Shown here: piece after piece, positions 1 through 64,000 of the stretch
How the letters are laid out: the number at the start of each line of letters is the position of its first letter
Position numbering within the stretch: the stretch's first letter is position 1
Assembly (NCBI RefSeq): GCF_016756395.1
Contig: NZ_AP018365.1
Span: 8,063,501 to 8,127,500, forward strand
DNA: 64,000 bases
Reading direction: 5' to 3'
DNA from: Streptomyces sp. SN-593
GTDB lineage: Bacteria > Actinomycetota > Actinomycetes > Streptomycetales > Streptomycetaceae
Made by a program: the position numbers and the translations under genes
The notes under the pieces: model-generated
The model's input: only the letters and a program-made list of their open reading frames with translations
Told to the model about the DNA's origin: nothing
The model's database searches: none

Positions 1-1
1 C

Positions 2-1273
2 TACGGGCTGTTCACCATGTACCTCGGCTTCCGCTTCGGCGACGGCGAGTACAAGGTGATGGGCCTGGCGCCGCACGGCGACCCCGAGCGCCACCTCGCG
101 GTGCTGACCGACCAGGTCCTCCAACTCGACACCGCGGGCCGCTACCGCACGCCGATCCTGCTCAGCAACGTCAGCACGCTCGACAAGGAGACCTACCGGC
201 CCGCGCTGGCCCGGCTGGAGGAGCTGTTCGGCCCGCGACGCGCCCCGGGCGACCCGCTCGACCAGCGGCACAAGGACATCGCCGCCTCCCTCCAGGCCGC
301 GCTCCAGGCCGCCCAATACCACTTCCTGTCCCATCTGCGCGAGTCGACCGGGCTGGACCGCCTCTGCCTGTCCGGGGGGGTCGCCCTCAACTGCGTCGCC
401 AACGGGACGCTGCTGCGCAGCGGGCTCTTCTCCGACATCCACGTGCAGCCCGCCGCCGCCGACGACGGAGCGGCGCTGGGGGCCGCGCTCTGGGCCGGCT
501 GGCAGCGGGGCGAGAGGGCCCGGCCGGTCCGGCACACCCTGCTCGGCCCCGGCTACGGTCCCGCGGAGTGCGAGGCCGCCGCCGCGTCCGTCCAGGGGGT
601 GACCGTCACCCGCTTCACCGACGACAAGGCCCTCACCGACCACGTCGCCGGACTCATCGACGAGGGCGCGGTGGTCGGCTGGTTCCAGGGGCGGATGGAG
701 TTCGGGCCGCGGGCGCTCGGCAACCGCAGCATCCTCGCCGACCCGCGCCGGCCCGACATGCGCGCGCGGATCAACGCCCTCGTCAAGAAGCGCGAGTCCT
801 TCCGCCCGTTCGCGCCGGCGGTCACCGCCGAGGCCGCCGCGGAGCTGTTCGAGATCGACCCCGAGGACGTGTCCCGCTTCGCCGAGATGCTCTTCGTCTG
901 CTACGTGCGGCCCGAGCACGCCGACCGGATGCCCGCCACCACCCACGTCGACGGGTCGGCCCGGACGCAGACCGTCAGCAGCGCCGACAACGCGCTCTTC
1001 CACCAGCTCATCCAGGCGTTCGAGCACCGCACCGGGCTGCCGGTCCTCCTCAACACCTCCTTCAACCAGGCGAACCAGCCGATCGTGCGGACCCCGCAGG
1101 AGGCCGTCGACACCTTCCTGGCGGCGGGGCTGGACGCCCTCGTGCTGGGCGACCTGCTGCTCCTGCCCGACGGCCGGCCGGACGCCGCCGACGCCTCTGA
1201 CGCCGCCGATGCCGCCGATGCCGCCGCCGCCAGCGCCGAGGGGAAGGCCGAGGAGCGCCATGCCGACCGCTGA
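2..1273 (+). CDS. O-carbamoyltransferase (NodU/CmcH family), 5' partial
   Basis: C-terminal part of a carbamoyltransferase that transfers a carbamoyl group from carbamoyl phosphate to a hydroxyl of a natural product. The reading frame is open to the left edge, so the N-terminal part lies outside; family members are usually 550-600 residues and about 420 are present. Visible family motifs are GDGEYKVMGLAPHG, the Kae1-like segment LCLSGGVALNCVAN, then the C-terminal block FGPRALGNRSILADPR and LLNTSFN. The last 30 residues are an Ala/Asp-rich low-complexity tail. It overlaps the downstream NRPS by 14 nt, so it very probably tailors that product. Family call is firm; the acceptor is unknown. Confidence 0.92.
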   Translation, partial: YGLFTMYLGFRFGDGEYKVMGLAPHGDPERHLAVLTDQVLQLDTAGRYRTPILLSNVSTLDKETYRPALARLEELFGPRRAPGDPLDQRHKDIAASLQAALQAAQYHFLSHLRESTGLDRLCLSGGVALNCVANGTLLRSGLFSDIHVQPAAADDGAALGAALWAGWQRGERARPVRHTLLGPGYGPAECEAAAASVQGVTVTRFTDDKALTDHVAGLIDEGAVVGWFQGRMEFGPRALGNRSILADPRRPDMRARINALVKKRESFRPFAPAVTAEAAAELFEIDPEDVSRFAEMLFVCYVRPEHADRMPATTHVDGSARTQTVSSADNALFHQLIQAFEHRTGLPVLLNTSFNQANQPIVRTPQEAVDTFLAAGLDALVLGDLLLLPDGRPDAADASDAADAADAAAASAEGKAEERHADR

Positions 1274-4200
1274 CCGCGCGCCCGCCGGCACCGACGAGGG
1301 GCAGCTCTCCTTCCCCGCCCTCGGCGCGCACGTCTCCGTCCCCACCCGCCGGCGCGGCACCCACACCGCGCCCGGACCCTCCGATCCGGCCGAACTGGTC
1401 GCGGCGCTCGCCCTGTTGCTCGCCCGCCACACCGATGCGGACACCGTGACCGTCGGCCTCGTACGGCGCGAGGACGGGCGGTGGGTGCTCCGCCCGGTGC
1501 GGCTCGACCTGTCGGAGCCCTCCTGGGCCCGCGCCCTGGCCGCGGTCCGGGACCAGGCCGCGGCGGCGCCGTCCGCCGCAGCCGACCGGCCGCTCCCCGC
1601 CGCGGTCCCGCCCGTCGTGGTGGTGGAGGGCGCACCCGGCGCGGGCGAGACGCCCGAGGTCCGCCGGGCGGTCCGCGCCGCGCAGGTGGCGGTGCGTACC
1701 GAACCCGGCGGCGGGGACGCCCGGTGGGAACACGACGCCGACCGCCACAGCACGACGGACATCGCCCGGCTGGCCGCGCAACTGCGCCGCGTGGCCGCCG
1801 CGGGCCGTGCGGAGCCGGACCTCCCGGTCGGCGCCATGGACCTGCTGGAGGAGCCCGAGCGGGCCGAGGTGCTCGCCGCGTCCGGCCCGCGCACCCCCTC
1901 CGACGGCCGGGACCGGCTCGACCTGATGTTCGCCCGGCAGGCGGCACGCCACCCCGAGCACATCGCCGTCACCACGGCCGAGGGCGATCTCACCTACGGC
2001 CGCCTCGACGCCTGGTCGCGCGCCGTCGCCGACGCGCTGACCCGCCGGGGCGTCGGGCCGGGCGACCGGGTGGCCGTCCGGCTGCCGCGGTCCGCGGCCC
2101 TGGTCGCCGCCCTGCTGGGGGTGCTGCGCACCGGCGCGGCCTACGTCCCGCTCGATCCGGCCCAGCCGGCCGGGCGCCAGCGCCGCATCACCGACGCGGC
2201 GCAGCCGGCCGCCCTCCTCGTGCCGGAGGGCGACGACGCACCCGGACCCGGCACGCCCGTCGTCAGCGTGCCGCCCCTCGCGGCCGCCCCGCCGGCGGCC
2301 GGCGGGACCGCGGGTACCGGGCCGCTGCCCGCCCCGGACCGGGCCGGCGGCCAGGACGGTCCCGACGCACCCGCGTACGTCCTGTTCACGTCCGGATCGA
2401 CCGGGCAGCCCAAGGGGGTCGAGGTCCGGCACACCAACGTGGTGCGGCTGTTCGACACCACCCGGACGCTCTTCGCCTTCGGCGACCGCGACGTGTGGCT
2501 CAACGCGCACAACTTCGGCTTCGACGCCTCGGTCTGGGAGGTGTACGGAGCGCTGCTCCACGGTGGGCGGCTGGTCATCCCGGACACCGCCACCCTGCGC
2601 GACCCCGACGCCCTCACCGGGCTCGTCGCCCGCGAGGGCGTCACCATGCTGGCGCTCTCGCCCACCGCCTTCGAGGGCTTCCGGGACAGCGCGGTGGCGG
2701 CCGGCCTGCGGATGCCGGCCCTGCGGCACCTGGTGCTGTGCGCGGAGGCGCTCGCCCTGGGCTCGCTGGCCCGCTGGTACGAACACCTGGGCGACACCCC
2801 GACCCGGGTCTGCAACATGTACGGCATCACCGAGACGACCGTGCACAGCACCCACCTCCCGCTGACCCCGGCCGACGTGCGCGACCCGCGCCGCCGCATC
2901 GGCCGTCCGCTGCCGGACACCGCCCTGCACGTCCTCGACGCGCAGGGCCGGCCGGTGCCGTTCGGCGTGCCCGGAGAGATCTGCGTGGGCGGCCCCGGCG
3001 TCTCCGGCGGGTACCTGCGTCCGCCCGAGGACGGCCGCGACCCCTTCCTCCCCGACCCCTTCTCCGCCCGCCCCGGCGCGCGTATGTACCGGTCCGGGGA
3101 CAAGGGGCGCCGGCTGGCCGACGGCTCCGTCGAGTACCTCGGCCGCTTCGACCACCAGGTCAAGATCCGCGGGCACCGGGTCGAACTCGGCGAGGTGGAG
3201 GCCGCGTTCCTCACCCTGCCCGGCATCCGCAGCGCCCGGGCGTGGACCGTGCGGCGCCCCGGCCGCCCCGCGGTCATCGCGGTGGCCGTGGTCCCCGCCG
3301 GGGACGCCCGCCCCGACACCGCGCAGTTGCGCGCCCGCGCCGCCGAGCGCCTGCCGGCCTACATGGTTCCCGCGGCGGTCGTGGCGGTGCCGGCGCTGCC
3401 CCGCACCCCCAACGGCAAGCTGGACGTCGCCGTCCTGCCCGACCCCTTCGCCGAACCGTCCGCGGACTCCTCGGCCGAACCGTCCGGCGGCCCCTCGGGT
3501 GGCCCCTCCGCCGAACCGTCCGCGGACCCGTCCGGCGGTCCCGAGGCCGCCGATCCGGCGCTGCGGGCGGTGCGGGACGCCTTCCGCGAGGTCCTGGGCC
3601 TCACCGGCGACGTGGACGCCGGCTTCTTCGCCCTCGGCGGGGACTCCATCACCGCGCTGCGCCTGGTCGCCCTGCTGCGCTCCGCCGGGCACGACGCGTC
3701 CGTCGCCGACGTCTACGCCCACCGCACCACCCGCGACCTCGCCGCCGCGCTGTCCCCGCGCGACCGCGCGTCCGACGAGGACCTGCGCCCCTTCGCGCTG
3801 CTGGCCGGCACCGACACCGCGCGGGTGCCGGCGGACGCCGTGGACGCCATGCCGGCCACCCGGCTCCAGCAGGGCATGCTGCTGCACAGCCTGCTGGACG
3901 GCGAGCACATCTACCACGACGTCCTCGGCTACACCGTGGCCGGCGCCCCGGACGAGGACACGCTGCGCGCCGCCCTGGACGCCGCCGTCCGCCGCCACCC
4001 GGTGCTGCGCACCTCGTTCAGCACCGAGGGCACCGACGCGCCGCTCCAGATCGTCCATCCCACCGCGCGGATACCGCTCCACGTCCGGGACCTGCGGGCA
4101 CTGCCGGAGCCGGAGCGGCAGGACCGGATGGCGCGGTGGGTCCAGGAGGAGCGCCGCACCCCCTTCGACTGGACGGTGCCCGGACTGCTCCGGGTCTTCG

Positions 4201-7112
4201 CCCACCGCACCGACGACGACGCGTGGGTGCTGTCGCTCTCGGTCCACCACTGCATCCTCGACGGCTGGAGCGCGGCCACGCTCGTCACCGAACTGCTGGC
4301 CCCGGACACCGCCGCGCCGGACCGCCCCGAGGACGCCGACGCCCCCGGCCACATGGCCCGCTACGGCAGACTGGAGCGGGCCGCCGAGTCCGACGCCGCC
4401 TCGCTGGCCTACTGGCGCGACTACCTGCGCGACGCCGAACCGACGTCCCTGCCCGGCGACGAGGCGGCCGCGCCCGGGACCGCCGCCCCCCGGACCGCCC
4501 CCGGCGGGGAACCCGCCGCCGACCACGCCGCCGACCACGACGTCGACACCGTCACCGTGGCGATCCCCGCCGAGGCCGTCCGCGCGCTGCGCGAACTGGC
4601 GCGCGCCGAGGGCGTCCCGGCCAAGACCGCCTACCTCGCCGCCCACACCGCCCTGCTCGCGCACACCTGCGGCCGGCCCGAGGTGCTGACCGGGGTGGTG
4701 ACCAGTTGCCGGGTCGAGGAGGAGGGCGGCGACCGCGCGCTGGGCCTCTTCCTCAACACCCTGCCGCTGCGCGTGCGCGGCGGCGACCAGACGTGGCGGG
4801 AACTGCTGCGCGAGGTGTGGCTGAACGAGTCCCGGAGCCACCCGCACCGCCGCGTGCCCTTCGAGCGCGTCCAGGCCGCCTCCGCGGCCGCCCGGCTGGC
4901 CCCCACCGCGTTCAACTACACCGACTTCCACGTGTACCACCGGCTGGCCGCGGCCGGAGTACGGCTGGAGGCCACCGACTACCGCGAGGCGACCGACTTC
5001 CGCCTGCTGCTGACCGTCGCCGAGGAACCCGTCGGCGACCGCGTCACCGTGACCCTGGCCTACGACCGCGCCGCGCTCGGCGCCGAACAGGCCGCCGCCT
5101 GGGGGCAGCGCTACGCGGACCTCGTGCACCTCGCCGGCCGGGACCCCGACCTCCCGGCCGTGCGCGCGCTGGCCGAGCGGGTCGCGGCCGAGGGGGCGGC
5201 CTGCGAACTGCCCGCGACCCCGCCGGCCGCTCCCTACCGGCCGCTGACCGCGCGCGTCGCCGAGCGCCTGCTGCGCGAGCCGTCGGCGGTCGCCCAGTCC
5301 GCCCGGGGCAGGGAGCAGACCTGCGCCCGGCTGGCCGTCGCCGTCCAGCACCTGCGCGACGACCTGGCGGCCGCCGGGGTGCGACCCGGCCAGCGGGTCG
5401 CCTGCTTCCTCCAGCGCGGACTCGACCCGCTCACCGCGCTCCTGGGCGTGTGGGCCGCCGGAGCCGTCTACACCCCGGTCGATCCGGCCCTCCCCGAGGC
5501 CCGGCAGCGCGAGATGACCGCTCGGGCGGGCTGCGTCCATGCCGTGAGGTCCCAGGGCGTCCGCGCCGAACGGGTGGCCTGGGACGGGCCGCAGACGGTC
5601 CTCGGCCCGGCACCCGCCGGAGGGCGCGCCGACCCGGCCGGCTGGCACGCCGCGCGACCCGGTGAGGAGGCGTACGTCCTGTTCACCTCCGGCTCCACCG
5701 GCGTCCCCAAGGCGGTGGCGATGCCGCACCGGTCGATCGCCGCACTGGTCGCCTGGCAACTGGACCAGCCCGAGTTCCGCACGCCCAGCCGGATCGGCCA
5801 GTACGCCGCCTTGTCCTTCGACGTCTCCGTGCAGGAGATGCTCACCGCCGCGGCCGGCGGCGGCACCCTGGTGGTCGTCCCGGACGAGGCCCGGCGGGAC
5901 GCCCAGGCGCTGCTGGAGGTGCTGGGGCGGGAGTGGGTCGAGGTGCTGTTCCTGCCGCCGGCGATGCTCGCCCAACTGGGCGTCGGCCACCGCGCCTTCG
6001 GGACGGTCCCGACCGCCCTGCGGGCGGTGCTGACCGCGGGCGAGGCACTGGTGGTGACCGAGGAGGTCCGCGACCTGTGCCGGGCCGGCCGGATCGCGCT
6101 GGTCAACCAGTACGGACCCACCGAGACCCACGTCGCCGTCGCGCACCGGCTGACCGGCGATCCGGCCGACTGGCCCGAACGTCCCCCCATCGGGCGGCCG
6201 GTGGCCGGCGTCGCCGTATCGGTGCGCGACCCGCTCGGCCGCCCCGTCCCCCGCGGCACCCCGGGGGAGCTGGTGATCGGCGGCACCGCCCCGGCCCTGG
6301 GCTACGTGGACGCCGCCGGGACCGACCCGCGGACGGCCGAGCGCTTCACGACGTCCGCCGACGGCGCCCCCGCCTACCGCACGGGCGACCTGGTGCGCTG
6401 GGACGGCACCGTCCTCGACCACCTGGGACGGCTGGACGACCAGCTCCAGATCCGCGGATTCCGGATCGAGCCCGGCGAGGTCGCCCCGCGGCTGCTGGAG
6501 CACCCGGCGGTCACCGCCTGCGCCGTCATCGGCGAGCCCGGCCCCGGCGGGGCCCTCGTGCTGGCCGCCTACCTGGTCGCCGACCCGGCGCTCCCCGCCC
6601 CCACGGCCGCCGACCTCACCGCACACCTCCGGGCCCGGCTCGCCGACCACGCGGTGCCGGCCCGCTTCACGCTGCTGACCCGGCTGCCGCTGACCGCCAA
6701 CGGCAAGCTGGACCGCGCCGCGCTCGCCGCCGACCCGTCGCTGCGCGCCCGTGCGGCGGAGGAACCGCCGGACGCGGCCTTGAGCGCGACCGAGCGCCGG
6801 CTGCTGTCGGCCTGGCAGGAGGTGCTCGGCCACCCGGTCGCCTCGGCCACCGTGTCGTTCTTCGACGCCGGGGGCACCTCGCTGCTCCTGCTGCCGCTCT
6901 ACCTGACGCTGAGGAAGTCCTTCGCCGACGCGGACCTCACCCTCAACGACCTCTTCCGCTTCCCGACCGTCCGGCAGTTCGCACGGTACGTCGACGGCGA
7001 CGGCCGCCGGCAGCCTGCCGCCGCCCCCCGCCCCGGCCGCGTACCGGCCCACATGCTCGCCGCCGCACGACGCAGCAGATCAGCCCGCGGACAGGAGAAG
7101 ACCGATGAGTGA
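1260..7112 (+). CDS. Two-module NRPS: partial C - A - T - C - A - T
   Basis: Non-ribosomal peptide synthetase of 1950 residues. ATG 1260 is chosen because AGGAG lies just upstream; an earlier in-frame ATG at 1209 has no such site. Order: a C-domain-like C-terminal lobe without HHxxxDG (about 1-215), A1 (220-720, LFTSGSTGQPKG, NGKLD), a Pro/Ser-rich linker, T1 (LGGDS), a complete C domain (HHCILDG near 995), A2 (1335-1820, LFTSGSTGVPKA, NGKLDR) and T2 (AGGTS near 1874). Hand-read specificity codes are DAWAVCMVHK for A1, nearest the threonine type, and DVQFLAQVAK for A2, nearest proline types; both are tentative. It overlaps the PKS gene by 8 nt. Confidence 0.93.
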   Translation: MPTADRAPAGTDEGQLSFPALGAHVSVPTRRRGTHTAPGPSDPAELVAALALLLARHTDADTVTVGLVRREDGRWVLRPVRLDLSEPSWARALAAVRDQAAAAPSAAADRPLPAAVPPVVVVEGAPGAGETPEVRRAVRAAQVAVRTEPGGGDARWEHDADRHSTTDIARLAAQLRRVAAAGRAEPDLPVGAMDLLEEPERAEVLAASGPRTPSDGRDRLDLMFARQAARHPEHIAVTTAEGDLTYGRLDAWSRAVADALTRRGVGPGDRVAVRLPRSAALVAALLGVLRTGAAYVPLDPAQPAGRQRRITDAAQPAALLVPEGDDAPGPGTPVVSVPPLAAAPPAAGGTAGTGPLPAPDRAGGQDGPDAPAYVLFTSGSTGQPKGVEVRHTNVVRLFDTTRTLFAFGDRDVWLNAHNFGFDASVWEVYGALLHGGRLVIPDTATLRDPDALTGLVAREGVTMLALSPTAFEGFRDSAVAAGLRMPALRHLVLCAEALALGSLARWYEHLGDTPTRVCNMYGITETTVHSTHLPLTPADVRDPRRRIGRPLPDTALHVLDAQGRPVPFGVPGEICVGGPGVSGGYLRPPEDGRDPFLPDPFSARPGARMYRSGDKGRRLADGSVEYLGRFDHQVKIRGHRVELGEVEAAFLTLPGIRSARAWTVRRPGRPAVIAVAVVPAGDARPDTAQLRARAAERLPAYMVPAAVVAVPALPRTPNGKLDVAVLPDPFAEPSADSSAEPSGGPSGGPSAEPSADPSGGPEAADPALRAVRDAFREVLGLTGDVDAGFFALGGDSITALRLVALLRSAGHDASVADVYAHRTTRDLAAALSPRDRASDEDLRPFALLAGTDTARVPADAVDAMPATRLQQGMLLHSLLDGEHIYHDVLGYTVAGAPDEDTLRAALDAAVRRHPVLRTSFSTEGTDAPLQIVHPTARIPLHVRDLRALPEPERQDRMARWVQEERRTPFDWTVPGLLRVFAHRTDDDAWVLSLSVHHCILDGWSAATLVTELLAPDTAAPDRPEDADAPGHMARYGRLERAAESDAASLAYWRDYLRDAEPTSLPGDEAAAPGTAAPRTAPGGEPAADHAADHDVDTVTVAIPAEAVRALRELARAEGVPAKTAYLAAHTALLAHTCGRPEVLTGVVTSCRVEEEGGDRALGLFLNTLPLRVRGGDQTWRELLREVWLNESRSHPHRRVPFERVQAASAAARLAPTAFNYTDFHVYHRLAAAGVRLEATDYREATDFRLLLTVAEEPVGDRVTVTLAYDRAALGAEQAAAWGQRYADLVHLAGRDPDLPAVRALAERVAAEGAACELPATPPAAPYRPLTARVAERLLREPSAVAQSARGREQTCARLAVAVQHLRDDLAAAGVRPGQRVACFLQRGLDPLTALLGVWAAGAVYTPVDPALPEARQREMTARAGCVHAVRSQGVRAERVAWDGPQTVLGPAPAGGRADPAGWHAARPGEEAYVLFTSGSTGVPKAVAMPHRSIAALVAWQLDQPEFRTPSRIGQYAALSFDVSVQEMLTAAAGGGTLVVVPDEARRDAQALLEVLGREWVEVLFLPPAMLAQLGVGHRAFGTVPTALRAVLTAGEALVVTEEVRDLCRAGRIALVNQYGPTETHVAVAHRLTGDPADWPERPPIGRPVAGVAVSVRDPLGRPVPRGTPGELVIGGTAPALGYVDAAGTDPRTAERFTTSADGAPAYRTGDLVRWDGTVLDHLGRLDDQLQIRGFRIEPGEVAPRLLEHPAVTACAVIGEPGPGGALVLAAYLVADPALPAPTAADLTAHLRARLADHAVPARFTLLTRLPLTANGKLDRAALAADPSLRARAAEEPPDAALSATERRLLSAWQEVLGHPVASATVSFFDAGGTSLLLLPLYLTLRKSFADADLTLNDLFRFPTVRQFARYVDGDGRRQPAAAPRPGRVPAHMLAAARRSRSARGQEKTDE
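3450..3552 (+). repeat. Pro/Ser linker built from short direct repeats inside the NRPS
   Basis: Between A1 and its T domain the coding sequence repeats the unit ccgaaccgtccgcggac, encoding (A)EPSAD-like and GGPS blocks. The stretch gives a flexible linker of about 35 residues, longer than most A-T linkers. It looks like in-frame slippage growth and does not disrupt the gene. Confidence 0.75.
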
Positions 7113-10100
7113 ACCGGACCCCACGACAACCGAGACGGATGTCGCCATCATCGGGATGTCCTGCCGCTTCGCCGGCGCCCCGGACCCGGAGACCTACTGG
7201 CAGCGGATCTGCGAGGGCAGGGAACTGCTCACCCGCTTCACCGAGGAGGACCTGGCGGCGGCCGGCACCAGCCGCGAACTGCTCGACGACCCCGCCTTCG
7301 TCCGGGTCAGCAGCCTCATCGAGGGAGCGGGCGCCTTCGACGCCGACTTCTGGGGGATCTCCTCCAGCGAGGCCGCGCTGATCGACCCCCAGCACCGGCT
7401 GCTGCTGGAGCTGAGCTGGCACGCCCTGGAGGACGCCGGCTACGACCCCTCCCGCCACCCCGGCGACATCGGCGTCTTCGCCGGCGGCGGCCGGCACGCC
7501 TACCTGCGCTACATCGAGCCGGACTTCCGCGCCACCGAGCACCTCGACGGCTCCATCCGGGGCCTGCAGTCCGACCTCGGCAACTACGGCGACTTCCTGG
7601 CCACCCGCGTCTCGTACAAGCTCGGCCTCACCGGGCCGGCGCTCAACGTGCAGACGGCCTGCTCCACCGGCCTCGTGGCCGTCCACCTGGCCTGCCAGAG
7701 CCTGCTGCTCGGCGAGAGCGACATCGCCCTCGCCGGCGCGGTGAACGTCCACACCCCCCAGGTCAACGGATACGTCTACGAGGAAGGGTCGATCTGCTCG
7801 CCCGACGGGCACCTGCGCCCCTTCGACGCCGACGCCAGCGGGTCGGTCTTCGGCAACGGCGGCGGGGTCGTCGCCCTCAAGCGGCTCAGCGACGCACTGC
7901 GGGACAACGACCGGGTGGTCGCCGTCATCAAGGGCTCGGCGATCAACAACGACGGCGCGGACAAGATGAGTTTCACCGCGCCCAGCATCAGCGGGCAGGC
8001 CGACGTCATCCGCCGGGCGCTCCAGGCCGCCGGGGTCGAACCCGGCGGGATCGGCTTCGTGGAGACCCACGGCACCGGCACCGCCATGGGCGACCCGATC
8101 GAGGTCGCGGCCCTGACCGCCGCCTACGGCACCGACACCGCCGCCCGCCGCTGCGCGCTCGGCGCGGTCAAGGCGCAGATCGGCCACCTGGGCAACTCCG
8201 CCGGGATCGCCGGTCTGATCAAGGCCGCGCTCGTGCTCGAACACGGCGTCATCCCGCCGGTGGTCAACTTCAGCACCCTCAACCCCGCCATCGACCTGAC
8301 CGGTTCGCCCTTCTACGTGCCCGTCGACAGCGAGCCCTTCGAGGGCGTGCGCCGGGCCGGGGTGAGCGCCTTCGGCGTCGGCGGCACCAACGCGCACGCG
8401 GTGCTCGAACAGGCCCCGCCCGCCGCCGCCCGCCGGGCGGCCGAACAACCGGCACCCACCGCGCGCCCCCTGCCCTTCGTGCTCTCCGCCCGCTCCGCCG
8501 AGGGGGTCGCCGCGCTGCGGCGCGCGCACGGCACCGCGCTGCGCCCGGCCGCCGCGCCGGACGCGGTCGACGCGGCCTACGTCCTGGCCACGGGCCGCAA
8601 GGGCTTCCGGTACCGGACCTTCACCGTCGCCGCCACCGCGGCCGAGGCGGCCAGGGCGCTCGCGGCCTCCGCCGAGCCGCCCGTGGTCTCCGCCGGGACC
8701 GACCTGCCGGTCGTCTTCGCCCTGCCCGGTGAGGGAGCCCAGTTCGTCGGCCTCGGCCGGGAACTGTACGCCGCGGACCCCGACTACCGGCGGCATGTCG
8801 ACGCGTGCGCCCGGGTCCTGGAGGAGTTGGAGGGCTACGACATCCGGGACCTGCTGTTCCCCGATGCCGAGGACCCGGCCGCCACGGAACGCGCCACCAC
8901 CCTGCTCGCCCAGGCGCCCTGGGCCCAACCGGCCACGTTCATCACGGAGTTCAGCGTCGCCCGCACCCTGATGGAGGCGGGGGTGGTGCCGGACGTCCTG
9001 GTCGGCCACAGCCTGGGCGAGTACGCCGCCGCCTGCCTGGCCGGGGTCTTCAGTGTCCGCGACGCGCTGCGGGTGGTCTCCGCCCGCGGCCGGCTCATGC
9101 AGTTCAGCACGCCCGACGGAGCCATGGCCGCCGTCGGGCTGGACGAGGAGGAACTGCTGCGCCTGCTGCCGGACGACCTGGACCTGGCCGGGGTCAACGC
9201 CGTCGGCCAGTGCGTGGTGTCCGGGACCGCGGAGGCCATCGGGCGCTTCCAGGAGCGGCTGGACGAGGAGGACATCCGCAACACCCGGCTGGCCACGTCC
9301 AACGCGGCCCACTCCCGGCTGATGGACGGCATCGCCGCCGAGTACCGGGAACTGGTCGCCTCGGTGGAGAAGAACAAGGCCGGCCTGCGGATCGTGTCCA
9401 CCGTCACCGGCCGCGAGATCGCCGCCGAGGAGATGACCGACACCGAGTACTGGCTGCGGCACCTGCGCAGCCCCGTGCGCTTCCGGGCGGCGGCGCTCAC
9501 GGTGCTGGAGGGCGGCCACGCGGTGGTCCTGGAGACCGGCCCCGGCCGCGCCCTGACCCGGATGTTCGAGAACAGCGGCAGCCCGGTCGGCAGCTACGGC
9601 GTCACCCCCTGGCTGAAGGACCAGCCCGGGCCCGGCTCCACCGCGGAACTCGTCGCGCGGATCTGGGCGCACGGCGGCCGCGTCGACTGGGAGCGGTACT
9701 TCGCCGGGCTCGCCCCGGCCCGGGTGGCGCTGCCCGGCTACCCCTTCGAGCGCAACGACTACTGGATCGACGTCGACCCGGCCGCGGTCCCCGCCGACCT
9801 GCCCGAACTGCGGCGTTCGGCCGGGCTGACCGGCTGGCTCCAGGCACCGAGGTGGACGGCCGCGCCCCTGCCCGTGGAACCGGCCGCCGTCCGCCGGGTG
9901 CTGCTGACCGGGGCGGCGTCGCCCGCCGCGCTCACCGACGCGGTGGCGGGAGCGCTGGCCGCGGCCGGCCACCACGTGGTGCGGCACGACGGGCCCGCCC
10001 TGCCGCCGGACGCCGTCGACACGGTGGTGCACCTGGCGGCCGGGCCCCGCTCCGAGCCCGCCGCCGGGACCCTCGGCACGGCCGTCGACACCCACTTCTG

Positions 10101-13100
10101 GCCGCTCCTGGAGACCGTGCGGGACCTCACCGCCCGGCCGGGAACGCAGGACCTGGACGTCCTGGTCGTCACCTCGGCGCGGCACGCCGTGCTGCCCGGC
10201 GACCTGGCCGACCCGTACGCGGCGCTGCTGACCGGTCCGAGCCGGGTCCTGCCGCAGGAGTACCCCACGGTGCGGCTGGCCGAGCTCGACCTCGCCGACC
10301 TCCACGGCCCCGGCGCCGCGGGCGACCTCTCCGGCCCCGGCACCGCGGCCGAGGCCGCCGACCTGGTGACCGCCGAACTGGGCCACTTCGTGCCGAACTC
10401 CGTGGCCGCCCACCGCGCCGGAGTGCGCCATGTGCGCGACTACCGGGCGCTCCCCAGCCTGACCGCCCCGCCCCCCTGGCACGAGGACGGCAGTTACCTG
10501 GTCACCGGCGGGCTCGGCGAGATCGGCCTGGCCCTGGCCGCGGACGCCGCCCGGCACGCCCGGGTGCGCCTGGTCCTCACCCACCGCTCCGAGTTCCCCG
10601 CCCCCGAGGACTGGGCCCGGGCCGCGCAGGACCCGGCCACCGGCGCGGACACCCGGCGCCGGCTGGAGACACTGCTGGAGATCGCGGCCGGCGGCAGCGA
10701 GGTCGTCTGCGCCCGCGCCGACGTCACCGACCGCGACGCCATGGCCCGGCTCCGCGCGCTGCACGGGCCCTTCCACGGCGTGATCCACGCCGCCGGTGTG
10801 CCCAGCGGACGGCTCGCGGGGACCCTGGACCGCGAGCACGCGGACGCCGTCCTGGCCCCCAAGGTGCGCGGCACCGTCGTCCTGCACGAGGCCGTCGCCG
10901 ACGAGCACACCGAGTGGATGGTGCTGTGCTCGTCCATGGCCGCGGTCGTCGGCGGCCTGGGCCACGCCGACTACGCCAGCGCCAACGCCTTCATGGACGC
11001 CTTCGCCCAGTGGCGGGACGCCGGCGGCCACCGCACCGTGTCGGCGAACTTCGACTCCTGGACCGACGGCGGCATGGCCGTCAAGGAGGCCGAGAAGCGG
11101 CACACCGCCCCCACCGGCGACACCGAGCGCTGGGAGCCGCTGGACCACCCGCTGTTCACCGCCAGGGCCGCGGCGGGCGCCGCCTACCGGGGCGCCATGG
11201 CCCGCGGCACCCACTGGATCCTCGACGAGCACCGGGTGGGCGGCACCCCCCTGGTTCCCGGCACCGCGATCCTGGACCTCCTGGGGGCCGCGGCGGAGCT
11301 CCACCTCGGCCACGACCGCTTCGCGCTGACCGAACTCGACCTGCTGCGCCCGCTCACCGGCAGCGGCGGCCGGGTCGAGTACACCGTCCGGTTCGTCACG
11401 GCGGACGACGGCACCGACGGCCCGGACGGCCCGGACGGAGCCCCGGACCCGGCCGGCGCGCAGGACGGGTCGGCGGGCGTGGTCACCGTCACGGTGAGCG
11501 GACTGGCGCCCGACGGCTCCTGGTACCAGCAGGCCGTCGGCCGGCTCGAACCGCTGGAGAGGTCCCCGGAATCCCCGGAATCCGCCGAAGCTCCGGAGCA
11601 CGCGACCGGCGCCGAACCGTCGGAACCCGCCGCGGACGCCGCGGACACGCCGCCCGCCGCCCGCTCCGACCTGCTGACCTTCGGGCCGCGCTGGGACAAC
11701 CTGCGGGCGGTCCGGCGGGTCGGGCCGGACGAGGTCGAGGCCGTGTGCGTCCTCGACGACGCCTTCCGCGCCGACCTCGACACCCACCGGGTGCACGCCG
11801 CCCTGCTGGACACCGCCGCCGGCGCCATGGTGCCGCTGGTCAGCGACCGCGTCCACCTGCCCCTGTCCTACGAGCGGGTCGTGGTCCACAGCCGGATGCC
11901 CCACCACGTCGTCAGCCGCATCACCCGCAGGGACAGCGACGAGAGCGACGCGCTGGTCTTCGACGTCGCCGTCCGGGACGCCGGCGGACGGCCGGTCCTG
12001 GACATCGAGGGGTACACGCTGCGGGCGGTCGATCCCGCCCGGCTCGCCGACGAACTCGCCGACGACCCCGGCGGCGAGGGCGCCGCCCGGCCGCAGAACC
12101 GCCGCCTGGTCACCACCGATCCCGGCGACCTGTCGGCCCTGGGCATGGTGCCGGCCGCCCGCCGGGCGCCCGGTCCCGGCGAGATCGAGATCGAGGTCAG
12201 GGCCACCGGCCTGAACTTCAAGGAGGTGCTGATCGCCGCCGGGATGCTGGACGCCCCGACCGCCGACCACTCCTTCGGCCTGGAGTGCGCCGGCCTGGTC
12301 ACCGCCGTCGGCGAGGGCGTCGGCCGGCAGGTGCGGGTCGGCGACGCGGTGATGGGCGTCGGCGCCTCCTGCTTCGCCGACTACGCCGTGCTGAAGGCCG
12401 CACTGACCTGCCCGATCCCGGCGGGCATGACCTTCAGTCAGGCCGCCTCGATCCCCGTCGCCTTCACCACCGCCTACGACAGCCTCATCGCCTCGGCCGG
12501 ACTGGGCCGCGGCGAGCGCATCCTGATCCACGCCGGCGCCGGGGGAGTGGGACTGGCCGCACTCCAGCTCGCCACCCACGCGGGCGCCGAGGTCTGGGCC
12601 ACCGCCGGCAACGAGACCAAGCGCGACTTCCTGCGCAACCTCGGCGCCACCCTTGTCGCGGACTCCCGCAGCCTCGACTTCGAGGCCGCCGTCACCGGCG
12701 CCGGCGGGGTCGACGTGCTGCTCAACTCGCTGGCCGGCGACTTCATCCCCGCCGGGCTGCGCTGCCTGCGCCCGCGCGGCCGCTTCGTGGAGATCGGACG
12801 CCGCGACATCCTCGCCGGCACCGCGCTGGACCTGTCGCTCTTCGCGGAGGGGCGCACCTTCACCGCGTACAACCCGGAGATCGACGGAGACGCCTGGGAA
12901 CGCGCCTGGCGGCAGGTCGTCGGTCTGCTCCGGCAGGGGGCGATCACCCCGCTGCCGGTCCGCACCTTCCCCGTCGAGGAGGCCGACGAGGCGTTCGCCT
13001 TCATGTCCCGGGCGCACCACATCGGCAAGGTGGTCGTCGCGCGTCCGGGCGCCCAGGAACCGGCCGCGCCCACCGGCTCGGCGGACGCCACCGGTGAGGT

Positions 13101-13542
13101 GCAGGGGCTGACCACGGCCGTCGGTGTGCGCACCTTCCTCGACGCCCTGGGCGCCGGAGTGCCCCAGGTGCTGGTCAGCCGCCGCTCGGTGGCCGCCGCC
13201 GGCGGCCAACTGGTCGTGGCCGGCCACGTCCTGCAGGAGACCGGCGGCAGCCGCACCAGCGCCCGGCCCGACCTGCCCTACCCCTACGAGCCCCCGCAGA
13301 CCGAGACCGAGGAGCGACTGGGCGGTCTGTGGGGAGCGCTGCTGACCATCGACCCCGTCGGCCGGCACGACCGCTTCCTGGACCTGGGCGGCGACTCCCT
13401 GTACGCCACCCAGATGGTCGCGCGGATCCGCAAGGTGTTCGGGGTCCGGGTCGCACCCGCCGACATCCTGGGCGGACTGGACCTCGCCGGCCTCGCCGAC
13501 GCCATCGACCGCCAGGTCGACACCGCCCTGGAACAGCGGTGA
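7105..13542 (+). CDS. Type I PKS module, KS-AT-KR-DH-ER-ACP
   Basis: Single modular polyketide synthase of 2145 residues. KS: Cys186 in TACST, ETHGTGT, and a His in GHLGNSAG. AT: Ser636 in GHSLGE, with SNAAHS at the position that is HAFH in malonyl-type and YASH in methylmalonyl-type ATs, so malonyl is the weak guess. KR: VTGGLGEIG near 1131, SS near 1276 and Tyr1290 in YASAN. DH: His1376 in HRVGGTPLVP and a later LLDTA. ER: HAGAGGVG near 1810. ACP: Ser2098 in LGGDS. All reductive sites look intact, so it should add one fully saturated ketide unit. KR before DH-ER is not the usual order. ATG follows a GGAG-type site and overlaps the NRPS stop. Confidence 0.94.
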   Translation: MSEPDPTTTETDVAIIGMSCRFAGAPDPETYWQRICEGRELLTRFTEEDLAAAGTSRELLDDPAFVRVSSLIEGAGAFDADFWGISSSEAALIDPQHRLLLELSWHALEDAGYDPSRHPGDIGVFAGGGRHAYLRYIEPDFRATEHLDGSIRGLQSDLGNYGDFLATRVSYKLGLTGPALNVQTACSTGLVAVHLACQSLLLGESDIALAGAVNVHTPQVNGYVYEEGSICSPDGHLRPFDADASGSVFGNGGGVVALKRLSDALRDNDRVVAVIKGSAINNDGADKMSFTAPSISGQADVIRRALQAAGVEPGGIGFVETHGTGTAMGDPIEVAALTAAYGTDTAARRCALGAVKAQIGHLGNSAGIAGLIKAALVLEHGVIPPVVNFSTLNPAIDLTGSPFYVPVDSEPFEGVRRAGVSAFGVGGTNAHAVLEQAPPAAARRAAEQPAPTARPLPFVLSARSAEGVAALRRAHGTALRPAAAPDAVDAAYVLATGRKGFRYRTFTVAATAAEAARALAASAEPPVVSAGTDLPVVFALPGEGAQFVGLGRELYAADPDYRRHVDACARVLEELEGYDIRDLLFPDAEDPAATERATTLLAQAPWAQPATFITEFSVARTLMEAGVVPDVLVGHSLGEYAAACLAGVFSVRDALRVVSARGRLMQFSTPDGAMAAVGLDEEELLRLLPDDLDLAGVNAVGQCVVSGTAEAIGRFQERLDEEDIRNTRLATSNAAHSRLMDGIAAEYRELVASVEKNKAGLRIVSTVTGREIAAEEMTDTEYWLRHLRSPVRFRAAALTVLEGGHAVVLETGPGRALTRMFENSGSPVGSYGVTPWLKDQPGPGSTAELVARIWAHGGRVDWERYFAGLAPARVALPGYPFERNDYWIDVDPAAVPADLPELRRSAGLTGWLQAPRWTAAPLPVEPAAVRRVLLTGAASPAALTDAVAGALAAAGHHVVRHDGPALPPDAVDTVVHLAAGPRSEPAAGTLGTAVDTHFWPLLETVRDLTARPGTQDLDVLVVTSARHAVLPGDLADPYAALLTGPSRVLPQEYPTVRLAELDLADLHGPGAAGDLSGPGTAAEAADLVTAELGHFVPNSVAAHRAGVRHVRDYRALPSLTAPPPWHEDGSYLVTGGLGEIGLALAADAARHARVRLVLTHRSEFPAPEDWARAAQDPATGADTRRRLETLLEIAAGGSEVVCARADVTDRDAMARLRALHGPFHGVIHAAGVPSGRLAGTLDREHADAVLAPKVRGTVVLHEAVADEHTEWMVLCSSMAAVVGGLGHADYASANAFMDAFAQWRDAGGHRTVSANFDSWTDGGMAVKEAEKRHTAPTGDTERWEPLDHPLFTARAAAGAAYRGAMARGTHWILDEHRVGGTPLVPGTAILDLLGAAAELHLGHDRFALTELDLLRPLTGSGGRVEYTVRFVTADDGTDGPDGPDGAPDPAGAQDGSAGVVTVTVSGLAPDGSWYQQAVGRLEPLERSPESPESAEAPEHATGAEPSEPAADAADTPPAARSDLLTFGPRWDNLRAVRRVGPDEVEAVCVLDDAFRADLDTHRVHAALLDTAAGAMVPLVSDRVHLPLSYERVVVHSRMPHHVVSRITRRDSDESDALVFDVAVRDAGGRPVLDIEGYTLRAVDPARLADELADDPGGEGAARPQNRRLVTTDPGDLSALGMVPAARRAPGPGEIEIEVRATGLNFKEVLIAAGMLDAPTADHSFGLECAGLVTAVGEGVGRQVRVGDAVMGVGASCFADYAVLKAALTCPIPAGMTFSQAASIPVAFTTAYDSLIASAGLGRGERILIHAGAGGVGLAALQLATHAGAEVWATAGNETKRDFLRNLGATLVADSRSLDFEAAVTGAGGVDVLLNSLAGDFIPAGLRCLRPRGRFVEIGRRDILAGTALDLSLFAEGRTFTAYNPEIDGDAWERAWRQVVGLLRQGAITPLPVRTFPVEEADEAFAFMSRAHHIGKVVVARPGAQEPAAPTGSADATGEVQGLTTAVGVRTFLDALGAGVPQVLVSRRSVAAAGGQLVVAGHVLQETGGSRTSARPDLPYPYEPPQTETEERLGGLWGALLTIDPVGRHDRFLDLGGDSLYATQMVARIRKVFGVRVAPADILGGLDLAGLADAIDRQVDTALEQR

Positions 13543-13588
13543 ACCGCCACCGCCCGGCCGCGGCCGGGCCGCTTCCCGGGGGACGGGC

Positions 13589-16500
13589 ATGAGCGGGGAC
13601 ACCGGCTCCGCCCGGCCGAAGGCGGGCCGGGTCGGCCCGGCGGCCCCCAACCAGCAGCGGTTGTGGCTGGCCGGCCGCCTCCACCCCGGCAACTGGTCGT
13701 ACCACATCGCCAGTTCGCTGGAGCTCACCGGCGACCTGCCGGTGGCGGTGCTGCGCCGGGCGCTCGGCGACCTGGTGCGCCGGCACGACGTCCTGCGCAC
13801 CACCTTCGAGGAGGCCGGCGGAGAACTGCGGATGTGCGTCGCCGACTCGGCCGCGGCGCGTCTCGACGTCGTCGACCTGCGCTCCGAGCCCGATCCGGAG
13901 GCCGCCGCCGAGGAGGCGACCGCGGCGGTGCGGCGGGAGCCGACGGACCTGGAGACCGGGCCGCTGTTCCGGGCCCTGCTGTGCCGTACCGCGGACGACC
14001 GGCACGTCCTGACCCTGCACGTCCACCACATCCTGGCCGACGGCTGGACGCTGGGCCTGCTCTGGGAGGAACTCGGGCTGCTCTTCGGCCGCCGGCTCGG
14101 CGAGGTCGTGACGCTGCCGCCCACCGGGGTGGCGTACACGCAGTGGGCGGCCGAGCGGCACGCCGAGCAGGGGTCGCCCGCCGCGGAGAAGGAACTGCAC
14201 GAGTGGCTCCACCGGCTCGGCGGGCTGGACAGCGACAACTCCCTGCGCACCGACCGTCCGCGGCCGGCCGTGCCGTCCTTCCGGGGCCGCACCCTGCAAC
14301 TGCCGATGCCGACCGGCCTCACCGCCGCGCTGCGGGAGACCGCCCGGAGCCGGGGCCGCAGCCTCTTCATGCTGCTGTGCGCGGGTTTCGCCGCGACCCT
14401 GGGCCACTACGACCGGCGGGAGGAGGTGGTGGTCGCCGTCCAGAGCTCCGGCCGCGCCGACCCGCGGGTGGCGCGCACCGCCGGGTTCTTCGTCAACACC
14501 CTTCCGATGCGCTTCGACCTGGGCGGCTCGCCGTCCCTGGGCCACCTGGTCGAGCAGGCCCGCGAGGGGACCCTCGCCGTCTCGGCGGCCGAGCACGTCA
14601 CCTACGAGCAGCTCACCCAGCGCACCGGCGCGTCCGGTGACCTGTCGATGAACCCGCTGGCCCAGGTGGCCTTCCAGCTCATGAGCGTGCCCATCCCGCC
14701 GGTGCGCTTCCGCGGGCTCCGGACCCGGCGCTGGTGGGACACCACCGCCGCCGCCAAGTTCGACCTCGGCCTGATGATGGTGCCCGCCGCGGGGGACGAC
14801 CTCACCGCCCTGTTCAGCTACTCCGAGGAACTGTTCGACGAGAGCACCGTGCGGGAGATCTGGCAGGCGTACCTGCGCGTGCTGGCGGAACTGGCCGCCG
14901 ACCCCGGCACCGCGCTGTGGGAGGTGCCGCTGCTCGGAGCCGACCGGCGCCGCGAGGCGGCCGCCGTGTCCCGCGGCCCGGCCCTGCCCGCCGCCCCGCC
15001 GAGCCGCCCCGCCCGGCTGCTGGCGGCCCTGGCCGAAGCCGCCCGGACGCCGTCCGACCGACCCGCGGTCACCTCCGGCCCGCGCAGCCTCACCCGGGCC
15101 GACCTGTGGGAGCGCGCCGGCCACCTCGCCCGGGCCCTGCGGGCCGCCGCGCCGGGCAGCCTGCCGGACCCCGCCGCGCCGGGACTCCTGCCGGACCCCG
15201 CCGACGGCTCCGCGTCCCCGGACCGGCCGGGACCGGGCGGTCCCGGGCCGCACCCGGCGCCCGGCGGCGGCTCCGTGGCCGGCGGACCCGCCCGGGTCCG
15301 CGCACCCGGCGGCGTCGTCCTCGTCTCCTGCCCGGACCGGATGGACACGCTCACGGCCGTGCTCGGCGCCTGGCGGGCGGGTGCCGCGGTGCTGGTCGCC
15401 GAGGAGGGCCCGGCCTCGCCCCGCACCGTGGACCTCGTACGGCGGCTGGGCGTCGCCCTGGGCGTCGGAACGCCGGACACCGACCCGCGCGGCCTCGACG
15501 GCGTCCGGTGGCTGGACGTCGCCGACCGCACCGGCGACCCGTCGCCGCCCCCGGACGACTGGGCCCTCGGCGACGACGACACGGCCTACGTGATCAGCAC
15601 CTCCGGCACCACCGGCCGCCCCCGCTCCGTCCCCGCCCGCATGGGCGCCTTCGGCGGGTACGTCATCCGCCAGGCCGCCGCCCTGCCGGCGGAGGCGACC
15701 GTCGCCCAGGTGCCGCCGCTCGGCTACGACCCCGGCATGCGCGACACCTTCACCGCGCTCGCCGCCGGAGCCCGCCTGGTGATCCCCGAGCGGATCGCCT
15801 CCGACCCGGTCGAGGCGCTGGCCGGCGTCCTGGCCGAGGGCGGGGCCGACACGGTCCTCGCCGTGGTGCCCAGCATCCTCGAAGCCGTCTGCCGCAGGCT
15901 CGACGAGCAGGGCGCCGCACCCCGCACGCGCCTGCTGCGCTGCTGCGGCGAGGCCCTGCCGCGGGCCACCGCGGTGCTCGCCCGGCGGGTGCTCGGACAG
16001 GTGCCGCACAACGACTACGGCCCCAGCGAGGCCACCATGGTCAGCGTCAGCGGGCACACCGACCCGGACCGGGCGCACGGCTCCCTGATGCCGATCGGCC
16101 GCCCGGAGCCCGGCGTGCGGGCCCTGGTCCTCGGCCCCGGCGGCCATCTCCTGCCCCCGGGCTTCACCGGCGAGATCCATCTCGCCGGGCCGCACCTGGC
16201 GCCGGGTTACCTCGACTCCGCCGACCCGTCCGACAGCCCCTTCCTGGCCCACCCGGACGGGCCGCTGTACCGGACCGGCGACCTCGGCCACCACGACGCC
16301 GACGGCCTGCTGCACTGGTCGGGCCGGGCGGACCGCCAGACCAAGGTGCGCGGCGTACGCGTCGACGTCGTCGAGGTCGAGACGGCCCTGCTCACCCACC
16401 CCTCGGTGCGCGACGCCGTGGTCGCCGTCCGCGGCGACGGCCCCGGCCGCCGGCTGGTCGCCTACGCCGTCGCGGCCGACGGCACCACCGGGACGGCGCT

Positions 16501-16939
16501 GCGCGACCACCTGCGCGCCCTGCTGCCCCGGCCCGCCGTCCCCTCGGTCGTCGAACTGCTGCCCGCCATCGAGCGCGGCCCGCGGGGCAAGGTCCGCTGG
16601 TCGCTGCTCCCGGAACCCACCGCCGCCCCGACCGGACGCCGCCCGGCGCAGGACGCCACCGAGCGGCGGATCGCCGAAGTCTGGCAGGAGGTGCTCGCCA
16701 CCGAGCACATCACCGGGTCCGACGACTTCTTCAGCCTGCTCGGGTCCGACGACGACTTCTTCGACCTGGGCGGCCACTCCCTGGCGGCCATGCGGATGGC
16801 CGCCAGGGTGGCCGAACTCACCGGCTGCCCGGTCACCGTCCAGCACGTCTTCGAGCACCCGACCCTCGCCGAGTTCGCGGGACTCGTCCGCTCCCTCACG
16901 AGCGACGTACCCGCCCCCGCCCCCGGAGCCGACCGGTGA
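13589..16939 (+). CDS. One-module NRPS: C - A (atypical) - T
   Basis: Synthetase of 1116 residues starting 46 nt after the PKS. The C domain (1-450) carries NQQRLWL and HHILADGW near 146 and would accept the PKS-bound chain. The A domain (about 475-1005) is divergent: core A3 reads STSGTTGRPRS without the usual Lys, A4 reads YDPGMRDTF instead of FDxSxxE, and A10 is RGKVRW. The hand-read code is DPRARCDMVK, which matches nothing I know. A Gly/Pro-rich insert lies near 517-570. The T domain has Ser1064 in LGGHS, and just before it the segment GSDDFFSLLGSDDDFFDLGG looks like a small duplication. No thioesterase or reductase domain follows. Confidence 0.92.
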   Translation: MSGDTGSARPKAGRVGPAAPNQQRLWLAGRLHPGNWSYHIASSLELTGDLPVAVLRRALGDLVRRHDVLRTTFEEAGGELRMCVADSAAARLDVVDLRSEPDPEAAAEEATAAVRREPTDLETGPLFRALLCRTADDRHVLTLHVHHILADGWTLGLLWEELGLLFGRRLGEVVTLPPTGVAYTQWAAERHAEQGSPAAEKELHEWLHRLGGLDSDNSLRTDRPRPAVPSFRGRTLQLPMPTGLTAALRETARSRGRSLFMLLCAGFAATLGHYDRREEVVVAVQSSGRADPRVARTAGFFVNTLPMRFDLGGSPSLGHLVEQAREGTLAVSAAEHVTYEQLTQRTGASGDLSMNPLAQVAFQLMSVPIPPVRFRGLRTRRWWDTTAAAKFDLGLMMVPAAGDDLTALFSYSEELFDESTVREIWQAYLRVLAELAADPGTALWEVPLLGADRRREAAAVSRGPALPAAPPSRPARLLAALAEAARTPSDRPAVTSGPRSLTRADLWERAGHLARALRAAAPGSLPDPAAPGLLPDPADGSASPDRPGPGGPGPHPAPGGGSVAGGPARVRAPGGVVLVSCPDRMDTLTAVLGAWRAGAAVLVAEEGPASPRTVDLVRRLGVALGVGTPDTDPRGLDGVRWLDVADRTGDPSPPPDDWALGDDDTAYVISTSGTTGRPRSVPARMGAFGGYVIRQAAALPAEATVAQVPPLGYDPGMRDTFTALAAGARLVIPERIASDPVEALAGVLAEGGADTVLAVVPSILEAVCRRLDEQGAAPRTRLLRCCGEALPRATAVLARRVLGQVPHNDYGPSEATMVSVSGHTDPDRAHGSLMPIGRPEPGVRALVLGPGGHLLPPGFTGEIHLAGPHLAPGYLDSADPSDSPFLAHPDGPLYRTGDLGHHDADGLLHWSGRADRQTKVRGVRVDVVEVETALLTHPSVRDAVVAVRGDGPGRRLVAYAVAADGTTGTALRDHLRALLPRPAVPSVVELLPAIERGPRGKVRWSLLPEPTAAPTGRRPAQDATERRIAEVWQEVLATEHITGSDDFFSLLGSDDDFFDLGGHSLAAMRMAARVAELTGCPVTVQHVFEHPTLAEFAGLVRSLTSDVPAPAPGADR
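16716..16764 (+). repeat. Short tandem duplication at the carrier-domain entry
   Basis: The codons for GSDDFFSLLG and GSDDDFFDLG lie head to tail, with near-identical DNA (cgggtccgacgacttcttc versus the same with one extra gac). Normal carrier domains have a single DDFFxLGG block. The duplication is in frame and adds about 10 residues before the phosphopantetheine Ser. Confidence 0.7.
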
Positions 16940-17718
16940 TGACAGCAGACAACGGCACCCCCGCCCCCCGCCTGCTCTGCCTGCCCTACGCGGGCGGCAG
17001 CGGCGTGGCCTACCGCCACTGGTCGTCGGCCTTCCCCCGCAACGAGGTCGTCGCCTTCGACTACCCGGGACACCTGATGCGGCCCGGCGAGCGCCTCGCC
17101 CGCACCATGGACGCCCTGGTCGGCCGGATCGAGGAGAGCGTCAGCGCCCACTGGGACCGCCCCTTCGTCCTCGTCGGGTCCAGTCTCGGCGCGCTCGTCG
17201 CCTACGAGTTGGCGTCGCGCGCCGAGCAGCGCGGCACCCCGCCGGCCGCGCTGGTCGTCCTGGCCTGCCCGGGGCCGGGCCGGCTGTGGAAGCACCCGCC
17301 CATCGCCGGACTGGACGACGAGCGCTTCTCCGCCGCCTTCGGCACCCGCTACGGCGGACCCGCGGCCGGACTGCTGGGAGACCCGGACCACCGGGAACTG
17401 CTCCTGCCCATCGTGCGGGCCGACATGGAGCTGTTCGAGGAGTACGCCGGAGGGCGGCACGAAGCCGTCGGCTGCGATGTCATCGCCGTCACCGGCACCG
17501 AAGACGCGGCCGCGCCCGGCGAGGACGTGGACGCCTGGCACGACCACACCAGCGGCGCGGTCCACGTCCTGAACGTCCCGGGCGGCCACTTCGTCGTCGA
17601 GGAACCCGGCCGATTCGCCGGAGCGCTCAGCAGCCTGCTCGACGGCAGGCCGGCCGCCCCGCTGCTTGGGCCGGCCGCAACGCCGTCTCCGTCCCCCGAC
17701 CCGAGGACTCCGAGATGA
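16939..17718 (+). CDS. Stand-alone (type II-like) thioesterase
   Basis: Alpha/beta hydrolase of 259 residues of the discrete thioesterase class that removes stalled acyl groups from carrier domains. Visible are LPYAGGSG near the N-terminus, the nucleophile Ser82 in GSSLG (the family usually has GHSMG), a probable acid Asp189 and His217 in GGHF. The start overlaps the NRPS stop and its own stop overlaps the polyprenyl synthase start, so all are probably one transcript. As the last NRPS module has no fused thioesterase, this protein might also release the product; that is inference. Confidence 0.9.
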   Translation: MTADNGTPAPRLLCLPYAGGSGVAYRHWSSAFPRNEVVAFDYPGHLMRPGERLARTMDALVGRIEESVSAHWDRPFVLVGSSLGALVAYELASRAEQRGTPPAALVVLACPGPGRLWKHPPIAGLDDERFSAAFGTRYGGPAAGLLGDPDHRELLLPIVRADMELFEEYAGGRHEAVGCDVIAVTGTEDAAAPGEDVDAWHDHTSGAVHVLNVPGGHFVVEEPGRFAGALSSLLDGRPAAPLLGPAATPSPSPDPRTPR

Positions 17719-18713
17719 TGGACTTCGGCCCGTTCAACGTCAGCATGCTCGACCCGGACCTGCTCGCCAGCCTGACCCGCGGCATGGCCGCGGTGAACCT
17801 GGAACTGCGGCTGGCGGCGGAGTCCGCCTACCCGCCGGTCACCGAGGTCTCCCGCTACCTGATCGACGCCGGCGGCAAACGCTTCCGGCCCGCCCTCACC
17901 CTCCTCACCGCGCACTACGGTGACGCCTCGGCGCCCGGCGTGGCCGCCACCGCCACCGCGTGCGAGCTGACCCACCTGGCCACGCTGCACCACGACGACG
18001 TCATGGACGAGTCCTCGCTGCGCCGCGGAGTGCCCAGCACCAACGCCCGGTTCGGCAACCTGGTGGCCGTCCTCAGCGGCGACTACCTCTTCTCCAAGGC
18101 GTCGCAGATCATGGCCGGACAGGGGCCGGAGGCGGTGATGATCCAGGCGTCCACCTTCGAACGCCTGGTGACCGGGCAGATCCGCGAGTCCACCGGCCCG
18201 GCCCCCGGCGAGGACCCGCTGGAGCACTACCTCAGCGTCGTCTCCCACAAGACCGCCTCGCTGATCGCGACCTCGGCTCGGTTCGGCGCCCTGATGGCCG
18301 GCGCGCCGGCCGGAGTCGTCGAACGCGTCACCGAGTTCGGCGAGTACGTCGGCACCGCCTTCCAACTGGCCGACGACATCCTCGACATCGCGGGGGACAG
18401 CCGGGTGTCGGGCAAGCGCCCGGGCACCGACCTGCGCGAGGGCGTGGCGACCCTGCCCACGCTGTACGTCCGGGCCGCGCCGGCGCCGGGGGACAAGCGG
18501 CTGATCGAACTCCTCGACAGCGACCTCACCGACGACACCCTCCACACCGAGGCGCTCGGCCTCCTGCGCCGCCACCCCGCCCTGGCCCAGGCGCAGCAGG
18601 AGTGCACCGCCTACGCCGAGCGCGCCCGCGACCTGCTCAAGCCCCTGCCGCCCGGCCCGGTCACCGACGCCCTCGACACCCTCTGCGACCTGGCGGTCCA
18701 CCGGGTGAGCTGA
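17715..18713 (+). CDS. Trans-polyprenyl diphosphate synthase
   Basis: All-trans isoprenyl diphosphate synthase of 332 residues, condensing isopentenyl units onto an allylic diphosphate. The first aspartate motif is DDVMD (94-98) and the second DDILD (220-224); GGKRFRP and the Gln before DD are also present. It resembles the long-chain (heptaprenyl-like) synthases that supply menaquinone side chains, but its start overlaps the thioesterase stop by 4 nt. That ties it to the biosynthetic operon rather than to quinone genes. ATG 17715 or 17718 both fit the GAGG site at 17703. Either the natural product carries a prenyl part or this is a housekeeping paralogue captured by the operon. Confidence 0.9.
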   Translation: MMDFGPFNVSMLDPDLLASLTRGMAAVNLELRLAAESAYPPVTEVSRYLIDAGGKRFRPALTLLTAHYGDASAPGVAATATACELTHLATLHHDDVMDESSLRRGVPSTNARFGNLVAVLSGDYLFSKASQIMAGQGPEAVMIQASTFERLVTGQIRESTGPAPGEDPLEHYLSVVSHKTASLIATSARFGALMAGAPAGVVERVTEFGEYVGTAFQLADDILDIAGDSRVSGKRPGTDLREGVATLPTLYVRAAPAPGDKRLIELLDSDLTDDTLHTEALGLLRRHPALAQAQQECTAYAERARDLLKPLPPGPVTDALDTLCDLAVHRVS

Positions 18714-18743
18714 ACCGTCGGACCGTCGGACCGTCGTCCGGCC

Positions 18744-18779
18744 GTCGTCCGGCCGAGCACGCCTGCTCGGCCGGACGGC
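18744..18779 (+). terminator. Strong hairpin after the polyprenyl synthase
   Basis: Perfect 14-bp inverted repeat (18746-18759 and 18764-18777) with a four-base loop, 33 nt after the stop codon. It has no T-run, as is common for actinomycete terminators. It probably ends or attenuates the NRPS-PKS transcript before the Nudix gene. Short direct repeats (accgtcgg, cgtcgtccggc) precede it. Confidence 0.7.
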
Positions 18780-18812
18780 TCCGGCCCCCGCAGCGACAGG
18801 AGGAGAGCCGGG

Positions 18813-19280
18813 ATGACCGGGGAAGAGAGCCGCTACACCCTGCCGGTGCACGTCCACGTCCTGGTGCGCTCGGGCGACCGGGTGCTGCTGCTGCGCAGGT
18901 CCGACCAGCTCCCCGGCGGCGGCCGGTGGCAGTTGCCCGGCGGACACCTGGAGGAGGGCGAGTCGGTACCCGCGGCGGCGGCACGCGAACTCGCCGAGGA
19001 GACGGGGCTGTTCGTCCAGGAGGCGGACCTGCGCTTCGTCCACGCCACCCACTACCGCACCTCCATGGGCGCCGGGCGCCTGGCGCTGTTCTTCCTGGCC
19101 GGGCACTGCACCGGAAGCGTGCGCAACCTCGAACCCGACCGCTGCCGGGAGACGGGGTTCTTCGCGATGGACGACCTGCCCTCCGGCCTGCTCCCCGACA
19201 CGGCCCGGGCGCTCGCCGCCGGGGGCGACGCCTTCAGCACGGCGGGCTGGGACCCCGCGCCGGACCCCGCGCCCCGGTGA
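18813..19280 (+). CDS. Nudix hydrolase
   Basis: Protein of 155 residues with a complete Nudix box: GHLEEGE, then REL and EETG, matching GX5EX7REUXEEXGU. Such enzymes cleave nucleoside or other organic diphosphates linked to X. ATG 18813 follows GGAGGAG. The stop overlaps the GTG start of the HAD phosphatase. Placed next to a polyprenyl synthase and a phosphatase it might act on a prenyl or nucleotide diphosphate in the pathway, but the family is too broad to name the substrate. Confidence 0.88.
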   Translation: MTGEESRYTLPVHVHVLVRSGDRVLLLRRSDQLPGGGRWQLPGGHLEEGESVPAAAARELAEETGLFVQEADLRFVHATHYRTSMGAGRLALFFLAGHCTGSVRNLEPDRCRETGFFAMDDLPSGLLPDTARALAAGGDAFSTAGWDPAPDPAPR

Positions 19281-19906
19281 CCGCCGGTCAGGGGCGGCCG
19301 ACGTACCCGTACGTCCTGGGGCTGGACCTGGACCTCACGCTGGTCGACACCCGGCCGGCCACCCGGCTGGCGCTGCACCGGGCGGGCGGGGAACTCGGCC
19401 TGCGGATCGACGTGGAGCGCGCCGCGGCCGCCACCGGCGCGGCCTTCCGGGACACCGTCCGGCCCTGGGTGCCGCCCGACGCGCTGCCCGCTTTCGCGGC
19501 GGCCTTCCGCCGTGCCTTCCTGACCGAGGGGATCGCCCTGGTGCGCCCGATGCCCGGGGCCGCGCACCTGTGCGCGGCGGTCGGTGCGGCCGGCGGGCGC
19601 TGCGCCGTGGTCACCGGCCGGCGCCCGGACACCGCCACCGCATGCCTGTCCGCCTGTTCCCTGCCGGTCGCCTCGCTGGACGGATCGGTCGTCGGCGCGG
19701 CCAAGGGCGCGGTGCTGCGGCGCCGCAGCGCGCGGCTCTTCGCCGGCGACCACCCGCTCGACATGGTGGCGGCCGCCACCGCGGGGATACCCGCCGTGGG
19801 CGTCACCACCGGTGCCCACGACGCGGCCGCGCTCCGGGCCGCCGGAGCCGACACGGTGGTGCCCTCGTTGCGCGCCCTCCTCGCCCTCCTCCCCACCGAC
19901 CCCTGA
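19277..19906 (+). CDS. HAD-superfamily phosphatase
   Basis: Haloacid-dehalogenase-like hydrolase of 209 residues resembling phosphoglycolate phosphatases. Motif I is DLDLT with the nucleophilic Asp, motif II VVTGR, motif III the Lys in AAKGAV, and motif IV GDHPLD. An alpha-helical cap lies between motifs I and II. It starts at GTG 19277, overlapping the Nudix stop (GTGA), so the two are co-translated. A phosphate-removal role beside the Nudix enzyme is plausible; the substrate is not predictable. Confidence 0.87.
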   Translation: MTAGQGRPTYPYVLGLDLDLTLVDTRPATRLALHRAGGELGLRIDVERAAAATGAAFRDTVRPWVPPDALPAFAAAFRRAFLTEGIALVRPMPGAAHLCAAVGAAGGRCAVVTGRRPDTATACLSACSLPVASLDGSVVGAAKGAVLRRRSARLFAGDHPLDMVAAATAGIPAVGVTTGAHDAAALRAAGADTVVPSLRALLALLPTDP

Positions 19907-20018
19907 AGACGGCGCCGCCCCCACGGCGTCACGCCCGCCCTCGGCGACACCGCGCGGACGACGGCGCTGTGGGCCGTGCGGACCGCCCGCGCGGCCGGCG
20001 CGGCCGTGATTCCCGGGG

Positions 20019-20169
20019 CTGCGCATCGTCGCCACGGGGGCGTGACGCCGTGAACGCCGCGTCCTTCCTCCAGGCCGGCGCGCGGGTGGTCGCCCTCGGG
20101 TCCGCCCTGTCCGACCCGGCGCAGCTCGACCGCGTGGCCGCGCACGTGCGTCGGCCTCAGGAGCGGTGA
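20019..20169 (+). pseudogene. Decayed KDPG/KDG aldolase C-terminus
   Basis: Reading across three frames recovers LRIVATG, then GVTP, then VNAASFLQAGARVVALGSA and a tail, which is the C-terminal end of a 2-keto-3-deoxy-(phospho)gluconate aldolase. The frame changes at 20037-20040 and again at 20048-20050, each like a one-base loss, and a stop (tga 20043) falls in between. Roughly the first three quarters of the gene are missing. I infer a pseudogene remnant at the right border of the biosynthetic locus. The family call rests on pattern memory only. Confidence 0.6.
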
Positions 20170-20191
20170 CCGGGCCGCGGGTCGCGCCCGG

Positions 20192-21061
20192 TCATCCCGC
20201 GTTCCAGTCGGCCCGTCCTCCTTTTCCCAGCACACCAGCGCCCCGGTGCCGCTCGTCCGGGGACATCCCGGCGAAGGAGCGGCGGGCGGCGCGGGCGACG
20301 AGGTGGGGGAGGAGCGGCCGCAGGGGCTCCACCAGGCGCAGCCACGGCGGGGCGTACACCGCGGCCGAGCGGCGTTCGACGCCACGCGCCAGCCACGCGG
20401 CGACCTGGGAGGCGTCGTGCACCCGGCGGGCGGGGCCGGGCTGGTGCCTGCGCAGTTCGCGCAGGACCACGTGGTCGTCCAGTTCGCCGATCATGTCGGT
20501 GCCCGTCCAGTGCAGGTACGCGATGCCGACACCGACCCCGTCCGGTTCCACCTCGGCGCGCAACGCCTGGGCGAACGACTCGACGCCCGCCTTGGAGGCG
20601 CAGTACGCGCTCATCATCGGCGCGGAGCCGAAAGCGGCGGTCGAGGCGACCTGGAGCAGGTAGCCGCGGGTCCGCACGAGCTGCGGCAGGAAGACCCGGG
20701 CGGTGGTCGCGCTGCCGGACAGGTTCACCTCGATCACCCGGTTCCACAGGGCCGCGTCGCATCCGCTGAAGGGACCGGCGACGGCGATCCCCGCGTTGGC
20801 GACCACGACGGAAGCCGGCCCGAAGTGCGCGGCGGAGCTGCGCGCGACCTCCCGCATCGCCGCTTCGTCGGTGACGTCCGCCTCAAGGGAGTACGAGTCG
20901 CCCGGCAGGCTCCGGGCGACCTCGCGCAGCGTCTCCCGCTCCCGTCCGAGCAGCACCACGCGCAGACCGCGGGCGGACAGCTCGCGCGCGACCGCGGCGC
21001 CGACTCCACGGGCCGCTCCTGTGACGACGGCGACCCTCCCGTCCGGGTACCCGGCTGCCAT
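20192..21061 (-). CDS. Short-chain dehydrogenase/reductase
   Basis: Classical SDR of 289 residues: cofactor motif TGAARGVGAA near the N-terminus, NAG in the central sheet, Ser in VASTAAFG and catalytic YCASK. The basic Arg after the Gly motif suggests NADP(H). The N-terminal ATG at 21061 is preceded by GGAGGTGG on this strand; the open frame upstream is a shadow. It faces the aldolase remnant and reads toward the cluster. The C-terminal 60 residues, rich in Arg and Pro, are typical of actinomycete SDRs of unknown substrate. Confidence 0.9.
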   Translation of the reverse strand: MAAGYPDGRVAVVTGAARGVGAAVARELSARGLRVVLLGRERETLREVARSLPGDSYSLEADVTDEAAMREVARSSAAHFGPASVVVANAGIAVAGPFSGCDAALWNRVIEVNLSGSATTARVFLPQLVRTRGYLLQVASTAAFGSAPMMSAYCASKAGVESFAQALRAEVEPDGVGVGIAYLHWTGTDMIGELDDHVVLRELRRHQPGPARRVHDASQVAAWLARGVERRSAAVYAPPWLRLVEPLRPLLPHLVARAARRSFAGMSPDERHRGAGVLGKGGRADWNAG

Positions 21062-21187
21062 CTTCCACCTCCCCGCGCTACCGGCCCGGCGTCGTGCCGC
21101 GCCGGGTCCAGCCGACCACGGCCCCGGGGAAGCGACCGCCCGGCCCGCTCCAATCGAGTGGTCCTCCCGGACGCCGTCGCGGCGGGG

Positions 21188-21273
21188 CGGCTCCGGCGGC
21201 TTGAGCGGCTCCGGTGGCTCCGGTGGTCCCGGCTCCGGTGGCTCCGGTGCTCCGGGTAGCTCCATTGGCTCCG
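21188..21273 (+). repeat. Degenerate GGCTCCGGT 9-mer array
   Basis: About eight imperfect copies of ggctccggt lie in the 285-nt gap between the divergent SDR and the small conserved protein. If transcribed it is not part of either gene. The function is unknown; it may be slippage DNA in the promoter region. Confidence 0.65.
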
Positions 21274-21346
21274 TGCGCCGGGTGCCCGCGGGTGCACCGT
21301 GGCGTGCATGTGCGTAAACCGAGGACGATCGGGCATCGAGGACGAC

Positions 21347-21787
21347 ATGACCGAAGAGCACGCCGCCGGGCCGGACCCCCGCCACCGTCCTCCCGAGGGC
21401 CTCGGCGACGAACTGGTCGAGGCGCTGGGCACCCTCTCCAAGGCCCTGGAGACCGTGGAGCGGGCACGGGGCCGGCTGTACGACTTCCACCAGCTCATGG
21501 GCGGCGCGGACCTCACGCTGGGCAAGGCGGTCGACCAGTTGCGCCAGGCCGGGGCCCGTGCCGAAGCGGACGCGCTGGAACGCGAGATCGTGGGCCGCAA
21601 CGTCCTCCCGGGCATGTGGACGTTCCAGATCGTCGAGGTGTACGACGACTCCTACTACCGGCCGTTCTCCGACCTCGAACGCCAGGTCCGGGAGCGGTTG
21701 GCGGACGGACGCCGCCACCTGTACGAGGCGCGGATGAAGGAGGAGCGCCGCACGCCCGGCCACCCCGACCACACCGCGCGGCCGTGA
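21347..21787 (+). CDS. Conserved actinobacterial hypothetical protein
   Basis: Protein of 146 residues with a helical, charged sequence (DELVEALGTLSKALETVERA, then QLRQAGARAEADALEREIVG) and a conserved-looking WTFQIVEVYDDSYY segment. I have seen similar unannotated proteins in streptomycetes but know no function. ATG 21347 is preferred over the upstream 21299 because it has GAGG just upstream and the extra N-terminus looks non-coding. It stands alone, with 224 nt before the next gene. Confidence 0.75.
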   Translation: MTEEHAAGPDPRHRPPEGLGDELVEALGTLSKALETVERARGRLYDFHQLMGGADLTLGKAVDQLRQAGARAEADALEREIVGRNVLPGMWTFQIVEVYDDSYYRPFSDLERQVRERLADGRRHLYEARMKEERRTPGHPDHTARP

Positions 21788-22011
21788 TCCCGCGGGCCGG
21801 CGCGCCGGTCGTCGCGTGCCGTGCGCCGCGTGTCGCGGGTCGTCGTGGCGGGGCCCCGGGTCCTGCCGACACCGGCGGTCAGGTCCGGTAGGGTGAGCCG
21901 TCATCTTGTGTCGTACAGACATTCGCTGACGGGGAGCCGCCCCGGGCCGAGCCCGCGGGACCGGTTGCCCGCTTTGCCGTGCGTGGACGTTGACGGAAAG
22001 GGGATCCGCCC

Positions 22012-25000
22012 ATGGATGCCACGACAGGCGGCGGGGCCGGCGAAAAGGCCGCCGTGGGCGGGGACAAGGTGTCCGGCGCACCTTCGCGCGGCGCGTACGA
22101 GGCGGACGAGCCCGAGCTCAGGCAGCTCCTCGCGGGTCTGACCGCGGTCCGTGACGGCGACTTCGGCATACGGCTGCCGGACGACGCCGAGGGCCTGCTC
22201 GGCGAGATCGCCGCGGTCTTCAACGGCATGACCGACCAGCTCTCGGTGTTCACCTCCGAGGTGACCCGGGTCGCGCGGGAGGTCGGCGGCGAAGGGCGGT
22301 TGGGCGGACAGGCGCAGGTGTCGGGAGTCGCCGGTGTCTGGCGCGACCTCACCGACTCGGTCAACTTCATGGCGGGCAACCTCACCGGGCAGGTGCGGTC
22401 GATCGCCGAGGTGACCACCGCCGTCGCCCAGGGCGACCTGACCCGCAAGATCGACGTGGACGCGCGCGGGGAGATCCTGGAGCTGAAGTCGACCATCAAC
22501 ACGATGGTGGACCAGTTGTCGTCCTTTGCCGACGAGGTCACGCGGGTGGCGCGGGAGGTCGGCACCGAGGGCCGGCTCGGCGGCCAGGCCGACGTCAAGG
22601 GGGTCTCGGGCACCTGGCGGGACCTCACCGACTCGGTCAACTCCATGGCGGGCAACCTCACCGGGCAGGTGCGGTCCATCGCCCAGGTCGCCACCGCGGT
22701 CGCCATGGGCGACCTGTCGCAGAAGATCCGGGTGGACGCGCGCGGGGAGATCCTGGAGCTCAAGACCACCATCAACACGATGGTGGACCAGTTGTCGTCG
22801 TTCGCCGACGAGGTCACGCGGGTGGCGCGGGAGGTCGGCACGGACGGCCGGCTCGGCGGCCAGGCCGACGTGCGCGGCGTCTCCGGCACCTGGAAGAACC
22901 TCACGGAGTCCGTCAACGTCATGGCGGCCAACCTCACCGGGCAGGTGCGGTCGATCGCCGAGGTGACCACCGCCGTCGCCCAGGGCGACCTGACCCGCAA
23001 GATCGACGTGGACGCGCGCGGGGAGATCCTGGAGCTGAAGTCGACCATCAACACGATGGTGGACCAGTTGTCGTCGTTCGCCGACGAGGTCACGCGGGTG
23101 GCGCGGGAGGTCGGTACCGAGGGCCGGCTCGGCGGCCAGGCCGAGGTCGAGGGCGTCTCGGGCACCTGGAAGCGCCTCACGGAGAACGTCAACGGCCTCG
23201 CGGGCAACCTGACCCGGCAGGTCCGGGCGATCGCCGAGGTCACCAGCGCCGTCGCCGAGGGCGACCTGACCCGGTCCATCAGCGTCGAGGCGTCCGGGGA
23301 GGTCGCCGACCTCAAGGACAACATCAACGCCATGGTCCGCTCCCTGCGCGAGTCCACCCGCGCCAACCAGGAGCAGGACTGGCTGAAGTCCAATCTCGCG
23401 CGCATCTCGGGCATGCTCCAGGGCCACCGTGACCTGTCGCTGGTCGCGGACCTGGTCATGCAGGAACTCGCCCCGCTGGTCGGCGCGCACTTCGGGGCCT
23501 TCTACCTCGCGCAGGACGCCCCCGGCCGGACCGAGCTGGTGCAGATCGCCGGCTACGCGTGCGGCGACGAGGCGCCCCGCCGGTTCCGCTTCGGGCAGTC
23601 GCTGGCCGGACAGGCCGCCGCCGGCCGGCGGACCATCACCGTCGACGACGTTCCCGCCGGCTACGCGACGATCTCCTCCGGGTTCGGGAGCATGGACCCC
23701 GTCTGCCTGATCGTCCTGCCGCTGGTGGTGGAGGACCAGGTGCTGGGGGTGATCGAGCTGGCGTCCGTGCACCGGTTCACGCCCGTGCAGAGGGACTTCC
23801 TCGGACAACTGCGCGAGAGCATCGGCGTCAACGTCAACACGATCATCGCCAACGCGCGTACCGACGAACTGCTGGACGAGTCGCAGCGGCTGACCGCGGA
23901 GCTCCGGGCACGCTCCCAGGAACTACAGGCCCGGCAGGAGGAGTTGCAGTCCTCCAACGCCGAACTGGAGGAGAAGGCGGCCCTGCTGGTCATCCAGAAC
24001 CGCGACATCGAGACCAAGAACCTGGAGATAGAACAAGCCCGCCAGGAACTGGAGACCCGCGCCCAGGAACTGTCGCTGGCCTCCAAGTACAAGTCGGAGT
24101 TCCTGGCCAACATGAGCCACGAGCTGCGCACCCCGCTCAACAGCCTCCTCATCCTCGCCCAGTTGCTCGCGCAGAACCCCGGACGGAACCTGACCGTCAA
24201 GCAGGTCGAGTTCGCCGAGATCATCCACTCGGCCGGCTCGGACCTCCTCCAACTGATCAACGACATCCTCGACCTGTCGAAGGTCGAGGCCGGCAAGATG
24301 GACGTCGCGCCCGAACGGGTGCCGCTGCGCCGGCTGCTGGACCACGTCGAGGTCACCTTCCGGCCGATGACCAGTCAGAAGGGCCTCGGCTTCGAGGTCG
24401 TCACCTCTCCCGGCGCGCCGGTCGACCTGCTCACCGACGACTCACGGCTGCGGCAGATCCTGCGCAACATGCTGTCCAACGCGGTGAAGTTCACCGAGTC
24501 CGGCCGCGTCGAGCTGCGGGTCGAGCCCGCCCCCTCCGACGAGGTGCCGCCGGCGGTGAGCCGGCACGGCGCGGCCGTGGCCATCCGCGTCGTCGACACC
24601 GGGATCGGGATCGTCCCCGCGCAACTGGAGACGATCTTCGGAGCGTTCCAGCAGGCGGACGGCACGACCAGCCGCAAGTACGGCGGGACCGGACTGGGGT
24701 TGTCCATCAGCCGCGAGATCGCCTACCTGCTGGGCGGATCGATCACCGTCGACAGCACGCCGGGCGAAGGCAGCACCTTCACGCTCTTCCTGCCGATCGC
24801 GCGTCCCGACTTCCAGGAGATCACCGCGCCGGCCGCCGCCGCCGCGCCGGCGCCCGGCGCCGTGCCGGTGCCCGCCCCCGCGGCCGGGAGCACCGGTACG
24901 CCCCGAGTCGCGGCCACGCCCGCCCCGGTGCCCGCCCCCGCGGCCGCGGAGCAGTCCGTCCCCCGGCAGCGCCGGCTGCTCGTCTTCGAGGACCAGCCGC

Positions 25001-25827
25001 GGGGACTGCTGTCGATGGTCGCCGAGAGCTCCAAGTCCCACCTCGTGGGCGACGCCTTCGCGTCCCCGGGGGCCATCGACATCGTCGCCGCCGCCGACAG
25101 CCAGGAGGCCGCGTCGGCGCTGGCGGCCCGGCCCTGCCACTGCGTGGTGCTGGACCTGGACATGGCCGACGGCGCCGCGGTGCGCTTCATCGAGGCCATG
25201 GAGGCCGATCCCGCGCTGCGCAGCGTGCCGGTCCTGGCCCACAGCACGCGGCGGCTGGACGCCGAACAGGAGGAGAGGCTGCGTTCCTGGGCGGCGGCCC
25301 GTCCGCTGGAGCGGCTGTCCGGCCTGGACGAACTGCGCGAGCGGATCGCCCTGCACCTGACCGCGGACCGGCCCGGCGACGTGCCGTCCTTCACCAGGGC
25401 GGAGCACGCCGCGCAGCCCGCCCCCGTCCGCGACACCCCCCAGGACGCCGCGCTCGCCGGCCGTACCGCGCTCGTGGTCGACGACGACGCGCGCAACCTC
25501 TACGCCCTCACCGGCATCCTCGAACTGCACGGGATGACCGTGCTGCACGCGGAGAACGGCCGGGAGGGCATCGAGACGCTGACCCGCAATCCGCAGATCG
25601 ACGTGGTGCTGATGGACGTGATGATGCCCGAGATGGACGGATACACCGCGACGGCGGCGATCCGTGCCCTGCCCCAGTACGCCGATCTGCCGATCCTCGC
25701 CGTCACGGCCAAGGCCATGCCCGGCGACCAGGACAAGAGCATGGCCTCCGGCGCGAACGACTACGTCACCAAACCGGTGGACGCCAACGACCTGATGGCC
25801 CGTATCCACCGCTGGCTGAACCGGTGA
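22012..25827 (+). CDS. Soluble HAMP-repeat hybrid histidine kinase
   Basis: Cytoplasmic sensor kinase of 1271 residues with no membrane segment. Residues 35-450 are a chain of HAMP-like units, four of them 92-residue tandem copies (VAREVG...GRLGGQA...). A GAF domain (480-620) and a coiled coil (625-690) follow. The HisKA domain has His703 in [13 protein letters not shown], and the ATPase domain has NAVKF, DTGIGI and [10 protein letters not shown] degenerate receiver follows near 985-1120, then an intact receiver (1155-1271) with phospho-acceptor Asp1202. The architecture resembles fungal group III kinases and Streptomyces paralogues, often linked to osmotic or developmental signalling. AAGGGG precedes the ATG. 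Confidence 0.93.
22258..23361 (+). repeat. Four tandem 276-nt repeats in the kinase gene
   Basis: The start of the gaggtcacgcgggtggcg motif recurs at 22258, 22534, 22810 and 23086, exactly 276 nt apart. The first copy is the most diverged, and copies two and four contain stretches over 100 nt long that look identical. Each unit encodes a 92-residue HAMP-type module. Such DNA identity implies recent gene conversion or unequal exchange. Confidence 0.9.
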
Positions 25828-28370
25828 GCGCCGGCCGTGAGGACGGGCCGGACGGCGACCGCGCGGACGGCGTGCTCGTGCGGGACGGCGCGCCCGCGCG
25901 GGAGCAGGAGGCCGCCGACCCCGACGCGCCCTCGGCGGAGTCGGGCCTGGGCCGCCTGACCGCCACCGTGGCCCGGCTGCGCGAGCAGGTCCGCCGTGCG
26001 CACGCCGACGCCGACGGCCGCGCGCTGCTGGAGATGGCCACCGGTGTCCTGGTGGAGCGCCTGCACTGCGGTCCGTCCCACGCCGCGCGGCAGTTGACCG
26101 ACCTCGCGGAGAGCGCCGGGGTCCCGCCGCTCGAACTGGCCGCCGACATCATCGACCAGGCGGCCCAGGACCGGCTCAGCCAGACGGCGCGGGAGTTCCT
26201 CACCCGGCTGGGAACCGAGACGGCGGACGGCCTCGCGGCACGGCCCGGGACGGGGATGCCCGGCGCCGGGCAGGGCGGGGACGGCCCCGGCGCGGCCGTG
26301 GCGACGCCCGCGCTGCGGCTGCGTACCGCGGAGAGCCGCGTCCTGGCCGCCGACGACTGCCAGACGGTCGCCGAGTCCATCCTCGAACACGCGCTGGCGC
26401 CCCTCGGCGCGACGGCCGTCGCCATCTGGGCGACCGGCCCGGGCGCCTCGCTGCGACTCGTCGGCCACGCCGGACTGCCGGCCGAGGAGGCCGGCCTGTG
26501 GCACTACGTGCCGCCCGGCGTGATCAGCCCGGCCATCCAGGCCATGACCGCCCGTCGCCCCGTGTGGATCGACTCGCTGTCCGAGGCGGGCGTACCCTCC
26601 ATCGGCCACCGCAGCTTCCCGGACGGCGGCCGGGTCGCGGCACCGGCCGAGATCGCCGGCCGTATCCACGGCGTCCTGGAGATCTGCTGGCCCGACCGCG
26701 TCGAGCCGCAGCCTCCGCCGATCCACCGGCAGGTCGAGGCGCTGGCCGAACTCGTGGCCCACACCATCGAGACCGTCCCCGCCGACTCCTACGGCGGGAC
26801 CCCCGCCACGCGTGAGGCGCCCGACACCACCGAGTTGATCGACCTCGTCGACGCGCTGCACGACCCGGTGCTGCTGCTCCTGCCGCACCTGGACTCCGCC
26901 GGGCGGCTCGTCGACTTCCGCATCCACCACGCCAACAGCGGTTTCGCCGACCCGGGCGGCCGTCCCCGCAGCCTGATCACCGGCGCCCTGCTGCTGGAGG
27001 CGTACCCGGAGATGGCGGACGACAACGGGCTCTTCGACGCCGTCTCGCGGGTGCACGCCACCGGGGAACCCTTCCGCGACGCCGCCATGCCGCTGACCAC
27101 GGTCGTCGGCCAGGTCCGGGTCCCCACCCGCTGCGACGTCGGCATCACCCGCCACGGCAACGCCGTCGTCCTGGTCTGGCGGGTCGAGGACGAGACCGCG
27201 CGCCTGGCGAACCTGTTGCAGCACGCCCAACGCCTCGGCCGCATCGGCGGGTTCGAGGAGGACCACGTCACCGGCCACATCACCTGGAACAGCCAGCTCT
27301 ACGACCTGTACGACCTGCCGCGCACCACCGCGCCCCTGCCCCTGGACCAGTTGCCCGCCCACACCCACCCGGACGACACCGCCGCCGTCGGCCGCTTCCT
27401 GCGGTCCGTGGTCCACCACCGGCGGCCGACCTCCGCCGCGTTCCGCCTCCAGCGGCCCGACGGGGTCACCCGGTACGTGCGCCTCGTCGCCGAACCGGTG
27501 GTGGACGCCGACCAGCGGCTCGTCGCCGTCCGCGGCGCCTACCAGGACGTCTCGGCCCAGCACTGGACCGAGGTGGCACTGGCCGTCACCCAGGACCAGT
27601 TGGCGCACAGCGAGCAGCAGACCGCCGCCCGCAACCGCCTCGCCAAGCAGCTCCAGCACGCGATCATGCCGCCCGCGCACGAGGGCGTGGACGCCCCCGA
27701 CCTCGACGTGGCCGTGCGCTACCGCCCCGCCGAGGACGAGCACCTGGTGGGCGGCGACTGGTACGACGCGGTGGTGCTGCCGACCCGGCAGGTCCTGCTG
27801 TCCGTCGGCGACGTCGCCGGCCACGGCATCGACGCCGCCACGGGCATGGTCGCCCTGCGCAACGCCCTGCGCGGCCTGGCCGCCACCGGTGCCGGACCCG
27901 CCCAGATCCTGACCTGGCTCAACGTCGTCGCCCACCACCTCACCAAGAACGTGACCGCCACGGCCGTCTGCGCCCTGTACGACCCCCCGACCCGGACACT
28001 GACGTGGGCCCGGGCCGGCCACCTGCCGCCGGTCCACATCCGCGACGGCCGTGCCGCGCAGGTGCCCCTCGCCAACGGCCTGTTGCTCGGCGCCATCGGC
28101 GAGGCGGACTACGAGGAGCAGCAACTGGTCCTGGAACCGGGCGACATCCTGCTGATGTACACCGACGGGCTCATCGAGCGGCGCGACCGTTCGCTCCAGG
28201 AGTCCCTCGACCAGCTCGTGGCCACCGCCGCGCACGCGAGCGAGACCCTCGACCAGCGCCTGGACCACCTGCTGACCCACAGCACCTCCGACACCGACGA
28301 CGACACCTGCATCGTGGGCATCCAACTGCCGCTCGCCGCAAGGGCGTTGGCGGTTCCGACCGCGGGCTGA
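25824..28370 (+). CDS. ANTAR-like/GAF/PAS/PP2C (SpoIIE-type) phosphatase
   Basis: Signalling phosphatase of 848 residues. Order: an ANTAR-like helical segment (about 45-115, ALLEMATGVLVERL), a GAF domain (165-310), two PAS domains (about 335-450 and 460-590) and a C-terminal PP2C/SpoIIE domain with GGDWYDAV, VGDVAGHG, NVTATA, YTDGLIE and DDDTCIV. It starts at GTG 25824, overlapping the kinase stop by 4 nt, with a poor ribosome site, so translation is coupled. It probably dephosphorylates a STAS anti-anti-sigma protein under control of the kinase. ANTAR normally binds RNA, which is unusual for a phosphatase N-terminus. Confidence 0.9.
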   Translation: MSAGREDGPDGDRADGVLVRDGAPAREQEAADPDAPSAESGLGRLTATVARLREQVRRAHADADGRALLEMATGVLVERLHCGPSHAARQLTDLAESAGVPPLELAADIIDQAAQDRLSQTAREFLTRLGTETADGLAARPGTGMPGAGQGGDGPGAAVATPALRLRTAESRVLAADDCQTVAESILEHALAPLGATAVAIWATGPGASLRLVGHAGLPAEEAGLWHYVPPGVISPAIQAMTARRPVWIDSLSEAGVPSIGHRSFPDGGRVAAPAEIAGRIHGVLEICWPDRVEPQPPPIHRQVEALAELVAHTIETVPADSYGGTPATREAPDTTELIDLVDALHDPVLLLLPHLDSAGRLVDFRIHHANSGFADPGGRPRSLITGALLLEAYPEMADDNGLFDAVSRVHATGEPFRDAAMPLTTVVGQVRVPTRCDVGITRHGNAVVLVWRVEDETARLANLLQHAQRLGRIGGFEEDHVTGHITWNSQLYDLYDLPRTTAPLPLDQLPAHTHPDDTAAVGRFLRSVVHHRRPTSAAFRLQRPDGVTRYVRLVAEPVVDADQRLVAVRGAYQDVSAQHWTEVALAVTQDQLAHSEQQTAARNRLAKQLQHAIMPPAHEGVDAPDLDVAVRYRPAEDEHLVGGDWYDAVVLPTRQVLLSVGDVAGHGIDAATGMVALRNALRGLAATGAGPAQILTWLNVVAHHLTKNVTATAVCALYDPPTRTLTWARAGHLPPVHIRDGRAAQVPLANGLLLGAIGEADYEEQQLVLEPGDILLMYTDGLIERRDRSLQESLDQLVATAAHASETLDQRLDHLLTHSTSDTDDDTCIVGIQLPLAARALAVPTAG

Positions 28371-28424
28371 CCCGCGCGGCGGGAGAGCAGGTGTCCGGCG
28401 GTCGGGGCAGGGCAGACGACGGCC

Positions 28425-29216
28425 ATGGGAACGGTGAGGAACGCGACGGTCCGGCGGTCGCGGGCGGTGGCGGTGGGGGTGGCCGCCGCGGTGGTGGCCG
28501 TCGTCGTCGGCCTGGTGGCCGGCGGCCACGCGGGCGGGCACGGCACCGGTCTGCCGACGCCGCCCGCCACGTCGGCAAGCGGCGCCGGCACGCGCTTCAC
28601 GGCCGCGGCGCCGCGCACCCTGGTGCTCGACGGGGTCTCCGGGAAGGTGCGGGTCACCGCGAGCGGTGCCGCGCACGCGGTCAGCGGGACCTTCCGGCGT
28701 GACGACGGGGCGCCCGCGCGGGCGCGGTGGTCGGCGGGCGACGGCGGCGCACTCGTCCTGGGCTGCCGGGACGGCTCCGGCGCGGCCGTCCCCTGTGCCG
28801 GCGACCTCGCGCTCACCATGCCCTCCTCCGTCGGGCTGCGGTTGCGCCAGACCTCCGGGGACACCGTCCTGGCCGGTATCGGCGGGCCGCTGACCGTCGC
28901 CGCCTCCTCGGTGCGGCTGACCGCCACCGGGCTGCGCCCCGGCAGCGCCGACGTCCAGGTCACCTCGGGCAGCGTCGACCTGGCCTTCGCCGCCGCCCCG
29001 GCCGACCTCGCCGTGCGCGCGGTCTCCGCGTACGCCGCCCTACGGCTGCCCGCCCGTCCCTCCGGGAGCTACAGCGTGGCCACCACCGCGGCCTCCGCGG
29101 ACGTACGGGTGCAGGTCCCGCACACCACGGCAGGCGCGTCGCCGGACGGTGCGCCGCCCCGGCACCGCGTCACCCTCGACGTGGTCTCCGGCTCCGTCGC
29201 CGTGCTCCCGCTGTGA
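28425..29216 (+). CDS. Membrane-anchored DUF4097-like beta-helix protein
   Basis: Protein of 263 residues with one hydrophobic anchor (about 14-37), a short Pro/Ser/Thr stretch, then repeated short strands (LVLDGVSGKVRVTA, VRLTATGLRPGSADVQVTSG, VTLDVVSGSVAVLPL). This is the style of putative adhesin/DUF4097 proteins, whose role is unknown though they often accompany regulators. It lies 54 nt after the phosphatase and may share its transcript. The ribosome site is weak. Confidence 0.75.
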   Translation: MGTVRNATVRRSRAVAVGVAAAVVAVVVGLVAGGHAGGHGTGLPTPPATSASGAGTRFTAAAPRTLVLDGVSGKVRVTASGAAHAVSGTFRRDDGAPARARWSAGDGGALVLGCRDGSGAAVPCAGDLALTMPSSVGLRLRQTSGDTVLAGIGGPLTVAASSVRLTATGLRPGSADVQVTSGSVDLAFAAAPADLAVRAVSAYAALRLPARPSGSYSVATTAASADVRVQVPHTTAGASPDGAPPRHRVTLDVVSGSVAVLPL

Positions 29217-29442
29217 GCCGCCCCCCGGCCGCCCGGCGCGGCTCCCCACCTCCGAAGGCGTCCTGACGCCGAGCGGGCACACCGGGTGACGCCCGACCGC
29301 GGACACGGCATCCGGGCGGACGGCGCCGGCCGGTGCGCCGCGTCCGTGGCGGCCCGTGATCCCGGCGGCGAAGTTGCAGGCGGACCCGGACGGTGCCCAG
29401 CATGGGAGGAGTGTCCGGTACGCCGAGCGAAGGACCACCGAG

Positions 29443-30396
29443 ATGGACACCAGGGAAGCCCACCGAGCCGTACCGCCCTGGCCACGGCTGCGCGTCGAGG
29501 ACTGGGGCGACACGCGGGAGACGCTGCACATGTGGGTCCAGATCGTCGGCAAGATCCGGCTCGCGCACGCACCCCTCCTCAACCACTGGTGGCAGGTGAC
29601 CCTCTACCCCAGCCCACGGGGGCTGACCACCTCCGCGGTTCCCTACGGCGGCGAGGTCTTCGACGTCGAGTTCGACTTCGTCGACCACTGCCTGCGCCTG
29701 CGCAGCAGTGACGGCGGACTGCGCACCGTTCGCCTGGAGGCCATGACGGTGGCGGACTTCGCCGCGCGCGTCCACCGGGCCCTGGAGGAACTGGGCCTGC
29801 CCACCACCATCCAAGACCATCCGAACGAGGTCGAGCCGGCGATCCCGTTCTCGGAGGACCACCGGCACCACACGTACGACCCGCATGCGGCGCACCTGTT
29901 CTGGCGCCAGCTCCTCCAGGCCGATCGCGTGATGGGCGCCTTCCGCGCCCGCTTCGTCGGCAAGGCCAGCCCGGTGCACTTCTTCTGGGGTGCCATGGAC
30001 CTGGCGTGCACCCGCTTCTCCGGACGCCGCGCCCCCAGGCACCAGGGCGGGGCCCCGAACTGCGGTGACTGGGTCATGGTGGAGGGGTACTCGCACGAGC
30101 TGAGCAGTTGCGGGTTCTGGCCCGGCGGCGGTGAGGAAGGCGCCTTCTACTCCTACGCCTACCCCGAACCGGCCGGCTTCTCCGCAAGCCGTGTCACGCC
30201 GTCGGACGCCTTCTACAGCCGGCAGCACGGGCAGTTCCTGCTCCCGTACGAAGCGGTGCGCACGGCCGGCGATCCGGACGCGGCGCTGACCGGATTCCTG
30301 CAGAGCACCTACGAGGCCGCCGCGGAGGGGGCCGGGTGGGACAGGGCGTCGCTGGAGACCGATCCGGGGCGGTGGGCCCCGGCGGGCGGGCGTTGA
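29443..30396 (+). CDS. DUF5996 family protein
   Basis: Protein of 317 residues with the hallmark N-terminal block WPRLRVEDWGDTRETLHMWV, then LNHWWQVTLYP and RGLTTSAVPYG. The family is uncharacterised. ATG 29443 is chosen because AAGGA lies upstream and homologues begin near this motif; an upstream ATG at 29356 is less likely. It stands alone and ends at a hairpin shared with the convergent ABC permease. Confidence 0.85.
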   Translation: MDTREAHRAVPPWPRLRVEDWGDTRETLHMWVQIVGKIRLAHAPLLNHWWQVTLYPSPRGLTTSAVPYGGEVFDVEFDFVDHCLRLRSSDGGLRTVRLEAMTVADFAARVHRALEELGLPTTIQDHPNEVEPAIPFSEDHRHHTYDPHAAHLFWRQLLQADRVMGAFRARFVGKASPVHFFWGAMDLACTRFSGRRAPRHQGGAPNCGDWVMVEGYSHELSSCGFWPGGGEEGAFYSYAYPEPAGFSASRVTPSDAFYSRQHGQFLLPYEAVRTAGDPDAALTGFLQSTYEAAAEGAGWDRASLETDPGRWAPAGGR

Positions 30397-30447
30397 GGAA
30401 CGGTCCCCCCGCCTCCGACACCGACCTGACCCCTTCCCCCGGACCCC

Positions 30448-30478
30448 CGGCCCGCAGCCTGGCCGTGGCTGCGGGCTG
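30448..30478. terminator. Hairpin between convergent genes
   Basis: Inverted repeat gcccgcagcc (30450-30459) with ggctgcgggc (30467-30476), 10 bp, loop 7 nt. It lies between the DUF5996 gene and the convergent ABC permease, so it can serve both strands. Confidence 0.55.
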
Positions 30479-30487
30479 CGGGGCCGG

Positions 30488-31351
30488 TCACTCGGACGAA
30501 CGGGCGACGAGCTGGGTGGGGTTGACGAAGCGGAGCGCGATCAGCAGGAGCACGGCCATCGTGCCGGTGTAGAGCACGGCCATGGCGTCGATGGACTGGG
30601 TGCTGCGGATGCCGGCCGAGTTCACCGCGGAGAACAGGGTCACGACGAGGGTCTGGCTGGTCGGGCCGGCGGTGAGGAAGGTGAGCTCGAACATGCCGAA
30701 GGTGCGCACCAGCACCAGGATTCCGGCCGCCAGGATGCCCGGCAGCAGCAGCGGCGCGAGGACGCGGGTCAGCACGGTCCGGGTGGGGGCCCCGCACATC
30801 CGGGCCGCCGCCTCGATCTTCGGGTCGACCTGCTCGATGAACGGCGTCATCGTGAAGATCACGAAGGGGATGGACGGCACGAGGTTGGCCAGTACCACCC
30901 CGGTGATCGACCCGGCCAGGTGGAACTTGTACAGCACGGTGGCCATCGGAATCCCGTAGGCGATCGGCGGCACCAGGATGGGCAGCACGAACAGCGTGGT
31001 GAGCAGCTTCTTCCTGGGGAAGTCCCGGCGGGCCAGGGCGTAGGAGGCCGGCACCGCCAACACCAGCGACAGGAGGACCACGAGGAAGGTCACCTCCACG
31101 GTGGTGCCCAGCACCCGGCCCAGGCCGAACTCCTTCCAGGCGTCGCTGTACCAGTGGCCGGTCCACCCCGACGGCAGCCAGCTCGCGAACCACCTGCGGC
31201 CGAGGGAGTCGACCAGCACGGTGCCGATGACACCGAGCAGGTTGACGAAGAAGAACGTCAGCACCGCCCAGGTCAGCCAGGTTCCCGGCCGCAGGGAGAG
31301 TCCCCGGGGCCGGTCCGCCCCGGGACCGGCCGTCCGCACGCTCGCGCTCAT
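30488..31351 (-). CDS. ABC transporter permease (PotC-like)
   Basis: Inner-membrane permease of 287 residues with six predicted hydrophobic segments and the ATPase-contact loop EAAARMCGAPTRTVLTRVLAPLLLPG. It belongs to the binding-protein-dependent type that pairs two permeases with one ATPase (polyamine/opine/phosphonate or molybdate-like group). ATG 31351 overlaps the upstream permease stop (ATGA) and follows GGAGGC. It is the last gene of the import operon. Confidence 0.92.
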   Translation of the reverse strand: MSASVRTAGPGADRPRGLSLRPGTWLTWAVLTFFFVNLLGVIGTVLVDSLGRRWFASWLPSGWTGHWYSDAWKEFGLGRVLGTTVEVTFLVVLLSLVLAVPASYALARRDFPRKKLLTTLFVLPILVPPIAYGIPMATVLYKFHLAGSITGVVLANLVPSIPFVIFTMTPFIEQVDPKIEAAARMCGAPTRTVLTRVLAPLLLPGILAAGILVLVRTFGMFELTFLTAGPTSQTLVVTLFSAVNSAGIRSTQSIDAMAVLYTGTMAVLLLIALRFVNPTQLVARSSE

Positions 31352-32271
31352 CCCTTGCCTCCGGTCGATCCGCGGTAGAGCCGGGAGCGCAGTGCGGTGA
31401 CGGCGACCAGGACGACCAGCATGAGCGCGGTCATGATCATCGCGTCGGCGCTGCCCTGCGCGTAGTCGAAGCGCTCCAGGGCGGCCTGGTACGCCTCGAT
31501 GGAGATGACGTGGGTGCTGCCGTTCGGGTCGCCGACCATCATCGCCGAGGGGAAGACGGCGAAGGCCATCACGAAACTCAGACTGAAGGTGGTCATCAGC
31601 CCGGGCAGCAACAGCGGGAAGGTCACGTGGCGGAACCGCTGCCACCAGCCGGCACCCAGCGTGGCCGCGGCCTTCTCCAGACTGGGGTGGATACCGGAGA
31701 GGTAGGAGTGGGTCAGCAGGTACGCGAAGGGGAAGCCGCTGATCACCAGGGACAGCAGCACGCCCGTGTAGTTCATGGTGAGGTGCATCGGGGAGGCGGT
31801 CAGCCCCAGCAGGTGCAGGGTGCGGTTGAACCAGCCGGCCGGACCGTAGAACTCCAGGATGCCCTCGGCGGTGAGCACCGTGCCCAGGGTGATCGGCACG
31901 ACCAGCAGCGCGAGCAGCAGCCGCTTGCCGCGGAACTCCCGCCGCATCCGGTACGAGATCGGCACGGAGACACCGACGTTGATCAGCGAGGCCGGCACGG
32001 CCAGCGAGAACGTGGCCCAGATCGACTTGCGGGAGAAGGGTTCGGAGAAGAACTGCCGGTACGCCCCGAGCGCGCCGCCCCTGGTCGGCTGGAAGGAAAG
32101 CTGGAGCCCGTACAGGAACGGATAGCAGAACAGCGCGATCACCGCGAGGGCGGCGGGCAGCACCAGCAGCAGTGTCCGGTCCACGCCGCGTTCGGCCAGC
32201 CGGTGGCGCAGGGCGGCTCTCGGCCGGGCACCGGCGGGGGGCGTCGGGGCGGTCACGGGGGGAGCGCTCAC
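31348..32271 (-). CDS. ABC transporter permease (PotB-like)
   Basis: Permease of 307 residues. After a short Pro-rich N-terminus, the first membrane helix (LLLVLPAALAVIALFCYPFL) is followed by a periplasmic loop and five further helices. The EAA-type loop is EKAAATLGAGWWQRFRHVTFPLLLPG. GTG 32271 overlaps the ATPase stop by 4 nt. It is the partner of the downstream permease. Confidence 0.92.
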   Translation of the reverse strand: MSAPPVTAPTPPAGARPRAALRHRLAERGVDRTLLLVLPAALAVIALFCYPFLYGLQLSFQPTRGGALGAYRQFFSEPFSRKSIWATFSLAVPASLINVGVSVPISYRMRREFRGKRLLLALLVVPITLGTVLTAEGILEFYGPAGWFNRTLHLLGLTASPMHLTMNYTGVLLSLVISGFPFAYLLTHSYLSGIHPSLEKAAATLGAGWWQRFRHVTFPLLLPGLMTTFSLSFVMAFAVFPSAMMVGDPNGSTHVISIEAYQAALERFDYAQGSADAMIMTALMLVVLVAVTALRSRLYRGSTGGKG

Positions 32272-33497
32272 CGCGATCCCCCCTGCCCCGCCCCGTCGGC
32301 GTCCGACGGGGGCTCGGCGCCGGTCGGGGAGTCGCCTTCGGTCCCGGCGCCGACGGGACGGGCGGCCCCGTCCGCGGCGGCTCCCGCGGCGAAGACCAAC
32401 GCGCGTTCGGCGTCCACCGCCAGGGCGAGCGCGTCGCCCGGCCGTACCTCGCGGCCGGTCCGGAGGTGGACCCGGTCGCCGTCGGAGGTGACGGCCTCCA
32501 CGTGCAGCACCCGGCCGTGGTACTCCACGATCTCGGCCACGGCCCGCGCGACCTGCGGCTCGTCCTGCTCGGCGATCCGCACGTCCTCGGGGCGGATCGC
32601 GACGGTGGCCTCCTGCCCCGGCGTCGCCTTCGCGCCGCCGACGGCGGTCCCGACCAGCCGCACCCCGCGCCGTCCGAGGACCGTCCGCGCGCCCTGCACG
32701 GAGACGACGTCGAGCGCGAGCAGGTTGCGGTAGCCCATGAAGGCGGCGACGTGCGGGTCGGCGGGGTGCTCGTAGAGCTCGGCGGGGGTGCCGATCTGGC
32801 TGACCCGGCCGGCCTCCAGCACGACCAGCCGGTCGGCCAGGGACAGCGCCTCCTCCTGGTCGTGCGTCACGTAGAGGGTGGTCAGCCCGAACTCCTGGTG
32901 GATCCGGCGGATCTCGCTGCGCATCTCCAGCCGCAGCGCGGCGTCCAGGTTGGACAGCGGTTCGTCCATCAGCACCAGCGGCGGCTCCATGACGATCGCG
33001 CGGGCGATGGCCACCCGCTGCTGCTGGCCGCCGGACAACTGCCCGGGGTGCTTGTGCGCCTGCTCGGAGAGCCGCACCACGCGCAGCACGTCGTCGACCC
33101 GCCGCGTGGTCTCGGCCTTGCCGACACCGCGCATCTTCAGCCCGAAGGCCACGTTGGCGCGCACGGTCAGGTGCGGGAACAGCGCGTAGTTCTGGAACAC
33201 CATGCCGAAGCCGCGCTTCTCCGGCGGCACGGTGTCCATCCGCCTGCCGTCCAGCACGATCTCGCCCGCGGTCAGCGGGAGCAGTCCGGCCAGGCAGTTC
33301 AGCGCGGTGGTCTTGCCGCACCCCGAGGGGCCGAGCAGGGCGACGAACTCGCCCCCGGTGACGGTCAGATCGAGCGGGTGCAGCGCGGTGTACGCGCCGT
33401 ACGCGCGGCTGATGCCGTGCAGCCGCAACTCGCCGAGTTGGGACCCGGGCCGGTCCCCGCCCGCCCTCGCGGCGGGATACTTCGCGCCGGTGGTCAT
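32268..33497 (-). CDS. ABC transporter ATP-binding protein (PotA/UgpC type)
   Basis: ATPase of 409 residues: Walker A GPSGCGKTT, Q-loop FQNYALFPH, signature LSGGQQQRVA, Walker B LVLMDEP, H-loop YVTHD, then a C-terminal TOBE-like regulatory half. The long tail (last 35 residues) is disordered. ATG 33497 is used; in-frame GTGs at 33506 and 33515 are alternatives, and the one at 33515 overlaps the binding-protein stop as GTGA, like the other junctions of this operon. It powers the two permeases downstream. Confidence 0.93.
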   Translation of the reverse strand: MTTGAKYPAARAGGDRPGSQLGELRLHGISRAYGAYTALHPLDLTVTGGEFVALLGPSGCGKTTALNCLAGLLPLTAGEIVLDGRRMDTVPPEKRGFGMVFQNYALFPHLTVRANVAFGLKMRGVGKAETTRRVDDVLRVVRLSEQAHKHPGQLSGGQQQRVAIARAIVMEPPLVLMDEPLSNLDAALRLEMRSEIRRIHQEFGLTTLYVTHDQEEALSLADRLVVLEAGRVSQIGTPAELYEHPADPHVAAFMGYRNLLALDVVSVQGARTVLGRRGVRLVGTAVGGAKATPGQEATVAIRPEDVRIAEQDEPQVARAVAEIVEYHGRVLHVEAVTSDGDRVHLRTGREVRPGDALALAVDAERALVFAAGAAADGAARPVGAGTEGDSPTGAEPPSDADGAGQGGSR

Positions 33498-33511
33498 GTC
33501 GCTCACCGCGC

Positions 33512-34777
33512 TCACTTGGTCGAGCCGATCCGCTTGTCCCAGAGGTCGAACGCGGTCACCTGGGCGGTGGCGGGCAGCGAGTTCTTGATCGGACTGCCGG
33601 AGATCCAGTCGGCGAAGCGCGGGTCGCCGTACGTCGCGATGGTCTTCCGGGACGCGGCGGGCGCCTGGTCGATACTGACGTCCTTCACGGCGGGCCCGGG
33701 GTAGAAGTACCCCTGGTCGTAGGTGACGGCCTGCTGCTCGGGGGTGAGGACGAACGCCAGCAACCGCAGCGCGGCGATCAGTTCGTCGTTCGAGACCCCC
33801 TTGGGGATGACGCCGTACTGCGCGTCGCTGACCCAGGTCATGCTGTCGAACTTGGCGACCCGCATGGACTTCGGCACGGTGCCGAGCGCGCGCGGGTTGA
33901 TGTACCAGCCGGTGGTGGTGGCCATCAGGTGCGTGGTGCCCTGGGCGATGTTCGTCATCGTCGCCGAGGTCTTGGACGGGTAGGAGGCGGCGTACTTGTT
34001 GAGTTCGGTCAGGTACGCCCAGGTCTTGGACCAGCCGTTGGTCGGGTCGGTCGGGTCGGAGTCCCCGAGCAGGTACGGCAGGCCCATCAGGAAGGTGCGG
34101 CCCGGCCCGGAGTTGCGCGGCTGGGCGTACTGGAACCTCCCCGGGTTGGCCTTCGCCCAGTCGAGCAGCGCGTCCGTGGTGGTGGGCGGGTTCGGGACCT
34201 TCGCGGGGTCGTACTCCAGCAGCGGCCCGGAGGGGTACCACACCAGTTCGATGCCCTGGTCCTGGGCGAGGGTGGCCATCGACGCCGCCGAGGGCTGGTA
34301 GTTGGTCATCAGGTCCGGGAAGAAGGTGGCGTAGTACGGCTTGAGGTCGTACCACAGGCCATTCTGGATGCCCGCGGACAGGCCGTCGGTGCCGGTGAGG
34401 ACCAGTTGGATCTGCACGTTGCCCGCCTGCTGCTGCGCCTGCACCTTGGGGGCGAGTTCGGGGGCGGTGCCGGTGGTCGTGGTGATCTTCGAGACGTAGC
34501 CGGGGTTCGCGGCCTTGAACGCGTCGATGATCGGCTGGGTCAGGGCGAGGTTGCCGGCGACGTCCAGGATGTTCAGGGTGACGGGCTTGGACGGCTTGGT
34601 GGCCAGCGCGGTGGGAGCCGGCTTGTCGGAGGTGCCGCCGCTGCTGGGCGCGCCGCACGCGGCGAGCACGGGGCCGGCGGCGACCGCGCTGGCGAGGGTG
34701 CCGAGCACCCGTCGGCGGGGCAGCCCTCGCGGGCTGTCGGCGGACGTTCCGAGTGGTGAGGTGCCGGTGGGAGACAT
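33512..34777 (-). CDS. Extracellular solute-binding lipoprotein
   Basis: Binding protein of 421 residues. The N-terminus has RRR, a hydrophobic stretch and the lipobox LAAC (Cys near 41), so it is a membrane-anchored lipoprotein, possibly Tat-exported. The mature part starts KPVTLNILDVAGNLALTQPIIDAF and fits the family 1 / PotD-like fold. ATG 34777 follows GAAGGG. Its neighbours, an aldonate-type dehydratase and aldolase, suggest that the ligand is a sugar acid or derivative; this is inference. Confidence 0.9.
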   Translation of the reverse strand: MSPTGTSPLGTSADSPRGLPRRRVLGTLASAVAAGPVLAACGAPSSGGTSDKPAPTALATKPSKPVTLNILDVAGNLALTQPIIDAFKAANPGYVSKITTTTGTAPELAPKVQAQQQAGNVQIQLVLTGTDGLSAGIQNGLWYDLKPYYATFFPDLMTNYQPSAASMATLAQDQGIELVWYPSGPLLEYDPAKVPNPPTTTDALLDWAKANPGRFQYAQPRNSGPGRTFLMGLPYLLGDSDPTDPTNGWSKTWAYLTELNKYAASYPSKTSATMTNIAQGTTHLMATTTGWYINPRALGTVPKSMRVAKFDSMTWVSDAQYGVIPKGVSNDELIAALRLLAFVLTPEQQAVTYDQGYFYPGPAVKDVSIDQAPAASRKTIATYGDPRFADWISGSPIKNSLPATAQVTAFDLWDKRIGSTK

Positions 34778-34842
34778 GTCCGGTGGAACCCTTCGGTCGC
34801 GGGAAGCGTGCGGTGGCCTTGCTCCGATGGGGATCTGGGATG

Positions 34843-34898
34843 CGGGGGCGTGGGGGGCGTGGGGCGTGGGGGCGGGGAGGCGGGATGCGGGGGAGGGG
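34843..34898 (+). repeat. G-run tract in an operon spacer
   Basis: In the 129-nt gap between dehydratase and binding protein the + strand has eight runs of 3-6 G within 56 nt, with gggatgcggggg repeated at both ends. It could form a quadruplex on the template strand or an i-motif-like C tract in the RNA. No gene lies here. Confidence 0.6.
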
Positions 34899-34906
34899 AC
34901 GTCGGG

Positions 34907-36682
34907 TCAGCCGGGGTCGGGCGCCGGGTTGTGCCCCGGCCGGGCGAGGAAGTCGAAGTCGCAGCCTTCGTCGGCCTGGGTGATGTGCTCGGCGTACAGG
35001 GCGCCGTAGCCGCGTGCGTAGGGGGCCCGCGGGGGTTGCCACTCCCGGCGCCGGCGGGCCAGTTCGGCGTCGTCGACCTCCAGGCGCAGCAGACGGCGGG
35101 GGACGTCGAGGGTGATCAGGTCACCGGTGCGCACCAGCGCCAGCGGGCCGCCGACGTGCGACTCGGGCGCCACGTGCAGCACGCAGGTGCCGTAACTGGT
35201 GCCGCTCATCCGGGCGTCGGAGATCCGGACCAGGTCCTTGACCCCGCGGGCCAGCAGGTACGCCGGGATCGGCAGCATGCCGTACTCGGGCATGCCCGGC
35301 CCGCCCAGCGGACCCGCGCCGCGCAGCACCAGCACGGTCTCCTCGGTGACGCCGAGCGCCGGGTCGTCGATCCGCTCCTGGAGTTCCCGGTAGGAGTCGA
35401 AGACCACGGCGGGACCGGTGTGGGTGAGCAGCCCCGGGTCGGCGGCGAGGTGCTTGATCACCGCGCCGTGCGGTGCCAGGTTCCCGCGCAGCACGGCGAC
35501 CCCGCCCTCCCGCGCCACCGGGTCCCCGGCGGTGCGGATCACGGTGGACTCCCCGCCGTCGGGCCCGTACGCCTCGGCCTGCGCGTAGTACGCGCCGAAC
35601 TCCTCGCCGGTGACGGTGATCCGGTCCGGGTGCAGCGCTCCCGGCACCTCGGAGAGCCGGCGCAGCAGCGCGGGCAACCCGCCGGCGTAGTGGAAGTCCT
35701 CCATCAGGAAGGCGCCCACCGGGCGGACGTCCGCGAGCACCGGGACCCGGCGGCCGATCCGGTCGAAGTCGTCGAGCGACAGCTCCACGCCCAGCCGGCC
35801 GGCCATCGCGACTAGGTGGATGAGGGCGTTGGTGGAGCCGCCCAGGGCCAGCACCGTGGTCGCGGCGTCGGTGAAGGCGTCCCGGGTCATGATCTTCGCG
35901 GGGGTCAGGTCCTCGCGCACCGCGGCCACCGCGCGGGCGCCCGAGGCGGCGGCCATCCGGTGGTGCCCGGAGTCCACGGCCGGGATGGACGAGGAGCCGG
36001 GCAGGGCCATGCCGAGCGCCTCGGCCACCGCGGTCATCGTGGAGGCCGTGCCCATCGTCATGCAGTGCCCCGGTGAGCGGGCGAGCCCGCACTCCAGTTG
36101 CGCCATCTCGCACTCGCCGGTCCGGCCGGCCCGGTACTCGTCCCAGTACGCCCACAGGTCGGTGCCGCTGCCGAGGGTGGTGCCGCGGTGGTGGCCGCGC
36201 AGCATCGGGCCCGCCGGCACCACGACCGCCGGCAGTCCGGCGCTCGCGGCGCCCATCAGCAGCGCGGGCACGGTCTTGTCGCAGCCGCCCATCAGCACGG
36301 CGCCGTCCACCGGGTAGGACCGCAGCAGTTCCTCCGCCTCCATGGCGAGCAGGTTCCGGTAGAGCATCGGGGTGGGCTTCTGGAACGTCTCGGACAAGGT
36401 GGCGACCGGGAACTCCAGCGGGAAGCCGCCGGCCTGCCAGACACCGCGCTTGACCTGTTCGGCGCGCTCGCGCAGGTGCATGTGGCAGGGGTTGATGTCG
36501 GACCAGGTGTTGAGGACGGCGATGACCGGCTTGCCGAGGTGCTCCTCGGGCAGGTAGCCGAGCTGCCGCATCCGGGAGCGGTGGCTGAAGGCGCGCAGCC
36601 CGCCGCCGGTGGCGTCGCCCTCGCCGAACCAGGCCGCGCTGCGCAGCCGCTTCGCGCCGGCGCCGTCCGCGGGGCCGCTCAC
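34907..36682 (-). CDS. IlvD/Edd-family sugar-acid dehydratase
   Basis: Iron-sulfur dehydratase of 591 residues. Probable cluster cysteines are Cys66 (DINPCH), Cys134 (GGCDKTVPA) and Cys207 (GHCMTMGTAS). The block MLRGHHRGTTLGSGTDLW and the overall length fit the L-arabinonate/D-xylonate-type branch rather than valine-isoleucine IlvD. It should dehydrate an aldonic acid to a 2-keto-3-deoxy acid, which the DHDPS-type enzyme encoded just upstream could cleave. GTG 36682 overlaps the aldolase stop by 4 nt. The exact sugar is unknown. Confidence 0.9.
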   Translation of the reverse strand: MSGPADGAGAKRLRSAAWFGEGDATGGGLRAFSHRSRMRQLGYLPEEHLGKPVIAVLNTWSDINPCHMHLRERAEQVKRGVWQAGGFPLEFPVATLSETFQKPTPMLYRNLLAMEAEELLRSYPVDGAVLMGGCDKTVPALLMGAASAGLPAVVVPAGPMLRGHHRGTTLGSGTDLWAYWDEYRAGRTGECEMAQLECGLARSPGHCMTMGTASTMTAVAEALGMALPGSSSIPAVDSGHHRMAAASGARAVAAVREDLTPAKIMTRDAFTDAATTVLALGGSTNALIHLVAMAGRLGVELSLDDFDRIGRRVPVLADVRPVGAFLMEDFHYAGGLPALLRRLSEVPGALHPDRITVTGEEFGAYYAQAEAYGPDGGESTVIRTAGDPVAREGGVAVLRGNLAPHGAVIKHLAADPGLLTHTGPAVVFDSYRELQERIDDPALGVTEETVLVLRGAGPLGGPGMPEYGMLPIPAYLLARGVKDLVRISDARMSGTSYGTCVLHVAPESHVGGPLALVRTGDLITLDVPRRLLRLEVDDAELARRRREWQPPRAPYARGYGALYAEHITQADEGCDFDFLARPGHNPAPDPG

Positions 36683-37620
36683 AGCCAGCCCTCCCGCCGC
36701 CACTGCTCGACCAGCTCCGCGATCCGCTCCCGCAGGTCCGGCGGCAGCACGCGGGAGGGCGGGCGCACCGCGCGTCCGCACAGGCCGAGGTGCGCCAGCG
36801 CCTCCTTCACCACGCTGACGTTGTCCGCGGACGCGTCGGCGGCGCGCAGCTCCTCGAAGGCGCGGGCGGACTCCCACACGGCCATCGCCTTCCGGTAGTC
36901 CCCGCCGCGCAGCGCCCGCAGCAGCGCGGTGGACAGCCCCGGTGCCACGTTCACCAGGCCCGAGGTGAACCCGGTGGCGCCCACCGCCCAGTAGCCCGGC
37001 GCGGACAGCTCGGCCAGTCCGGCGATCCAGACGAACCGGCGCAGCCCCGCGTCGCGCGCGACACCGGCGAAGCGCACCGGGTCGGGCACGGCGTACTTCA
37101 CGCCGATGACGTTGGGGCTGTGCTCGCCCAGGGCGCGGATCTGCGCGCCGCCGATCCGCGGGTCGCGGACGTAGAGCACGACGCCGAGTTCCGGCACCGC
37201 GTCCGCGATGTTGCGGTGGTACTCGATCCACCCCTCGGCGGACCGGTAGGGGTGGACCGGCTGGTGCACCATGAGCGCGCCGGCGCCGGCCTCGCGGGCG
37301 TGCCGCGCGGCGAGCACCGCGCTCTCCACGTCGAGGCCGACACCCGCCATCACCACGGCCGCGCCGTCGACGGCGGCGACCGCCGACTCCACCGAGCGCC
37401 GGGTCTCGGCCTCGGTGAGCGTGTAGAACTCGCCGGTGTTGCCGTTCGGCGTGACGGCGTCCACGCCGTGCCCGACCAGGCGCCGGATCAGCGCGGTGTG
37501 GTGGTCCCAGTCCACGGCGCCGTCCGCGCGAAAGGGCGTGACCGGGATCGCGATGATCGTCGCCAGCCGGGTGCGCAGTGCTTCCAGGGGGGTGGGCGGG
37601 TCCTGCGTCTCCAAGATCAC
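36679..37620 (-). CDS. DHDPS-family aldolase/dehydratase
   Basis: Class I lyase of 313 residues in the dihydrodipicolinate synthase/N-acetylneuraminate lyase family. Seen: GNTGEFYTLTEAE near 60-72, Tyr150 (VVLYVRD) and the Schiff-base Lys175 (NVIGVKYA). With the dehydratase it forms a two-step route for a sugar acid, either as a 2-keto-3-deoxy acid aldolase or a 5-dehydro-4-deoxyglucarate dehydratase-like enzyme. GTG 37620 has GAGG 8-9 nt upstream. Confidence 0.9.
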   Translation of the reverse strand: MILETQDPPTPLEALRTRLATIIAIPVTPFRADGAVDWDHHTALIRRLVGHGVDAVTPNGNTGEFYTLTEAETRRSVESAVAAVDGAAVVMAGVGLDVESAVLAARHAREAGAGALMVHQPVHPYRSAEGWIEYHRNIADAVPELGVVLYVRDPRIGGAQIRALGEHSPNVIGVKYAVPDPVRFAGVARDAGLRRFVWIAGLAELSAPGYWAVGATGFTSGLVNVAPGLSTALLRALRGGDYRKAMAVWESARAFEELRAADASADNVSVVKEALAHLGLCGRAVRPPSRVLPPDLRERIAELVEQWRREGWL

Positions 37621-37686
37621 GGGTACGCCTCGTTTCCGCTTGGTGGGTGGCAGTCGCGCGATCGGCGACGGGCGGCCTGCTCGGGC

Positions 37687-38346
37687 TCAGGCTCCGTCCT
37701 CGGGGAAGTTGCGGGCCGCGAAGGAGCTGATGTGACTGCGCATCAGGTCGCGCACCAGCTCGGAGTTCCCGTCCTCGGCGGCCCGCAGGATCGCCCGGTG
37801 CTCGGCCGCCTCCTGCTGCCAGGAGGGCTGCCTCGACCAGGCCGCGCTGGACAGCAGCGCGGTCTGGTCGCGGAGTTCGTCCAGCGACCGGACCAGCAGG
37901 GGGTTGCCGCAGCCGGAGTACAGCGCCCGGTGGAAGGCCCGGTTCGCCAGCGAGCGCTCCGCCGTGTCGGCCGCGCGGTCCGCCCGCTCCAGCGCCTCCT
38001 CGGCGTGCTGCCCGATCCGCCCCGCCGCGGCGCTGCGGGCCGCGGCGGCGGGTTCGAGCAGTAGCCGCATGTCGTACACGCAGCGCGCGTGCGCCTGGTC
38101 GACCTCCCGCACGGCGGCGCCCTTGTACGGGCTCATGATCACGAGTCCGGAGCCGGCCAGCGTCTTCAGCGCCTCCCGTACGGGGGTCTTGGAGACCTCC
38201 AACTGCTCGGCGAGTTCGGCCTCGACCAGTGCCTGACCCGGCTTCAGCTCACCCGTCAGGATGCGGTGCTTGATGGACTCCAGCACCGCCTCCGTACGGG
38301 ACGGCAGGGGGCGGGACGGGTTGCGGTGGGCGAGCGTGTCGGACAC
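37687..38346 (-). CDS. GntR/FadR-type regulator
   Basis: Transcription factor of 219 residues: N-terminal winged helix (LESIKHRILTGELKPGQALVEAELAEQLEVSKTPVREALKTL) and a C-terminal helical FCD ligand domain whose DxxxH and later His residues (HRALYSGCGN, EHRAIL) could bind metal and an acid ligand. First gene of the operon, probably a repressor released by a sugar acid or its keto-deoxy product. GTG 38346 follows GGAGCAGGAAG. Confidence 0.92.
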   Translation of the reverse strand: MSDTLAHRNPSRPLPSRTEAVLESIKHRILTGELKPGQALVEAELAEQLEVSKTPVREALKTLAGSGLVIMSPYKGAAVREVDQAHARCVYDMRLLLEPAAAARSAAAGRIGQHAEEALERADRAADTAERSLANRAFHRALYSGCGNPLLVRSLDELRDQTALLSSAAWSRQPSWQQEAAEHRAILRAAEDGNSELVRDLMRSHISSFAARNFPEDGA

Positions 38347-38689
38347 GTCTTCCTGCTCCCGGGGTCGCAGCCGGCGAGGCCCTGTCGTCGCGGCCTCTCA
38401 TATACGATGTGCGCCGACGTTAGAGTCTGGGATATGGGCGGTCAAGAGGGTGCGCGGCAACCCGTGCGGCCTCTCCCGGCAGGCGAATCCGGCGGTTTCG
38501 GCACCTTCCGGCATCTACCGCGCCCCGGTGGGCGGCGGCCGGGTGCGGGGCGGGGCCGCCCCCGCTGATATCTGATCCGCGGTCCCGGGGCGGTCCCATG
38601 GCGGTCTCGCGGCGCCCCCGTGACGGCGCCGTGGCGGCGGTTTTCGGCCACCCTGGCCCGGGGTGGCGGCTCCGCCCGAGTGCCGCGGG
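38347..38689. promoter_or_regulatory. Promoter gap of the sugar-acid operon
   Basis: No gene is seen. An AT-rich island at 38398-38445 (tcatatacgatgtgcg, gttagagtctgggatatg) stands out from the GC-rich surroundings and probably holds the promoter and GntR operator for the leftward operon. I cannot fix the -10/-35 boxes. The rest, toward the TetR gene end, shows nothing recognisable. Confidence 0.4.
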
Positions 38690-39289
38690 TCAGGGCGCGT
38701 CGCCCACGAGGGCGAGCGCGCGCGCCTCGGGGACGCCCAGCATCAGCAGGGTCGTGATCGTCGCCGCTCGCGCGTCGAGGGTCTTCCGCGACACGGCGCC
38801 GTCCGCGATGGCGAACACCACGCCGTAGGCGGTCTGGCTGAGGACGTCCGGCGGCAGATGCCGTGCGAACACGCCGCTGTCCTGGCCCCGCCGCACGAGG
38901 TCGGCGAGGAGTTCGTCGACCGGCCCGAGCAGGCGGTGGATCTCCTCGCCGTACTCCCCGCGGCGCAGTGCCAGCAGCACCCGGTACCGGTGCGCCACCG
39001 GCCAGACGCGGGCGACGAACTCGACCCACCCCGCGTCCGCGCCCGCGTCGGAGGCGCTGATCCCGGTGAGCACGGCGGTCATCTCGGTGACGGCCCGTTC
39101 CGCGAGCGTCCGGACCAGGTCGAGGCGCGAGGGGAAGTGCCCGTAGACGGTGCGGCGGACCACCCCGGCGGCGGAGGCGATGTCGCCCATTCCGGCGTCG
39201 GGGTCGTCTCCCAGCACGTCGAGGGCGACGCCGAGGATGCGCTCGCGTGTCTCGTTCGTGGAACGCACGCGGGAGGACTCTGTAGCCAT
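38690..39289 (-). CDS. TetR-family regulator of the epoxide hydrolase
   Basis: Regulator of 199 residues with an N-terminal TetR helix-turn-helix (RERILGVALDVLG, MGDIASAAGVVRRTVYGHFPSR) and a helical ligand domain. It is divergent from the epoxide hydrolase gene, and the 102-nt gap holds two perfect TTGCACA-N4-TGTGCAA palindromes. Autoregulation and control of the neighbour are therefore likely. Confidence 0.93.
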   Translation of the reverse strand: MATESSRVRSTNETRERILGVALDVLGDDPDAGMGDIASAAGVVRRTVYGHFPSRLDLVRTLAERAVTEMTAVLTGISASDAGADAGWVEFVARVWPVAHRYRVLLALRRGEYGEEIHRLLGPVDELLADLVRRGQDSGVFARHLPPDVLSQTAYGVVFAIADGAVSRKTLDARAATITTLLMLGVPEARALALVGDAP

Positions 39290-39299
39290 GAGGCCATGG

Positions 39300-39317
39300 T
39301 TGCACAGTGGTGTGCAA
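39300..39317. promoter_or_regulatory. TetR operator 1 (palindrome)
   Basis: Perfect 7-bp inverted repeat TTGCACA gtgg TGTGCAA, starting 11 nt upstream of the TetR start codon. It is the same core as operator 2, with centres 27 nt apart. Confidence 0.8.
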
Positions 39318-39324
39318 TGACGTA

Positions 39325-39346
39325 CGTTGCACAGCAGTGTGCAACG
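39325..39346. promoter_or_regulatory. TetR operator 2 (extended palindrome)
   Basis: Perfect 9-bp inverted repeat CGTTGCACA gcag TGTGCAACG between the divergent TetR and epoxide hydrolase genes. Probably the stronger site, because two more base pairs match than in operator 1. Confidence 0.85.
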
Positions 39347-39391
39347 AACGGTTGTGCCGTGCCGCCAAGCCCAGGAGAAGAGGAGAAGGCC

Positions 39392-40552
39392 ATGAGCGCA
39401 CCGACGCCGACCTCAGCCCTCGTCCGCCCGTTCACCGTCTCGATCCCGGACGCGGAGATCGACGACCTGAAGCAGCGACTGGCCAGGACCCGGTGGCCGG
39501 ATCCGGAGACGGTGGGCGACTGGTCGCAGGGCGTCCGCGTGGAGAACGCCCGGTCCCTGGTCGAGTACTGGGAGCGCGATTACGACTGGCGGCGCTTCGA
39601 GTCCGACCTCCGCCGCTTCCCCCAGTTCCTGACCGAGGTGGACGGGCTGGACATCCACTTCCTCCACGTCAGGTCCGAGAACCCCGGCGCGATGCCGCTG
39701 ATCCTCACGCACGGGTGGCCGGGCTCGATCGTCGAGTTCCTGAAGCTGATCGGACCGCTGACCGACCCGGTCCGCCACGGCGGGGACGCGGCCGACTCGT
39801 TCGACGTCGTCGTTCCCTCGCTCCCCGGATTCGGGTTCTCCCAGAAGCCCGCGCGGACCGGGTGGACCGTGGAGCGCGTCGCCGGCGCGTGGGCGGAGCT
39901 GATGAAGCGCCTCGGCTACACGCGGTGGGCCGCGCAGGGCGGCGACTGGGGCGCCGTGGTCACCACCGTCCTGGGCGCCATGCGTCCTGAGGGGCTTCTC
40001 GGCATCCACCTGAACACCCAGTACGCCTTTCCCGCCCGGGTGCCCGAGACCCTGTCGCCCGAGGAGCGCCACGCCGTGGACACCCTCGCCCTCTACATGG
40101 GCGATCTCGGGGGGTCGAACCACCTCCAGGGCACGAAGCCGGAGACCGTCGGATTCGCCCTGGCGGACTCTCCCGCGGGCCAGGCGGCCTGGATCTACGA
40201 GAAGTTCCAGTCCAAGACCGACAACCAGGGGCTCGCCGAGGACGCCCTCAGCAGGGACGACATGCTCGATGCGATATCGCTCCACTGGTTCACCAACAGC
40301 GCGGCGTCGTCCGGCCGCATCTACTGGGAGAACAGGTCGCGCACCTTCGCCGGCCCGAAGCTGACGCTCCCGGTCGCGGTGACCGTCTTCCCGAAGGACG
40401 TCCCACGCCTGCCGCGCAGTTGGATCGAGGACGCCTACAGCGATCTGATCCACTACGGCGAGGCCGACCGGGGCGGGCACTTCGCGGCCCTGGAGCAGCC
40501 CGGGATCCTGGTCGAGGAGATCCGCACCGGCCTGCGCGGCCTCCGCTCCTGA
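39392..40552 (+). CDS. Epoxide hydrolase (EHN-type)
   Basis: Alpha/beta hydrolase of 386 residues with the N-terminal EHN domain (IPDAEIDDLKQRLARTRWPDPE), the oxyanion motif HGWPGS, nucleophile Asp185 in GGDWG and catalytic His in GGHFAALEQP. It hydrolyses epoxides to diols. ATG 39392 follows AGGAGAAGAGGAGAAGG. Its putative regulator is divergent. The natural substrate is unknown; many such enzymes are detoxifying. Confidence 0.92.
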   Translation: MSAPTPTSALVRPFTVSIPDAEIDDLKQRLARTRWPDPETVGDWSQGVRVENARSLVEYWERDYDWRRFESDLRRFPQFLTEVDGLDIHFLHVRSENPGAMPLILTHGWPGSIVEFLKLIGPLTDPVRHGGDAADSFDVVVPSLPGFGFSQKPARTGWTVERVAGAWAELMKRLGYTRWAAQGGDWGAVVTTVLGAMRPEGLLGIHLNTQYAFPARVPETLSPEERHAVDTLALYMGDLGGSNHLQGTKPETVGFALADSPAGQAAWIYEKFQSKTDNQGLAEDALSRDDMLDAISLHWFTNSAASSGRIYWENRSRTFAGPKLTLPVAVTVFPKDVPRLPRSWIEDAYSDLIHYGEADRGGHFAALEQPGILVEEIRTGLRGLRS

Positions 40553-40624
40553 CCCCGCCCCGCCCCTTCGGCTCCCTGCTCTCCTGCTCCGGCGGAACCC
40601 GCCCGGCCGCGCCCCGCCCGGCCG

Positions 40625-40689
40625 CGCCCCGGCCCCCGCCCGCCCTTCGCGTCTGCTCGCGCGACGCCGGGCGGGCGGGGGCCGGGGCG
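40625..40689. terminator. 21-bp hairpin between convergent genes
   Basis: Perfect 21-bp inverted repeat (40625-40645 and 40669-40689), with a further 5-bp inner stem (tcgcg/cgcga) in its 23-nt loop. It lies between the epoxide hydrolase and the convergent lipase and should terminate both directions. Confidence 0.8.
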
Positions 40690-40705
40690 CCCCACGGAAC
40701 GGGGA

Positions 40706-41383
40706 TCAGGTGGCGAGGAAGCTCGCCACCGCGCTCAGGGTGACCGTGTCGGTGAGGTAGCCGATGTGGTTCTGGCAGGCCACGAGGTGGTTGTCCGCAC
40801 CGCTCAGCTCCGTGCTGGTGTACGGCAGGATGATGCCGTCGCACGGCGAGTACCACGTCGCGTACTTGGTGGCGCCGGGCGTCTCGTCCCCGGCGTTGAC
40901 CGTGCTCAGGAAGGCCGACCCGGGGTACATCTCGACGCAGGAGGCGTAGACCAGGCAGGAGCCGGCGTAGGTGGTGCCGTGGTTCGCGCCGGCGATGGAG
41001 GCGAGGTGGCGGACGTACGGCTGGCCGCCCAGTTGCTTGACGTACCAGTCGCTGACCAGGCCGCCCATCGAGTGGTTGACGATGTCCACCTGCTGCGCGC
41101 CGGTTCTGGCCAGCACCTGCTGGACGTAGGCGGCCAGGCTCGCCGCGCTGCTCTTGTTGGACTGCGTCCAGTCGTACTGGAACGCGTAGAGCTCGTCGCT
41201 CGTGTACCCCCTGGCGGCGAAGGTGGCCTCGGCGGTCGTCCAGTTGCTCGCGCTGCCGCTGAAGCCGTGCACGAAGACCACCGGAGTGTGCGCGGTGGCG
41301 GCGCCGGCCGGGGCGGGCTGGGCGAAGACGGCCAGCCCGATCGCGGCGAGCAGCGCCACGAGGACGGCGGAAATCCGTCGCAT
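40706..41383 (-). CDS. Secreted triacylglycerol lipase
   Basis: Small lipase of 225 residues. It has a clean signal peptide (RR, 17-residue hydrophobic core, APAGAA cleavage region), the oxyanion segment VVFVHGFSGS and nucleophile Ser105 in NHSMGG, with probable Asp and His in CDGIILP and NHIGYLTD. Several Cys could form disulfides, fitting secretion. ATG 41383 follows GAGGAG; the upstream open frame is ignored. It resembles Streptomyces extracellular esterase/lipases. Confidence 0.92.
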   Translation of the reverse strand: MRRISAVLVALLAAIGLAVFAQPAPAGAATAHTPVVFVHGFSGSASNWTTAEATFAARGYTSDELYAFQYDWTQSNKSSAASLAAYVQQVLARTGAQQVDIVNHSMGGLVSDWYVKQLGGQPYVRHLASIAGANHGTTYAGSCLVYASCVEMYPGSAFLSTVNAGDETPGATKYATWYSPCDGIILPYTSTELSGADNHLVACQNHIGYLTDTVTLSAVASFLAT

Positions 41384-41584
41384 GAAGACTCCTCTGTCTC
41401 GGATGCCCCCCGAGCTGTCGTCGGGGGACGGTCGGAGTGTCGGCGACCGCGGCCCGGCGCGGACCGGTGGAATCACCGGCCCTCTGCGGCGCCGGACCGC
41501 GCCGGTACGGCCCGGGGCCCGAGCGGCGTCCGGAGTGCGCGCAGCACCCTTCCGTTGCCGCTACCCACGCGTAACACTGACGTG

Positions 41585-44410
41585 ATGGACCCTCAGGAGG
41601 ACTCCTGCGTCACACGGTCGGGTCCGCTGTACGGACGTGACCACGAGCGGGCCGAGATCGCCGGCCTCGTGGCCGAGGCGCGCACCGGGCGGGGAGGCGC
41701 GGTGTCCGTCGTCGCGGATCCCGGCTCCGGCCGCTCGGCGCTGCTGGACGCGGTCGCCGCGGACGCCCCCGACTTCGGGGTGCGGCGGATCGGCGGCGCG
41801 GCCCCGGAGGCCGGTGTCCAGGGGGCCGGCCTGCACCGGCTGCTGGTGCCGCTGGCGGGCGAGGTGGCCGCGCTGCCCGCCGCGCGGCGCGGGGTACTGG
41901 AGGAGGTGCTGGCCGGGGCGGTGCCCGCGGCCGGTGAACTGCCGCTGGGCGCCGCGCTGCTGGGGCTGCTGGCGTCGCTCGCGCGGCGACGGCCCCAGTT
42001 GTGGTGCGTGGACGACGCGCACTGGCTGGACGCGACCTCGGTACGCGCCCTGGGGTTCGTCGCCCGGCGGTTGGCCGAGGTGCCGGCGGCGCTGGTGTTC
42101 GCGGCCGATCCGCAGTCCCGGGCCGGCGTGGCGCTGGACGGCCTCCCCGTGCTGGGCCTGCGGCCGCTGACCGCGGAGGAGGCCGGCCGGCTGGTGGCCG
42201 ACCTGGGGTGCGGGCCGCCCGGCGGCGGAACGGCCGACGAGATCGTCGACCTGGCGGCCGGCAGCCCGTTGGCGCTGGTGGAGCTCGGACGGGCGGCGGG
42301 CGCCCGGCAGCCCGCCGCGCCGTGCCTTCCGGCGCCGGAAGGCCGGCTGCGCACCCGCTGCCGGCGGCGGCTCGCGGGGCTCTCGCCCGCGGCGCGCACG
42401 GTGGTGGCCCTCGCCCTGGCCGGAGCGCCGCTGCCCACCGGCGTGCTGATGGCGGCGGCGGGAGGGGCCGGCCTGGCCCGGGAGACCCTGGCCGCCGCAC
42501 TCGACGAGGCGCACACGGCACGCCTGGTGGCCACCGGGAGCGGCCACGTCAGCGTTCCGGGACGGCTGCTGCGGACCATGCTGTCCGCGGAACTGCCCTG
42601 GGCCGAGCAGGTGTCGGCCCACCGGGCGCTGGCCGCGCTCACCGGACCCGGCGCCTCCCGGCCGCGCCAGGCCCTGCACCGCCTCGCCGCGGCCGGGGGG
42701 ACGTGGCCGGAGCCGGTCGCCGAACTGGAGGCCGCGGCCGGGGCCGTTCGGGCGACCGGCGACCCCGCGGAGGCCGCGGCCATCCTGGAGCAGGGCGCCG
42801 ACTTCACCGTGCAGGGGCCGGTACGGGCCCGCTGGCTGGTCACCGCGGCGGCCGACCGGCTCGCGGCCGGCGATCTGCGCCCGGTGCGCGGGCTGCTCGC
42901 CCGGGCGCCGTCGCACGGCGGTTCCGCGTCGACCCAGGGACTGCGCAGGCTGGTCCAGGGCGAGATCGAACTGCGCGACGGCGTGCCCGCGCTGGCCGGC
43001 CGCCATCTGGTGCGGGCCGTCGACCACTTCGCCGCCGGCCGGGGGGAGACGTTGGCCAGGGCGCTGATGCTCGCGGGCGAAGCGACGTGCCTGGCCGGGG
43101 ACTTCAACGGGTACTTCGCGCTCGCGGACCGGGCGCGGAGGCTGCGGCGGGACGACGACCCGCCGACGCTGCGCCTGGTCTTCGAGCACTTCGCCGGGAT
43201 GTCGGCGACCTTCCGCGCGCACCACGAGGAGGCGAACCGCGCCCTGGGACGCGTGGTGCGGCTCGCCGGAGCGTCCGGCGGGCCCGAACCGGCGATCTGG
43301 GCCAGCCAGGCCGCGTACACCCTCGGTGACGCGCGCCGCGCGTACGAACTGGCCGTCTCGGCGGCGCACGGCGCGGGCGAGCTGGGCGCGCACGCCCTGG
43401 TGCCGGCCGCGCTGGTCTACCAGGCCCTGTCCGCGCTGATGCTCGACCGGCACGCGGCGGCGGAGGCCGCCGCCCTGGAAGGACTGGGGCTGGCGCGGTC
43501 CACGGGACAGCGGAACCTCGCGGTGGACCACCTCTCCCTGCTGGCGCTGCTGGCGGCGCTCCAGGGGGACCGGGCGGCCGTGTCACTCCGGCTGGAGGCA
43601 GCGGCACACGAGGTCGCGGCACGCGAACTGGGCCGGCCCGGCGCCTTCAACTGCTGGGCGTCGGCGTGTCTGGACCTGGTGGAGGACCGACCCGCGGACG
43701 CGCTGGCCCGCTTCCGCCACATGGCCGCGGGCGCGGGCCAGACGAACCTGGCGATCCGGGGGATGGCCGCCCCGCACTTCGTCGAGGCGGCAGTCCGCTG
43801 CGGGCGCCGGGACGAGGCGGCCTCGGCGCTGCGCGGCTTCGAGAGCTGGGCGGCCAGCAGCGCCGCACCGGGCCGACTGGCGCTGGCGCACCGCTGCCAC
43901 GGCCTGCTCGCCGAGAGCGAGACGAGCGCGGAGGAGCACTTCAGGGAGGCGCTGCGGCTGCACCGCGACGACGACGCGGCGCTGGAGATGGCCAAGACCG
44001 AGCTGTTCTACGCCCACCGGCTGCGGCGGGCCCGCAGGCCGCGCGCCGCGCGGGGCCTGCTGAGGGACGCGCTGGCGATCTTCCAGCAGTACGAGGCGCC
44101 GCCGTGGGCGGCGCGGGCCGCGGCCGAGCTGCGCGCGGCCGGCGACCGCGCCGGCCCCGCCGTCCAGCCGGTCGAACGGCAGCTCACCGCGCAGCAGATC
44201 CGCATCTCCGGGCTGGTCGCGCGCGGCGCGACGAACCAGGAGATCGCCGAACTCCTCGTGCTCAGCTCGCGCACGGTGGAGTACCACCTGCGCAACGTCT
44301 ACAGCCGGCTCGGCGTGCGCTCCCGGACGGAGCTGGCCGCGCTCTTCGCCGAACCCGTCCCACGCGCCGGCCCCGCCACCCGCGGCTCGGGACGGGCGGT
44401 TTCCGGCTGA
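41585..44410 (+). CDS. LAL-type LuxR regulator
   Basis: Large ATP-binding regulator of 941 residues: N-terminal LYGRDHE, a Walker A-like DPGSGRSALL in which Lys is replaced by Arg, Walker B LWCVDDAHWLD, a long TPR-like helical middle (about 300-860), and a C-terminal LuxR helix-turn-helix (GATNQEIAELLVLSSRTVEYHLRNVYSRL). The Arg in place of the Walker Lys may weaken ATP hydrolysis. ATG 41585 has no clear ribosome site, so a leaderless or alternative start is possible. The target genes are not evident. Confidence 0.9.
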   Translation: MDPQEDSCVTRSGPLYGRDHERAEIAGLVAEARTGRGGAVSVVADPGSGRSALLDAVAADAPDFGVRRIGGAAPEAGVQGAGLHRLLVPLAGEVAALPAARRGVLEEVLAGAVPAAGELPLGAALLGLLASLARRRPQLWCVDDAHWLDATSVRALGFVARRLAEVPAALVFAADPQSRAGVALDGLPVLGLRPLTAEEAGRLVADLGCGPPGGGTADEIVDLAAGSPLALVELGRAAGARQPAAPCLPAPEGRLRTRCRRRLAGLSPAARTVVALALAGAPLPTGVLMAAAGGAGLARETLAAALDEAHTARLVATGSGHVSVPGRLLRTMLSAELPWAEQVSAHRALAALTGPGASRPRQALHRLAAAGGTWPEPVAELEAAAGAVRATGDPAEAAAILEQGADFTVQGPVRARWLVTAAADRLAAGDLRPVRGLLARAPSHGGSASTQGLRRLVQGEIELRDGVPALAGRHLVRAVDHFAAGRGETLARALMLAGEATCLAGDFNGYFALADRARRLRRDDDPPTLRLVFEHFAGMSATFRAHHEEANRALGRVVRLAGASGGPEPAIWASQAAYTLGDARRAYELAVSAAHGAGELGAHALVPAALVYQALSALMLDRHAAAEAAALEGLGLARSTGQRNLAVDHLSLLALLAALQGDRAAVSLRLEAAAHEVAARELGRPGAFNCWASACLDLVEDRPADALARFRHMAAGAGQTNLAIRGMAAPHFVEAAVRCGRRDEAASALRGFESWAASSAAPGRLALAHRCHGLLAESETSAEEHFREALRLHRDDDAALEMAKTELFYAHRLRRARRPRAARGLLRDALAIFQQYEAPPWAARAAAELRAAGDRAGPAVQPVERQLTAQQIRISGLVARGATNQEIAELLVLSSRTVEYHLRNVYSRLGVRSRTELAALFAEPVPRAGPATRGSGRAVSG

Positions 44411-44569
44411 CGCCCGGGCAGGACGGCGCGGCTTCCGGAGCGGTGCACGTGCACAGGGCCGCGGCACCGACGACCGGTCCCGGCCGCCCCGGTTCCGGCG
44501 GGGGCGCCCCTTCCTGCCGGTGGGCGCGATCCGGGGCGGTGGGCCGCGGCACGACCCGCCGGACGGGCC

Positions 44570-45494
44570 TCAAGCGGACGGGTGCGGGGGGTCGCGCGGG
44601 GTGGGCGGCTGTTCGAGGGCGGCGATGAGGTGGCCGAGGTCGCGGCGGTGGGAGCCGGCGTTCCACACCGCCCAGGTGCGTCGGACGACGGGGTGGTCCG
44701 TCAGCGGGAACCAGGCGACGGTGCCGGGCAGGGGCTGGGACCAGCCCGGGGGCGCGAGGGCGAAGGCGTGGCCGGCGCTGACGGAGGCGAGCTTCACCTC
44801 GGCGATCAGCGGCGGTCCCTCGGGGGCGGGCGGTCCGGGGTCGATGCCGTGGCTGCGCAGGATGGCGGTGAGCTCGTCGTACCAGGCGGGACTGCCCTCG
44901 CGGGGGAAGCCGACCCAGTGCAGTTCGCTCAGCGCGTCCAGGCGGATACCGTCGGGTCCGGTGAGCCCGACGGCGCGTTCCGTGGCGAGCAGGACGCCGA
45001 GGCGCTCCCGCACGACGAGCATCGCGTCGAACTCCCTGCCCGGTGGGCGTTCGCGCAGCAGGCCCAGATCGAGGTCGCCGGTCCGTAGTTCCGCGATCTG
45101 CGCGGCGGTGGACAGGTGCCGTGCCTGGACGCGGGTGGCCGGGTGTTCGGCGGCCAGGTCGAGCAGGGCTCCGGACAGCAGGTCGGCCGGCAGTTCCAGG
45201 GGGATGCCGATGCGCAGGGTGCTGTCGGCGCGGGCGGTGTGCGCGGCCATGACGGCCTGGGCCTGGTCGTAACGGGCCAGGACGGCGCGGGCTTCGGCGA
45301 GCAGGACCCGCCCGGTGTCCGTGGCCCGCACACCGGTGGAGGAACGGACCAGGAGCCGTACCCCGTACTCGCGCTCCAGCGCGCCCACCGTCTGGGACAG
45401 GGAGGGCTGGCTGATGTGCAGCCGCCTGGCGGCTGCACATCAGCCAGCCCTCCTCCACCACCGCCACGAAGGCGCGCATTGCTCGGATCTCCAT
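44570..45494 (-). pseudogene. LysR-family regulator broken in its helix-turn-helix
   Basis: From ATG 45494 the frame reads MEIRAMRAFVAVVEEG, a normal LysR start, then runs into nonsense. In the +1 frame the gene resumes with LHISQPSLSQTVGALEREYG and a complete effector domain ending at 44570. The break coincides with a 53-nt near-perfect palindrome (45401-45453) that replaces the expected SLSRAARR-like residues with 28 nt where 27 are expected. Unless a downstream GTG start gives a regulator without DNA-binding helices, the gene is inactive. An assembly artefact must be excluded. It is divergent from the crotonase operon. Confidence 0.8.
45401..45453. repeat. 26-bp perfect inverted repeat, 1-nt centre
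   Basis: Arms 45401-45426 and 45428-45453 are exact reverse complements around a single t at 45427. The left arm carries the native LysR sequence for HISQPS, and the right arm is its inverted copy. A zero-loop palindrome inside a coding region is typical of replication template switching or of a chimeric read. Confidence 0.9.
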
Positions 45495-45804
45495 GCCCCT
45501 ATCGCACCACGGGTTCCCGACGGCCGGCCGCGGCCCCTGCCCGCCACCCGGAGGGGCGTCACGTTCGGTGACGTCGGTGAGGGGGCCGCCGGGCGGTGGA
45601 AACGGGAGGCGGCCCCGGCGGACCCCGCGGCCGTACGGGCCCTTCCGCGATCCGGATCCGGCGTGCGGCGCGGGGCCATCAGCAATCCTTATCGCGGCCT
45701 TCGGCAACTGCTCTGGCCTGGCACTATGCGGATCGGCGCGGCGGGAGTTGAGTAGAGGGCACCAGGCGGAACGGCCGCCCGGCACCCAGATGAAGGAGCT
45801 CGTC
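45495..45804. promoter_or_regulatory. Divergent lysR/crotonase spacer
   Basis: No gene is seen. Around 45680-45730 the sequence becomes less GC-rich (caatccttatcgcgg, ctggcactatgcgg); the latter could be a -10 region of the crotonase operon and the former part of a LysR box. Boxes are not certain. The strong AAGGAG at 45793 sets the crotonase start. Confidence 0.35.
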
Positions 45805-46572
45805 GTGTCCGAGCAGAACCCGTCCTACTTCACCGCGTTCGAGAACCTCGCGATGAGCCGCACCTCCACCGGTGTCCTCACGCTGCGTTTCCACACCGGC
45901 GGCGGACCCGCCACGTTCACCGGCACCACCCACACGGACTTCCCCCGCGCCCTGTTCGAGATCGGCGAGGACCGGGACAACCGGGTCCTGGTACTGACCG
46001 GCACCGGTGACCGCTTCATGACCGACATCGACGGACCGAGCCTGGGCGACATCACCAAGCCCGCCCAGTGGGACCGCACCGTCGCCGAGGGCCGCCGCGT
46101 GCTCCAGCGCCTCGTCGACCTGGAGATGCCCGTCATCGCCGCCGTCAACGGCCCGGTGTCCGTGCACAGCGAGTACGCCCTGCTCGCCGACATCGTCGTC
46201 GCCGCCGACACCACCGTCTTCTCCGACTTCCCCCACCTGACCTTCGGGATCGTCCCCGGCGACGGCATCCAGATCGCCTGGGAGGAGGCCCTCGGCGTCA
46301 ACCGCGCCCGCCACCTCACCCTCACCCAGGGCTCCTTCACCGCCGAGCAGGCCGAACGCTGGGGCGCCGTCGCGGAGGTGCACCCCCTGGACAAGGTCCT
46401 GCCCCGCGCCCAGGAACTCGCCGAGACGCTGGCCGCCAAGCCCCAACTGCTCACCCGGTACCTCGCGGTCACCCTGCGCCAGCGCATCAGCCGCCGCATG
46501 GCCGAGGGCCTCCAGGTGGGCATGGCCCTGGAAGGGCTCACCGCCGCCGACCTCGCCCACCACAGCAACTGA
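45805..46572 (+). CDS. Enoyl-CoA hydratase/isomerase (crotonase) family protein
   Basis: Crotonase-fold protein of 255 residues (MSRTSTGVLTLRFHTGG, VLVLTGTGDRFMTDIDG, VIAAVNGPVSVHSEYALLADIVVAADTTVFSDFPHLTFGIVPGDG). The oxyanion-hole Gly of NGP is present. The usual hydratase Glu pair is not obvious, so it may catalyse another crotonase reaction such as isomerisation or C-C hydrolysis. GTG 45805 is chosen because AAGGAGC sits 6 nt upstream; ATG 45790 has no site. It probably shares a transcript with the next gene. Confidence 0.87.
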   Translation: MSEQNPSYFTAFENLAMSRTSTGVLTLRFHTGGGPATFTGTTHTDFPRALFEIGEDRDNRVLVLTGTGDRFMTDIDGPSLGDITKPAQWDRTVAEGRRVLQRLVDLEMPVIAAVNGPVSVHSEYALLADIVVAADTTVFSDFPHLTFGIVPGDGIQIAWEEALGVNRARHLTLTQGSFTAEQAERWGAVAEVHPLDKVLPRAQELAETLAAKPQLLTRYLAVTLRQRISRRMAEGLQVGMALEGLTAADLAHHSN

Positions 46573-46583
46573 AGGGCCGGACC

Positions 46584-47396
46584 ATGACCGCCCCCACGCC
46601 CACCGCCGGTCCCACCGACGCCCTGCACCCCTGGCTACAGGCCCTGCACGCCAGTTCCGCACGCCTGGCCGGCACCGTCGTGCCCCTGTCCGAGCAGGAC
46701 CTGAGCCGGCCCTCGATGGCCGACGGATGGACCGTCGCCCAGGTCCTGTCCCACCTCGGCAGCGCCGCCGAGATCTCCACCACCCTGCTCGAACGCGGCA
46801 TCGCGGGCGACGGACAGGGGCCGAGCCGGGAGGAGGCGCAGCCGGTGTGGGAGCGGTGGAACGCCCTGTCCCCGCCCGCGCAGCGGGAGGCATGGCTGGC
46901 CGCCGACGCCCGCCACCTGCGCCTGCTGGACTCCCTCGACGCCGGTCGGCGGCAGTCGGTACGCGTCCCGTACTTCGCCGGGCCGCTCGACGTCCCCGCC
47001 TACGCCGGCTACCGGCTGTCGGAACACTCCGTGCACGCCTGGGACGTCGAAGCCGCCCTCACCCCGGGGGCGACGATCCCGCGGGCGGAGGTGGAACTGC
47101 TGTGGGAGCGGCTGGACCTGGTCGCCACCCGCTTCCGCGACGCCGACACCCTCACCCGCCTCGGCCCCGCGCAGTTCACCCTCCACCTCACCGACCCCGG
47201 CCGCACCGTGCTGCTGGACCTCGGAGCCGAGGTCCACCTGTACCCGTGCGAGCCGGCCGGGCCGGCCGGCTCCCTCACCGGCACCGCGGAGGCGGTCCTG
47301 CGGCTCGTCTACGGGCGCTCCCGCCCCACGGACGCCCTCGCGGCCGCCGGAGCCGTGACCCGGGCCGACCTCCAGGCGCTCTTCCCCGGGTTCTGA
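46584..47396 (+). CDS. Maleylpyruvate isomerase-like mycothiol-dependent protein
   Basis: Protein of 270 residues with a DinB/MDMPI-type four-helix N-terminal domain (WTVAQVLSHLGSAAE with a metal-ligand His, later YRLSEHSVHAWDVEAAL with two His) and a small C-terminal domain (FTLHLTDPGRTVLLDL). Such proteins use mycothiol and a divalent metal. It starts 11 nt after the crotonase with GAAGGG upstream, so the pair may act on an aromatic ring-cleavage or CoA intermediate. Confidence 0.87.
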   Translation: MTAPTPTAGPTDALHPWLQALHASSARLAGTVVPLSEQDLSRPSMADGWTVAQVLSHLGSAAEISTTLLERGIAGDGQGPSREEAQPVWERWNALSPPAQREAWLAADARHLRLLDSLDAGRRQSVRVPYFAGPLDVPAYAGYRLSEHSVHAWDVEAALTPGATIPRAEVELLWERLDLVATRFRDADTLTRLGPAQFTLHLTDPGRTVLLDLGAEVHLYPCEPAGPAGSLTGTAEAVLRLVYGRSRPTDALAAAGAVTRADLQALFPGF

Positions 47397-47443
47397 CCCG
47401 GGTTCCGACCCGCCCACGGCCGACCGCCCACCTCCCGCCGCCC

Positions 47444-47469
47444 GAACCGCGGGCGCCGACCCGCGGTTC
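47444..47469. terminator. Hairpin at a convergent gene end
   Basis: Inverted repeat gaaccgcggg / cccgcggttc (10 bp, 6-nt loop). The right arm overlaps the stop codon of the leftward ATPase gene by two bases, so it can end both transcripts. Confidence 0.6.
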
Positions 47470-47929
47470 ACCCGGTGGGGTGCCGCGCCCCCTTCAGGGC
47501 GATCCGGGCGTGGACGCGTTTGCCCCCGGGGACGGCTTCGGCCTCGAAGGCGGAGCACAGGCGCGCGACGATCTCGATGCCGTGGCCCCCGATGCGGTCG
47601 GGATCGCGGGGGAACCGCTGCGGGAGCTGGGAGCTGGTGTCCCAGACGGTGACCTCCACCTCCCTGGCGGTGCAGGCCAGGTCCAGCAGGCGGGCGCCGC
47701 TGTCGTGGCGGGCGGCGTTGGTGACCAGCTCGCTCACCACGAGCATGACGTCCCCGGCGGTCTGGTCCGAGAGCGCGGCCGCCTCCTCGGGGATGTCCGC
47801 CAGGAAGGCGCGGGTCAGGTCGCGGGCCGCGCCGATGCTGTCGGGGACGTCGCCGTACGCGGCGCGCCGGTGCAGCACCAGGTCGGGGCGTTCGGGCAGT
47901 GGGACCCGAGCGAAGGGATGGTCGGTCAC
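47468..47929 (-). CDS. RsbW-like ATP-binding anti-sigma kinase
   Basis: Protein of 153 residues with a lone HATPase_c fold: N-box VVSELVTNAARHD, DTSSQLP, and GGHGIEIVARL with the ATP-lid glycines. Streptomyces has many such kinases; they phosphorylate STAS antagonists or bind sigma factors. Start GTG 47929 has a weak site. The divergent STAS gene 210 nt away is the obvious partner. Confidence 0.88.
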   Translation of the reverse strand: MTDHPFARVPLPERPDLVLHRRAAYGDVPDSIGAARDLTRAFLADIPEEAAALSDQTAGDVMLVVSELVTNAARHDSGARLLDLACTAREVEVTVWDTSSQLPQRFPRDPDRIGGHGIEIVARLCSAFEAEAVPGGKRVHARIALKGARHPTG

Positions 47930-48083
47930 CGGCGTCGCCCCAGCCGTCTCGTCGGAAATGCCGTGATCGCCATGTGCCTACCCCCCGGAAGTCGTTTGCC
48001 ACGGTACGCCGCCGAGCAGTCTGACTGCGAGCCGCGCCGGCACCCCGTTCCCTCGAACACGAGAGCGGCTCGCACGGGCGCCA

Positions 48084-48094
48084 GGGGGTAAGAT
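48084..48094 (+). promoter_or_regulatory. Possible SigB-type -10 element
   Basis: GGGGTAA lies about 48 nt upstream of the STAS gene and resembles the GGGTAT -10 of Streptomyces stress sigma factors. A -35 match (ggct, 15 nt upstream) is poor, so this is only a hint. Confidence 0.25.
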
Positions 48095-48139
48095 CACGGG
48101 CGACCGATCCATGATCAGCCAGATGGGGAGAGCGTCTGC

Positions 48140-48520
48140 ATGGGGCAAGTCGACGAGCTCGGAGCGGCCGGCGACCGCGCGCGGCTGACGGTGTCCGCCC
48201 GGAGCACCGAGGACGGCGCGCAGATCGTCTGCGCCGCCGGCGAGCTGGACCTGGAAGGCGGCGCGGTCCTCGAACCCGTCCTGGACCGCGCGCTGAGCGC
48301 CGACCCCGCGCCCCGCCTGGTGGCCGTGGACGCCACCGGGGTCACCTTCTGCGACTCCAGCGGACTGAACCTGCTGCTGCGCATCCGCCAGGAAGCCGAG
48401 GAACGCTCCGTCCCGCTCCACCTGGCCGGCCTCACCGACCCGGTCCTGCGCGTGCTGGAGATCACCGGCGCCGACTCCCTCTTCTCCATCCACGCCCAGC
48501 TCGACCAGGCGCTGGCCTGA
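48140..48520 (+). CDS. STAS-domain anti-anti-sigma factor
   Basis: SpoIIAA/RsbV-like protein of 126 residues: AGELDLEGGAVLEPVLD, then the switch site TFCDSSGLNLLL with the phosphorylatable Ser. The RsbW-like kinase encoded divergently and the PP2C phosphatases of the region, for example that at 25824-28370, are potential partners. ATG 48140 is preceded by GGGGAG. Confidence 0.92.
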   Translation: MGQVDELGAAGDRARLTVSARSTEDGAQIVCAAGELDLEGGAVLEPVLDRALSADPAPRLVAVDATGVTFCDSSGLNLLLRIRQEAEERSVPLHLAGLTDPVLRVLEITGADSLFSIHAQLDQALA

Positions 48521-48526
48521 CCGCCG

Positions 48527-48573
48527 GCCGCCCCGCGCGGCAAGCGGCGCCCGCCGGGCGCCGCAGGGGCGGC
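48527..48573. terminator. Nested hairpin between convergent genes
   Basis: An inner inverted repeat gcggcgcccg / cgggcgccgc (48544-48564) is flanked by outer arms gccgcccc / ggggcggc (48527-48534 and 48566-48573). It lies directly after the STAS gene and before the convergent MFS gene end. Confidence 0.6.
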
Positions 48574-48674
48574 TCCCGCCCCCGGGACGATCGCCAAGGG
48601 CACCGACGCGTCGGGGCCGCCGCGGTCCTGGACGACCGGGGCGAGTCGCCCGAGCGGCGAACCGGTCTCGCGGC

Positions 48675-50075
48675 TCATCCGTGCCCGCGCCCCGCGAGAA
48701 GTCTCCCGGCGCCGGCCGCCGCCGTCAGGCAGGCCGCCGCCGCGACCCACAGGGCGACCGGCGTGCCGGTGCGCAGTCCGCCGGCGACGAGCGCGCCGAG
48801 CAGGGCGACGCCGATGACGCCCCCGGTCTGCCGGGCGGTGTTCAACGCGCTGGACCCCATGTTCCTGTGCTCGTCGGGGAGGTACGACATGACCGCGAGC
48901 GTCTGTGCCGGCGCGACGAGGCTCTGCCCGAACGCGAAGACGGCGAGCCCGCCGGCGACCACGGGATACGGCGACGCGACGGCGCCGGCGCCCAGGACGG
49001 CGAGGCCCAGCGCGCAGACCACCATGCCGACGCCGATGGCGGCGCGCGGCCCGTACCGGTGGACGAAGCGGCCGCCGACGAACGCGGAGGTGACGGTGGC
49101 GACGACGGTCAGGGGCAGGAAGGCCAGACCGGTCGTCAGCGGTGTGTAGTGCCGTAGGCGCTGGAAGTCGAAGGTGCAGACGATCAGCATGCCGTAGAGG
49201 GTGAAGTTGTAGACGGCGCCGCCGAGCAGTCCGGCGAGAACCGGCCGGGCGCGCAGGACGGACGGCGGCACCAGCACCTGGCGGCCGGTGTGTGCGCCGT
49301 GCGACTGGACGGCCAGGAAGGCGCCGAACACCACGGCCCCGCCGGTCAGGGCGACGATGACGAGCGGGGAGGCCCAGCCGTAGAGGGCGGACCCGACCAG
49401 TCCCCAGACCACGGCGCCCAGGCTGACGACCGCCAGCGCCTGGCCGGCCGGGTCGAAGCCGACACGATGGCGGGTGGTCTCCTCGACATGGCCGAGCAGG
49501 AGCCGGGCGGTGAGGAGGGTGACGGGGACGTTGAGGAGGAAGACGCTGCGCCAGCCGAGTGTGTCGACCAGGACGCCGGACAGCAGCGGCCCCACCATGA
49601 AGCCGATGCCGCCGGCGCTCACCCAGACCGCGACCGCTCTCGCCCGGGCCGCGGCGTCGGTGTACGCACGGGTGATCAGCGTCAGCGGTGCGGGAGCCAG
49701 CAGCGCCGCGCCGACGCCCTGCGCCGCACGCGCGGCGACCAGCAGCGCCGCGGACGCCGTCACCGCGCAGACCAGCGAGGCCACCGCGAAGACGCCCAGG
49801 CCGATCAGGTAGGCCCGCCGCGCGCCGATGCGGTCACCGAGCCGCCCTGCCGACAGCAGCAGCACGGCGAACACCAGGGTGTAGGCGTCCACGATCCACA
49901 GTCCGGTCGCCGGTCCCGCGTGCAGGTCGGCGCGGATGGTGGGGACCGCGACGTTGACGACGTTGGCCTCCATCACGATCAGTGCCGTGCCCAGGCACAT
50001 CCCGGCCAGGCCGAGCGCCGGCCGTCGCCCGAGGGGGACTGCCGCAGGCTGCTGCTGGGTGAGGTCTGCCACCAC
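48675..50075 (-). CDS. MFS drug-efflux transporter (DHA2, 14 helices)
   Basis: Membrane transporter of 466 residues with about 14 hydrophobic segments. Motif A is GRLGDRIGARRAYLIG and motif C-like sequence GGIGFMVGPLLSGVLVDTLGWRSVF; a motif D-like VPTIRADL is near the N-terminus. It is a proton-driven exporter of drug-like compounds. GTG 50075 follows AAAGGACC. The TetR gene lies 79 nt upstream on the same strand, so the pair is probably co-transcribed and repressed by TetR. Confidence 0.92.
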   Translation of the reverse strand: MVADLTQQQPAAVPLGRRPALGLAGMCLGTALIVMEANVVNVAVPTIRADLHAGPATGLWIVDAYTLVFAVLLLSAGRLGDRIGARRAYLIGLGVFAVASLVCAVTASAALLVAARAAQGVGAALLAPAPLTLITRAYTDAAARARAVAVWVSAGGIGFMVGPLLSGVLVDTLGWRSVFLLNVPVTLLTARLLLGHVEETTRHRVGFDPAGQALAVVSLGAVVWGLVGSALYGWASPLVIVALTGGAVVFGAFLAVQSHGAHTGRQVLVPPSVLRARPVLAGLLGGAVYNFTLYGMLIVCTFDFQRLRHYTPLTTGLAFLPLTVVATVTSAFVGGRFVHRYGPRAAIGVGMVVCALGLAVLGAGAVASPYPVVAGGLAVFAFGQSLVAPAQTLAVMSYLPDEHRNMGSSALNTARQTGGVIGVALLGALVAGGLRTGTPVALWVAAAACLTAAAGAGRLLAGRGHG

Positions 50076-50154
50076 CGGTGGGTCCTTTCCGTGTCGACGC
50101 CGCGCCGGATGCGGGACGGCGATCCGTCGGCCGGCCGCGCCTGCGGCCCCGGGC

Positions 50155-50733
50155 CTACCGGTCGGCGAGTCGGAGCAGGGCCAGAGCGCCCTGGACGGCC
50201 CGTTCGTACGGCTCGGCGGACGCCTCCGCCCGTGCGAGGGTGTAGCCGCCCTGGACGACGGCCGCCAACGTGCTCGCCGTCCGCACGGCGTCCAGGTCCG
50301 CGGCGAACTCCCCGGCGTTCCTGCCGTCCTCCAGCGCGGACACCAGGCACTCGTGCAGGACCGCGAAGGTCTCGCGCGCGGGCTCCCGCAGCCGGCCGTC
50401 CGCCGCGATCTCGGGGTCCGCCACCAGACGGCCGACGGGGCAGCCGCGCAGCGCGTCGCGCTCGCGCAGCAGGTAGGCCGAGATGCGCTCGTAGGCGGAG
50501 CCCTCCTGGGCGAAGCACGCCCTGATGTCCCGCTGCATCTGCTCGGCGCTGCGCTGTTCGGCCGCCAGGACCAGGTCCGGCTTGCCCTGGAAGTGGTGGT
50601 ACATGCTGCCCTGGCCCACGCCGGAGGCGCGCCAGATCGCGGTGGGACTCGTGCCGACGTAGCCCCGCTCCCAGAGCAGTTCCCGGGTTCCCTCGATCAG
50701 ACGCTCACGGGCGTCACGTGGTGGTTCCGTCAC
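50155..50733 (-). CDS. TetR-family regulator of the MFS exporter
   Basis: Regulator of 192 residues: helix-turn-helix ERLIEGTRELLWERGYVGTSPTAIWRASGVGQGSMYHHFQGKPDL, then a ligand domain with a C-terminal TetR_C-like helix set. GTG 50733 is preferred; an in-frame ATG at 50748 overlaps the palindromic operator and would add five residues. It probably represses itself and the exporter downstream until a drug-like ligand binds. Confidence 0.9.
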   Translation of the reverse strand: MTEPPRDARERLIEGTRELLWERGYVGTSPTAIWRASGVGQGSMYHHFQGKPDLVLAAEQRSAEQMQRDIRACFAQEGSAYERISAYLLRERDALRGCPVGRLVADPEIAADGRLREPARETFAVLHECLVSALEDGRNAGEFAADLDAVRTASTLAAVVQGGYTLARAEASAEPYERAVQGALALLRLADR

Positions 50734-50745
50734 GGCGTCACCATA

Positions 50746-50757
50746 CATACATGTATG
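50746..50757. promoter_or_regulatory. TetR operator CATACATGTATG
   Basis: Perfect 12-bp palindrome just upstream of the TetR start, within ccatacatacatgtatgg. ATACATGTAT cores are typical of TetR sites in front of actinomycete efflux genes. Confidence 0.7.
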
Positions 50758-51051
50758 GATGGACGCCAGCCGCCCGATGCCCGCGGTGCGGCGAACCACG
50801 GGAAAACGGTCGAAAAGGGGTTCGGCGTCCTCCTGTCGGGCATGCGCGGGATGCGCGGGGGCCCGAGGGGCCTTCACCGGAGCCGTGGCGGCGGCTCCCG
50901 GCCCGGAGGCCGGACCGGGAAGCACGGTGCCGGCCCGGGGCCGGCGGTCTCGTCGCCACAGGCGGCCCAGCGCGCGACGCGACACGACAGAGGACGGGGC
51001 GGGCGCCCTCGGTCCGACCCGGTCCGGACACGCACCACACAGGAGGACATC
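50758..51051. other. Gap upstream of the CBS gene
   Basis: About 290 nt between the TetR operator and the CBS-domain gene. Beyond the AGGAGG ribosome site at 51041-51046 I see no gene, repeat or convincing promoter. Confidence 0.5.
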
Positions 51052-51495
51052 ATGGCGTCAGCCAGCAGCATGACCGCACGGGACATCATGTCCGCCGAAG
51101 TCCAGTGCGTCGGCGAGCACCAGTCGCTCCTCGACGCCGCCACGACGATGCGGGACCAGCAGGTCGGCTGCGTTCCGATCTGTGGCGACGACAACCGTCT
51201 CAAGGGGTTGATCACCGACCGCGACATCGTCATCGGCTGCGTCGCCGAGGGCGGGGACCCCGCGGCGACCCCCGCCGGCAGCCTCGGCGGCGAACTGCAC
51301 TGGATCGACGCGCAGGCCCCCGCCCGGGAGGCGCTGGAGATCATGGAGGGGCACCGGATCAAGCGGCTGCCGGTCATCGACGTGGACGACGGCCACCGCC
51401 TGTGCGGCATGATCACCGAGGCCGACCTCGCCAGGAACCTCTCGGACGAGCAGATCGCGGAGTTCGCGAGCAAGGTCTACGCCACCGCCGGCTGA
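51052..51495 (+). CDS. Twin CBS-domain protein
   Basis: Protein of 147 residues made of two CBS motifs (TARDIMSAEVQCV...GLITDRDIVI and HWIDAQAPAREALEIM...GMITEADLARNL). Such free-standing pairs bind adenine nucleotides and act as energy or stress sensors. ATG 51052 follows AGGAGG closely. It has no clear operon partner; the next gene is convergent. Confidence 0.92.
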   Translation: MASASSMTARDIMSAEVQCVGEHQSLLDAATTMRDQQVGCVPICGDDNRLKGLITDRDIVIGCVAEGGDPAATPAGSLGGELHWIDAQAPAREALEIMEGHRIKRLPVIDVDDGHRLCGMITEADLARNLSDEQIAEFASKVYATAG

Positions 51496-51537
51496 CCTGC
51501 CCGCCGCTTGCGCGGAGGGGCCGGCGCGCGCACCGCC

Positions 51538-51587
51538 GCCCGGGTCGCCGGTCCGGCACGGTAGGCCGCCGGACCGGCGACCCGGGC
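51538..51587. terminator. 20-bp hairpin between convergent genes
   Basis: Perfect 20-bp inverted repeat (51538-51557 and 51568-51587) with a 10-nt loop, between the CBS gene and the GH65 gene. It is a strong bidirectional terminator candidate. Confidence 0.8.
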
Positions 51588-51608
51588 TCCCCTGAAATCG
51601 GCGACCGC

Positions 51609-54600
51609 TCAGTCCACCGCCAGGCTGTCGATGTTGACGCTGCCGGAGTCGGCGGAGCCGACCGTCAGGGAGATCGGGTCGTCCCCGGCCGGCAGGTCGA
51701 CGGGAACGGTGACCGTCGACCAGGTCTCCCAGCCACCGGTGACCGGCAGCTCCACCTGCTGATCAGCTCCCCCGGCCGTGAGGGTGATCGTCCGGGTGAC
51801 GTTCTCCAGCGGCGGGCGCTGACCCCCGAGGGAGTTGGCGTAGCGGATGGTGACGGCGCGGGGGCCGGCGGCCGGAACATCCACCGCGACGGTGTCGGAG
51901 GCCCCGGTGTACCAGCCGGCCACGAAGCCGCCGCCGGTGTAGCCGCCGTGATCGCTCGCCACCTGCGCGCCACCGCTGAGCGCGCCGTCCTCGGCTTCGA
52001 CGGTCGAGCCCAGCGGCGACGGCGTCACGACCGGGAGGACCGTGGCGGCCGTCTGCGTGTCCCGTCCGGCGGTGCCGTCCCAACTGGTGGTGGCGGTGAG
52101 CCGGGCGGCCGTGGTCGCCTGCCCCGCGGGCGGGGTGACCGTCCATCCGAGGTCGGCGTGGCCGTCCCTGGCGATGGTGACCGGACCGGGGTCAGCGCTG
52201 ACCTGCCAGCCGTCCGGCACGCGCAGCCTGCTCTCCACGCGGCGTGCGTCGGTGCCGCCGACGGAGGTGAGGGCCAGGTGCACGGTGGCGGTCCTTCCGG
52301 GCGAGGTGCCCTCGGCCGTCAGCACCGCGGTGAGGTCGGCCGCCTGCGCCCGGGGCACGGACAGCGTGGCGACCGACGCGGGCACCGCGCCGTCGAACGA
52401 CAGGCGCACCGCGGTGGCCTCGGTCCGGCTCCACCGCGCCACGAGGTCGCCCAGCGCCGGAACGGCGCCCTGGTCCACCTGGTGCCAGGTCGTGCCCGAG
52501 CCGTCCTGGACCTCGACGGTGTACGTGTCCGGGCGCCCGGTGCCCCACCGCACACGGAGGTGGTCGGTGAGGCTGCGGCCGGACAGGGCGACCTGGAGGG
52601 ACGAGGAGCCGGCCGAAGCCGTCCACGTGGTGGTGTCGTTGCCGTCCACGGCGCCGGCGGGGGGCATCGCGGGTTGCGCGGACGCGGCCGATGCCGTCTG
52701 GCAGCGGGCGAGGTCGTCGGTGGCGGCCCGGTCGGGACGCGCGGTCGGAAGGGACAGCGGCCGGCCGCGGGTGAGGCGCTCGGCACCGTCGGGCGTGCGG
52801 ACGGTGACGGCCCGGCCCGACGTGAGAGCCACCGTGGTGGTCCTCGCACCGATGCGCACGTCCAGCCGGCTGCCGCGGTACTGGATTCCGGCCAGCGTGA
52901 CACCGGAAGCGAGCTGCGGGGGAAGGGTGGGTGCCAGCGCCAGGCCGTCGCTGTTCCACCGGATGCCGCCGAAGCCGTTGAGGAAGGTCTGGAGGAAGCC
53001 GCCGGCTCCGGTGGCGAAGGTGAACGCCGGTCCGGTGCCGCCCCCTTGGAGCGGCACGTCGCCCTGGGTCTCGGAGAACTGGCGGAACGGCCCCTTCACG
53101 TAGGGCTGGTAGGAGTTCTCGAACAGCGTGTAGTCCAGGCAGCCGGGCTGCTGGATCTGCGCGGCGACCACCGACTCCACCGAGTCCGTCATGGCCGGGC
53201 CGTTGACGTCGGTGACCGGCATGTAGCGGTCGAGGTCCGCCGCGGCCGACGACGGGTCGGTGACGTAGCCCAGCGGGTAGGCGAGCATGACCGTGTCGGC
53301 CTGTTTGACGGTCTGGTCGGTGTAGCCGGCGTACTCGGGGTGGCTGCCGTCGGCGTCCGTGGGCACCGCGATGCCGTCGGCGATCGTCGCCCACGCCGGG
53401 TCCGGCCTCTGGTGCAGCACGGCGGCCGCGGCCGCGGCGTTCCTCAGGGCGAGAACGGCGCCCGCGTTGGTGGTGGCGTTGTCGTCGACGTGCTCGTGGT
53501 ACTCGTCGGGGCCGGTGACGCCGTCGATGTGGTAGCGGCCGTCCGCTCCCTTCGTGGCCCGGCTCGCCCAGAACGCGGCGACGTCCCTCAACACGGGGTA
53601 GCCGTGGTCCCTGAGCCACTCGGTGTCCCCGGTGGCCTGGTAGTACTGCCACTGCGCGAGCGCGATGTCGCCCTCCAGGTGGTCCTCGAAGGTGACGCAC
53701 ATCGGGTGGCCGAGGTCGCCGCAGACGCCGCCGGGCCCGTTGTCCCAGGCCCAGATCCCTCCGGCGTAGCCGTTGCTCCGCGCGTCGGCCTCGGCCTGTG
53801 CCCGGGTCCGCGAGCGGAACATCACGATGGACCTGGCGAGTTCGGGATGGAAGGCGAGCAGCGACGGGAACATCCAGGTGTCCGCGTCCCAGAAGATGTC
53901 GCCGTTGTAGTCCTGGCTGGTCAGGCCGGCGGGCGGGATGCTCCACGAACTGCCGGCGCGCAGGCTGGAGTACAGCGTGTAGAACGACATGTCGATGTCG
54001 GCCTGCAGGTCGGTGTCACCGGCCGCCAGGATGTTGGGCCTCCACAGCGCGGCCCAGTCCGCGTCGTGCCGCGCGGTGAGCTTCGACCAGCCCTCGCGGA
54101 CCGCGTCCCGGACGGTGGCGGCCGCGGTGGCAGCCGGGTCACCGGGATCGTCGGAGGTCGCGATCCCGACGTACTTGGTCACCGTGTAGGTGGCGCCCGC
54201 GGTGACGGGCAGCGTCCACTTCTCGCCCGCGGTGGCCGCGTCGTCCGAGGGCTGCGCGGCGGTGCGGGCGGAGACCGTCGTGCCCGGGCCGGCCACGAGC
54301 CGCTGCGTCTCCGCGACGCGGGTGTCGTCGCCCGGCGTGGTGAGCTGGACGGTCGCGGTGTCCGCGGCGGTGTCCACGGCACGGGAGGTGGCGTTGACAC
54401 CCTGGGCGCCGGCGCCGTCCAGGAGCGCGGACAGGTCCAGGTCCCCGGTCCACCGCGGGGTGACGGTGAGGCGGACCTGCCCGAGGTGTTCGAGCGAGCG
54501 GTTGGCGAGCACGTCGACGCGTACGCCGGTGGCCTTGCCGTCCTCGGGTGTCCAGGTCATCGAGGTGTCGACGGCGCCGTGCGCGAGGTCCAGGCGCTGC

Positions 54601-55061
54601 CGGTAGCCGCTGATCCGGTCCTGCGGCACGGCGGCGTCCAGGGTGTGGCCGTCCACGCCGAGGGCCATCGTGGTCCAGGTGGGGAGCGAGGCCATGTACT
54701 CCATGCCGGGCACGGAGGAGGTCAGGCCCTTGTCGTAGACGCCGGCGACCATGGAGGTGGTCAGCCGCTGCTTGGGCTGCTGGTCCAACTGGTAGCCGGC
54801 CGGCCCGAGGTCGCCCTGGTAGCCCTGGCCGACGGCGGGCAGGCGCTCGCCCAGGTAGCCGTTGCCGACGAAGGGCGTCCTGGTGATGTCCTGGGCCGCG
54901 TAGGAGTTGCTGGTCAGCGTCCACGGGTCGCCGGTGGCCGTGGGGCCGTGGGGCGGCCCGGCCCCGGTCGGGGGCTGGCCGGCCGCGGCCGCCGTGCTGG
55001 AGGTGGCCGCCGTCGCGATCAGCGCGGCGGCGATCGCCGCGGCTCGGCCGGCTCTGCGCAT
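51609..55061 (-). CDS. Secreted GH65 glycosidase with carbohydrate-binding domains
   Basis: Enzyme of 1150 residues. Signal peptide 1-28; GH65 N-terminal beta-sandwich (about 45-290); an (alpha/alpha)6 catalytic domain with Glu520 in GPDEYHEHVDDN as probable general acid; the GH65 C-terminal cap; an F5/8-type C domain (about 790-880); a NEW3-like domain; and a C-terminal CBM35-like module (VEAEDGALSGGA to the end). Secreted GH65 enzymes of this shape are acid trehalase-like hydrolases; other alpha-glucosides such as kojibiose are possible. ATG 55061 follows GGAGGA. The companion glycosidase gene is 125 nt upstream. Confidence 0.9.
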   Translation of the reverse strand: MRRAGRAAAIAAALIATAATSSTAAAAGQPPTGAGPPHGPTATGDPWTLTSNSYAAQDITRTPFVGNGYLGERLPAVGQGYQGDLGPAGYQLDQQPKQRLTTSMVAGVYDKGLTSSVPGMEYMASLPTWTTMALGVDGHTLDAAVPQDRISGYRQRLDLAHGAVDTSMTWTPEDGKATGVRVDVLANRSLEHLGQVRLTVTPRWTGDLDLSALLDGAGAQGVNATSRAVDTAADTATVQLTTPGDDTRVAETQRLVAGPGTTVSARTAAQPSDDAATAGEKWTLPVTAGATYTVTKYVGIATSDDPGDPAATAAATVRDAVREGWSKLTARHDADWAALWRPNILAAGDTDLQADIDMSFYTLYSSLRAGSSWSIPPAGLTSQDYNGDIFWDADTWMFPSLLAFHPELARSIVMFRSRTRAQAEADARSNGYAGGIWAWDNGPGGVCGDLGHPMCVTFEDHLEGDIALAQWQYYQATGDTEWLRDHGYPVLRDVAAFWASRATKGADGRYHIDGVTGPDEYHEHVDDNATTNAGAVLALRNAAAAAAVLHQRPDPAWATIADGIAVPTDADGSHPEYAGYTDQTVKQADTVMLAYPLGYVTDPSSAAADLDRYMPVTDVNGPAMTDSVESVVAAQIQQPGCLDYTLFENSYQPYVKGPFRQFSETQGDVPLQGGGTGPAFTFATGAGGFLQTFLNGFGGIRWNSDGLALAPTLPPQLASGVTLAGIQYRGSRLDVRIGARTTTVALTSGRAVTVRTPDGAERLTRGRPLSLPTARPDRAATDDLARCQTASAASAQPAMPPAGAVDGNDTTTWTASAGSSSLQVALSGRSLTDHLRVRWGTGRPDTYTVEVQDGSGTTWHQVDQGAVPALGDLVARWSRTEATAVRLSFDGAVPASVATLSVPRAQAADLTAVLTAEGTSPGRTATVHLALTSVGGTDARRVESRLRVPDGWQVSADPGPVTIARDGHADLGWTVTPPAGQATTAARLTATTSWDGTAGRDTQTAATVLPVVTPSPLGSTVEAEDGALSGGAQVASDHGGYTGGGFVAGWYTGASDTVAVDVPAAGPRAVTIRYANSLGGQRPPLENVTRTITLTAGGADQQVELPVTGGWETWSTVTVPVDLPAGDDPISLTVGSADSGSVNIDSLAVD

Positions 55062-55186
55062 CACGGTTGTTCCTCCGGTTGGGTGAAGGGGCGGCGTCCG
55101 TGAGTGCGCGGACGCCGTGCACGGGGCGGCACGGTCACGCGGTGATCGGGCCGCCCCGAAGTTGACGGGCGTGGAACAGCGGGCGG

Positions 55187-58100
55187 TCAGGTCTGCGGGT
55201 GGTACTGGCCGGCCACGTCCGCGGCCGACAGCGCCCGGTTCCATGCCTGCACCTGGTCGATGCCGCCGGGCCACGGATCGCTGGTCCTCCCGCCGGAGAC
55301 CGCGCGCCCGATGGCGAGCGGGCCGTTCGCGGCGTCCCCGGTGGCCTGACTCCACACGGTGGTCTGCGCGACGCCGTCGACGTAGAGGGTGTAGGTGCCG
55401 GCGTCGGCGTCGTGGACGCCCACCAGTTGGTACCAGCGGCCGGTCTGCGGTGTCCGGTCCGACAGCGCGCGGCCTTCGCCGGTGGAGAACGCGAACCGGT
55501 CGTCGGCCGAGGAGTACTGCAGGTAGAAGCCGCTGCTGGTGGTGCCGTCCTGGCTGACGGCGGTGGCGAAGGACCCGGTGCGGTCCAGGCGCACCCAGGC
55601 GGAGACGGTGAAGTCGCCGGTGGTGTCCAGGACCGGTCCGGCCGTCTGGGCGTACTGGTCGGAGCCGTCGAGTTGCAGCGCGGTGCCGGTGACACCGGGC
55701 ACCCAGGCGGGCGCGCCGGTCAGCGTGGCGTCGTGCGAGCCGGAGCTGTCGTGGGCGGTGCCGCCGGCACCCTCGTCGAGGGCCCAGGTGCCGACCGGGT
55801 CCCGCTGGCCGGCCGGGTAGGCGATGCGGAGGTTCTGCAGACGGTGGGTTGACTGCCGCTGGCCGCCCGCGGGCCGGTAGGCGGCGGTGGCGGTCAGGGC
55901 CGCGGCGCTGCCGGGGGCGGCGCCCGGGGGAGCGTGCAGGGTGTAGGTCCACACCGCGGACCTGCCCGGGCCGATCGCGCCGGAGGGATGCCCGACCGGG
56001 TCGGCCGACCAGCCCGGTGGCAGAGCGAGGTCCACCTGCGCGGAGGTCAGCGGCCGCCCCGTCGTGTTGCGTACGGTGACGCCGATCGGTGTGGACGGTG
56101 CGACGGTGACCAGGCCGGCGGCGTTGGCGGGCCCGACGCTGACGGCGGCGTCAGGACTGGAGGGCGCCCATGACTGGAACTCGGTGACGCCGACGAAGGC
56201 ACCGGGCGGATTGGTGAACACCAGTCGGACCTTGCCGGTGGTGAGCTGCGGGAAGGTGACGCGGTTGGTGCCGTTGCCCACGGGGCGGGCCGGGCTGTGC
56301 ACCTGGCCGGGCACGTCCTTCCAGGCGGAGCCGTCCCAGAACTGCAGGCGGTAGTCGGCTGCCGGCCGGACCCCGCCGCCGTCGTCGTAGCCGGACCAGC
56401 GGATGTCGCTGACAGGTGTGGGGGCGCCGAAGTCGACGCCGTAGGAGTCACCGCTGTTCGGCGAGCCGTAGTCGGTCCAGCGGGTGTCCTCGGGCACCTC
56501 GTCGTACCAGGTCTTGCCGTCCAGGGCGTTCCAGGCGTTGTCGTTCGGCCAGGTGTAGGAGGCGAGGGGCTCGGGGTAGCCGGTGCGCAACGGGTTGGCG
56601 GCGTCGTCGACCAGGCCACCGGACCGGACCGTCGTCGTGCGGCCGACCGCCACGGTGGTGTCGCGCAGGGTCGCCGAGCGCCGCACGAGCTGCCCGTCGA
56701 CGTACAGGCGCATGCCGGCGCCCTGGTGGTAGTGGCTGCCGTCGCGGTCCCACAGCACGGTGACGTTGTGGCCGTGGTAGGGCACGTTCTCGGCCGCGAA
56801 GTGGTCCCAGGAGGCGGGGACCAGCGGCTGCACCTTCAGCGAGTCGCCCTGCTGGGGACGCAGGCCGATGAGCCCGGACAGCACCAGGTCGTCGAAGGTG
56901 GAGTGGTTGTAGTCCTCGCTGTGGTCGGAGGAGTCGTAGATCCAGGCGTCCTTGTCGGGGTCGTGGGCCTCGGCGACGTACGGCTCGCCGTCCTTGGTCT
57001 GGGTCTCGGCGTAGGTGGCCAGGGCCGCGGCGTAGTCGTCCCCGGTGATCGACGCCTGTGCCGGGTAGTCGTCGAGCAGGTCGGCCAGGCCGGTCAGGGT
57101 CTGCGACGTGGCGAAGGGCCAACTCGGCCCGTCCCAGCGGCAGCACGCGCCGGCGTCCTTCATGAAGTACGGGCTGCGGCGTTCGGCCGTGGTCGGCCCG
57201 TAGGCGGCGGCGAAGCCCTGCGGGTCCAGCAGTTGCGACCACGCGCCGGCGTCGGACGGCTGTGCGGCGCCGAACATCCAGGGCAGGTAGCCGATCTCCT
57301 CGCGGGTGTCGGACAGCCTGTGGTCGGGATTGTCGTCGCGCGGCATCGTGTAGTAGAAGCCGCGGCTGGGGTCCCACAGCCACTTCTGCATCGCCGAGGC
57401 GAGCTTCGCGGCCCGCCCGGCGTACTCCCGGGACAGCGCGGTGTCCCCGGCCAGCCGCGCGATCCGGCTGATCGCCTCCGCGTCGCCGTACTGGTACGAG
57501 TTGAGCGTCGGCCGGTAGCCGGCGCCGCCGTGGTAGGGGTCGCCGGAGGCGTAGGAGGACGCGGAGAACTCCATGGCGTCCCACACCGGCACCGACCAGT
57601 ACAGGCCGAGGCTCGCGTTGAACTGCCCGTCCCAGCCGCGGTACTGGCGGACCAGTTGCGGCAGCAGCGAGACGACCTCGGAGTAGTCGCCCGTCACCTC
57701 GGCCTGCTGGTAGGCGGCGGTGGCCAGCCACACGCTGTACTCGTGGGCCCAGTCGGTGGTGTCCGCGTTGACGTCGTCGGTCGCCGGCTTGGCGCCCGCG
57801 CCGGGCCCGGTCAGCCAGAACCTGATGTAGTCGTCGTCGTACGTCTGGTCCCTGACCCAGCGGCCCTCGGTGATCTGGTGGCCGGCCGCCGCGTCGATCG
57901 CCTGGTAGGGGGCGGCGTAGCCGCAGCAGTCGAGGAACTCCGTGGAGATCCAGCCGTCCTGCGGGTCGGTGTAGCGCAGGTGCTCCTTGTACGTACGCCA
58001 GCGGTAGTAGTAGACGCTCTGCACGGTGGCGTCCGGCAGGTCCACGAACGGGATGTTCGACTCGTACCAGTCCGGGTCGGCGAAGCCCGGCAGATACGAC

Positions 58101-58318
58101 GCGTCGTCCAGGAAGTGCGTTCCGGCGCCCACCGCCGGAACCGGGGGCTGCTGCCCGGGACCCTGGTACGTGCCGGCCGCCCGGGCCGGTGACACCGGGC
58201 TGACCAGCGCGAGCAGGACGAGGGCCGCCAGTCCGGCGGTGAAGGCGAGCCAGCGGCTCCTCGACACGCTGATCGATCGCGGCCCGCACCCGCCCGAGGA
58301 CAACAGTGCTGGGAGCAT
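55187..58318 (-). CDS. Secreted GH63/MGH1-like glycosidase with LamG domain
   Basis: Protein of 1043 residues. It has a signal peptide with a long N-region (core LAFTAGLAALVLLALV), a six-hairpin catalytic region (about 70-560; YYYRWRTYKEHLRYTD, DWAHEYSVWLATAAYQQAEVTGD, WDGPSWPFATSQTL, EDYNHSTFDDLVLSGLIGL), an F5/8-like domain (about 600-730), a NEW3-like domain, and a C-terminal LamG module. The catalytic part resembles mannosylglycerate-hydrolase/GH63-type alpha-glycosidases. ATG 58318 follows AGAGGA; a GTG at 58267 would give a shorter signal peptide. Co-transcribed with the GH65 gene, it suggests joint degradation of an external glycan. Confidence 0.85.
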   Translation of the reverse strand: MLPALLSSGGCGPRSISVSRSRWLAFTAGLAALVLLALVSPVSPARAAGTYQGPGQQPPVPAVGAGTHFLDDASYLPGFADPDWYESNIPFVDLPDATVQSVYYYRWRTYKEHLRYTDPQDGWISTEFLDCCGYAAPYQAIDAAAGHQITEGRWVRDQTYDDDYIRFWLTGPGAGAKPATDDVNADTTDWAHEYSVWLATAAYQQAEVTGDYSEVVSLLPQLVRQYRGWDGQFNASLGLYWSVPVWDAMEFSASSYASGDPYHGGAGYRPTLNSYQYGDAEAISRIARLAGDTALSREYAGRAAKLASAMQKWLWDPSRGFYYTMPRDDNPDHRLSDTREEIGYLPWMFGAAQPSDAGAWSQLLDPQGFAAAYGPTTAERRSPYFMKDAGACCRWDGPSWPFATSQTLTGLADLLDDYPAQASITGDDYAAALATYAETQTKDGEPYVAEAHDPDKDAWIYDSSDHSEDYNHSTFDDLVLSGLIGLRPQQGDSLKVQPLVPASWDHFAAENVPYHGHNVTVLWDRDGSHYHQGAGMRLYVDGQLVRRSATLRDTTVAVGRTTTVRSGGLVDDAANPLRTGYPEPLASYTWPNDNAWNALDGKTWYDEVPEDTRWTDYGSPNSGDSYGVDFGAPTPVSDIRWSGYDDGGGVRPAADYRLQFWDGSAWKDVPGQVHSPARPVGNGTNRVTFPQLTTGKVRLVFTNPPGAFVGVTEFQSWAPSSPDAAVSVGPANAAGLVTVAPSTPIGVTVRNTTGRPLTSAQVDLALPPGWSADPVGHPSGAIGPGRSAVWTYTLHAPPGAAPGSAAALTATAAYRPAGGQRQSTHRLQNLRIAYPAGQRDPVGTWALDEGAGGTAHDSSGSHDATLTGAPAWVPGVTGTALQLDGSDQYAQTAGPVLDTTGDFTVSAWVRLDRTGSFATAVSQDGTTSSGFYLQYSSADDRFAFSTGEGRALSDRTPQTGRWYQLVGVHDADAGTYTLYVDGVAQTTVWSQATGDAANGPLAIGRAVSGGRTSDPWPGGIDQVQAWNRALSAADVAGQYHPQT

Positions 58319-58632
58319 CCGACAGATCCTCTCGTCATCGTCGTACAACGATGTAACGCCCCAGATTTCCCCACCGGCACACAGGAACCGTCAAGCCTTT
58401 CGACAGGAGTTGGTGCAGAACGCCGGTTCGGACGGACGGTCACCACCGCTGTGTGCGCAGCTCGCACCCACCGTGCGGGCGGGTGGCATCCGGTCCGCCC
58501 GCGCGGCGGCGAGTAGGGCCCGAGGGTCGGAGGGAACGCCGGTCCAGGAGGCCGCGTGGCCCTTCGGGGCGTGGATTTACATCGTTATACACGGGCGCGC
58601 GTCGGTGGGGCGCCCCTCGGGGCACGGCGGCG
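58319..58632. promoter_or_regulatory. Promoter gap of the glycosidase operon
   Basis: No gene is seen. An 18-bp imperfect palindrome (58336-58353, catcgtcgtacaacgatg) sits 18 nt upstream of the glycosidase start, and its outward extension TTACATCGTTGTAC recurs with one change at 58577-58590 in the opposite orientation. This is LacI-operator style, but no LacI gene is in the window. Confidence 0.5.
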
Positions 58633-59343
58633 TCACCCGGTGCCCGCGGTCTCCTTGCCGGTGGCGGTGACGCCGTCAGCGAAGGAGATGATCTGCTGCT
58701 TGGTCAGACGGAGTTCGTCGGGGACCTGCACCTGGAGCCGGTGCCCGGCTGCGTCGGACCACATCAGCCAGACGGCCTTCCCGTCCTGCGTGGCGCCCAG
58801 TTGTCCGGTCCGCCCCGCCACCTCGACCTTCTCGGGCCGCTCGCCCGCGGGGAACCGCGCGTCTCCCGCGAGCACCACGGCGATGGCCCGGTCGAATCCC
58901 CCCTGCGCGGCTGCTCCGTGGGCGGCGACGCCGCTCGTGTCCGTCCCGGGCGGAACCGCCAGGAAGGCGTCCGGCGTGGACGCGATCACCCTCCAGCCCC
59001 GCGGAACGGCGCGGACCTCGAATCCCGCCGGCTGGGCGCCGCGGTAGGAGGTCAGCTCCACGCTCACCGACGCCTGGGGCCCCGCCGCGGTGACCCGGGC
59101 CTTGGACGGTGCCTGGGACGCCGTCCGGCCCCCCGTCGGCACCGTCACCGCGAGGGTGGCGGCGGCGGCCACCGCCACCACACCGGCGCCCGCCAACCGG
59201 CGCCGCCGGCCGGTCAGGGCCCGCCGTCCGCGCGCGAGGTCCGCCTCGACGACCGCCGGGTCGACCGGCTCCGCCCCCGAGGCGTCGGCGACCCGCAGTT
59301 CGCTCAACATCTCCGCCATGTCCCGCACGACTTCTCTCCTCAT
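58633..59343 (-). CDS. Single-pass membrane protein, possible anti-sigma partner
   Basis: Protein of up to 236 residues with a cytoplasmic N-terminus of about 48 residues, one membrane helix (LAGAGVVAVAAAATLAVTV) and an extracytoplasmic domain without a recognised family. It lies 91 nt downstream of the SigE-family sigma gene on the same strand, the usual place for an anti-sigma or CU044_5270-like partner. GTG 59328 has a better ribosome site (GAGGAGAGAAG) than ATG 59343, so the start is uncertain. Confidence 0.8.
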   Translation of the reverse strand: MRREVVRDMAEMLSELRVADASGAEPVDPAVVEADLARGRRALTGRRRRLAGAGVVAVAAAATLAVTVPTGGRTASQAPSKARVTAAGPQASVSVELTSYRGAQPAGFEVRAVPRGWRVIASTPDAFLAVPPGTDTSGVAAHGAAAQGGFDRAIAVVLAGDARFPAGERPEKVEVAGRTGQLGATQDGKAVWLMWSDAAGHRLQVQVPDELRLTKQQIISFADGVTATGKETAGTG

Positions 59344-59372
59344 TCCTTCGGCTCATTCCTTCGGCCCGCAGC

Positions 59373-59437
59373 GGTCGTCATCGGTCGTCATCGGTTCGCA
59401 TGGGTTCTCATCGGTTCTCGTCGGTTCTCACCGGTCA
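59373..59437. repeat. TCATCGGT / TCGGTTCTC short repeats
   Basis: The spacer between the sigma gene and its partner holds several copies of tcatcggt and tcggttctca, and nearby (59341-59365) cattccttcggct occurs twice. The array touches the sigma stop codon. It has a slippage look; the function is unknown. Confidence 0.65.
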
Positions 59438-59947
59438 CACGAAGTCGCGGGCGTGCTCCGGGAACATCTCGCGCAGGCGCTCCAAGCCGCGGGCGGTCTG
59501 GCTCTTGACGTTGCCCTCGCTGCACCCCATCGCCGCGGCGGCCTCCGCCGTGCTGAGCCCTTCGACGCAGCGCAGCACGACCGCGACCCGCATCCGCTCG
59601 GGCAGCCGGGCCAGCAGCGCCGTCATCGACGAGAGGTCGCGGTCCTGGGCGTCGGGCGCCTCGACCTCCGGCACCTGCGAGGACACGTGTTCCCGCCGGC
59701 GGAACGGGCTCCGCCGGTGGTCCGTCACCGCGTTCACCACGCAGCGCCGGGCGTAGGCCTCCACGCTGTCCGGGCGCAGCCTCGGCCACCGCAGGTACAG
59801 ACGCGTCAACACCGTCTGCACCACGTCCTCGGCCTGGGCCCGGTCGCCACCCAGCAGCAACGCCGCGACGCGCACGAGCGAGGCACGCTGTCCCACCACG
59901 AACTCGGTGAACCCACCATCCCGCTCGACAGCACCCTTCACGGACAT
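59435..59947 (-). CDS. SigE-family ECF RNA polymerase sigma factor
   Basis: Sigma factor of 170 residues. Region 2: FVVGQRASLVRVAALLLGGDRAQAEDVVQTVLTRLYLRWPRL. Region 4: LPERMRVAVVLRCVEGLSTAEAAAAMGCSEGNVKSQTARGLERLRE. ATG 59947 follows GAAGGGTG; the longer open frame upstream is not coding. With the membrane protein downstream it forms a typical extracytoplasmic signalling pair. Confidence 0.93.
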   Translation of the reverse strand: MSVKGAVERDGGFTEFVVGQRASLVRVAALLLGGDRAQAEDVVQTVLTRLYLRWPRLRPDSVEAYARRCVVNAVTDHRRSPFRRREHVSSQVPEVEAPDAQDRDLSSMTALLARLPERMRVAVVLRCVEGLSTAEAAAAMGCSEGNVKSQTARGLERLREMFPEHARDFV

Positions 59948-59988
59948 CCACACCCTTCGCTTCGGCTCCGGCCGGCCGCACACCCCTT

Positions 59989-60017
59989 GTACGAAGCCGA
60001 GGGCCCCCCGCGTTGCA
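59989..60017 (-). promoter_or_regulatory. Possible autoregulated ECF promoter
   Basis: On the minus strand TGCAAC (60017-60012) and CGTAC (59993-59989) are separated by 18 nt, about 42 nt upstream of the sigma start. This resembles ECF promoters (GCAAC/GGAAC with CGT), though the spacer is slightly long. Confidence 0.4.
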
Positions 60018-60208
60018 CGCCGACCGGCTTTCCTTCCACCCCGACCGCCGAGCGGCCCCCGACGTCCCGGGCCTCCGGTCACCGGGCGCACCGCCGAGCT
60101 TCCCGGCCCACGCGGCGGTGCCCTCGGTGCGGTGTCCACCGAACGGGGGACACCGCACGGTCCTTACGGTCGACCCTCCCTCCGCCCGACCGCTGGGAGG
60201 CTGGCCGT

Positions 60209-61138
60209 ATGACGCACTACGCGGTACGGGTACGAGCGCTCCGCAAGCGGTACCGGGAAACCGTCGCCGTGGACGGGGTCGATCTGGACATCAGGTCCGG
60301 CGAGGTGTTCGGCATCCTCGGCCCGAACGGAGCCGGCAAGAGTACGACGGTCGCGCTGCTGCGCGGGCACCGCACCCGTGACGGCGGTGAGGTGGCGGTG
60401 TTGGGCGAGGATCCGGAGCGGGCCGGCCGTGACTGGCTCGCCCGGATCGGCGTCGTCTGGCAGGACGAGTCCGCGGCCGAGGAGTTGACGGTCGCCGAGA
60501 CCGTACGCCACTTCGCCCGCTACTACCCGCGGCCGCGCGACCCCGACGAGGTGATCGCGCTGGTCGGTCTCGAAGCCGAGGCCGACAGCCGCTCCAAGCA
60601 CCTGTCCGGTGGCGGTCGCCGTCGCCTGGACGTCGCCCTCGGCGTGATCGGCGACCCCGAGTTGCTGCTGCTCGACGAGCCGACGGCCGGCCTCGACCCG
60701 GTCGCCCGCCGCCGCTTCCAGCGCCTGGTCCGCGCGCTGGCGGACCGCGGGACCACCGTCGTGCTGACCACGCACGACCTGGAGGAGGCCGAGCGACTGG
60801 CCGACCGCCTTGCGGTGATCTCGGCGGGACGGGTGCGCGCGGTCGGCGCGCCTGCGACCCTGGCCGGCCGGGACGAGCGCGAGGCGGTCGTGCGCTGGAG
60901 GGAACCGGACGGCGCCGAACGCGAGGCCGTCACCGGCACGCCGACCTCCGAGGTCGCCGCGCTGGCCGCGCGGTTCGGCGGCGAGGTGCCGGGGCTGCGG
61001 GTGAGCCGACCGACGCTGGAGGACGTGTACCTGCGACTGGTCGGGCAGGACGGGCAGGACGGGCAGGACGGGCAGGACGGGCAGGACGGGCCGGCCCCAG
61101 TGGTGCCCGGCTCGGGCGCGGGGGAGTGGGCGCCATGA
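60209..61138 (+). CDS. ABC-2 exporter ATP-binding protein
   Basis: ATPase of 309 residues: Walker A GPNGAGKSTT, signature LSGGGRRRLDVA (where LSGGQ is usual), Walker B LLLLDEPTAGLDP, H-loop TTHDLEEAE. It pairs with the permease encoded next. ATG 60209 follows GGGAGG. Near the C-terminus a GQD tripeptide is repeated five times. DrrA-like exporters in actinomycetes move antibiotics or lipids. Confidence 0.93.
   Translation: MTHYAVRVRALRKRYRETVAVDGVDLDIRSGEVFGILGPNGAGKSTTVALLRGHRTRDGGEVAVLGEDPERAGRDWLARIGVVWQDESAAEELTVAETVRHFARYYPRPRDPDEVIALVGLEAEADSRSKHLSGGGRRRLDVALGVIGDPELLLLDEPTAGLDPVARRRFQRLVRALADRGTTVVLTTHDLEEAERLADRLAVISAGRVRAVGAPATLAGRDEREAVVRWREPDGAEREAVTGTPTSEVAALAARFGGEVPGLRVSRPTLEDVYLRLVGQDGQDGQDGQDGQDGPAPVVPGSGAGEWAP
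61043..61087 (+). repeat. Five-copy 9-nt coding repeat (GQD)
   Basis: Five exact tandem copies of gggcaggac, in frame, encoding Gly-Gln-Asp repeats in the linker at the ATPase C-terminus. Exact identity suggests a variable-number tandem repeat that can change by slippage. Confidence 0.9.
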
Positions 61139-61980
61139 CCACCGTCGGAGCCGGCCGCGGCGCCGCCACCGGGACGGAACCGCCGCCCGGGGCCTGGCGA
61201 GTGGGGCTGCTGCGCGGCGCCATGGAGCTGAGGCTCTTCTTCCGCCAACGCGAGCAGGTGGTCTTCACCTTGGCCCTCCCGATCGTCCTTCTCTTCCTCC
61301 TCGCCTCGATCTTCGGCGATGACATGCCGGGCACCGGGGCCACCGCCTCCCAGTACTACGTGGCGTCGATGACCGCCGCCGGGATCATGTCCACCAGCTT
61401 CCAGTCGCTGGGCGTGTCCATCGCCGTCGAGCGCGACCAGCACGTGTTGCGGAGGCTGCGCAGCACCCCCATGCCGCCCAGCGCGTACTTCCTGGGGAAG
61501 ATCTGGCTGGTGCTGGTCACCGGAGCGCTGGAGACCGTGTTGCTGCTGGCGTTCGGCACCGTGGTCTACGGCGTCGAGCTGCCCGCCGACCCGACCGGCT
61601 GGCTCGTCCTCGGGTGGGTTCTCGTGCTCGGCACCGCCGGCTGCGCGCTGCTCGGCATCGCCGTGAGCAGCGTGCCGAAGTCCGCCCGCAGCGCCACCTC
61701 AGTGGTCGTGCTGCCGTCCCTGGTCCTGGAGTTCGTCTCCGGTGTCTACATCCTGGTCGGCACCGTGCCAGGCTGGATGCTCACCGTCGGGGCGTTCTTC
61801 CCGCTGAAGTGGCTCTGCCAGGGACTGCGCGGGGTGTTCCTGCCACCGGCGGCCGCCGCGCTGGAGCCGGCGGGCAGTTGGGAGTACGGGCGGATCGCGC
61901 TGGTACTCGGGGCGTGGTGCCTGGGAGGGCTGGTGCTGTGTCTGCTGACCTTCCGCTGGGCGGGACGGGACGAGCGGTGA
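61135..61980 (+). CDS. ABC-2 type permease
   Basis: Membrane protein of 281 residues with six predicted helices and the ABC-2 pattern: cytoplasmic start, LRLFFRQREQVVFTLALPIVLLFLLASIF, then RDQHVLRRLRSTPMPPSAYFLGKI and YILVGTVPGWM. It is the partner of the preceding ATPase, whose stop overlaps its ATG by 4 nt. It is followed by an overlapping sensor kinase, so export is probably controlled by the two-component system. Confidence 0.92.
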   Translation: MTTVGAGRGAATGTEPPPGAWRVGLLRGAMELRLFFRQREQVVFTLALPIVLLFLLASIFGDDMPGTGATASQYYVASMTAAGIMSTSFQSLGVSIAVERDQHVLRRLRSTPMPPSAYFLGKIWLVLVTGALETVLLLAFGTVVYGVELPADPTGWLVLGWVLVLGTAGCALLGIAVSSVPKSARSATSVVVLPSLVLEFVSGVYILVGTVPGWMLTVGAFFPLKWLCQGLRGVFLPPAAAALEPAGSWEYGRIALVLGAWCLGGLVLCLLTFRWAGRDER

Positions 61981-63212
61981 CAGAAGGCGGCGGTGCCGCC
62001 GCGGACGGCGGGACGGAAGGATCCGGCGCCCACGCCTGGGAGCGGACGTTCCTGCCGTGGGACTGCTACTTCGCCGTGGTGTGGGCCGCGACCGTACTGT
62101 TCGCGCTCGCCGCCCAGAGCCCGGGACTGAGGGTACGGGCGGCCGCTGTCGGGCTCCTCGCGCTTCTCGTGCCCTGGTACCTCGCTGCAGGTCGGCCGCT
62201 GATGATCGCGCGGACGGCCGGTGGCCGCCGCTCGTCGCGGTACGTGGCCGTCGTCGTCGTGATCTTCCTCGCGGCCGCGCCGCTGGTGGGTGAAGTGCGC
62301 CTGGGCGCCTTCGCGGTGGTCCCGCAGTGCTTCATGCTGCTGCGGCTGCGCACAGCCCTGGTCGCCGTGGCGGTGGTCAACGCCGTGCCGGTGGCCGGAT
62401 GGGCGCTGCTGTGGCGGCCCGGCGAGCACGACCTCTACGCCAACTCCGTGTTCGCCGTGGTCACCCTGATGTTCTCCATGGTGGTCGGCGGCTGGATCAT
62501 CCGGATCATCGAGCAGAGCACACAGCGCGCCGAACTGCTCGCCGAACTCCGGGCCAGCCGCGCGGAGGTGGCCCGGCTCTCGGCAGAACGAGGCGCCCTC
62601 GCCGAACGCGAACGCCTCGCCCGGGAGATCCACGACACCCTCGCCCAGGGCTTCACCAGCCTGCTGATGCTCGTCCAGGCGGTGCAGTCCGACATCGAGC
62701 GCGATCCCGCGCAGTCCCGCCGCCATCTGGACCTGATGGCCCGCACCGCCCGGGAGAACCTCGCCGAGGCCCGCGCCCTGGTGGCCGGCAGCGCTCCCGC
62801 CGACCTCGCCGCGGGCTCGCTGCCCGACGCGCTGCGCCGCATCGCCGCCCGGCACAGCGCGCAGTCCGGGGCGTCGGCGGAGGTCGAGGTCACCGGGACG
62901 GTGCGCCGCCTGCCACCCGCCGTCGAGGTGGTGGCTCTGCGCGCCTGCCAGGAAGCGCTCGCGAACGTCCTGCGGCACGCCGGCGTGCGCGTCCCGGTCA
63001 CGATCCGACTGGCCTACGGCGACGGCGATCTGGTCGTGACGGTCCGCGACGAGGGCTGCGGCCTCGACACCGGCGAGGCCCCTGCGAGCGGTTACGGACT
63101 GCCCGGACTGCGCGCCCGCGCGGCCGAGTTGGGCGGCCGGGCCGAAGCGACCGGGGCACCGGGCCGGGGCGTCACCGTGTCCGTGACACTGCCCGCGGAG
63201 GAAGTGCGGTGA
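61977..63212 (+). CDS. NarL-type sensor histidine kinase
   Basis: Kinase of 411 residues with five or six N-terminal membrane helices (about 25-165), a coiled coil, a HisKA_3 domain with His219 in REIHDTLAQGF, and HATPase motifs (CQEALANVLRHAG, DEGCGL, GYGLPGLRAR). The compact sensor has no large external domain, as in kinases sensing membrane-active drugs. GTG 61977 overlaps the permease stop. Confidence 0.93.
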   Translation: MTEGGGAAADGGTEGSGAHAWERTFLPWDCYFAVVWAATVLFALAAQSPGLRVRAAAVGLLALLVPWYLAAGRPLMIARTAGGRRSSRYVAVVVVIFLAAAPLVGEVRLGAFAVVPQCFMLLRLRTALVAVAVVNAVPVAGWALLWRPGEHDLYANSVFAVVTLMFSMVVGGWIIRIIEQSTQRAELLAELRASRAEVARLSAERGALAERERLAREIHDTLAQGFTSLLMLVQAVQSDIERDPAQSRRHLDLMARTARENLAEARALVAGSAPADLAAGSLPDALRRIAARHSAQSGASAEVEVTGTVRRLPPAVEVVALRACQEALANVLRHAGVRVPVTIRLAYGDGDLVVTVRDEGCGLDTGEAPASGYGLPGLRARAAELGGRAEATGAPGRGVTVSVTLPAEEVR

Positions 63213-63829
63213 TCCGCGTCCTCCTCGCCGACGACCACCCCGTGGTACGCCAGGGGCTTGCCGCCATGCTCGGCACGGAGGCCGACCTGCTGGTGGTCGG
63301 CGAGGCGTCCAGCGGGCCGCAGGCGGAGGCACTGGCGGCCGCGCTGCACCCCGACATCGTGCTGATGGACCTGCGCATGCCCGGCGGCAGCGGTGTCGAG
63401 TCCATCGAGCGCCTCACCGCCGCCGGCCTCCCCTGCCGGGTCATCGTCCTGACCACGTACGAGACGGACGGCGACATCCTGCGCGCCGTCGAAGCCGGTG
63501 CGGCCGGCTACCTGTTGAAGGACGTCGCCCGCAACGAACTCGTCGACGCCATCCGTGCCGCAGCCCGCGGCGAGACGGTCCTCGCCCCCTCCGTCGCCGC
63601 CCGCCTTGTCGCGCACCTGCGCACCGACCGGCGGCAACCCCGGCTGTCCGACCGGGAGACGGCCGTGCTGCGGCTGGTGGCGGACGGCTGCACCAACGCG
63701 GACATCGGCGGCCGCCTGTTCATCGGCGAGTCCACGGTGAAGACGCATCTGCTGCGCACCTTCACCAAGTTGGGCGTCACCGACCGCACAGCAGCGGTCA
63801 CCTGCGCCATGCGCCTCGGCCTCCTGTGA
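63209..63829 (+). CDS. NarL-family response regulator
   Basis: Regulator of 206 residues: receiver with DD near 8-9, phospho-acceptor Asp54 (VLMDLRMPGG), Thr (LTTY) and Lys (LLKD), then a LuxR-type helix-turn-helix (LSDRETAVLRLVADGCTNADIGGRLFIGESTVKTHLLRTF). GTG 63209 overlaps the kinase stop. It probably activates its own exporter operon. Confidence 0.94.
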   Translation: MIRVLLADDHPVVRQGLAAMLGTEADLLVVGEASSGPQAEALAAALHPDIVLMDLRMPGGSGVESIERLTAAGLPCRVIVLTTYETDGDILRAVEAGAAGYLLKDVARNELVDAIRAAARGETVLAPSVAARLVAHLRTDRRQPRLSDRETAVLRLVADGCTNADIGGRLFIGESTVKTHLLRTFTKLGVTDRTAAVTCAMRLGLL

Positions 63830-64000
63830 GGTGGTGACGGCCTCCTGCGACGTGTGGCGGCCGGCGTGAGGGCGACTTCCGTGCACCGGCGAAGGGGAAC
63901 GCAGGCCGTACCGGGGAAAGGCCGGTGCCGCGGGCCTCGACGAGAGCGGAGCGGCGGGCAACCGTCGCGGGTGGCGGTGCGGGGGTGTTCGCAGAGGGCC

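Follow-up and report, generated by a model that had tools for sequence, protein, structure and literature searches.

We found that the last module of a carbamoyltransferase-associated NRPS-PKS line in Streptomyces sp. SN-593 may contain an active adenylation (A) domain that adds an amino diacid, a reading to which we give a little under even odds (about 0.45). The domain combines largely retained catalytic motifs with a pocket that carries two arginines and resembles that of the first A domain of ACV synthetase (ACVS A1). The preliminary description of this DNA had proposed either an acidic or otherwise unusual substrate or an inactive domain. The former idea is strengthened, since ACVS A1 shares the acid-Pro-Arg start, the acid at 322 and Val331, and the latter is weakened, since the catalytic motifs are intact.

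Gene layout and domain organisation

The window (the whole stretch of DNA that was analysed, 64,000 nucleotides) covers positions 8063501-8127500 of the 8.97 Mb genome, and its features are collected in Table 1. The interval first described corresponds to the whole C-A-T protein and is wider than the A domain alone. Pfam placed, above cut-offs, the C domain at residues 17-451, AMP-binding at 573-875, AMP-binding_C at 929-1001 and PP-binding at 1027-1100; no thioesterase domain was detected by Pfam inside this protein. The reading frame has no internal stop, and its GC3 is high in each part, reaching 0.97 for the A core. The gene comes fourth in a series of genes that all point the same way, after the carbamoyltransferase, the A-T-C-A-T NRPS and the PKS module. 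A thioesterase gene is next, its ATG overlapping the stop codon of the C-A-T gene.

Table 1. Features of the NRPS-PKS genes in the window, with codes and pocket residues in GrsA numbering
Feature	Position	Strand	Evidence
Carbamoyltransferase; ORF start ~610 bases before window	1..1273	+	Pfam PF16861/PF02543
NRPS A-T-C-A-T, A codes DAWAVCMVH and DVQFLAQVA	1209..7112	+	Pfam, code alignment
PKS module KS-AT-KR-DH-ER-ACP, directly upstream of C-A-T gene	7105..13542	+	Pfam, motif order
NRPS protein C-A-T, 1116 aa, terminal module	13589..16939	+	single ORF, Pfam domains
Condensation domain, active-site motif HHILADGW at residues 146-153	13637..14941	+	PF00668 (1.5e-74)
Adenylation domain, residues 466-1012, code DPRARCDMV(K)	about 14984..16624	+	PF00501/PF13193, AlphaFold2, PDB fold matches
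Pro/Gly-rich insert, residues 524-573, predicted disordered	15158..15307	+	pLDDT <50, 50% P+G
A3 motif TSGTTGRPRS, Arg in place of Lys	15599..15628	+	motif position
A4 motif YDPGMRDTF, carries D235, P236, R239	15725..15751	+	motif position, code alignment
Second pocket Arg codon, R299, residue 784	15938..15940	+	code alignment, motif position
D322 codon, residue 809, inside A5 NDYGPSEAT	16013..16015	+	code alignment, motif position
A7 LYRTGDLG and A8 GRADRQTKVRGVRV	16265..16363	+	motif positions
A10 RGPRGKVRW with catalytic Lys K517 (residue 1001)	16574..16600	+	motif position
Carrier (T) domain with LGGHS	16667..16888	+	Pfam PF00550, motif position
Discrete thioesterase, type II-like, GSSLG	16939..17718	+	Pfam PF00975; translation

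Core motifs and pocket code

We read the pocket code by alignment at what we take to be the GrsA anchor positions. This gave D235, P236, R239, A278, R299, C301, D322, M330 and V331, plus the A10 Lys K517, a code identical to the hand-read DPRARCDMVK with its two arginines. The register is supported by the recognised codes that the same method gave elsewhere, e.g. DFWNIGMVH and DVWHFSLVD. The other features read by eye were all recovered: A4 is YDPGMRDTF rather than FDxSxxE, A3 lacks its Lys, and the Gly/Pro insert in the N-terminal part of the domain, 50 residues long, sits between motifs A1 and A2. Both AMP-binding and AMP-binding_C are present, together with a predicted adenylate-forming fold, the A10 Lys, A7 YRTGD and A5 YGPxE; the canonical A3 Lys and A4 FDxSxxE are missing, and these two consensus motifs vary in other compared rows too.

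A text search of a literature library returned no match to the exact code DPRARCDMV, nor to DPRSMTQNT or EPRNLVEF, and DARSVS and DARHV did not occur among the literature matches listed. Microcystin synthetases have A-domain codes that start DPR and DAR.

A diverged domain without close orthologues

We searched for orthologues of the terminal protein in three genome sets. At E<=1e-70 there was no close orthologue in 34 other genomes of the genus (the protein itself being the sole match of 35) or in 393 other genomes of the family with the 4 best candidates per genome scored, and at E<=1e-55 nothing but the protein itself was found among 394 genomes of the class, again with 4 candidates scored; the three sets overlap, and scoring four candidates per genome could miss a relative. 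Scanning genome contigs yielded 8 loci with 30-37% identity. Matches occurred in 1653 plasmid records, the best places all below 60%, and the whole terminal protein matched 60 places in its own genome. Over A3-A8 the identity to any of 81 compared rows was at most 39.5%, the highest value over a shorter stretch being up to 44% across 176 aa. On sequence comparison the terminal A domain is an orphan and highly diverged.

Signs of an active domain

AlphaFold2 modelling of residues 466-1012 from 25 aligned sequences gave a mean pLDDT of 81.2 and a pTM of 0.78, with pLDDT below 50 in the first seven model residues and in the Pro/Gly insert (model residues 59-108). Against PDB A domains the predicted model scored Z 40.7-43.7 among the 50 matches listed (1amu_A: Z 41.3, 385 aligned, rmsd 2.5). 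The A-domain fold is thus predicted to be intact; structure prediction, which had been suggested as a check, bears in this way against the idea of an inactive domain.

The same tendency was seen in the alignment. Between A3 and A8, 45 columns show conservation of at least 90% across the other 81 of 82 rows; the terminal domain keeps 39 of them and departs at K8R, H14M, F53Y, T180S, R320P and E361D. None of the 82 rows keeps a smaller share, and only L010_p0_4974 keeps as small a one, with gaps accounting for five of its six misses. Four of the six positions are also altered in the actinobacterial Arg239 domain L036. Keeping 87% of the conserved columns at less than 40% identity would make long neutral drift unlikely. 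A5, A7, A8, the A10 Lys and the carrier LGGHS were all present, and no loss of catalytic motifs or frame was found. The A3 Lys is also absent from L036, from L067 and from the ACVS A1 of L031 (TSGTTGTPNG), which lies beside an IPNS gene, so its loss is not by itself a sign of a dead domain. Departures in A3 and A4 alone should therefore not be taken as inactivity. By motif content and predicted fold, the terminal A domain is probably not dead.

Likeness to the first A domain of ACV synthetase

We located ACV synthetases through an IPNS protein search of 394 family genomes, which matched at E<=1e-60 in 4 of them; we took a gene for ACVS when a single ORF, 3749-4066 aa long, encoded three A domains next to the IPNS match. 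In all four genomes ACVS A1 has the code EPRNLVEFV and the A4 motif FEPHLRQT, and the four near-identical rows count as one lineage. ACVS A1 and the terminal domain share the acid at 235, Pro236, Arg239, the acid at 322 and Val331, and one of the four ACVS A1 copies, like the terminal domain, has no A3 Lys. The two are otherwise only about 30% identical. Residue 235 is Glu in ACVS A1 but Asp in the terminal domain, R299 has no counterpart in ACVS A1, and ACVS A1 stands in a loading A-T module whereas the terminal domain stands in a terminal C-A-T module.

To place this likeness we compared 105 rows, a non-random sample made of the best matches listed to the terminal domain or to L036 and of A domains found by regular expression in fetched loci; one row, L021_m2_806, is unlikely to be an NRPS A domain. 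Pro236, Arg239 and an acid at 322 occurred together only in the terminal domain and ACVS A1, and the full five-residue pattern was found elsewhere only in the four ACVS A1 rows. When the nine code positions were scored by BLOSUM against 62 distinct other codes, EPRNLVEFV and DPRSMTQNT were nearest (15 each; self 51), followed by DPYNLCIVT and DARSASQMT (14 each). Column-shuffled codes were as ACVS-like as the terminal code in 16 of 20000 cases, a descriptive figure since ACVS was chosen after the code had been seen. As a counterpoint, DPRSMTQNT is slightly nearer to the ACVS code (16) than the terminal code is (15), yet it has Gln at 322. An ACVS A1 query matched 121 PDB sequences, and none of the best 60 bore the name ACV synthetase.

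The ACVS of Nocardia lactamdurans is reported to adenylate aminoadipate at the delta-carboxyl with strict specificity (PMC7147772). Among other codes of the DPR type, DPRHLALLAK is listed under aminoadipate and DPRHVSLLAK under Asn-activating domains in a survey from 2025 that covers 2051 bacterial A domains (PMC12283262). The first of these codes belongs to Zmn16 A1 of the zeamine cluster, which starts with DPR like the terminal code and differs in the rest; its aminoadipate label is given in Table 2 of the zeamine study as an in-silico prediction (PMC3547906). DPR codes would thus point to the Asp/Asn/Glu/aminoadipate side-chain class, and they do not tell an acid from an amide or which carboxyl is used.

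Arg239 domains and descent

Arg239 was found in none of the 14 other A domains compared from the same genome. Across the 105 rows it was present in 11: the terminal domain, four ACVS A1, one Ser-like domain (DVRHFSLVE) and five domains of a DxR group (DARSVSHLT, DARSLSQMT, DARSVSQMT, DARSASQMT and DPRSMTQNT). R299 is common to only one other of the 105 rows (DMPARGEAY). The domains with Arg239 were taken from two capped lists. In the first, 49 of 374 genomes matched at E<=1e-14, with 9 candidates scored in each and loci drawn from up to 30; in the second, 118 of 394 matched at E<=1e-70, with 3 candidates scored in each and loci drawn from up to 25. The actinobacterial Arg239 domains (L010, L033/L062, L036/L063, L067, L069) share with the terminal domain an A4 motif of the form [FY]D[AP]x[IVL]RD, and R239 followed by Asp is found in the terminal A4 as well. 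L036 and L067, like the terminal domain, additionally have a Tyr in front of D235 and no A3 Lys, and L069 is 39% identical to the terminal domain. The DxR pockets differ from the terminal one in S278, V/L/A/M299, S/T301, Q/H322 and T331. Ser-like and aliphatic-type codes precede the DxR module of L010 and that of G147.

Two trees were then built, an unmasked one of 82 rows and one in which A4 and the pocket columns were masked (66 of the 105 rows, hand-thinned, with all but one of the four ACVS A1 rows). Assignment to a known clade had been named as a way to refute the unusual reading; neither tree gave the terminal domain a supported neighbour or group, and its end branch was the longest in both (1.69 unmasked, 1.74 masked). 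In the unmasked tree, an Arg239 label on four rows (terminal domain and ACVS excluded) needs two changes, with L042 among Ser-type rows.

A common clade with ACVS A1 was rejected in the masked tree (lnL 59.7 lower, AU p 0.032, with long branches in play), and the pocket likeness is therefore apparently due to convergence, as judged from these alignments. Holding the terminal domain with the five DxR domains placed lnL 6.8 above the free tree (p 0.593), and holding it with L036 and L067 alone placed lnL 2.1 above (p 0.54). Two control groups, a Phe-type group (DAWTVAAVC) and a Ser-type group, had lnL about 15.5 lower and were not rejected either (p 0.255 and 0.296), so the trees do not place the terminal domain; kinship with the DxR Arg239 group appears favoured.

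A model for the terminal module and its alternatives

From these data we infer the following picture of whether the domain is active, which class of substrate it takes and in what orientation, how the line is ordered and how the chain leaves it. The terminal C-A-T module would accept a chain built by the NRPS upstream of it and by the PKS module with its KR, DH and ER. To this chain it would add an amino diacid such as Asp, Glu, aminoadipate or one of similar type, with Arg239 and Asp322, perhaps together with Arg299, forming a charged pocket end that holds the second carboxylate (and the amino group); an equivalent role may be assumed for the pocket of ACVS A1. If the substrate were oriented as in ACVS A1, its side-chain carboxyl would be adenylated. 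As the protein has no thioesterase domain of its own, we propose release in trans, by the overlapping discrete thioesterase or by another enzyme.

In a further-reaching form of this model, the ACVS-like triad would have arisen by convergence, the module would activate the side-chain carboxyl and the product would end in an iso-linkage or a side-chain thioester. We regard this form as doubtful. If true, Pro236/Arg239/acid322 would be a sequence rule that marks distal-carboxyl activation and would predict other iso-linking modules. Arg239 codes are uncommon in the compared rows and poorly assigned, and in at least one case the aminoadipate label given to a DPR code accompanies a software prediction. 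An ACVS-like pocket in an uncharacterised line offers a direct test case for the triad.

The domain could also be active in the ordinary way, on the alpha-carboxyl of a neutral or unusual substrate (Asn/Gln-like or non-proteinogenic), with R239 and R299 partly neutralised by D322 or binding a carboxamide. We consider this quite plausible, at clearly less than even chances. It would agree with the Asn-type listing of DPRHVSLLAK (PMC12283262) and with the retention of D235, which, according to PMC11355689, holds the alpha-amino group in alpha-amino-acid A domains. Gln or His in place of an acid at 322 in the five DxR codes points the same way, as does the higher likelihood of a clade with these five domains (p 0.59), although the two unrejected controls leave that kinship at most favoured. 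Against it stands the restriction of the Pro236, Arg239 and acid 322 combination to the terminal domain and ACVS A1 in the 105 rows.

The long end branch, the altered A3 Lys, A4 Ser and A4 Glu and the tied-lowest share of conserved columns would all fit a degenerate, inactive A domain, whose carrier is loaded in trans or whose module is skipped. This appears improbable to us: A5, A7, A8 and the A10 Lys are intact, most conserved columns are kept despite the low identity, and the A3 Lys is missing from L036, L067 and the L031 ACVS A1 too. The uninterrupted frame and high GC3 argue in the same direction, weakly in the case of GC3, which mutation bias keeps high. We found nothing in favour of a sequencing or assembly artefact and give that explanation virtually no weight, given the frame open throughout, the high GC3 in each part and an AlphaFold2 model that is confident over most of the domain, the insert excepted. 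The amino-diacid reading is thus the one we prefer.

Related and neighbouring genes

A hybrid NRPS/PKS on a Streptomyces clavuligerus plasmid (WP_106432074.1) is related to module 2 and the PKS with 45-50% identity, and its A code likewise starts DVQF. It differs in having one A-domain motif set and in an ORF that stops after the PKS. No C-A-T gene was among the features listed in 43 kb of that plasmid, for which the gene table is incomplete. The reductive part of the PKS had a match at E<=1e-60 in 4 of 14 genomes searched, its own counted; that own match is full-length, and the matches outside its own genome span 322 to 436 of 1245 residues.

Upstream of the window we observed P450s, an SDR, an enoyl-CoA hydratase, an acyl-CoA ligase and a thiolase-like protein, as well as a free-standing condensation domain and an IS110 transposase. 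A polyprenyl-synthase-like ORF and a NUDIX gene lie downstream.

Chain release and neighbouring features

The last module (C-A-T, window 13589-16939) lacks a thioesterase domain. Given the discrete thioesterase and the free-standing condensation domain listed in the table, release of the chain in trans is possible. The upstream stretch of the same genome (L019) also carries a transposase, which is flanked by an acyl-CoA ligase ORF and a thiolase-like ORF. Reading the translation by eye, we saw a short PDPA-type repeat, LPDPAAPGLLPDPA, within the Pro/Gly insert of the A domain (window 15158-15307). By Pfam and motif positions, the PKS module (window 7105-13542) has KS-AT followed by the reductive domains in the order KR-DH-ER, as against DH-ER-KR.

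Features in and around the window and in compared loci
Feature	Location	Strand	Remark
Discrete thioesterase	window 16939-17718		overlaps stop of terminal C-A-T gene
Free-standing condensation domain	L019 1035-2522	-	11-12.5 kb upstream of window
IS110-family transposase	L019 7841-9094	-	upstream of window
Aliphatic-type codes before Arg239 module	L010 and L089-L091		DAFFLGMTF or DAYFWGATF

Related loci

NRPS module 2 and the PKS module share 45-50% identity with a region of Streptomyces clavuligerus plasmid NZ_CP065235.1 (L100 13188-23492). This plasmid is linear (707 kb), and sulfotransferase and pyridoxal-dependent decarboxylase genes adjoin the NRPS/PKS relative.

An A domain with Arg239 (GrsA numbering; code DARSVSQMT) was found at L063 1500-4495, on a contig of 4.5 kb; inspection of this frame by eye revealed no further NRPS domains, and a Lant_dehydr_N gene adjoins it. 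In two other loci (L010 and L089-L091), the Arg239 module is preceded by a Ser-like code (DVWH..) and then an aliphatic-type code.
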